From: Oscillospiraceae bacterium
GTDB taxonomy: Bacteria > Bacillota > Clostridia > Oscillospirales > Acutalibacteraceae
Reading direction: 5' to 3'
Length of the DNA: 32,860 bases
Assembly (NCBI GenBank): GCA_902792985.1
Contig: CADBBT010000012.1
Span: 1 to 32,860 of the forward strand
Shown: positions 1 to 32,860 of the stretch, piece by piece
Numbering within the stretch: the first letter of the stretch is position 1
Layout: each line of letters opens with the position of its first letter
Position numbers and translations under genes: made by a program
The notes under the pieces: model-generated
Databases searched by the model: none
The model's input: only the letters and a program-made list of their open reading frames with translations
Told to the model about the DNA's origin: nothing

Positions 1-20
1 GGAGCCGCCGAAGCGGCTCC
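1..20 (-). terminator. Perfect 8-bp hairpin, possible terminator of the M28 peptidase gene
   Basis: Arms GGAGCCGC (1-8) and GCGGCTCC (13-20) close a CGAA loop. The stem lies 30 bp beyond the stop of the minus-strand peptidase gene. A U tract for that strand would fall before position 1, outside the window, so terminator function cannot be confirmed. There is no T run on the plus-strand side. Confidence 0.4.
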
Positions 21-50
21 GCTGCAAGGAGGGTCATGAAACGGAATAAA

Positions 51-1286
51 TTACTGTTTCGCGCCGTTGTCGAACATTTCAAGCGTCTTGACAGTGACTG
101 CGAAGCAATCGGCAAGACCCTGCTCGTTCATGTTGTCATAGGTGTCACGGCGGGTGTGATAATAGTTCTCAAGCTTGTGGTTCAATCCGGTGATGCCGGT
201 GGCACGGAAGCCGTATTTTGCAAACGCAGCGTCGTCTGTTGCGCCGCCCATCGGGGGAACCATGCCTTTTTTGCAGAAGATGTTCAGCTCTTCGGCTGCT
301 TCAAAGAACAGGTCGCCGACGTCCTTGTCGGTCTTGACGGTGCCGTTGAGGTTGCGGTAGTTGACCATGAGCTGCTTGGGATCATGGATGGTGTCATAGG
401 AGATGATGAACGTCGGAACGTCGTCATATTCGCCCTGGTGTTTCTGTGCCCAGGCCGTTGCGCCGCGCAGGCCGGCTTCTTCGGAACCGGTCAGCAGCAC
501 GCCGATTTCGGTGTTTTCAAGCTCAATGCCTTCGTCTTTCATCATCTTCAAAAGCGCGATGCCCATGTAGCAGCCGGACAGGTTGTCGTTTGCGCCGTCA
601 ACGATGCGCTTTTTGTTCCACATGAAGTACAGACCGATCCAGAACGGAACGAAGATCAGACCCCAGAGTGCGCATTTGCCGATCGCGGAGGAAACCTCCG
701 GGCGGGCAAGGCCGTGTGTGCAGACCTGAATGATGGCAAGGGCAAGATAATAGAACGCGCCGGCAAAGCCGATGATCGCGTGGCCTTCAAAGCCAACACC
801 GCCGAGTGCATAGTTGACGGGCCATTCCCAGGCGGCGTCCACATGGCCGCAGAAGATCATGCGGCGCTTGGTCTCGCCGGTGCATTTTTTGATCGCGGTG
901 ACGTTGTGTCCGGTCTTTTCGGGGAAGAGCTTGTCAACGAACTTGAAATACAGACCAAACTGCAGCACTGCGGTCACAAGGCCGAAGGTGATAAGCGGGA
1001 TGGCGACCACGGGCACAAAGAAGAACAGCGCCACGGAAACGAGCATGCACGTCAGCGTGATGTACAGCCAGCCGTAGAAGGAACCGGGGTTCTCTTTGAA
1101 CGGTTCAATGACAGCGGAATCGCAGCCGCAATCTTTTTTGAGCACGTCCGCCATATATTCGCAGCCCTTGAGCTCGCCTTCGGAGCCGGGGTCACGTTTG
1201 GGGAGATTTTTACAGATGTGGGTGATTTCTTTGACCATGTAGGCCGCAGCCTGGTCTTTTTTGCTGATGAGGGATTGAAGATTCAT
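51..1286 (-). CDS. Membrane-embedded M28-family zinc aminopeptidase
   Basis: The 411-residue protein carries the full di-zinc set of family M28: GHVDA (His148, Asp150), GANDNLSG (Asp234), GSEEAG (Glu269 and Glu270), SYD (Asp298) and YYHTRRD (His377). All expected metal and catalytic residues are present, so it should be an active exo-acting peptidase. It is unusual in having hydrophobic stretches inside the peptidase sequence: two at about 73-112, and two more at about 170-190 and 205-223, between the first metal motif and the Asp234 motif. This suggests a membrane-anchored enzyme. There is no classical N-terminal signal peptide. The start is set by AGGAGG 8-9 nt upstream of the ATG. It is monocistronic and divergent from the patatin operon. 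The substrate is unknown. The family call is firm, the cellular role is not. Confidence 0.87.
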   Translation of the reverse strand: MNLQSLISKKDQAAAYMVKEITHICKNLPKRDPGSEGELKGCEYMADVLKKDCGCDSAVIEPFKENPGSFYGWLYITLTCMLVSVALFFFVPVVAIPLITFGLVTAVLQFGLYFKFVDKLFPEKTGHNVTAIKKCTGETKRRMIFCGHVDAAWEWPVNYALGGVGFEGHAIIGFAGAFYYLALAIIQVCTHGLARPEVSSAIGKCALWGLIFVPFWIGLYFMWNKKRIVDGANDNLSGCYMGIALLKMMKDEGIELENTEIGVLLTGSEEAGLRGATAWAQKHQGEYDDVPTFIISYDTIHDPKQLMVNYRNLNGTVKTDKDVGDLFFEAAEELNIFCKKGMVPPMGGATDDAAFAKYGFRATGITGLNHKLENYYHTRRDTYDNMNEQGLADCFAVTVKTLEMFDNGAKQ

Positions 1287-1317
1287 TTTTGCGTACCTCC
1301 TTAAAAGCTATGTCACA

Positions 1318-1346
1318 ATTTTAACAAATTTGAAATGTATTGTCAA
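1318..1346 (-). promoter_or_regulatory. Sigma-A promoter of the M28 peptidase
   Basis: Read on the minus strand: TTGACA (1341-1346), a 17-nt spacer and TAAAAT (1318-1323), followed by AGGAGG and the start at 1286. The consensus -35 and ideal spacing support it. Confidence 0.65.
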
Positions 1347-1413
1347 GGCGTTTTCGTGACTTTTGCGTGATTTCAAAGTTTGTTCACAGGTGGATCTGCT
1401 GATGAGAATTCTC

Positions 1414-1443
1414 TTGACTTTCCCCTATAAAACGTGATACCAT
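1414..1443 (+). promoter_or_regulatory. Probable promoter of the patatin-tmcAL-GH5-MFS-GH130 operon
   Basis: TTGACT at 1414-1419, then after 18 nt TACCAT at 1438-1443, 31 bp before the start codon. The -10 is weak. It is the best candidate in the divergent gap. Confidence 0.45.
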
Positions 1444-1474
1444 AGAACCAACTGAAACAGAAAGGCGGAGCAAT

Positions 1475-2326
1475 ATGAAAATCGGGATCATTGACGTTGG
1501 CGGCGGGCTGCGCGACATTTACGGCGCGGGCGTATTTGACCGTTTGATGGATGACGGCGTGCAGTTGGATTATTGTCTGGGCGTCTCGGCCGGCAGTGCG
1601 AACATCGCGTCTTACCTTGCCGGTCAGCGCGGGCGCAACTATCGCTTTTACATTGAATATTCCAGCCGCAAAGAATATATCAGCGCCGGGAATTTTGCAA
1701 AAAAAGGCGCCATGCTGGACCTGCATTACATCTACGGCACGCTTTCCAACTCCGACGGTGAAGACCCGCTCGATTATGACGCGCTGATGAACAACCCGGC
1801 GGAGTTCGTCGTGGTCGCAACCGATGCTGACACCGGCGCGATCCGTTATTTTACAAAGGCGGACATTGCACGCGATGATTACCGTGTGCTGATGGCGTCG
1901 TCTGCGCTGCCGGTTGCAACGCGCTTTGAAACAGTCGGAACGTCCACCTTTGCCGACGGCGGCGTAGGTGAACCGATCCCGATCGAGCGCGCGTTTGCCG
2001 ACGGCTGCGACAAAGTGATCCTGCTTTTGACCACGCCCGACGCGCCGATGCAGGCAAAGCGGCGCGATAAAATCGGCTCCGTGGTGCTGCGCCGCAGCAA
2101 TCCTGCGGTCGCCGATCTGCTGCGGGTACGCCATGAGGTCTATAACCATCAGCGTGTGCTCGCGCACAAGCTTGCCGATGAGGGCAAGGTGCTGATCGTT
2201 GCACCCGACAATACCTGCGGGATCAAAACGCTGACGAACGATACCGACGCGCTGCAGCGTCTTTATGAAAAAGGCTATGAGGACGGCGCGAAGATCACCG
2301 CCTATGTGCGTGGAGTGCGCGCATGA
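1475..2326 (+). CDS. Patatin-like phospholipase / acyl hydrolase
   Basis: The 283-residue protein has the three marks of the patatin family. There is a glycine-rich oxyanion loop, DVGGGLRDIYGAG (7-19). The nucleophile elbow is GVSAG with Ser38. The second half of the catalytic dyad is DGG (Asp161). This fold hydrolyses acyl esters of phospholipids or glycolipids, and the length suits the short bacterial RssA/YjjU-like branch. There is no signal peptide or membrane helix, so it is cytoplasmic or membrane-peripheral. A purine-rich ribosome site (AAAGGCGGAG) precedes the ATG. Its last four bases overlap tmcAL (ATGA), so the two are translationally coupled. Its place in front of a glycoceramidase-like hydrolase raises the idea of glycolipid substrates, which is inference only. 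Confidence 0.87.
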   Translation: MKIGIIDVGGGLRDIYGAGVFDRLMDDGVQLDYCLGVSAGSANIASYLAGQRGRNYRFYIEYSSRKEYISAGNFAKKGAMLDLHYIYGTLSNSDGEDPLDYDALMNNPAEFVVVATDADTGAIRYFTKADIARDDYRVLMASSALPVATRFETVGTSTFADGGVGEPIPIERAFADGCDKVILLLTTPDAPMQAKRRDKIGSVVLRRSNPAVADLLRVRHEVYNHQRVLAHKLADEGKVLIVAPDNTCGIKTLTNDTDALQRLYEKGYEDGAKITAYVRGVRA

Positions 2327-3504
2327 AGATCGCCGGCGTCGTCTGTGAATACAACCCCTTCCACAACGGCCATGCCTACCATTTGCGGCAAACGCGAAAA
2401 GCGGGCGCAACGCATATCGTTGCGGTGATGAGCGCCTGCTTTGTGCAGCGCGGCACGGGCGCGTTCTGCGACCCGTTTGCGCGTGCAAGAGCCGCGGTGC
2501 GCTGCGGGGCGGATCTTGTGCTGGAACTCGGCGTGCCGTATGCGTGCGCGAGCGCCGGCGTGTTTGCTTTCGGCGCGATCGAAACGCTTGCCGCCTTCGG
2601 CGTGGATCTGCTGTCCTTCGGTGCGGAAACGCCGGAACTTGCCCTGTTGTGTCAGGCGGCGAATACGCTTTCAAACGAAGCGCTGCAGGCGGAAATCGGC
2701 AAGCTTTGCGCACAGGGGATCGGCTATCCTGCGGCGGCGCAGACTGTGCTGGAAAACGCCCACGGCGCGGCTGTCGCCGATGTGCTTCGAACGCCGAACA
2801 ACACCCTTGCGGTGGAATATATCAAAGCGGCAAATAACTGCGGCGCACCGGTTTCGTTTTTGCCGGTGCAGCGCATCGGCGCCGCCCATGACGCGGCTGC
2901 GCCTTCGGGCAAGATCGTCAGCGCCAAAGCACTGCGTGAGATGCCGGACCGAAACGACATTCTGCCCTTTTTGCCGCCGGCGGCAGCGCAGGAGCTTTTT
3001 TCGCCCGAAACACTGTTTTTTGACGAAGCGTCTTTTGAAACCGCGCTGCTGTGCACACTGCGGCAGCAGTCCGCCATGGATATGGAACGCTGCATCGCCG
3101 ACGACAGCGGTCTCGCCTCGCGTCTGTTTGCCGCGTCAAAAACGGCGACGGATCTGCCTTCGCTGCTTGCGGCGGCGCAGACCAAAAGCGTCACCGCCGC
3201 AAAGGTGCGCCGTGCCGCACTGCACTGTTTTTTGAATCTTGAAAAAGAATGGCAGCGCACGCGCCCGCCGTTTTTGCATGTGCTTGCGGCAAACGACCGC
3301 GGACTCGAACTGCTGCGCAAGGCGTCGCCGACGCTGCCGCTGATCACAAAGCACCGCGAAACCGGTTTGCTTTCCGAAAAGGCACAGGCGTTTTATGCGC
3401 TGCAGTGCCGTGTGACCGATGTATATACTGCGCTTTGCCGCCCGCGGGGGCAGGCAGGGCTGCTGCAGCGGCATTCGATGGATGTGCTGCATGTCGATGC
3501 ATAA
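2323..3504 (+). CDS. tmcAL: tRNA(Met) cytidine acetate ligase TmcAL
   Basis: The 393-residue protein begins with VVCEYNPFHNGHAYHL, the nucleotidyltransferase signature (HNGH, residues 14-17) typical of the YlbM/TmcAL family. TmcAL uses ATP and acetate to form N4-acetylcytidine at the wobble position of elongator tRNA-Met. The conserved FVQRG and LPVQRIG segments are also present, and the length is close to the roughly 400-residue family norm. The start codon lies within the patatin stop (ATGA), and only 15 bp separate its end from the GH5 gene. A housekeeping tRNA modification gene inside a catabolic operon may be incidental. The family call is confident. Activity is inferred from the B. subtilis protein. 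Confidence 0.9.
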   Translation: MKIAGVVCEYNPFHNGHAYHLRQTRKAGATHIVAVMSACFVQRGTGAFCDPFARARAAVRCGADLVLELGVPYACASAGVFAFGAIETLAAFGVDLLSFGAETPELALLCQAANTLSNEALQAEIGKLCAQGIGYPAAAQTVLENAHGAAVADVLRTPNNTLAVEYIKAANNCGAPVSFLPVQRIGAAHDAAAPSGKIVSAKALREMPDRNDILPFLPPAAAQELFSPETLFFDEASFETALLCTLRQQSAMDMERCIADDSGLASRLFAASKTATDLPSLLAAAQTKSVTAAKVRRAALHCFLNLEKEWQRTRPPFLHVLAANDRGLELLRKASPTLPLITKHRETGLLSEKAQAFYALQCRVTDVYTALCRPRGQAGLLQRHSMDVLHVDA

Positions 3505-3519
3505 ACAGGAGGAATCGTT

Positions 3520-4998
3520 ATGGACAGGATCCAAACGCACGAACTGCATTTTACCGATGAACACGGACGACTGCGCTTTTTTAACGGTATGAACATCGAC
3601 GACAAGCAGATCGGCGATGTGTTTCGCTATCCGCTGGACCGCGCGTTTTTTGAAAAATACACGGCGAAGGGCTTCAACCTGATCCGTCTGGCCGTGACAT
3701 GGGCGAATCTGGAGCCGCAAATGGGCGTTTACAGCGAAAGCTATCTGCGCTCGCTCGACGAGATCTTCCGCCTTGCCGAAGAATTCGGCGTCTATATCCT
3801 GCTGGATATGCATCAGGATCTGTACTCCGGCTTTGACGGGGTGGGCGGCGGCGACGGCGCGCCTGCCTGGGCGTGCCTGACCGACGGGAAACAGCCGCGC
3901 GACTACCGCTTTGTTTGGGCGGAGGCGTATTTCTTCGGCCCGTGGGTCCACAACTGTTTTGACCATTTCTGGAACAACGACCCGGTCGACGGTCGGGGGC
4001 TGCAGGATCGCTATGCCGATCTGTGGCAGATGCTCGCGCGGCGCTACGGCGAGAGCAAAGCGCTGTTCGGCTTTGATTTTCTCAACGAGCCTGCACCGGG
4101 ATCGCTGATCAAAAAAACCATCCTTCAGCTTTTGCCGCGTGCGGTGCGTGCTGGACTGCTGAGCAAACAACTGAAACGGCGTGTGCTTCTTGCGGCGCTT
4201 TTACGCAGGGATATGCAAACGGTGCTGGACAATCTTCCCGGCGCGTTCATGGAAGAGGTGACTGCAAAAGTCATTCCTGCGCAGGCGGCCTTTGACAAGG
4301 AATGCTATTGGCCCTTTCTTTGCAAAATGGCTGCCGCTGTGCGCGAGGCGACGCCGAACGGCATCCTGATGATCGAACAGCCTTATCTGTGCAACGGCGG
4401 CGTGCGGCTGTCCGTTCCGCCGATCGAAGTGAACGGCCGGCGCGAGCCTTTGCAGTGTTACGGTCCGCATGCCTATGACTTTACGGTGGATACACCGCTT
4501 TATCAATACGCGAACGCCGACCGTGTGAAAGCCTTTTTCAACGAAATGCGGCGCTCTCAGCTGCGGCTCAATGTTCCGACAATCGTCGGCGAATGGGGCG
4601 GCTGCAGCAACAACAAGGACACCTCCTGGTTCCCGCACGCGAACGAGCTGCTCGATTATTTCGATTCCAACGCGTGGGGCCAGCTTTATTGGGATTACCA
4701 CGGCGACGATCTGGACGCACCGCTGATGGAGATGCTCTCTCGCACGGTTCCCGTGGCGGTGGCGGGCACTTGTGTGCGCTTTTTCCGCAGCGCCGACAAA
4801 ACGGCCTTTACGCTGCGCTACCGTGCCGACGGGAAAAATGAAACGCTGATCTATGCGCACAAGGCGTGTGCAGTTGAAACCGAAGCGCGCGTGCGCACGG
4901 TCAAAACATTTGAAAACGGCGCGTCGCTGCTCGGCATTCAGGCGGATGCGGGCGCGTGCAGCGTTGTGCTGCGCTTTGCGGAAGGAGACGGCGTATGA
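3520..4998 (+). CDS. GH5 endoglycoceramidase-like glycoside hydrolase (cytoplasmic)
   Basis: The 492-residue protein is a family-5 TIM-barrel hydrolase resembling endoglycoceramidases and related beta-glycosidases. Visible motifs are FNGMNIDDK (21-29), NLIRLAVTWANLEP (53-66), LLDMHQDLYS (94-103), DGAPAW, FDFLNEP with the acid/base Glu190, and VGEWGG with the nucleophile Glu358. After the barrel, about residues 395-490 look like a beta-sandwich GH5 C-terminal domain. There is no signal peptide, so it acts in the cytoplasm, unlike secreted endoglycoceramidases. AGGAGG precedes the ATG. The stop overlaps the transporter start (ATGA). Given the linked transporter and phosphorylase, it may cleave an imported beta-linked oligosaccharide or glycolipid headgroup. 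The fold is sure, the substrate open. Confidence 0.86.
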   Translation: MDRIQTHELHFTDEHGRLRFFNGMNIDDKQIGDVFRYPLDRAFFEKYTAKGFNLIRLAVTWANLEPQMGVYSESYLRSLDEIFRLAEEFGVYILLDMHQDLYSGFDGVGGGDGAPAWACLTDGKQPRDYRFVWAEAYFFGPWVHNCFDHFWNNDPVDGRGLQDRYADLWQMLARRYGESKALFGFDFLNEPAPGSLIKKTILQLLPRAVRAGLLSKQLKRRVLLAALLRRDMQTVLDNLPGAFMEEVTAKVIPAQAAFDKECYWPFLCKMAAAVREATPNGILMIEQPYLCNGGVRLSVPPIEVNGRREPLQCYGPHAYDFTVDTPLYQYANADRVKAFFNEMRRSQLRLNVPTIVGEWGGCSNNKDTSWFPHANELLDYFDSNAWGQLYWDYHGDDLDAPLMEMLSRTVPVAVAGTCVRFFRSADKTAFTLRYRADGKNETLIYAHKACAVETEARVRTVKTFENGASLLGIQADAGACSVVLRFAEGDGV

Positions 4999-7154
4999 AT
5001 CTTTTGCAAAAAGGCACGGGACTGTTGAAGGACGTCAAGACCTATTGGAAGACGCCGCCGCAGGGTAAATATATGCCCTTTCGCGAGATCGCCGCGTATT
5101 CCGTGGGCGGCATGGGCGCATATTCCATCTTTACCATGGCGCAGGCGCTGCTGCTTTCCACAACGAACGTCATCATCGGCAACACCATCGGCATCCAGCC
5201 GATGCATATGTATGTGATGTATCTCATCTCGGTCATCACGAACATCCCGCTGACGATGGTGCGCGCAAACATGGTGGACAACGTGCGCTATTCCGGCGGA
5301 AAATACCGGCCGTATCTGCTGCGCACGGGCATCCCGACGGTGCTCATCTCACTCGCGTTCGTATTTACGCCGTATCAGTCGATCGGCTATCTGTGGCGCT
5401 GCGCGCTGATCTTCCTTTATAACTTCGGTCTGCAGTTTTACTATAACTTCTTCTTTGACGCATATGAAAACCTGATCCATGTGCTTTCGCCCGATTCGCA
5501 GGAGCGCACGAACGCCACGGCGGTCAAGAGCATGATCTATTCGTTTTCGCCGACCGTGACGAACTTTGTCACCCCGCTGATCGCGGACAAGGTCGCGAAC
5601 GGCAATATGTATGATCTGCGCGTCTATCAGTGGCTGTATCCGTTCATCGCGATCACCGGCGTGGCCCTCGTCATCCTTGTCTATGCGCGCACCGAGGAAA
5701 AGATCGTTGTGGCCAAGACGCACCCGATGAAGATCCGGTTCACCGACGCGCTGCGCGAAGTTGCGAAAAACAAGTATTTCTGGATCATCTCGCTCGCCGG
5801 CTGGCTCGGCTTTTTGGAAACGTGCACCTATGTGATCTTGCAGTGGCTGTATAACTACGCCCATCTTTGCACCGCCGAGCAGTACTCCTTCATCACGCTC
5901 ATCCGCGGCACGGCCTACGGCTGGGGAATGCTGCTTGCACCGTTTGCGATCAAGCGATGGGGCAAGAAGAAGGTGCTGATCGCAACAAATCTGTTCAATG
6001 TGTTGTTCCTTGCGCTGGTATATCCGCTGATGGGCTCGATCTGGACGGTGCTGCTGTGTATGTATTTCAACTCCATCGCCGACTCCTTCATCGTGGTGCT
6101 CAACCCGGCCATTCAGGCCGATATCCGCGATTATCAGCACTACAAGAGCGGCGAGCGCATCGACGGCATGTTCGGCGCGGTGGCGATGATCGGCTCGTTC
6201 GTAACGATGGCAACCTCCTCTGTGCTGCCGGCGGTCTATGAAAAATACGGCATCTTCGCCGGCAACGGCTATGAGAATATGTATGACATTCTCTATAACA
6301 CCGACACGCTGTTCAAGCTCGTGGGCGTGCTCGTGATCCTTTCCTCTGTGGGCGCTGCGCTGAACACTGTGCCATACTTCTTCTATGATTTTACCGAAAC
6401 GAAGCAAAAGGCGGTCATCCGTGTGCTGCAGCTACGCGCAAATGTGGAAGATTACGGCAACGGCGTGCTTTCCGACGCGGACATGGAGCCGACGCTGGAA
6501 ATGATTGAAAACGCAAAGCAGACGCTGCAACGCGGCAAAACCGACCTTAAAAAAATGAAAGCGGACGGTGCTTCCCGTGCCGAACTGCAGCAGGCAAAGG
6601 CGGACAACGAAGAAATCGAGATCTCCGCCGCGCTGCTCGAAGAGCTTGACCGTTTTGAAACACCGCAGGGCAAAGCACGGCTGGATTGGGCAAACGGTGT
6701 GGTCGAACGCGGGCTTTCCGGCATTTGTTCGGTGACACAGCAGGCGCTGCTTGACGCAAAGGCGCTGCCGAACGGCACCAAAGAGGAGCGCGAAGAACGC
6801 AAGCAGGCGATCGCAGACGCGCGTCTGGCCCTGCGTTCACGCAAAGCGGCAGAAAAATACTTCCCGCAGGGACTGACACAAGTGCAGGAGGACGAGCTGC
6901 ACGCGCTCTATGAAAAAGAGGCGTCGCTGAACGAACAGCGGCGTGCGCTGCTTGCAAACGGAGGCGCAAAAAGCGAACTCAAACAGCTTTCGGCGCAGCA
7001 GAAGGAACTGAACAAACAGATCAAAGCCGCCACGGTGCGGTATCAGCATTTCACCGAAAGCGCAAAAGTATATACCGAAGCGAAAAAATATCTGGCGCAG
7101 GCGGCGTGCTATGAAAAATTCGGCGCGCTGCACAGCCGTATGCAGGAGGACTGA
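4995..7154 (+). CDS. MFS / GPH-like sugar transporter with long C-terminal coiled-coil tail
   Basis: The 719-residue protein has about twelve hydrophobic segments within residues 30-465, in the layout of major-facilitator sugar transporters. The charged central loop with TEEKIV follows the first six. From about 465 to the end runs a hydrophilic, Lys/Glu/Ala/Gln-rich tail of about 255 residues with heptad-like segments, expected in the cytoplasm and not usual for this family. The ATG at 4995 is chosen because it overlaps the GH5 stop as ATGA with GAAGGAG just upstream. A start 39 bp earlier would add an arginine-rich, out-of-character leader. It lies between a GH5 hydrolase and a GH130 phosphorylase, so it probably imports the oligosaccharide they process. 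The exact substrate and the coupling ion are unknown. Confidence 0.82.
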   Translation: MNLLQKGTGLLKDVKTYWKTPPQGKYMPFREIAAYSVGGMGAYSIFTMAQALLLSTTNVIIGNTIGIQPMHMYVMYLISVITNIPLTMVRANMVDNVRYSGGKYRPYLLRTGIPTVLISLAFVFTPYQSIGYLWRCALIFLYNFGLQFYYNFFFDAYENLIHVLSPDSQERTNATAVKSMIYSFSPTVTNFVTPLIADKVANGNMYDLRVYQWLYPFIAITGVALVILVYARTEEKIVVAKTHPMKIRFTDALREVAKNKYFWIISLAGWLGFLETCTYVILQWLYNYAHLCTAEQYSFITLIRGTAYGWGMLLAPFAIKRWGKKKVLIATNLFNVLFLALVYPLMGSIWTVLLCMYFNSIADSFIVVLNPAIQADIRDYQHYKSGERIDGMFGAVAMIGSFVTMATSSVLPAVYEKYGIFAGNGYENMYDILYNTDTLFKLVGVLVILSSVGAALNTVPYFFYDFTETKQKAVIRVLQLRANVEDYGNGVLSDADMEPTLEMIENAKQTLQRGKTDLKKMKADGASRAELQQAKADNEEIEISAALLEELDRFETPQGKARLDWANGVVERGLSGICSVTQQALLDAKALPNGTKEEREERKQAIADARLALRSRKAAEKYFPQGLTQVQEDELHALYEKEASLNEQRRALLANGGAKSELKQLSAQQKELNKQIKAATVRYQHFTESAKVYTEAKKYLAQAACYEKFGALHSRMQED

Positions 7155-7158
7155 TCCC

Positions 7159-8112
7159 ATGGCAACCATCATCGGCGCAAACATTCCCAACCTTCCCTGG
7201 CAGGATAAACCCGCAGGATACGCTTATCCCGTATGGCGTTTTGACGGTAATCCGATCATCACGCGCGACAATCTGCATTTTGCAAACAGCATTTTCAATT
7301 CCGCCGTGGTGCCCTTCGGCGACGGGTTTGCCGGCGTGTTCCGGGTGGATGACCGCACGCGCGATCAGAACATCGTCACCGGCTTCAGCGCCGATGCGAT
7401 CCACTGGACGCTGGACGACACCGTGATCTTCAAGGGCTACGACCCGCGCATCTGCGAGATCGAGGGGCAGTATTATCTGAGCTGGGTCAATCTCACGCCG
7501 CACGGCACCACGATCGGGCTTGCCGTAACGCAGGATTTCAAACACTGGACCCAAAAGGAAGACGCGACCTATCCCGTGGCGCGCAACGGCGTGCTCTTTC
7601 CGCGCAAGGTCGGCGATGAATATCTGATGCTTGTGCGTCCGTGCGACCGCGGACACACGCCCTACGGCGACATCTTTTTGCAGCACAGCCGCGATCTGCA
7701 ATACTGGGGCAAGTATCGCTTTGTGATGGGCCCGGTCAAAAACTGGGAGATGACCAAGGTCGGCGCGGGACCGACGCCGATCGAGACCGATGAGGGCTGG
7801 CTGCTGTTTTATCACGGTGTGATCACAAGCTGCAACGGCTTCACCTACAGCATGGGCGCCGCCATCCTTGACCGCGACGAGCCGTGGAAAGTGCTGCACC
7901 GCGCAGACAGCTTTCTGCTTGCGCCGCACGAGCTTTATGAGACTGTCGGCGATGTGCCGAACGTGGTCTTTCCGTGCGCGGCGCTCGCGGACGCGGCCAC
8001 GGGCAGGATCGCGATCTACTACGGCGCGGCAGATACGTCGGTCGCCCTCGCGTTTACGACTGTGGATGAAACGCTGCGGTACATCCGCGAACACGATCTG
8101 TGCGGCGGCTGA
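7159..8112 (+). CDS. GH130 beta-mannoside phosphorylase
   Basis: The 317-residue protein is a five-bladed propeller enzyme of family GH130. Motifs include PVWRFDGNPII near the N terminus, FNSAVVPFGDGFAGVFR, GYDPRICEIEGQYYLSW (Asp95 is the probable catalytic acid) and GAGPTPIETDEGWLLFYHG. The length fits the subfamily of 4-O-beta-mannosyl-oligosaccharide phosphorylases. Such enzymes split beta-mannosides with phosphate to give mannose 1-phosphate. The start at 7159 is set by AGGAGG at 7144-7149 and lies 4 bp past the transporter stop. A longer start inside the transporter gene would bypass that site. It ends the operon, and the next promoter begins 25 bp later. Mannosidases also occur in GH130, so phosphorolysis is likely but not proven. 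Confidence 0.87.
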   Translation: MATIIGANIPNLPWQDKPAGYAYPVWRFDGNPIITRDNLHFANSIFNSAVVPFGDGFAGVFRVDDRTRDQNIVTGFSADAIHWTLDDTVIFKGYDPRICEIEGQYYLSWVNLTPHGTTIGLAVTQDFKHWTQKEDATYPVARNGVLFPRKVGDEYLMLVRPCDRGHTPYGDIFLQHSRDLQYWGKYRFVMGPVKNWEMTKVGAGPTPIETDEGWLLFYHGVITSCNGFTYSMGAAILDRDEPWKVLHRADSFLLAPHELYETVGDVPNVVFPCAALADAATGRIAIYYGAADTSVALAFTTVDETLRYIREHDLCGG

Positions 8113-8137
8113 CGCGGAACAACTTATGCAAAAATCA

Positions 8138-8166
8138 TTGACAAGCCTTTGAAAATATGGTAAACT
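8138..8166 (+). promoter_or_regulatory. Promoter of the manganese riboswitch-ATPase unit
   Basis: TTGACA (8138-8143), 17 nt, TAAACT (8161-8166), with TGG forming an extended -10. Transcription should start near 8173, just ahead of the aptamer. Confidence 0.7.
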
Positions 8167-8186
8167 ATTTTCAATAAACCCGTTCG

Positions 8187-8280
8187 TTAGAGGGGAGTAG
8201 CTTGGAATTCGCAAATCAACAACCGCCGTTTCGGCTGGTTTGCGAAGCATATTCGATTTATGTGTAAGCGAGACCTTTAA
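8187..8280 (+). promoter_or_regulatory. yybP-ykoY manganese-sensing riboswitch aptamer
   Basis: The stretch GAGGGGAGTAGC near the 5' side and AGCGAGACCTTT at the 3' side match the two conserved strands of the yybP-ykoY (Mn2+) riboswitch. The closing P1 helix pairs 8187-8193 (UUAGAGG) with 8274-8280 (CCUUUAA). Two internal hairpin arms fill the space between. The GACCTTT strand is also the 5' arm of the terminator that follows. Mn2+ binding should therefore hold P1, block the terminator and switch the ATPase gene on. The mechanism is known for this class. The pairing here was read by eye. Confidence 0.88.
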
Positions 8281-8312
8281 CATAGCCGTTTGCGCTATGT
8301 TAAGGGTCTTTT
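8272..8312 (+). terminator. Riboswitch-controlled intrinsic terminator
   Basis: Arm GACCTTTAACATAGC (8272-8286) pairs with GCTATGTTAAGGGTC (8294-8308) with one G-U wobble, followed by TTTT. Its 5' arm overlaps the aptamer P1 strand, the usual layout for a transcriptional ON switch. The ATPase start is 35 bp downstream. Confidence 0.82.
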
Positions 8313-8346
8313 GAAATCATTACAAACAAAGGAAAGGATCGTTCGT

Positions 8347-11121
8347 ATGAAGCACTATCTAATGCAGACACAGGGCGTGCTTGCCGAAGTCAACAGTTCG
8401 GAAAACGGACTGACGAGCGCCGAGGCCGAAAAGCGGCTTGCGGCAAACGGCAAGAACAAGCTCAAAGAGGCAGAAAAAGATTCGCTGTTTAAAAAGCTGA
8501 TCAATGCCCTCGCCGACCCGATGATCATCATGCTGATCGTCGCCGCTGCGATCCAGGGCGTCGTGGCTGTTGTTCAGGCGGCGGGAGAGTTCAAATTTGA
8601 AGACTTTGCAGACGTGGGCGTCATCCTCGTTGTGGTCATTATCAACACCGTTATGAGTCTTGTGCAGGAAAGCAAGGCCGAAGCTGCAATGGAAGCGCTC
8701 ATGCAAATGACGGCTGCAACGTCCCATGTGCTGCGCGACGGCAAGATCACGACCGTCAAGAGCGAAGACCTTGTGGTCGGCGATGTGGTCGTGCTGGAAG
8801 CCGGCGACGCTGTGCCTGCGGACTGCCGCATTCTTGAAAGCCATTCCATGAAAGTGGAGGAGGCTGCGCTGACCGGCGAAAGTGTGCCTGTCACAAAGAT
8901 CATTGACGTGCTGCAGCTCAAACAGGGCAATGATGACATTGCGCTGGGCGACCGCAAAAATATGCTTTATTCCGGTTCCACCGTCGTTTACGGCCGCGGC
9001 CGCGCAGTTGTGACCGGCACCGGTATGGAGACCGAAATGGGTAAGATCGCCGACGCGCTCTCCGAAGCGGAAGACGACCAGACCCCGCTGCAAAAGAAAA
9101 TGGGCGAGCTTTCCAAATTCCTGACCAAGCTCGTCATCGGCATCAGCGTGCTGGTGTTCGTCGTCGGCCTTGTGGAAAGCCTGATGACCTCCGGCGAACC
9201 GTTCTCCGCCGCGCTGCTCGGTAATATCGCCCTGTCCACCTTCATCGCCGCAATCGCGCTGGCGGTCGCCGCGATCCCCGAAGGTCTGCCCGCCGTGGTC
9301 ACGATCATTCTTTCCATCGGCGTGACCGCCATGAGCAAACGGCAGGCGCTGATCCGCAAGCTCACCGCTGTGGAAACGCTCGGCTGCACGCAGATCATCT
9401 GCTCGGATAAAACCGGCACACTGACACAGAACAAGATGACCGTTGTCGATCATTACGGCGACGATGAAGAACTGATCGCGACCGCGATGGCGCAGTGCTG
9501 CGACGCGCATCTGGATGAAAACAACGAGGCGGTCGGCGAACCGACCGAAGCTGCGCTGGTCAACTACGCATATATGCTCGGCCTTCCGAAGCAGGAGCTG
9601 AACGCGAAGCAGCCGCGCATCGGCGAAGCGCCGTTCGATTCCGGCCGTAAGATGATGTCTACCGTGCATGAGACAACGGAAGGCTATATCCAGTATACAA
9701 AGGGCGCGCCGGATGAGATCTTGAAAAAGTGCACGTCCGCCATCGTTGCGGGCAAGACCGTGCCGATGAACGACGACATCCGTGCAAGCATCCTCAAGGC
9801 GAACAAGGAAATGGCCGACCGTGCGCTGCGCGTGCTTGCCGTCTCCCTGCGTCAGTATAAAAAGGAACCCGAAAGCTATGACGCCGCCGCGCTGGAGCAG
9901 GAACTGGTCTTTGTCGGTCTGACCGGCATGATTGACCCGGTCCGTCCCGAAGTGAAGGCAGCAATCGAAGAATGCCGCGGCGCGGGCATCCGTCCGGTCA
10001 TGATCACCGGCGACCACAAGGATACCGCCGTTGCCATCGGCAAGGAGCTGGGCATCATCCATAATCCCGAAGAGGCCATCGTGGGTGCGGAGCTTGACAA
10101 GTTCACCGATGAAGAGCTGGTGGAAGAGGTCGTTAAGTATTCCGTTTATGCCCGTGTGCAGCCCGAACATAAGACCCGCATCGTCAAGGCGTGGAAAGCG
10201 CGCGGCATGGTGACCGCTATGACCGGCGACGGCGTCAACGACGCGCCGTCCATCAAGAGCGCCGACATCGGCATCGGCATGGGCATCACCGGTACCGACG
10301 TGACCAAGGGCGCATCCGACATGGTGCTTGCCGACGACAACTTTGCAACGATCGTCAACGCCGTGGAAGAAGGCCGCAAGATCTATGACAACGTCTGCAA
10401 GGTGCTGCAGTTCCAGCTTTCCACCAACATGAGCGAAGTCATCATCATGTTTGTGGCGTCCATCCTCAACTTCACGATCCTTTCCCCGGTGCATCTGCTC
10501 TGGGTCAACATGGTCACCGACTCGCTGCCGGGTCTTGCGCTCGGTATGGAAAAAGCCGAAGGCAACCTCATGCACCGCAAACCGCGTGCCACGACCGACG
10601 GCATCTTCTCCGGCGGCGCGGGCTTCGATATGGTCTGGCAGGGCATCTACCTTGCGATCATTGAAATCGCCGCCTATGTGCTCGGCTTCTTCTATGCCAA
10701 CCCCGGCCTTCCGTTCTGGGATACGATCAAGATGATCTGGGGCGCGAACGAAGCGACCAACAACGCCTGCCTGAACGCTATGTGCATGGCCTTCCTCGCG
10801 GTCAACTTCGCCGAGATCTTCTGCGCGGTCAACATGCGTTCGCGTATGGGCTCCATCATCAGCATTGGTATGTATAAGAATATGAACTGGTGGCTGGCCG
10901 GCGCGTTTGTGATCACAGTGGCCATGACGCTGCTGCCGATCTATGTGCCGTTCCTGCGTGATATCTTCTTCCCGCTTGGCGATACGGCCGGCGGCGTGGG
11001 TCATTTTGAACTCGATCCGCACGAACTGATCATCTCGTTCCTGCTTGCGGCGTCCACCGTGCCGGTCTTTGAAATCGGCAAAGCGATCCGCAGAGCGATC
11101 GCAAAGAAAAAGAACGCATAA
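8347..11121 (+). CDS. P-type Ca2+/Mn2+-transporting ATPase
   Basis: The 924-residue type II P-type ATPase pumps divalent cations out across the membrane using ATP. Seen in order: the N-terminal cation-ATPase domain, the actuator loop TGES (176-179), [10 protein letters not shown] in M4, the phosphorylated Asp354 in [31 protein letters not shown] in the hinge, and [13 protein letters not shown] in M6, where Asn and Asp match calcium-pump ligands. The ATG at 8347 follows GGAAAGGA. An upstream in-frame start would lie inside the riboswitch terminator and is rejected. Its control by a manganese riboswitch points to Mn2+ detoxification, as for other riboswitch-linked pumps of this type, though Ca2+ transport is also possible. 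It is monocistronic with its own terminator. Confidence 0.93.
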
Positions 11122-11127
11122 GTCTGA

Positions 11128-11159
11128 GAGGCTGCTTTGATAAAGCGGCCTCTTTTTTT
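11128..11159 (+). terminator. Intrinsic terminator of the P-type ATPase
   Basis: Arm GAGGCTGCTTT, a 3-nt loop and arm AAAGCGGCCTC with one G-U pair, followed by seven T. Confidence 0.88.
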
Positions 11160-11170
11160 GCGCGCGAGCC

Positions 11171-11199
11171 TTGCAAATCTGCGCAGTGAATGATATAAT
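11171..11199 (+). promoter_or_regulatory. Promoter of the esterase gene
   Basis: TTGCAA (11171-11176), a 17-nt spacer and the perfect TATAAT (11194-11199), 39 bp before the start codon. Confidence 0.75.
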
Positions 11200-11238
11200 C
11201 AAACTAAAGATGAGTGAACGCAGAAAGGGGCTTTTGTT

Positions 11239-12141
11239 ATGTCTATTGTTTTTCCGATCATGCGTGTGTTCTGGAACCACGTCAAGCACACCGATCAGGT
11301 GCGTCTTGCAACGCAAACCGAACCCGAGGGCATCGCCCGCGTCTATAACCTGCCGTATCTTGACAGCGGCAACCCGTATCACACGATCGACGTCTATTAT
11401 CCGGTGGAGCACGAAGGTCCGCTGCCGGTTATCATCGACGTGCACGGCGGCGGCTGGATGTACGGCGACAAAGAGCTGAACCGTATGTACTGCCTGAACC
11501 TTGCAAAACGCGGCTATGTTGTGTTCAACATGAGCTACCGCCTTGTGCCGCAGGTAACGATCAAGGAGCAGCTGCAGGACGTGATGGCGGCAATGCAGTG
11601 GATCGAAGCGCACATGTGCGACTACCCCTGCGACGAAGCGCACATTCTTTTGACCGGCGATTCCGCCGGTGCGCAGCTTGCATCCTTTACGGCGGCGCTG
11701 CTGACCAGCGAAGAACTGCGCGGCGTGTTTGAGGTGCCTGCATGCGGGCTGAAATTGACCGCGCTCGGTCTGGTTTCGCCGGTGATCTATCTGAACGCTG
11801 GCGGCTATATGGGCGTATATACAACGCAGATGTGGGGCAAGAACTATAAAGAGTTGCCGACCTATCCGTTCATGAACATCGACGCGTTGCTTCCGTTTGC
11901 AAAAATGCCGCCGACCTTCCTTGTGGCGTCCAGCGGAGATTTCATGGCGAAGGACATGGCACGCCGTGCCTATGCTGATTTTCAAAAGTTCGGCATCCCG
12001 GTGACGCTGATGGATTTCCCGACCTTTGAGGGTGAGGATCTGCCGCATGTGTTCAGCGTGATCTATCCCGAAAGCAAGGCTGGCGTCATGGCGATTGAGG
12101 GTATGCTTCAGGTTTTTGCGTCGGTAGCTGATAGTCGTTAG
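11239..12141 (+). CDS. Alpha/beta-hydrolase esterase/lipase (HSL-like)
   Basis: The 300-residue protein belongs to the carboxylesterase group with the HGGGW oxyanion motif (69-73) and the GDSAG nucleophile elbow (Ser142). Segments near the C-terminal end (SSGDFMAKD and LPHVF) probably supply the acid and the histidine of the triad. These enzymes cleave short acyl or acetyl esters, including sugar acetates. There is no signal peptide, though the N terminus is mildly hydrophobic. The start is supported by AGAAAGGGG 10 bp upstream and a strong promoter. The last six codons (SVADSR) and the TAG stop lie in a 7-bp repeat array, so the native C terminus may have been replaced or trimmed. The gene stands alone and its substrate is unknown. 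Confidence 0.87.
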   Translation: MSIVFPIMRVFWNHVKHTDQVRLATQTEPEGIARVYNLPYLDSGNPYHTIDVYYPVEHEGPLPVIIDVHGGGWMYGDKELNRMYCLNLAKRGYVVFNMSYRLVPQVTIKEQLQDVMAAMQWIEAHMCDYPCDEAHILLTGDSAGAQLASFTAALLTSEELRGVFEVPACGLKLTALGLVSPVIYLNAGGYMGVYTTQMWGKNYKELPTYPFMNIDALLPFAKMPPTFLVASSGDFMAKDMARRAYADFQKFGIPVTLMDFPTFEGEDLPHVFSVIYPESKAGVMAIEGMLQVFASVADSR

Positions 12142-12200
12142 TCGTTAGTCGGTAGCTGTTAGCTGTTAGCTGTTAGCTGCTAGCTGTTAGCTGTTAGCGA
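12124..12200 (+). repeat. Heptanucleotide tandem array, left (11 units, consensus NTAGCTG/NTAGTCG)
   Basis: Eleven 7-bp units run without a break: GTAGCTG, ATAGTCG, TTAGTCG twice, GTAGCTG, TTAGCTG three times, CTAGCTG, TTAGCTG and a final TTAGCGA. The first units overlap the esterase C terminus and supply its stop. Every unit contains TAG. Confidence 0.92.
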
Positions 12201-12214
12201 TCCTATAAGTTCAA

Positions 12215-12383
12215 GGGTCTGTTGCAAAATAGACGGTTCGAATATGTACATAAAAAAGAAGACGCTTTCAGAGGCAAACACCGCTGAAAAGCGTCTTTTC
12301 TTTGATTCGATCTTGAATTCTTTTTGCAATTTGCTATCGGTTTTCTTTTATGCAGCAGATCCGACTTTTTTAGCAACTGACCG
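12215..12383. mobile_element. Possible MITE-like element between the heptad arrays
   Basis: The left end GGGTCTGTTGCAAAAT (from 12215) and the reverse complement of the right end, CGGTCAGTTGCTAAAA (from 12383), match at about 13 of 17 positions. They resemble IS6-family type termini with a TGTTGCAAA core. The 169-bp interior holds no gene, only a terminator hairpin. No transposase or clear target duplication was seen. The flanking arrays are inverted relative to each other. This is tentative. Confidence 0.3.
12252..12303. terminator. Bidirectional terminator between the esterase and GPH genes
   Basis: Arms AAGACGCTTTCAG and CTGAAAAGCGTCTT (one bulged A) are flanked by AAAAAAG on the left and TTTTCTTT on the right. 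It serves both convergent genes. Confidence 0.8.
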
Positions 12384-12482
12384 CTAGCGGCTAGCAGCTA
12401 GCAGCTAACAGCTAACAGCTAACAGCTAACAGCTATCAGCTACCGACTAACGACTAACAGCTAACAGCTATCGACTAACGAC
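12382..12482 (-). repeat. Heptanucleotide tandem array, right (about 14 units, inverted copy)
   Basis: Units such as AGCTAAC, AGCTAGC, AGCTATC and GACTAAC on the plus strand are the reverse complement of the left array (TTAGCTG and TTAGTCG). The array begins directly after the stop codon of the GPH symporter on the minus strand. Together with 12124-12200 it forms a large inverted repeat. Confidence 0.92.
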
Positions 12483-14312
12483 TTATTCCGCCTTATTCCG
12501 CTTGGCGTTTAGTTCGTCAAGAATGCGCGTGTGCTCCTTGTCGGTGAGCGGATAGTTCCAGGTGGGGATGGCAGCGAGCGCCATGCCGATGGCCGGCGGC
12601 ACCGAGATCAGGAAGAACATCGCAGCGGCAAAAATGCCGTCGTTGTAGGTCTTGAAGTCCGCGCCGTTGACAAGGGCGTTGTTGAGCAGCGCGACGTTTT
12701 TATCTGAGAAGTGAACGATTGCGTAAACTGCGCCGGAGATCAGTGAGGCGATACCGGCGGAAAGCTTGGTGATGAAGCTTTGGCCGGAGAAGAACACGCC
12801 GTCCGGACGGATGCCGTTTGTGTATTCCTCATAGTCCACGCAGTCGGCGATCATGACAGACTGCAAAACGTTGAGCGAACCCATGGACGCGCCTGCCATG
12901 AAGAAGAGGATGCTCATGATGACCATGCCGCTCCAGGTCAGCACATTGCCGCCGGAGATCAGGAAGAACACAAAGATCAGACCGAACGGGATCGCGCCGA
13001 TGAGGGTGAAGAAGTTGTAGAGCTTTTTCTTTTCGAATTTTTGAATCAGCTTCGGCACAAACAGCGGGAAGAAGATCATGCCGCCGAACAGACCGATGAC
13101 AAGGATGACGACCTTGAGCACAAGCGCAACATTCAGCGCGCCGTCAACAAAGAGCGTGCCGCCGATATCGTTGTTGAAGAAGTAATACATCACCAGCGTC
13201 ATGGCAACGATGGAAAGCAGTTGGATCGGGCTTCTGAGAATGCCGGAGATCAAGATCTTGCGGAACGGCTTGTTGCGGAACATGATCTGGAAGTTTTCGC
13301 GGATCGTGTAAGTTTTGGTGTTTTGCGGCGTGACCTTTTCCTTGACGGAGAAGCCGGCAAACTGGAAGAGGATCGACGCGAAGACCGTCATCACAACGGC
13401 CAGCGTGATATACGCCATACGCAGCGAGTGCGCTTCGTCCATGCCCTGATTCTTGAAGATGCCCTGGAAGGCCGGCGCGATCATGGTGAACAGTGTGCCG
13501 ATCATGCCGACATTTGCAACGGCACGGGCAAGCGAGAGTGCTTTTGCACGGTCATTCTGGTCTTCGGTCATCAGCGAGGTGACGCCCCACAGCGGGATGT
13601 CGCCGATGGTGTAGGTCATGCCCCAAAGGACATAGGAGATGGCCGCCCAGGCGATGATGAGGATGGCTTTGCCGCCGGTCTTTTTCTCAAAACCGAGCTC
13701 ACTCTGGAATTCCTGCAGAATGGTTTCGGCAAGCGCCGTGTCTGTCACAGGCGCTTTGTCGGCGTCCGTGTAGATCATGACTTTCGTCTTGATGATGTTG
13801 CCGTCGGCGTCCATCAGATGTTTGCCGTTTTCGTCCTTCTGCAGCTCCCACGAACCGCCGGCGGGAACGAACAGATATTTTACGCCGTCATATTCCAGCT
13901 CCTTGGTCAGCTCGCTTTCGGAAAACGCAACATAAGCTGCCGGATCCTGCAGCGCGACCTCATGCAGATCGTTCGGTTCGGCATACATGCCGTTGATAAA
14001 GGGCAGGATCGTGGTGACCATGATCACCGCGGGAACAAACAGAAGATAAGGTTTGCATTTGCCCCATTTGGTGCGGGTCTTGTCAACGATCGTGCCCATC
14101 ATCGGGTCGTTGATCGCGTCCCAAACTCTCGCCAGCGCAAAAATGAGCGAGCAGGCGATGGCGGGAAGGAAGATCACGCTTTGAAAATAAAAGGCGAGAC
14201 CGGTAGCAATGATGTTGTAAATGATGTTCTGCCCGGCAAGGCCGGTCAAATAGCCGGCAAGTTCTTTGCGGGAATAGGTGATGGTATTGCGCGGCGGTGT
14301 TAGTTTGCTCAT
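12483..14312 (-). CDS. GPH-family sugar:cation symporter with extracytoplasmic insertion
   Basis: The 609-residue protein has the glycoside-pentoside-hexuronide:cation symporter signature ARVWDAINDPMMGTIVD (61-77) followed by TRTKWGKCKPYLL, as in MelB-like transporters, with about twelve membrane helices. It is over 100 residues longer than usual because a hydrophilic insertion (about 110-211) follows the third helix, a loop expected outside the cell. The insertion contains YDGVKYLFVPAGGSW and a DENGKHLMDADGN turn. The start is placed by AAAAGAGG and a strong promoter upstream. It is monocistronic, divergent from ispE and convergent with the esterase, and its stop codon abuts a repeat array. 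The transported sugar cannot be told. Membrane topology is inferred from the family. Confidence 0.9.
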   Translation of the reverse strand: MSKLTPPRNTITYSRKELAGYLTGLAGQNIIYNIIATGLAFYFQSVIFLPAIACSLIFALARVWDAINDPMMGTIVDKTRTKWGKCKPYLLFVPAVIMVTTILPFINGMYAEPNDLHEVALQDPAAYVAFSESELTKELEYDGVKYLFVPAGGSWELQKDENGKHLMDADGNIIKTKVMIYTDADKAPVTDTALAETILQEFQSELGFEKKTGGKAILIIAWAAISYVLWGMTYTIGDIPLWGVTSLMTEDQNDRAKALSLARAVANVGMIGTLFTMIAPAFQGIFKNQGMDEAHSLRMAYITLAVVMTVFASILFQFAGFSVKEKVTPQNTKTYTIRENFQIMFRNKPFRKILISGILRSPIQLLSIVAMTLVMYYFFNNDIGGTLFVDGALNVALVLKVVILVIGLFGGMIFFPLFVPKLIQKFEKKKLYNFFTLIGAIPFGLIFVFFLISGGNVLTWSGMVIMSILFFMAGASMGSLNVLQSVMIADCVDYEEYTNGIRPDGVFFSGQSFITKLSAGIASLISGAVYAIVHFSDKNVALLNNALVNGADFKTYNDGIFAAAMFFLISVPPAIGMALAAIPTWNYPLTDKEHTRILDELNAKRNKAE

Positions 14313-14359
14313 GCAAAAAGCCTCTTTTCATTTATAATAGGCAAGATACCCTAAGTAAT

Positions 14360-14388
14360 ATTATATCGAAAAATGTCCCTTGCGTCAA
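14360..14388 (-). promoter_or_regulatory. Promoter of the GPH symporter
   Basis: On the minus strand: TTGACG (14383-14388), a 17-nt spacer and perfect TATAAT (14360-14365), about 50 bp before the start. Confidence 0.75.
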
Positions 14389-14444
14389 GGAACCGAAAAA
14401 TAGAAAAATGTGGTCGAAATTGGTCATTGTGTACAAAGCGGACG

Positions 14445-14474
14445 TTGACAAGCGCCGTTCCCGCGTGGTAAAAT
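14445..14474 (+). promoter_or_regulatory. Promoter of ispE
   Basis: TTGACA (14445-14450), an 18-nt spacer and TAAAAT (14469-14474), preceded by TGG as an extended -10. The ispE start follows 50 bp later. Confidence 0.75.
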
Positions 14475-14523
14475 ATAGTGTCCGATCACCGAAAGAACCG
14501 TCCTTTTTGAATGGAGCATTTTT

Positions 14524-15393
14524 ATGAAACTGACGATGAAGGCAAACGCCAAGCTCAACCTGATGCTTGACATCTTATCAACGCTGCCGAACGGCTATCA
14601 CGAGCTGTTTATGGTCATGCAGTCGGTCGACCTTGCGGATGAAGTGACCGTTGCGCTGACCGACAGCAACAACATCACCCTCACCTGCAGCGATCCGAAG
14701 CTGCCGACCGATGAACGCAACCTTGCATACAAAGCAGCCGCTGCGTTTTTTAAGCATTTCGATCTGCCGCTGCAGGGCCTTTCGATCCATATTGAAAAGC
14801 ACATTCCTCAGGCGGCCGGGCTTGCCGGCGGCAGCGCGGATGCGGCTGCGGTGCTGCGCGCGCTGTTTGCGCTGTTTCAAAAAACGCCCGACGTGCGCAC
14901 GATCGCCGCGCTTGGCAGAAAAATCGGCTCAGACGTGCCGTTTTGTGCGCTGGGCGGTTTGATGCTCGCGCAGCACACCGGCACGCTTCTGTCGTTTTTG
15001 CCGGAACTGCCGCTTGGCACTTTTGTCCTCGTGACGCCGGATCATCCGGTTTCGACCGCCGCCGCATACGCTGCGTTCGATACTGCCGGCCGTGTGCGCC
15101 ATCCCGACCGCCGCGGTATGCTGGAAAGCATCTTGAACGGCGATGCCGACGGTGTCTGCGCGCGTGTGAACAATGTGTTTGAACAGTTCATCGATGTACC
15201 GGAACGTGTGCAGATCAAAGCTGTGATGCGCGCGCACGGTGCAAAGGCAAGCTGCATGAGCGGCAGCGGACCGACCGTGTTCGGCATGTTCGAAACCGAA
15301 GAGACGGCAGAATCTGCTGCAGCAGCACTGAAAAAGGAGTATCAAAACGTGTTTGTCTGCCGTGCGGCAGAGCAGGGGATCGAAACAATTTAA
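14524..15393 (+). CDS. ispE: 4-diphosphocytidyl-2-C-methyl-D-erythritol kinase
   Basis: The 289-residue GHMP kinase phosphorylates CDP-methylerythritol with ATP, the fourth step of the MEP pathway to isoprenoids. The N-terminal ANAKLNL gives catalytic Lys10, and GYHELFMVMQSVDLAD is typical of IspE. PQAAGLAGGSADAAA (95-109) is the ATP-binding glycine loop, GSDVPF supplies Asp137, and CMSGSGPTVFG is the third GHMP motif. The length is normal. GGAG precedes the ATG, and a strong promoter drives it alone. The gene implies use of the MEP pathway rather than mevalonate. No neighbouring gene belongs to that pathway, so it looks like an isolated housekeeping gene. Confidence 0.95.
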   Translation: MKLTMKANAKLNLMLDILSTLPNGYHELFMVMQSVDLADEVTVALTDSNNITLTCSDPKLPTDERNLAYKAAAAFFKHFDLPLQGLSIHIEKHIPQAAGLAGGSADAAAVLRALFALFQKTPDVRTIAALGRKIGSDVPFCALGGLMLAQHTGTLLSFLPELPLGTFVLVTPDHPVSTAAAYAAFDTAGRVRHPDRRGMLESILNGDADGVCARVNNVFEQFIDVPERVQIKAVMRAHGAKASCMSGSGPTVFGMFETEETAESAAAALKKEYQNVFVCRAAEQGIETI

Positions 15394-15409
15394 TTCAACA
15401 AGAATCGCC

Positions 15410-15445
15410 AAAAACCCCGGCTGCGGAGTGTTTCCACAGCCGGGG
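15410..15445 (-). terminator. Terminator between ispE and the giant gene, strongest on the minus strand
   Basis: Arms CCCCGGCTGCGGA (15415-15427) and TCCACAGCCGGGG (15433-15445) pair with one mismatch. The five A at 15410-15414 become a U tract for the minus-strand giant gene. The plus-strand side has only an interrupted T run, so it may also serve ispE weakly. Confidence 0.75.
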
Positions 15446-15466
15446 TCATGTTTGTTTTCGGGGGTG

Positions 15467-18400
15467 TTATCTTGCTTGAACCGCGTGGATGATCATGTGG
15501 ATGAACGCCACGATCCAGCCGATGACCGGAGTGTCCTCCCATTTTTCGTTGATGTCACACCAGGAGCAGCGACGCGGTGCGCTCGGCGTGGTGTTGCCGC
15601 CGTTGCCGGAATCATCCGTGGTCGGCTGATCGGTCGGTGTTTCTTCGTCCGGTTCCGTCACAGGCGCGCCGGTGGTCGTCATCGTGCCGAAGCCGCCGCT
15701 GCCCATGCCGTCGTTGAGGTTGAATTTACCGTAGGAGCTGCCGGTGCCTTGGTCACCGCTGTAGTTGACTGTCAGCTCATACGAGCCGTCGGAGAAGTGC
15801 GACTGGAACGCAACTTTACCTTCGGTGTCGGTGACGCCTTCCTCGCTCATGTCATTGCCTGTCAGGCGAACCTTCGCGCCGGAAAGCGCGACGCCTTTAT
15901 CGTTGCGCACATACGCCGTGAACAGTGTGTAGCTTCTGCCGCAGCCGAATTTGCAGGAGTAAACATCCCACTGAACGGATTGGTCAAAGACGTGGCCGCT
16001 GGCTGCCTCGTCGCGCACATAGTTGTGGTCAACGATCGGGAATTCCTGATCGCCCCGGATGAAGCCGCAGACGGAGCATTCCTCATACGCGGCGTAGCCC
16101 GGCTCGGTGCAGGTCGGTTCCTTGCCTTCCTTCGCAACAAACTTGTGTCCGGGTGCGGAACCGCTGAAGGTCTCCTCGCTTCTTGCGCCGCAGACGCAGC
16201 TCTTGACATAGGTCGGCGGGGTTGTGCAGTTGCCTTCATCGATCATGAACGCATCTTCTGCAACTTCTGTGAATTCGTGCGCGGCCGCGTTGCCGTAGGT
16301 GCCGCAGTTGTAGGTGCAGGCGAAAGCGTGCGTGCCGTCGCCGTTATCCTTGATCGCACCTTCAAAGATGTGCGGAAGCTGCGCGATCACGACGTCCGCG
16401 ATCTCGTTGTGGTTCTCGTCAAAGTCCTTGCCGCAGACAGAGCAGTGGAAGTGGCCGAGCGCGCCGGGCGCGGTACAGGACGTTTCAACCGCGGGGATCC
16501 AGGTGCCGTAATTGTGCCCGGGTGACGGGATGACATAGGTTTCGATCTCTTCCTTCGCTTCGTTGAAATATTTCTCACAAACGGAGCACTGATAGTAAGC
16601 AATGTTGCCGTCGCTCGTGCAGGTTTCGGACACTGCTGCGTGCAGCTCGCCGTAAGAGTGGCCCGACGAGGACGCGACGATGGAGGAAACCTCCTCCTTT
16701 GCCTCGTTGAAGTATTTCTCACAGACCGGGCAGTAATAATACGCGATATTGCCGTCTTCGGTGCAGGATGCTGCGGTTGCGGGCACAAGATCACCGTACT
16801 GGTGACCGGGCACTGCGCCTGTTGTTACATCGTTCGTGTCGGTCTGATCGCCGTAGGTCGCGGTGTAGGTCGTGTATGGTGCGGTTTCGCAGGTCGCGGC
16901 GTGGTCCTCGTGGCTCATCTGCGCCGCTTCATAGGTGATGTGTTCGCCGTTGTTTGCACAAACCAGCTTGGCCTGCGCGGTCGTGCCGTCTTCCGCCCAG
17001 ACGAAGGAGTCGAACGCGTAGGCGTGACCGGTGGCGGGGTCGCCAGCGATGCGGTTCGTGTCGGTGTGACCGTCGTAGCTCGCAATGTAATCGGTGTAGC
17101 CCGCGGCTTCGCATTCCGGTGCGTGAACGTCGGGCGTGATCGCCGCGTCGTAATAGGTTACATGGTTTGCATCCTTGCCGCAGACATATTTTGCTTTTGC
17201 GGTTTTGCCGTCTTCTGCCCAGACGAATTCGCTGAACGCGTAGGTGTGGCCGGTGGCCGTGCCTTCGTCCGTTACAGTCTTGCTGTCGGTCTGATCCCCA
17301 TAGGTCGCGGTGTAGACCGTGTAAGCGTCGTCTTCGCAGGTCGCTGCCGTGAACGCGCTGGACATTTCAGCGTCCACCTGCTTCGTGTGGCTCGCTTCGT
17401 TTCCGCAAACAAGGTTGACCTTTGCGGTCTTGTTGTCCGCCGCCCATGCGAAGGAAGCGAACTTCCATTCGTGGCCGGTCGCCGTGCCTGCGTCTGTTAC
17501 GGTCTTGCTGTCGGTGTTCGTGCCGTAGGTTGCGGTGTAGACCGTGTAAGCGTCGTCTTCGCAGGTCGCAGCCGTGAATGCGCTGGACATTTCAGCGTCC
17601 ACCTGACTCGTGTGGTTGCTGTCGTGGTCGCAGACAAGGTTGACCTTCGCGGTCTTGTTGTCCGCCGCCCATGCGAAGGAAGCGAACTTCCATTCGTGGC
17701 CGGTCGCCGTGCCTGCGTCTGTTACGGTCTTGCTGTCGGTGTTTTCGCCGTAGGTCGCGGTGTAGACCGTGTAAGCGTCGTCTTCGCAGGTCGCAGCCGT
17801 GAACGCGCTGGACATTTCAGCATCCACCTGCGTCGTGTGGCTCGCTTCGTTTCCACAAACAAGGTTGACTTTCGCGGTCTTGTTGTCCTCTGCCCAGGCG
17901 AAGGAGACGAACTGCCAGTTGTGATCGGTCGCCGTACCTTCGTCCGTCACGGTCTTGCTGTCGGTGTTCGTGCCGTAGGTCGCGGTGTAGACCGTGTAAG
18001 CGTCGTCTTCGCAGGTCGCAGCCGTGAACGCACTGGACATCGTTGCATCCACCTGCTTCGTGTGGCTCGCTTCGTTTCCGCAAACAAGGTTGACCTTTGC
18101 GGTCTTGTTATCCTCTGCCCAGGAGAAGGAGGCGAACTGCCAATTATGGTCGGTGGCGGTGCCTTCGTCCGTCACGGTCTTGCTGTCGGTATTCGTGCCA
18201 TAGGTCGCGGTGTAGACCGTGTAAGCGTCGTCTTCGCAGGTCGCAGCCGTGAATGCGCTGGACATTTCAGCGTCCACCTGTTTCGTGTGACTGCTGTCGT
18301 GGCTGCAGACAAGGTTGACCTTCGCGGTCTTGTTGTCCTCTGCCCATGCGAAGGAGGCGAACTGCCAATCGTGCTCGAGCGCCGTGCCGGTATGGATGAT

Positions 18401-21400
18401 CTGGGTCGTTGTGGTGTAGGTCGTGCCGTTATTCATAACGCTTGCCGTATAGACGGTGTAGCCGTCGTGTTCGCACACTGCGGGTGTATCCGCCGAGATG
18501 ACCGTCACTTCCGGTGTGATCGTATGATCGCAGCCGTCGCACTTGAACGTTGCGGTGATCTTGTTGTCCGCCGTCCAGGTGCCCCAGGTGGGCGCGCCGG
18601 TGTAGGTATGCGCGGTGATGCCGTCCTTTGCGTCGCAGTTTGCGCACTTGTTCCAGTGATTATTATCGTCGTATTGCGGAACGGTAAACTCGTGTGCGCC
18701 GGTCGCTTCAACCTCTTGGGTGTAGGTCGCGCCGCAGCCCGTTGCCTGGCAGGTATACGTTTTCACACCTGTGGTGGCGCAGCCGGGTTCCGTTGTGATC
18801 GTGCCGCTGTTCCAGTTGTGCGTCACAGTGCCGCCGTAGGTGCCGCAGCCGTTGACGCACAGGAAGGAGTGCGTGCCGTTTGCGCCGTTGCCGTCGCTTC
18901 TGACAGTGCCGGTGAAGTTGTGGCCACCCACGGTGTCCACAGTGCCGTAGCTTTCGCCGCAGGTGGCGCAGGTTGCCGCAGCAACGCAAGTTGCCGTGCC
19001 GCCGGCGCAGCTTTCCACGCCGACATTGACTTGAAGCGCACCGCCGATCTTGTTTTCAAGAATGCTGACCGTTGATTCGCGCTTGCCGAAGGTGAAGGTG
19101 TAATCCGTGCCCTGGGTCAGTGTCGTGTCGCCGGCTTTGACTTCAATGCTGTTTTTCAGATGGTGATCCGCGGCGGGAACGACACGAAGGGTGATCGCTG
19201 CCGCGCCGTCCACAGCTGTGTAATCACCCGAGGTGTTGTCTGCATAGGTGATTTGATAATTGTCGCGGGTCCAGTAGGCATAAAGCGGGATGGCTTTGTT
19301 CGTGCCAATCTGGGTATACAAATTTCTGCTTGTGAACGCGCCGGTTCTGTCGATGTACTGGGTGCCGTTGCCGTTTTGCAATGAGAAGTAGCCCTGGAAG
19401 GTGTAGCCCAGACGGGTGGGAACGGCGACCGAGCTCAGGGATGATGTGCAGCCGGTGTTGCTGTAGTAGCCGGGTTGTTCAAAACGGTAGTAAACATCGG
19501 AAGTGCCGCCGGTGCCGCTCGCTTTGTTGAGCGTGGCATGAATCGTGTGGGGCTTCCATGCTGCATAAAGAACGGTATCTTCGTTCTTGGTGAATGTACC
19601 GCCCGCAGCGTAATCGCCTGCAAGCGCATCACTTGATTCTGCCCAGCCGTCGAAATCGTATCCGTTTGGTACGGGTGTCGGCGAAGCGTCAGAAAGGGTG
19701 ATGCTTCGGTTGTAATACTTTTTCTGAGATGCAATAGATGCGGGCGAGGTAGCGCCGTTCAGATCGTAGCTGACCGTGTAAATGTTTTCCAGCGCAAACG
19801 GAATGGTACCGGTAGCGGATGTATAGTAGTATTTCACGCCGAACAAATAGGTCGTTCCGGCGGTAAATTCCTTTTCAAAACGGAACTGATTGCTTGACTG
19901 GCCGAGCTCGGAGATTCCTTGATCGTCGCTGGTAGCAGCAGATGTAACGTTGCTTGCCCAGGTTTGCGGATCGTATTGCAAAGCGAATGTATCCGTTGGA
20001 CTGGTTGCATAAAACACATAGTTTCTTGTTTCACTCGGGGTGAAGGAATAAAAATTGACCTGACCGCCGGCGCCGATTTCTGCGTTGCCGCTGGAATTCG
20101 GCGAAATCACCGTGGGATTGTTCGGATTCCAAAGCGCATAGTATGTTGTATCCGATCCCGGAACGGTAATAGTCGCGGAAGGAAGTTTAACACTTGAGTT
20201 TTGGGCTCCGTCTCCGCTGGTTGACCAGCCGAGCAGCGTATGGCCGGAGCGGGAAACGCCGGAATAGTTGAAGCTCATAGAGCTGTAGCCTTTTGGCAGC
20301 TTGTAAGATTTTGATATGCCGCCGGTCGCGTTGAAGGTGATGTTGACCGGCGTTGCAACGCGAGCGGGAAGACTGCCGGAATTGCTGCTGTCATAAGCAA
20401 AAACTCTAAAGAAATATGTTGTGCCGGATGTCAGCGAGATTTCATGATAAACTTGAAAGCTTGACATGCCAAGCATATTGATGATAGTTGAATCCCCATC
20501 GTCCTGACCGGTTGTAGAAGTAGTGTTTGTTCCCGTATACAGTTCGTATTTTGTGTCAAAAGAAGCATGTGTCAGAAAAAGGAAGGTGCCGGAGGAAGAC
20601 GGTGTGTATTTATACCAAACCGATTTCCCGGCTGCAAGAGAAGCCGTTCCGTCAGTGTCTATTGTCAATGTCGGGATCGCATTTCGAAGTGCGTTCACCG
20701 CATTGTCAATTGTGGTTTGGTTGCTTGTGGTATAGCCGTCGGCAAGGTCGGCAAGAATGCTGCTCGCCGTGTTCAGCGCGTTGACAAGAGCAGAGTTTGC
20801 GTCGCCGCCGTTTTCATAGATCCACTTTTTATGTGCGTATTCTGAACGCAGCGTGTTGGAATTCACGGCTTCGCAAGAAGTGTGATAGTACATTGTAATA
20901 TCATCGCCGCCGGCACTTCTGTTCAGGTCGGGACGTCCGCTGCCGGGGGAGTTGATGGCAATAGCGGAATACCAGCCGGAACCGTTGAAATAGGTGTTTC
21001 CTTCTTTGATGCTTGGCGGCAGAGCTTCTCCGTCAGAGGTGTCAATGGCTGTCACGCAGTCGATGGCAGGGCCGTAGTTGCGATCATAGGTGGCATACAG
21101 AAGAATGTCTTTGCCGCCTGCGCCTTTGTTCAGGTCGACAGCGCCGTCGGAATAAAGCTTTGGCGCATATGTGCTGTTGGCGCCGCTGTTGGCTTTCCAC
21201 CAGGTTACGGTTTTACCGTTGACGGTTGCCGAGACGGAGTTGTCGGATTTATAGTTACCCCATTCACTCGTTTCAATACCAACGGATTTACATGCGTTTG
21301 CCGCAGTCGGATCGTCGGTCAGCGTGTAGCCGAAATAGACATAGGAACCGCCGGCGTCTTCGTTCAGATCCTGATTGACCCACGCTGCGTTATGCGCATA

Positions 21401-21955
21401 GTCGTGAACCGCATTGTGGGAATCCGGGAATGTGCTGCCGCTGGAAAAACCCGACGGCTTGCACTGGCTTTGTGCGTCGCTTTTGGAACTGTCATAGGTC
21501 AACTGAAAGTTTTTCACAAATTTTGTGCCGGACGGGTAATAATACTCCGTGCTGTACGGCTGTGGGAAAGAAACGTAATAGTCGATCGCAGTATAATAAC
21601 TGCCGTTCACGTAAATATGCGTATGATACAAACCGCCCTCGTTTTTAAAATCACTGGTTTTGATCTCAACGCGGTAGTTGTAGGAGCCGCCGTTCGCGGT
21701 ATAACTGCCCGACGTCATATTGATCCACGGACATACATCCTGTCCGTTGTATTCCGTCCACGTCGGAGCCTGGATGGTTGAGACGGAGCCGGAATAATAG
21801 ACATACACATATGCGCCGGTACTGGTCGGCTCAACGGTGATGTTGCTTGCCGCAGATGCTTTCGTCGGTGCAACGAACACCCAAGCGCTCATGACCATCA
21901 ACACAGTCATCAGTACAGCGAGTGAACGTCGCAGTTTGATTGAATGGTTTTTCAT
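15467..21955 (-). CDS. Giant secreted multidomain surface protein (GBS-Bsp, MABP-like, PPC, InlB-type and Cys-rich repeats)
   Basis: The 2162-residue protein starts at the ATG (21955) behind GGAGGC, with a signal peptide ending near VAPTKASAAS (1-36). In order: a GBS-Bsp-like repeat (about 42-130), three DLNxxAGGxxI/VxxxY motifs (196, 274, 343) like an MABP beta-prism, a helical FIVAR-like segment (about 386-428), PPC-like beta domains (about 430-550 and 635-745), and interleaved InlB-type (Flg_new) repeats. Next come Cys-x2-Cys/Gly-His modules, including five near-identical 75-residue copies, then a CnaB-like domain (about 2005-2070), a Thr/Pro/Gly linker, and a tail with CSWC and a Gly-Trp/Ile-His helix. 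No LPXTG or enzyme motif is seen. It is probably cell-surface adhesion or matrix binding. The domain names are by eye, and the biological role is unknown. Confidence 0.85.
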   Translation of the reverse strand: MKNHSIKLRRSLAVLMTVLMVMSAWVFVAPTKASAASNITVEPTSTGAYVYVYYSGSVSTIQAPTWTEYNGQDVCPWINMTSGSYTANGGSYNYRVEIKTSDFKNEGGLYHTHIYVNGSYYTAIDYYVSFPQPYSTEYYYPSGTKFVKNFQLTYDSSKSDAQSQCKPSGFSSGSTFPDSHNAVHDYAHNAAWVNQDLNEDAGGSYVYFGYTLTDDPTAANACKSVGIETSEWGNYKSDNSVSATVNGKTVTWWKANSGANSTYAPKLYSDGAVDLNKGAGGKDILLYATYDRNYGPAIDCVTAIDTSDGEALPPSIKEGNTYFNGSGWYSAIAINSPGSGRPDLNRSAGGDDITMYYHTSCEAVNSNTLRSEYAHKKWIYENGGDANSALVNALNTASSILADLADGYTTSNQTTIDNAVNALRNAIPTLTIDTDGTASLAAGKSVWYKYTPSSSGTFLFLTHASFDTKYELYTGTNTTSTTGQDDGDSTIINMLGMSSFQVYHEISLTSGTTYFFRVFAYDSSNSGSLPARVATPVNITFNATGGISKSYKLPKGYSSMSFNYSGVSRSGHTLLGWSTSGDGAQNSSVKLPSATITVPGSDTTYYALWNPNNPTVISPNSSGNAEIGAGGQVNFYSFTPSETRNYVFYATSPTDTFALQYDPQTWASNVTSAATSDDQGISELGQSSNQFRFEKEFTAGTTYLFGVKYYYTSATGTIPFALENIYTVSYDLNGATSPASIASQKKYYNRSITLSDASPTPVPNGYDFDGWAESSDALAGDYAAGGTFTKNEDTVLYAAWKPHTIHATLNKASGTGGTSDVYYRFEQPGYYSNTGCTSSLSSVAVPTRLGYTFQGYFSLQNGNGTQYIDRTGAFTSRNLYTQIGTNKAIPLYAYWTRDNYQITYADNTSGDYTAVDGAAAITLRVVPAADHHLKNSIEVKAGDTTLTQGTDYTFTFGKRESTVSILENKIGGALQVNVGVESCAGGTATCVAAATCATCGESYGTVDTVGGHNFTGTVRSDGNGANGTHSFLCVNGCGTYGGTVTHNWNSGTITTEPGCATTGVKTYTCQATGCGATYTQEVEATGAHEFTVPQYDDNNHWNKCANCDAKDGITAHTYTGAPTWGTWTADNKITATFKCDGCDHTITPEVTVISADTPAVCEHDGYTVYTASVMNNGTTYTTTTQIIHTGTALEHDWQFASFAWAEDNKTAKVNLVCSHDSSHTKQVDAEMSSAFTAATCEDDAYTVYTATYGTNTDSKTVTDEGTATDHNWQFASFSWAEDNKTAKVNLVCGNEASHTKQVDATMSSAFTAATCEDDAYTVYTATYGTNTDSKTVTDEGTATDHNWQFVSFAWAEDNKTAKVNLVCGNEASHTTQVDAEMSSAFTAATCEDDAYTVYTATYGENTDSKTVTDAGTATGHEWKFASFAWAADNKTAKVNLVCDHDSNHTSQVDAEMSSAFTAATCEDDAYTVYTATYGTNTDSKTVTDAGTATGHEWKFASFAWAADNKTAKVNLVCGNEASHTKQVDAEMSSAFTAATCEDDAYTVYTATYGDQTDSKTVTDEGTATGHTYAFSEFVWAEDGKTAKAKYVCGKDANHVTYYDAAITPDVHAPECEAAGYTDYIASYDGHTDTNRIAGDPATGHAYAFDSFVWAEDGTTAQAKLVCANNGEHITYEAAQMSHEDHAATCETAPYTTYTATYGDQTDTNDVTTGAVPGHQYGDLVPATAASCTEDGNIAYYYCPVCEKYFNEAKEEVSSIVASSSGHSYGELHAAVSETCTSDGNIAYYQCSVCEKYFNEAKEEIETYVIPSPGHNYGTWIPAVETSCTAPGALGHFHCSVCGKDFDENHNEIADVVIAQLPHIFEGAIKDNGDGTHAFACTYNCGTYGNAAAHEFTEVAEDAFMIDEGNCTTPPTYVKSCVCGARSEETFSGSAPGHKFVAKEGKEPTCTEPGYAAYEECSVCGFIRGDQEFPIVDHNYVRDEAASGHVFDQSVQWDVYSCKFGCGRSYTLFTAYVRNDKGVALSGAKVRLTGNDMSEEGVTDTEGKVAFQSHFSDGSYELTVNYSGDQGTGSSYGKFNLNDGMGSGGFGTMTTTGAPVTEPDEETPTDQPTTDDSGNGGNTTPSAPRRCSWCDINEKWEDTPVIGWIVAFIHMIIHAVQAR
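17252..18376 (-). repeat. Five tandem 225-bp in-frame repeats in the giant gene
   Basis: Copies start (minus strand) near 18376, 18151, 17926, 17701 and 17476, each 225 bp and encoding 75 residues with the core AKVNLVC, SSAFTAATCEDDAYTVYTA and DSKTVTD. Two degenerate copies follow toward 16800. The near identity at DNA level implies recent duplication or gene conversion. Confidence 0.92.
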
Positions 21956-21972
21956 AATTTTGCCTCCTTCTA

Positions 21973-21987
21973 ATTGTATAATACAAT
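21973..21987. promoter_or_regulatory. Perfect 7-1-7 inverted repeat at the start of the minus giant-gene transcript
   Basis: ATTGTAT, one A, ATACAAT. It lies just past the -10 of the minus-strand promoter, where a repressor could block it, or it may form a small 5' RNA hairpin ahead of the ribosome site. No regulator gene is near. Confidence 0.35.
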
Positions 21988-21995
21988 ACATATAC

Positions 21996-22024
21996 ATTTT
22001 ACGCTGTTTTAAATGGTTTTGCAA
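21996..22024 (-). promoter_or_regulatory. Promoter of the minus-strand giant gene
   Basis: On the minus strand: TTGCAA (22019-22024), a 17-nt spacer and TAAAAT (21996-22001), about 40 bp before the start. Confidence 0.7.
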
Positions 22025-22164
22025 TTGTAGTTTTTCATAAAGAATACGGTGTAGACTTGTTGAATTTTACAATACGGAATTACATATTTCCATATTCGAA
22101 AAAACCAACTTCTTTTTGCACAAAACCCGGCTGATTTTTTTGTGTATTATTTCGAAAAAAATTC

Positions 22165-22193
22165 TTGACGTTTTTGCCTTTTTCATGTAGAAT
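22165..22193 (+). promoter_or_regulatory. Promoter of the plus-strand giant gene
   Basis: TTGACG (22165-22170), a 17-nt spacer and TAGAAT (22188-22193). A direct repeat TCATGTAG (22183-22190 and 22196-22203) straddles the -10 and the transcription start. Confidence 0.72.
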
Positions 22194-22251
22194 AATCATG
22201 TAGGAAACTATAACCCGCAATATAAACATATGTTTGCAGGAGGTATTTTTT

Positions 22252-23148
22252 ATGGTAAGCAAAATCAAACGCGGATCGCGGCGCATGTTTGCGGTCGCCC
22301 TCTCGGTGCTCATGCTGCTGAGCGCCTGGGTGTTCGTTGCGCCGGAGACGCTGCCGAAAGCCAGTGCGGCGAATACTGCACTGACAGACTGGCCGGATAG
22401 TGGTGACCTGAACGGAAAATACAAGGTTACCTCTAACAAATCGGTCGCTGCAGGCTCTAACAGAAAGATTACTGGTAACACAGTTATTTATATCGCATCT
22501 GGCGCGACCTTAACTGTTACTGGTGGCGGTGGCTCTGGAACGAGTGGCGGTAACCCCGGCATCTTTGTTCAAAGCGGATATACACTTGTCATCACTGGAC
22601 CGGGTAAGCTTGTTGCAACCGGCGGCGCCGGCGCGAAAGGTTCAAATGGTAGCGGCGGCGGTTCACCTGATGGCGGCGCCGGCGGCGCCGGCGGCGGTGG
22701 TGGCGGTGCCGGTATCGGCACCAGCGGCGGCGGCGGTGGCGCCGGCGGCGCAACAAGAACCGGCCGAGATCATAATGGTAATGGCGGCAGCGGCGGCAGC
22801 AACGGCGGCAACGGCGGCACCATCGATATTATGGACAGCATTACAAGCAGCAACTATTCAAATAATTCCGGCAGTACCGGCGGCGGCGGCAGTGGCGGCG
22901 GCGGTACGTCCGGCAGTTCCACCAGCCGCGGCGGCGGCGGCGGTGGCGGCGGCGGCGGCGTGGCAATAAGGGACGTGGCGGTGCCGGAGGCGCTGATAAC
23001 GGTTCCGCAGGTACCAACAGTGGTTCACGTAATTCCGGCGGCAGCGGCGGCGGCCATGGTGGCAACGGTTCGATTACCGTGCATCGAAGCGACGGCAGTA
23101 CTTCTGCCAATGGTGCCCCTGATTTTGCAAAAGGCACTGTTAGTTTAA
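22252..23148 (+). CDS. N-terminal part of a frameshifted giant secreted protein: signal peptide and glycine-rich region
   Basis: The reading frame opens at the ATG (22252) behind GCAGGAGG with a signal peptide (SAWVFVAP, then LPKASA) almost identical to that of the divergent giant protein. Residues 40-115 are beta-rich (IYIASGATLTVTG, GIFVQSGYTLVITGPG) and look like a short parallel beta-helix, followed by a glycine-rich region (about 120-236). From about 22960 the frame turns to an Ala/Val/Pro sequence unlike the rest and stops at 23148. The natural continuation lies in the -1 frame, which joins the long downstream reading frame. This is thus the 5' end of one gene of about 2130 codons, split by a single-base deletion. 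A start 18 bp earlier (TTG) would overlap the ribosome site. Confidence 0.75.
   Translation: MVSKIKRGSRRMFAVALSVLMLLSAWVFVAPETLPKASAANTALTDWPDSGDLNGKYKVTSNKSVAAGSNRKITGNTVIYIASGATLTVTGGGGSGTSGGNPGIFVQSGYTLVITGPGKLVATGGAGAKGSNGSGGGSPDGGAGGAGGGGGGAGIGTSGGGGGAGGATRTGRDHNGNGGSGGSNGGNGGTIDIMDSITSSNYSNNSGSTGGGGSGGGGTSGSSTSRGGGGGGGGGGVAIRDVAVPEALITVPQVPTVVHVIPAAAAAAMVATVRLPCIEATAVLLPMVPLILQKALLV
22957..22964 (+). other. Frameshift point in the GGC tract of the giant gene
   Basis: The sequence reads GGCGTGGCAATAAG. Inserting one G after 22960 gives GGC GGT GGC AAT AAG and joins the glycine-rich frame to the downstream frame (GNKGRGGAGGADNGSAG). Everything on both sides then reads as one protein. It may be a true mutation, a phase-variable state or a sequencing/assembly slip in a GC-rich repeat. 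Confidence 0.8.
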
Positions 23149-26100
23149 AGTCAAACGGTGGTACAGATGGCGCAGTAACAAGCGTTAGCTGCTCAATTGG
23201 TTTTAATATGAGTTCTATTGCGCAGGCAAATTTGCCGAAGCGTACCGGTTACACCTTCGAAGGCTTTTATACAGAGGCCTCCGGCGGAACAAAGTATTAT
23301 AATGCTAATGGTACGTCTGCGCATGTGTTCGATTATGCAGGAATGGATCTTTACGCGCATTGGTCCATCAACTACAGCAATCTGACTTTAAAGCCAAATG
23401 GCGGTTCCATGTCCATTGTTAACCAAAACAATGAGACGCAGACGATTACCTCAAATTACACTTATAATAAGTCGTATCAATCGCAAATTACAGGAATCAA
23501 TCAACCCACACCTCCCAGCGGAAAGCACTTTACCGGCTTTACCTTTGGCGGCGATCAGAACGGTACGTGGAATGCAACAAGCTTCAGTTATACGTTCGGT
23601 CCGTTACAGGGCAAGACCGACACCCTGACCGCGAATTATGCGGTTCACTCTCATACGAAGGATGAAGACGGCGACGGTATAGCAGACAATGCGCCGACCT
23701 GTACGATGCAGGGCTTCTGCGATGTCTGCGGTGTGCCATACGAAAACGCACTTGGACATAAATTCGGTACAGAGTTGTCAAAGAATCGGGCAAAAGCAGA
23801 TCCAACCTGCGTTGTTTCTGCAGCAACCTGTACTGATGACGCAGTGTACTACTTCAAGTGCGAACGCTGCGATGTTACCACGAAAAATGTTCCCGATCAG
23901 CAATGGCAGGGACAAACCTGGATAGATACCGGCACTGCAACCGGACACCATTTCACAGTGGCATCTACGGATTACGTGAAGGAAACCGCGAACTGCCTGC
24001 ACGGCACGATTTATTATAAGACTTGCCAAGGCTGTGATATCAGTCCGATTGGTCTTTCAGATGCAACATGGACGGACGCTACTGATAAATTGGACCACAA
24101 TTATACCGGCGATTATCAGGCGCTTTCCGATAACAAGCACAACCGCGCCTGCGTCAATGGCCCGTGCGGAACTTACGGCATTGGCAGCACAGAAGGGGCA
24201 AGTGAAGCTTGTACGCCTGCAGATAATTTTGTCGTCGGCGATTACGTCAGCGATGATAACGAACACTGGGTAAAATGCCAGTATTGTTCTAACCTGACAT
24301 CAAACAAGGTCGGTCACACCTGGGACTACGCGAACGCTGTCTTTAACTGGGACGGCTATGCTTGCCCGAATGCGACAGTGACCTGCCCGGTCTGCGCAAA
24401 GACAAAAACAGTTACGACAACAGTGACGCACCAGACCACTGTTCCGTCGGGATGCTTGACAGAAGGAACTGAGCTTTATACGGCAAAGTTTACGATTAAT
24501 GGAACGGATTATACGGCCACCAAGGAAGAAGTCCTGGGTCAACTCGGTCACGATTGGCAGAATCCGGTCTACACCTGGAGCGCAGACAATATGTCTGTTA
24601 CTGCAAGACGAGAATGCTCGCGCTGCGCAAATACAGACCCCGACCACGGCGTCGAAACAGAGACAGTCGGTACCACCTACGAAGATACATTGATTCCGAC
24701 CTGTACTACAGAGGGAAACCGCCACTTTACATCTGCGGAGTTCACCAACACAGCATTCAGTGTACAGTCAAAAGATGTTACGCTTGCAAAGGACCTTGAC
24801 AACCACGATTTCACCGTGCAGAATGACGGTGCGGCATATCTGAAGAGCGCCGCGACCTGCGAAGGCAACGAGGTTTACTACTTCAAGTGCTCCCGCTGCG
24901 AAAAGTGCACCAACGACAACAAGGTCAACAGCGAAGGCACTTACGGCGGCAACACATGGACCAAGGCTGATACCGCGCTCGGCCATGAGTTTACCGGCGA
25001 TGCGGTCAACGCTGCCGCCGGCGAGCACTTCTACAAGTGCGTACGTTTTGACGACTGCGAATCCTACGGCGTGAAGAAAGACGGCGTTTGGAAGAAGAAC
25101 GAAACCGAAAGCTGCTTCGGCGGCGAAGCGACCTGCACAGAAAAGGCGATCTGCGAAGCCTGTAATACAGCTTACGGCTCCTTTGATTCGAACAACCACC
25201 TGTTCACTGCGGAAAGCACCGCGGCGACCTACCTGAAGACGCCTGCAACCTGCGAAGATAACGCTGTATACTATTACAAGTGCGCACGCTGCACAGCGAG
25301 CACGGCGGATTACAACGGCGAGACCTGGATCAGAACCGGCACCGCCAGAGGCCATAAGTACACCGGCGATTACAACGCGCTTGTTGTTGACGGTGAACTC
25401 AAACACAACCGCGCCTGCCGCAACGGCTGCGGAACCTTCGGTCTGGAAGTCAACGGTGTTCATACGAAGAATGCATCCGAAGCTTGTACGCCCGGCGATA
25501 TGCAGTTTGATGCAACCGGCCACTGGGTACAGTGCGTCTACTGCACCAACTACACTACGCCGAAAGCGAACCATGATCCCGTGAATGAAACTCCGTACAC
25601 AACGGATAACAACCAGCACTGGAAGACCTGCTCCGTTTGCGGATGGTTCACAGAAGCAGCCGGCGACCACGATTTCCAGTGGGTCATCGACAGCGAGGCG
25701 ACCTGCACCGAGAACGGCGTTCGCCATAAAGAGTGCCCGGTCTGCCATATGAAGAAACAGGAAGGCACGGTCATTCCGAAGCTCAACCACGACTGGAGCG
25801 ATGTGACCTACACCTGGAACGAGGATAACACGCAGGTCACTGCGACCCGCACCTGCGCTCGCGACGCAAGCCATGTGGAAACCGAGACCGTTTCGGTCAG
25901 CAAGACGACCAAGCCTGCGACCTGCGTTGCCACGGGCTCCATCACCTACACCAGCAAGAGCTTTACAAACAGCGCGTTCTCCGTTCAAATCAAGACAGAG
26001 ACACTGGAGATCGATCCGCTGAACCACAACAACAAGATCGGTCCGGTTTCGCTCAAGAAAGCGACCTGCACCGTGGACGGCGTGAAAGCGCACTACTATT

Positions 26101-28646
26101 GCTCGGCGTGCCAGAAGAACTTCTCCGACGCTGCCGGCACAGCGATCGTCACGGATGATGATCTGAAGATCGCGGCGCGCGGCCACGACTGGGATGCAGG
26201 CACGGTCACAAAGGAAGCAACCTGCACCGAAACCGGCGTTTTGACCTATAAGTGTCAGAACAGCACTGCAACAGAGTTCTATGCTGCTTGCAATGAAACT
26301 TACACGGAAGACATCGAGATCAACCCGGCGAACCACAATGGCCATCTCGCTTATGTGGAGATCGTCAAGGGCAGCTGCTTCGCCGACGGCGTAAGAGCGC
26401 ACTGGTACTGCGACGCCTGTAACACGAAGTTCAGCGATGAGCTCGGTACACAGGCGACCACGGATGAAGCGCTGAAGATTCCGCAGCGTGAACATTCCTG
26501 GAATGCGGGCGAAATCACGAAGGAAGCGACCTGCGCCGAAACCGGTCTCAAGGTTTACACCTGCACCTGCGCTGCAGACGATGAATATGTTGCCTGCACA
26601 CAGACGCGTGACGAAGTCCTTGAGAAGAACCCCAATAACCACGTCGGTGTCATCGACCCCGAAAATCAGAGTGAGCTGCGCGGCTACGTCCGCGAGAGCT
26701 GCTCGGCCCCCGGTTATTCCGGCGACCGTTACTGCCTTGGCTGCGGCGAGCTGCTTGAACAGGGCGCTGTCATCCCGACCCAGCCGCATACCTACACAGC
26801 GGAAGATATCACCGTTGAAAACGCGTTTGTGAGCGCAGCCACCTGCGTCAGCCCGGCAATCTATGTCAAGAGCTGTACGTATTGCGGCGTGCTTGATACC
26901 GACAGAACCAACACCTTCACCTATGGCGAAGTTGATCCGGCCAACCACGCGGCAGAGCTGACCTTCACGGCTTATAAGGCGACCACCTGCCTTGCCGCCG
27001 GTAACGAAGCGTATTACACCTGCCCGGCATGTAACTTCAACTTCTCCGACGCAGAAGGCCTCGACAAGATGGACAACGTTGTGATTGCCCAGCTTGAACA
27101 CAGCTACACCGGCGAAGCGGCCGATCAGGGCGACGGCACCCATAAGTGCCTGTGCGTCAACGGCTGCAACGAATACGGCCCGGCGATCGAGCACACCTGG
27201 AGTGAACCCACAACCAACGAACCGACCTGCACAAGAGACGGCTCTGCGGATTATACCTGCACAGCGTCCGGATGCACGGCAACGAAGCACGACGTTCTGC
27301 CGATGCTCGGCCATGATTGGCAGAAGCCGACCTATAAGTGGGCGGATGATTATTCCTACTGCATCGGTACGAAGATCTGCGCGAACGACGTCAAGGGCGA
27401 CGGCACTGCGGACCACACCATCACCGAAAAGGTTGAAAACATTGTTCGCACCATTCCCGAACAGCCGACTTGCCAGAAGGGCGGCAGATATGTTTACACC
27501 GCGACCTTCACCAATTCGGCGTTCACCGAACAGTACACCTCCGAAGTGATCCCGATGGGTACACACGTGCTCGTGAAGATCGACGCGGTTGCGCCGACCT
27601 GCTCCGAGGACGGCAGCATCGAATACTGGATCTGCTCCGCTTGCCGCCATTACTTCTCCGACGCGGACGGCGCGAACGAGATCACGCTTGCCTCCACGTT
27701 CGTTCCGAGAGTCGGCCATGATTACAGCGGCCCGGTCAAGGACAACAAGGACGGCACGCACAGCTATGCATGCATCTATGAATGCGGCTCCTACGGCAAG
27801 AAGACGGCGCACGCGTTCAACCGCGAAGTTGCCAACGATCAGTATCTTGACGTTGCAAGCGACTGCGTGACACCGGCGACCTACTTCTACAGCTGCGAAT
27901 GCGGCGCGAAGGGCACGAGCACCTTTGAAGGAACACCGCTCGGCCACAACTTTGTGGATCACGAGGGCAAAGACCCGACCTGCACCGAAGCCGGCTACAC
28001 AGCGCACAAGGTCTGCACACGCTGCGACGCGGCAGAAGGCAAGAGCGAGATCCTTGCGCTCGGCCACGGCAAGTTCCTGTTCGATCATGAGAAATCCGGC
28101 AGAGTGTATGATGGCTCCTTCGAGTGGGCAACTTACAGCTGCTCCAGAGGCTGCGGCGAAAGCTACACGCTGTTCACCGTTCATGCAAAGGATGCCAACG
28201 GCAAACCGATCGTCGGCGCGAATGTCACGATCGATGACGGCAACGGAACCACTGCGACCGGCATCACCGGCAATGACGGTTCCTTCACGTCCGACGTCCA
28301 TTTCCATGACGGCGAATACAAGATCAACATGAGCTACACCAGCGGCGACTCTGTGATGACCACAAGCGGCGATGTCCGCGTGTCCGGCGGCAGAGGCAGC
28401 GGCGGCACCGGTGCACTTGCTCCGACGAGTTCCGGTGATTCCTCCGGCTCCGGTCAAGGCTCCGGTTCCGGTTCCACAACGCCGACGAATCCGTCCGGCG
28501 ACAATTCCGGCGGAAACTCCGGTGGTTCCGGCAGCTCGTCCAGCTCCTCCGGCGCTTGCCGTTACTGCGGCGAGACGCACAGCGGCCCGTTCGGCTGGTT
28601 GATCCAGCTCATCCACAACATTCTGGCTGCCTTCAAGGGCAAATAA
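23079..28646 (+). CDS. Main part of the frameshifted giant secreted protein: InlB-type repeat, Cys-x2-Cys modules, CnaB-like domain, tail motif
   Basis: A GTG at 23079 would give 1855 residues. The native frame continues upstream to about 22962, so this GTG is probably not a start. In order: the glycine-rich end, an InlB-type repeat ending DLYAHW, a second beta-rich unit, then about twenty modules with Cys-x2-Cys and Gly-His corners (for example YYFKCERCD, KCSRCE and CSACQKNFSDA). Variants carry GDGTH...CVNGCNEYG. A CnaB-like domain (28161-28370) follows, then a Gly/Ser linker (28390-28550) and a tail with CRYCG, GPFGWLIQLIH and a final basic GK. No sortase motif is present. It is probably exported and retained at the surface. 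Whether it is expressed depends on the frameshift. Its layout parallels the divergent giant gene, so they are likely paralogues. Composition changes near 24800. Confidence 0.8.
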   Translation: MHRSDGSTSANGAPDFAKGTVSLKSNGGTDGAVTSVSCSIGFNMSSIAQANLPKRTGYTFEGFYTEASGGTKYYNANGTSAHVFDYAGMDLYAHWSINYSNLTLKPNGGSMSIVNQNNETQTITSNYTYNKSYQSQITGINQPTPPSGKHFTGFTFGGDQNGTWNATSFSYTFGPLQGKTDTLTANYAVHSHTKDEDGDGIADNAPTCTMQGFCDVCGVPYENALGHKFGTELSKNRAKADPTCVVSAATCTDDAVYYFKCERCDVTTKNVPDQQWQGQTWIDTGTATGHHFTVASTDYVKETANCLHGTIYYKTCQGCDISPIGLSDATWTDATDKLDHNYTGDYQALSDNKHNRACVNGPCGTYGIGSTEGASEACTPADNFVVGDYVSDDNEHWVKCQYCSNLTSNKVGHTWDYANAVFNWDGYACPNATVTCPVCAKTKTVTTTVTHQTTVPSGCLTEGTELYTAKFTINGTDYTATKEEVLGQLGHDWQNPVYTWSADNMSVTARRECSRCANTDPDHGVETETVGTTYEDTLIPTCTTEGNRHFTSAEFTNTAFSVQSKDVTLAKDLDNHDFTVQNDGAAYLKSAATCEGNEVYYFKCSRCEKCTNDNKVNSEGTYGGNTWTKADTALGHEFTGDAVNAAAGEHFYKCVRFDDCESYGVKKDGVWKKNETESCFGGEATCTEKAICEACNTAYGSFDSNNHLFTAESTAATYLKTPATCEDNAVYYYKCARCTASTADYNGETWIRTGTARGHKYTGDYNALVVDGELKHNRACRNGCGTFGLEVNGVHTKNASEACTPGDMQFDATGHWVQCVYCTNYTTPKANHDPVNETPYTTDNNQHWKTCSVCGWFTEAAGDHDFQWVIDSEATCTENGVRHKECPVCHMKKQEGTVIPKLNHDWSDVTYTWNEDNTQVTATRTCARDASHVETETVSVSKTTKPATCVATGSITYTSKSFTNSAFSVQIKTETLEIDPLNHNNKIGPVSLKKATCTVDGVKAHYYCSACQKNFSDAAGTAIVTDDDLKIAARGHDWDAGTVTKEATCTETGVLTYKCQNSTATEFYAACNETYTEDIEINPANHNGHLAYVEIVKGSCFADGVRAHWYCDACNTKFSDELGTQATTDEALKIPQREHSWNAGEITKEATCAETGLKVYTCTCAADDEYVACTQTRDEVLEKNPNNHVGVIDPENQSELRGYVRESCSAPGYSGDRYCLGCGELLEQGAVIPTQPHTYTAEDITVENAFVSAATCVSPAIYVKSCTYCGVLDTDRTNTFTYGEVDPANHAAELTFTAYKATTCLAAGNEAYYTCPACNFNFSDAEGLDKMDNVVIAQLEHSYTGEAADQGDGTHKCLCVNGCNEYGPAIEHTWSEPTTNEPTCTRDGSADYTCTASGCTATKHDVLPMLGHDWQKPTYKWADDYSYCIGTKICANDVKGDGTADHTITEKVENIVRTIPEQPTCQKGGRYVYTATFTNSAFTEQYTSEVIPMGTHVLVKIDAVAPTCSEDGSIEYWICSACRHYFSDADGANEITLASTFVPRVGHDYSGPVKDNKDGTHSYACIYECGSYGKKTAHAFNREVANDQYLDVASDCVTPATYFYSCECGAKGTSTFEGTPLGHNFVDHEGKDPTCTEAGYTAHKVCTRCDAAEGKSEILALGHGKFLFDHEKSGRVYDGSFEWATYSCSRGCGESYTLFTVHAKDANGKPIVGANVTIDDGNGTTATGITGNDGSFTSDVHFHDGEYKINMSYTSGDSVMTTSGDVRVSGGRGSGGTGALAPTSSGDSSGSGQGSGSGSTTPTNPSGDNSGGNSGGSGSSSSSSGACRYCGETHSGPFGWLIQLIHNILAAFKGK

Positions 28647-28671
28647 GTCAGAAACGATAACAACCGAATAT

Positions 28672-28713
28672 AAAGCAAACACCTCTGCGCGAAATGCGCG
28701 GAGGTGTTGCTTT
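28672..28713. terminator. Long bidirectional terminator after the plus giant gene
   Basis: An AAAGCAAACACCTCTGCGC arm pairs with GCGCGGAGGTGTTGCTTT (one bulge and one wobble). A-rich and T-rich ends allow use from both sides, for the giant gene and the convergent membrane-protein gene. Confidence 0.8.
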
Positions 28714-28714
28714 A

Positions 28715-28770
28715 TCAGCTGTTAGCCGTTAGCTGTTAGCTGTTTGCTGACAGCTGTAATCTGTGAATCG
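28715..28770 (+). repeat. Third, decayed heptanucleotide array
   Basis: Units TCAGCTG, TTAGCCG, TTAGCTG twice, then TTTGCTG, ACAGCTG, TAATCTG and TGAATCG. The phase and consensus are the same as at 12124-12200, again between convergent genes. Confidence 0.7.
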
Positions 28771-28778
28771 GCGGGTCC

Positions 28779-29477
28779 TTAGATTTTAAACCATGCTTCC
28801 ACCTTTGGGAACAACGCCGGGAAACGGAAGAACCGATCGAAGAATTTGCCGAAGAGCCCGATCAGCAGCCCATTGAGAGCCGTCATGATCAGCGTGCCGA
28901 CGCCGATCCCGCGAAAGCCGTGGAAAAAGAGCAGCGTCAGCGCAACGGCAATCAGCAAGCAGGTGGCGTCAAAGCCGATCTTAAATTTGTTGCGGTTCAG
29001 CGGATAACGTTCGCAGACCGCTTTCACAAAGAAATCATACACCTGCGGGTAAAGATAAGTGCGGTAAAACAATGCAACGGAAAACGCCGTTAGCAGCATC
29101 CCGCCGCCGAAAAGCAGACACCGCAGCCGGAACGCCATGCTGCCCGGCGGGGTGAGGTCCGGATTGAACACGGGGATCACCTTGCGCCAAAAGTCCAGTA
29201 CCGCGCCGTAGATCAGGCAGGTTGCAAAGGAGAAAAAGTAGGGGAGGCGGATCCTTTTCAATATGACGCACAGCGTGGCAAAGAGGATCGCTTGCACGAT
29301 GTATTCGCTTTGGCCGAATGTGAGCGCATCCACGCGCAGCGAAACGATGTATGCCGGCGCAACGACCATGGAAACGCCGAAATTTGCGCTTGCAACCATG
29401 GCAACCGCGAAAGAAAGCAGCAGCACCGAGGCAAGATATGCGATCTCTGACGGGACGGAAAACTTTTTTTCTTTCAT
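28779..29477 (-). CDS. YitT/YczE-like integral membrane protein
   Basis: The 232-residue, very hydrophobic protein has about five membrane segments (roughly 10-32, 48-68, 72-92, 112-135 and 168-200). The N-terminal stretch ASVLLLSFAVAMVASANFGVS and the following PAYIVSLRVDALTFGQSEY resemble the YczE/YyaS/YitT group of uncharacterised membrane proteins (DUF6198-like). The family is placed with transporters by similarity, but its substrate is unknown. The ATG at 29477 follows AAGGTGAT, and a TTGCAA/TATACT promoter lies upstream. A start 60 bp further out would overlap the promoter. It is monocistronic and divergent from malQ. The assignment is from sequence character only. Confidence 0.68.
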   Translation of the reverse strand: MKEKKFSVPSEIAYLASVLLLSFAVAMVASANFGVSMVVAPAYIVSLRVDALTFGQSEYIVQAILFATLCVILKRIRLPYFFSFATCLIYGAVLDFWRKVIPVFNPDLTPPGSMAFRLRCLLFGGGMLLTAFSVALFYRTYLYPQVYDFFVKAVCERYPLNRNKFKIGFDATCLLIAVALTLLFFHGFRGIGVGTLIMTALNGLLIGLFGKFFDRFFRFPALFPKVEAWFKI

Positions 29478-29508
29478 GAAATCACCTTTTTCTAACCGGA
29501 TGGCTAAT

Positions 29509-29537
29509 AGTATACCCGCTTGCTCAAAAAGTTGCAA
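29509..29537 (-). promoter_or_regulatory. Promoter of the YitT/YczE-like gene
   Basis: On the minus strand: TTGCAA (29532-29537), a 17-nt spacer and TATACT (29509-29514), about 30 bp before the start. Confidence 0.72.
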
Positions 29538-29555
29538 GTATTTTTTTTGTCAAGG

Positions 29556-29584
29556 TTGTTTTTTTTCGCGCGTTATGGTAAAAT
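29556..29584 (+). promoter_or_regulatory. Extended -10 promoter of malQ
   Basis: A TGG-TAAAAT extended -10 (29576-29584) with a weak -35 TTGTTT (29556-29561), 17-nt spacer. The start codon is 29 bp downstream. Confidence 0.62.
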
Positions 29585-29613
29585 ATACGAAATACGAAAC
29601 AAGAGGGATCAAA

Positions 29614-31146
29614 ATGAAGCAAACCCGTAGTGCCGGTGTGCTGCTGCACATCACATCTCTGCCCGGTCCGTTCGGCACCGGTGTTTTGGGCGAAGAGGCC
29701 GCAGCCTTTGTGCGGCAGTTGACCGAGATGCATTTCCATTACTGGCAGGTACTGCCTTTGTGCCCGGTGGATGCAAACGGTTCTCCCTATTGCTCCTTCA
29801 GCGCGTTTGCGGGGAATCTGTCGCTGATCGATCCGCGAAAACTGCAAGCAGAAGGACTGCTCACCGAAGCGGAAGTGCGCGAAAACGTTTACGACGGCAG
29901 CGTCTATACCGCGAGTCACGCCTTTGCGCTTGAACATCGCATTTGCGCGCTGAAAAAAGCCTTTGCGCGCCGCACTGACGATCACAGGGCGCTCGCTGCG
30001 CTCTTTGCCGAACAAAACCCCTGGGTGCGCGATTATGCGCTGTTTATGGCGCTCAAGGATGCTAACGGACAAAAGCCCTGGTGGGAATGGCCGAAGGAAC
30101 AGGCGGACGCGGCGCAGGCAAGAAAGCAGGCTGATGCTTTCAGCGAACAGATCGATTTTTATATTTTTGCGCAGTACATTTTCTTCACGCAGTTCCGTGC
30201 GCTGAAGGAATACGCCAACAGCCGTGGTGTTTTTCTCATCGGCGATATGCCGATCTATGTCAGCCTTGACAGTGTGGATGTTTGGAGCAACCGCGCACTG
30301 TTTGAAATGGACAAAGAGACATTTTCACCTGCCCGTGTGGCCGGTGTGCCGCCCGATTATTTTTCCGAGGACGGTCAGCTTTGGGGCAATCCGCTCTATG
30401 ACTGGAAAGCAATGAAAAAGACCGGCTACGCCTGGTGGATCGATCGCATCCGCCACGCCGGAAAGCTTTATGACCGTGTGCGGATCGACCATTTTCGCGC
30501 CTTCGCCTCCTATTGGGCGATCCCGTTCGAAAGCAAGAGCGCAAAGGTCGGCGTTTGGGAAAAGGGTCCGGGCATGGCGCTGTTCAACGCTGTGAAAAAA
30601 GCGCTGCCCGATGTGGACATCATTGCGGAGGATCTGGGCATTTTCGGAGAAGATGTGGTGCAGCTGCTTTCAGACAGCGGTTTTCCGGGCATGCGCGTGG
30701 TGCAGTTCGGCTTTGATCCCGGCGGCGACAGCACGCATCTTCCGCACAATTACCCGAAAAACTGCATCGCCTATCTCGGCACGCACGACAACAACACGCT
30801 GCTTGGCTGGCTGTGGGATGCTGCGCCCGCCGAACGCGATTACGCGCTGCGCTACTGCTGCTTTGGCGGCAGAGAATGGGGCGAGGGCGGTTTTTATTCC
30901 GGTTCCTGCCGCGCGATCATCGAAACCGTCTGGCGCAGCAGCGCCGATACGGCGATCGTTGCCGTGCAGGATATGTGCGGCTTTGGCAAGGATGCGCGCA
31001 TGAACATCCCCGGAACAATGGGCGAAAACTGGACGTGGCGCATCAGTGCAGATGCGCTGTCCATGATCGATCAGAACTACTACCGGCAGATCAACGATAT
31101 TTACAGAAGATACTACTCTCCGGAAAGGACGACGAACCATGATTGA
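29614..31146 (+). CDS. malQ: 4-alpha-glucanotransferase (GH77 amylomaltase)
   Basis: The 510-residue protein moves maltooligosaccharide segments between glucans, releasing glucose for glycolysis and helping in glycogen or maltodextrin use. GH77 marks: [18 protein letters not shown] near the N terminus, [15 protein letters not shown] (nucleophile Asp292), IIAEDLGIF (acid/base Glu339) and GTHDNNT (Asp392). The three catalytic residues fall almost exactly where they do in the Thermus enzyme, and the length is standard. The start is set by AAGAGGG before the ATG. A longer open frame upstream is antisense to the membrane-protein gene. The final 8 bp overlap the next gene, suggesting coupled translation. 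No signal peptide is present, so it acts in the cytoplasm. Confidence 0.96.
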
Positions 31147-32860
31147 AGTACTCAGACACCCTGTCCATTACGCAGCCGGCCGTCTTTTGGACGGCAGTGA
31201 ACGCGAACAGGCTGAACAGCTTTCTGCGCTCGGGCTTACCGATCGCGGCAGAGACGGCACGATCGCATATTCGATTCTGCGCGCGCACAACCAAAGCGGC
31301 AACGCCGACGCGCTGCAGATCAAATTCGACTCCCTGATCTCCCACGACATCACCTATGTCGGCATCATCCAGACCGCGCGCGCGAGCGGACTGAAGGAAT
31401 TCCCGATCCCTTACGCGTTGACGAACTGCCACAACAGCCTTTGTGCGGTCGGCGGAACGATCAACGAGGACGACCACGTTTTCGGTCTTTCCGCGGCAAA
31501 GAAATACGGCGGCATCTATGTGCCGGCAAATCAGGCGGTCATCCACCAGTATGCGCGCGAAGAGATGGCGAAGTGCGGCAATATGCTGCTCGGTTCCGAC
31601 AGCCACACGCGTTACGGCGCACTGGGCACCATGGGTGTCGGCGAAGGCGGCCCCGAGCTTGTGAAGCAGCTGCTCAAAAACACCTGGGATATTCCCGCCC
31701 CGCAGGTCGTGTGCGTTTATCTTGAAGGAAAACCGCCCAAGGGCATCGGTCCGCACGACGTTGCGATCGCGCTTTGCGGCGCCGTGTTCAAAGAAGGACT
31801 TGTCACGAACAAGGTGCTTGAGTTTGTCGGTCCCGGCGTGAAAAACCTGAGCGCGGATTTCCGCATCGGCATTGACGTCATGACCACCGAGACCGCGTGC
31901 CTGTCCTCGATCTGGGAGACGGACGATGAGATCAAAAAGTTCTATACCGTCCACGGCAGACCTGCCGATTATAAAGAGCTGCGCCCGCAGGACGGCGCCT
32001 ATTACGATATGGCCATCCGCATCGACCTTTCGGCGATGCAGAGCATGATCGCGCTGCCGTTCCATCCGTCCAACGCTTTCACGATCCACGAGCTGCAGGC
32101 AAATCCCGGTCTGCTGCGCGATGTGGAAGAAGCGGCAAAGGCACAGTTCGGCGACAAGGTCAATTTCTCTTTGCAGGATAAGATCCGTCCTGAGGGGATC
32201 TATGTCGATCAGGGCGTGATCGCGGGCTGCTCCGGCGGCATGTTTGAAAGTATCTGTGAAGCGGCGAGCATTTTGGACGGCAAATCCACCGGCGACGGCT
32301 ATTTCAACCTTTCCGTGTATCCGTCAAGCGTGCCGATCAACCTTGCGCTGCTGAAAAACGGCGTGCAGCAAAAGCTGCTGGAGGCCGGCGCGGTGTTCAA
32401 ACCTTGCTTCTGCGGTCCGTGCTTCGGCGCAGGCGATGTGCCCGCCAACAACGGCCTTTCCATCCGCCACACCACTCGCAACTTCCCGAACCGCGAAGGC
32501 AGCAAGCCCGGCGACGGCCAGCTTTCCTCTGTGGCGCTCGTGGATGCGCGTTCCATCGCCGCAACAGCGGCATTCGGCGGCATTCTCACCGCCGCGACCG
32601 ATGTGGATTATGAGCGTGTTTCCTATGAATACAGCTTTGAAAAGGGCGTTTATGACCGCCGCGTGTATCAGGGCTTCGGCAAGGCCGACCCGGACGCGGA
32701 GCTGCGCTTCGGCCCGAATATCACCGATTGGCCGCAGATGTACGCGCTGGAGGAAAACCTGCTTGTCAAGCTCGCTGCTGTGCTGCACGACGATGTGACG
32801 ACCACCGACGAGCTGATCCCTTCGGGTGAAACCTCGTCCTACCGTTCCAATCCGCTCGGC
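31139..32860 (+). CDS. Aconitase-superfamily [4Fe-4S] hydratase, partial at window end
   Basis: The frame runs open for 574 codons to the window edge with no stop. The protein resembles the aconitase/isopropylmalate isomerase superfamily, nearest to YbhJ-type hydratases of about 750 residues, so roughly a quarter is missing. Seen: [21 protein letters not shown] (active-site region), AGCSGGMF with Cys364, and CGPCFGAG with Cys425 and Cys428, matching the three iron-sulfur ligand cysteines of aconitase. Cluster and active site thus look intact. The substrate could be a 2-hydroxyacid intermediate other than citrate. The ATG lies in the end of malQ (8-bp overlap) with GGAAAGGA upstream, so the two form an operon although no clear pathway links them. 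Confidence 0.83.

Follow-up and report, generated by a model that had tools for sequence, protein, structure and literature searches.

Four-Cys/His C-terminal tails on many unrelated exported proteins of an Oscillospiraceae bacterium, a putative metal-clasped amphipathic helix

The window, that is the whole stretch of DNA analysed here, covers 32,860 nucleotides of contig CADBBT010000012.1 (assembly GCA_902792985.1, Oscillospiraceae bacterium) and contains two divergent genes encoding giant proteins, giant A and giant B (Table 1). According to domain searches their neighbours in the window include ispE, GH77, aconitase and a DUF6198 protein, and a Ca-ATPase and a transporter were further named by eye. 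A long-tail gene adjoins ispE here (window 14524-15568) and in G028:C33, and the two lie ~3 kb apart in G011:C7.

Giant A contains a signal peptide, a GBS_Bsp-like stretch below cut-off, an InlB-type repeat above the curated cut-off, Cys/His repeats and a stretch resembling the C-terminal stretch of giant B (both seen by eye), a Thr/Pro/Ser/Gly linker and a tail of the long type. Positions 15467-15580 on the minus strand encode the final 37 codons and the stop of giant A, and the protein ends with ...APRRCSWCDINEKWEDTPVIGWIVAFIHMIIHAVQAR. Giant B has a signal peptide similar to that of giant A and ends with ...SGACRYCGETHSGPFGWLIQLIHNILAAFKGK before its stop at 28646; its InlB-type repeat is just below the cut-off, and so are CarboxypepD_reg and Big_1 matches before the linker. 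The giant B gene is frame-shifted (ORF 22252-23148, then ORF 23079-28646), with the switch within a Gly-rich, GGC/GGT-rich stretch at window 22866-23148, and may reflect a sequencing or assembly error or a real shift. The homologue in G028 has the same tail and an uninterrupted frame of 2062 aa.

Table 1. Positions of the two giant genes and of the Cys and His codons in their tails (window coordinates)
Feature	Position	Strand	Details
Giant A	15467..21955	-	2162 aa; ATG at 21955; AAGGAGG upstream
Giant A, long-type tail	15470..15568	-	C-x2-C; Cys codons 15566-15568 and 15557-15559
Giant A, helix H-x3-H	15497-15499, 15485-15487	-	within 15470..15568
Giant B	22252..28646	+	divergent from giant A; own ribosome site; signal peptide at 22252
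Giant B, short-type tail	28557..28643	+	C-x2-C-G-x2-H at 28557-28559, 28566-28568 and 28578-28580
Giant B, helix His	28614-28616	+	within 28557..28643

Both giants end in Cys-x2-Cys followed by Gly-Trp, at a spacing of 12 residues in giant A and 8 in giant B, which is inside the 8-14 residues given by the initial annotation of this locus. That annotation had also placed the tail after a Thr/Pro/Ser/Gly linker lacking LPXTG, which holds for both proteins; the final 50 residues of 192 proteins from stretches of this genome (24 with tails and 20 other secreted ones among them) contained no LPXTG-like motif ([LN]P.[TS][GNA]). What it missed is that each tail has four conserved Cys/His and that there are dozens of other carriers. 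Giant A presents two Cys and the H-x3-H of its helix, and giant B two Cys, one His in the loop and one His in the helix.

These two arrangements define two tail types, short (C-x2-C-x3-H-x11-13-H) and long (C-x2-C-x19/22-H-x3-H). When 10,546 stop-to-stop frames of the gathered loci were searched with profiles of both types, 105 matches with E up to 0.01 were obtained, and 93 of them with at least 28 bits, profile rows included, were retained as strong matches. Among the 12 matches below 28 bits, ten are chance-like and two (L136, L140) look real. All four Cys/His are complete in 93 of 93 strong matches (65 of 65 short, 28 of 28 long), although this conservation is partly built in because the profiles reward Cys and His. 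The spacing between the two His of the short type is x11 in 61 tails, x12 in 3 and x13 in 1, and that from Cys to His in the long type is x19 in 27 and x22 in 1. The either/or choice of the fourth ligand is less affected by the profiles: of the 91 tails that are unique, 65 carry the loop His but lack the helix H-x3-H, 26 carry H-x3-H but lack the loop His, and not one has both or neither. Such mutual exclusion of the two places for the fourth ligand is easier to reconcile with a metal site of four ligands than with a disulphide. The initial annotation had left a thiol- or a metal-dependent module side by side, and the metal is thus favoured.

The pattern recurs in six more long tails, found in G512 and G535, but is itself demanded by the expression used to print them; for a seventh long-type locus of the same check, a weak match, the expression printed nothing. 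Six short tails of this genome were read after the 93 had been counted; 4 of 6 fit the pattern and 2 of 6 depart from it (L232 on C59, and L234 on C6 near a contig end), one having C-x-C and one having Asp in place of the second Cys. The tail with Asp belongs to a 119-codon frame near a contig end and keeps both His. The four tail Cys/His are conserved rather than invariant.

Generally, the tail is the end of the protein: 91 of 93 strong matches are within 13 residues of the stop or at the end of the sequence, and 2 are not, which qualifies the initial annotation's question of whether the motif occurs mid-protein. In L132, 53 residues of a frame that looks ATPase-like by eye come after the tail, and in a metallophosphatase (L129; L138 7305-8435, G542) the module is directly after the signal peptide, near the N-terminus of the mature protein, so the module need not be C-terminal. 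As a separate observation, a 778-aa gene of this genome (L165, C3) ends with ...FYRLFHIHQYCECGEAHY, in which the helix comes first and C-x-C-G-x2-H follows, as if the order were reversed. In L152, L165, L168, L151 and others, a repeat with His-Thr and Asp/Asn-Gly-x-Cys-x2-Cys-Gly was seen by eye to precede the tail, and it is possibly another Cys/His metal site.

This genome contains 38 tail places, 6 of the long type (profile of 6 tails; E up to 0.1) and 32 of the short type (profile of 23 tails; E up to 0.05), and all 38 were read as sequence. These matches exceed what chance would give, with best E values of 3.8e-24 for the long and 3.6e-18 for the short profile, profile members included, and the giant A tail as sole query reaches 7 places with E up to 10. 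In 79 relatives including this genome, at E up to 0.1, the long profile matched 21 genomes and a two-sequence short profile 22, several of these matches being weak and chance-like. Short tails are also abundant, with 11 to 34 matches, in nine other congeners (G001, G004, G010, G012, G013, G016, G019, G022 and G028). In 150 genomes of the family, the short profile matched 23 at E up to 0.05, clearly only in G000, G499, G516, G542, G535 and G046, and the long profile matched 4 at E up to 0.01, clearly in G000, G512 and G535.

In wider samples, 6 of 398 phylum genomes (E up to 0.01) and 4 of 394 order genomes (E up to 0.001) had a match, clear only for this genome in both; with 20 candidates scored per genome, lone or diverged tails can be missed, and real tails in G006, G031, G046 and G062 reached only E 0.002-0.05 with the first short profile. 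On reading, the weak order-level matches L185 and L187 are not tails, and L186 (G700) was left uncounted: it conforms to the pattern, but 56 residues before its frame of 108 codons ends. The single pattern match in phage contigs is at the start of a 229-aa protein that looks endonuclease-like by eye, and is not a tail. The tail is present in relatives, according to the profile searches, and the similar tails mentioned in the initial annotation exist in part of the genus and at good scores in six other sampled genera of the family (short type in G499, G516, G542, G535 and G046, long type in G512 and G535), but did not appear clearly in the phylum and order samples.

The distribution is patchy and, judged from ispE, mostly tracks ancestry. 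By full-length ispE matches, 7 of the 9 other tail-rich congeners are nearest to this genome (64-93%), and tail-rich G019 (58%) and G022 (57%) fall among tail-poor congeners; in this comparison two genomes had no match and two had partial matches at 61-63%. These ispE identities show that the phylogenetic profile is confounded by ancestry, and we rejected it as proof of a dedicated enzyme.

By their sequences, the passengers appear secreted and diverse, with GH25, CHAP, papain, M6, LRR and InlB repeats. In 20 tail proteins scanned (15 of this genome and 5 from G019, G542 and G499), 13 had a Pfam match with E up to 0.001 and 7 had none. GH25, LRR_5 and DUF6273 were each matched twice, one DUF6273 protein also having a C39-like domain and the other InlB repeats, and single matches were to CHAP, transglutaminase, papain plus lectin, M6 and metallophosphatase. 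An InlB-type match and a Big_1/Big_3 match were below the cut-off. By a simple rule, signal peptides were found in 22 of 26 complete candidates of this genome versus 43 of 152 other genes, and in 20 of 23 candidates versus 43 of 148 other genes in other genomes. The four misses in this genome are giant B (signal in the other frame), a 239-codon frame, L169 (signal at an alternative start) and an L171 frame which fits the expression by chance.

In the tail codons of orthologue pairs, silent change exceeds amino-acid change: pN/pS is 0.11 (6 pairs, 195 codons) and 0.16 (5 pairs, 164 codons), for pairs that lean to conserved ones because the regular expressions that retrieved them had been made to suit both tails. 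GH25 homologues (55-100% identity) of this and 9 other short-tail-rich genomes carry the tail in 10 of 10 cases, with Cys, Cys, Gly, His, Gly and the helix His identical in all ten and variation at 21 of 27 positions. An eleventh GH25 match, a 36% homologue in G026, is without the tail. Likewise, papain-like homologues with 35-39% identity (G009, G020, G007, G029) are without it, and the closer ones in tail-rich genomes have it in 5 of 5.

The helix of the tail is amphipathic. Compared with shuffles of the same residues, the mean z of the helix moment is 1.55 for the short type (48 of 57 above 1) and 2.84 for the long type (21 of 21), and, if His is taken as positive, the last 8 residues have a net positive charge in 61 of 65 tails of the short type and 23 of 28 of the long type. 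In 61 short tails the helix His is at position 19, with mostly Gln, Lys or Gly at 16, Ser, Asn, Lys or Arg at 20, Trp or Lys at 13, mostly Ala at 23, and nearly always Ile, Leu, Val or Phe at 14, 15, 17, 18, 21, 22 and 25. Polar residues beside the helix His and a greasy other face suggest a knuckle clasped on the His side with the greasy face left free. Single-sequence structure models had pTM of 0.40 and 0.35. For the giant A tail two helices are predicted, 7-17 and 19-37. Cys6 and Cys9 stand where the first begins, the second contains His29 and His33, and a hairpin about residue 18 would unite these two pairs; the giant B model has a single helix at 16-31, over the hydrophobic part. Foldseek gave no match of the long-type model in PDB.

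Some secreted proteins have an amphipathic helix end without the Cys/His part, including L164 (806 aa), L171 (493 aa) and L160 (1772 aa), and such ends were also noticed in L149, L135 and L213, a papain-like protein of G019. In the stretches of this genome, picked for their tail genes, an amphipathic-end criterion set after the sequences had been seen holds for 6 of 20 other secreted versus 7 of 115 cytosolic proteins (Fisher p 0.004), a small sample in crude classes where at least one "secreted" entry (L165, 428 aa) looks by eye like a cytosolic enzyme. The criterion holds for only 14 of 24 tails. In the same stretches, F+W in the last 24 residues distinguishes other secreted from cytosolic proteins (p 2e-6), and the helix moment itself does not (p 0.27). 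If helix-only ends are counted in, the helix would be the common part and the clasp an addition, and these ends are possibly the parent class of the tail.

Pfam and NCBIfam searches of the tail gave no credible match, which answers the initial annotation's question about an already described domain. Curated NCBIfam tag models were matched at E up to 1 by none of P0001, P0002, the 23 short or the 6 long tails, and the match of one tail to TIGR00814, a transporter model, at E 0.019 was put down to chance. Sub-threshold matches were RUBY_RBDX (E 0.062), the PaaD zinc ribbon (0.089) and the Nudix zinc ribbon (0.12), and CPHCGQVH matches 3-hydroxyanthranilate dioxygenase at E 1.6. Sequence searches of PDB with the tails gave best E values of 1.6 and 1.1. 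No description of this tail was found in the open-licence literature, literal tail strings included. From the above, the tail is a real C-terminal module which was not found described in these searches.

What the module does can be read in several ways. We tentatively prefer the reading, which we think quite possible if a little short of probable, that the tail is a zinc-clasped amphipathic helix retaining exported proteins at the membrane or surface. Another reading, unlikely in our view though with appreciable weight, takes the tail as a recognition signal of the LPXTG, PEP-CTERM, GlyGly-CTERM or MYXO-CTERM kind, which a membrane enzyme would cut off while transferring the passenger onto a lipid or a polymer of the wall. 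The motif with a hydrophobic stretch and a basic end, the signal peptides, and the many copies per genome, sporadic and on unrelated passengers, as described for GlyGly-CTERM (PMC3237569) and MYXO-CTERM (PMC11980579), speak for it. Moreover, the best 19-residue stretch exceeds a crude transmembrane threshold (KD 1.6) in 20 of 28 long tails, so the long tail could span the membrane. However, only 14 of 65 short tails exceed it, the conserved His is inside the helix, and one instance of the module is behind a signal peptide. The partner genes also argue against it. With subfamilies pooled, PF04203 (sortase) and PF02517 (CPBP) each occur in 34 of 34 congeners whether these are tail-rich or tail-poor, so that neither family as a whole discriminates between them or explains the tail, and both were rejected as partners; tail-rich G001 and tail-less G009 and G030 have a single PF04203 match each. 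The initial annotation proposed a check for linked conserved genes, and no neighbour family was seen to recur widely around the tail genes. In 41 stretches, with neighbours outside the window clustered and partly read by eye, the only widely common family is that of the tail/repeat proteins themselves (42 genes, 33 with tails, in 28 stretches), no other family is in more than 5 stretches, the top one looks by eye like a helix-turn-helix regulator, and in genomes that have one or few short tails, seven stretches read by eye showed nothing enzyme-like next to the tail.

The aromatic, Gly-containing and strongly conserved core, together with its modularity and its linker tether, would also suit a dockerin-like docking module whose partner at the cell surface is a protein or polymer instead of lipid. 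We consider docking quite unlikely: no partner candidate was found, helix-only tails coexist with the clasped ones, and the hydrophobic face swaps residues freely but stays hydrophobic, which suits lipid over a specific partner. Cys-x2-Cys is common in disulphide chemistry, and the initial annotation proposed a thiol role, so a redox element, a disulphide or half of an iron-sulphur site, with the His being structural, has to be weighed as well. That is very unlikely, since the His are as conserved as the Cys and trade places between loop and helix, and the tail with Asp for Cys keeps both His, a change that might leave a metal site intact but would abolish a disulphide.

The preferred zinc-clasped helix would work as follows. 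After export, the two Cys and two His would bind one metal ion, most likely zinc, which would clasp the Cys-x2-Cys knuckle onto the polar side of the short amphipathic helix. This would leave its Ile/Leu/Phe/Val face uncovered, and basic residues lie close to the terminus. The greasy face might then lie in the cytoplasmic membrane on its outer side, or in some comparable greasy surface, and the passenger would be held there through the Ser/Thr/Pro/Gly linker. Here we infer the metal, its identity, the membrane contact and the retention. The sorting or anchoring signal suggested at first is supported by a conserved C-terminal module that many unrelated exported proteins carry at the position of a wall-sorting signal, and for which retention at the surface is our interpretation. 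A bolder version, which we regard as unlikely, is a zinc-gated anchor as a new kind of bacterial surface-retention tag: extracellular zinc would lock the helix in a membrane-binding shape with no processing enzyme, and dozens of exported enzymes and adhesins in one lineage could be held or released together with changes in zinc and redox state.

With 38 tail places in one genome, the tail may mark out much of a lineage's surface proteome and could serve as a recognisable signal for finding more such proteins, and the either/or fourth ligand offers a natural experiment. If it is true that the helix binds lipid only with metal, the tail would differ from the sorting tags compared here in being an anchor that can be switched. 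Among the closest known systems is MYXO-CTERM with myxosortase (PMC11980579), which shares with the tail the C-terminal place, dozens of copies per genome, a conserved Cys, a hydrophobic stretch, a basic end and a signal peptide. Unlike it, most short tails are without a clear transmembrane helix, and in place of a Cys motif they have a pair of Cys and a pair of His; moreover, there is no matching NCBIfam model, and the CPBP family is present whether tails are or not. GlyGly-CTERM with rhombosortase (PMC3237569) and PEP-CTERM with exosortase (PMC1569441) are likewise short homology regions on otherwise unrelated exported proteins, with sporadic distribution and homologues having other ends, but the tail differs from both in its motif, metal-site pattern and amphipathic helix, and no cognate enzyme for it emerged from the sortase, CPBP and neighbour comparisons.

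For the helix, E. coli PBP5 provides an example: without its C-terminal 18 residues it loses strong septal localisation (PMC2909392). PBP5 is also an exported protein with a short C-terminal amphipathic helix needed for proper localisation, and by this analogy the amphipathic, mostly positive ends of the tails would fit lipid binding. However, in PBP5 the element is the last 18 residues of one protein and not a multi-passenger module, and the accessible part of that report mentions no Cys/His clasp. The C-x-Y-C-G knuckle of the tail resembles zinc knuckles and rubredoxin-like ribbons, but the tail takes at least one ligand from a hydrophobic helix instead of a second knuckle, and it is carried by exported proteins.
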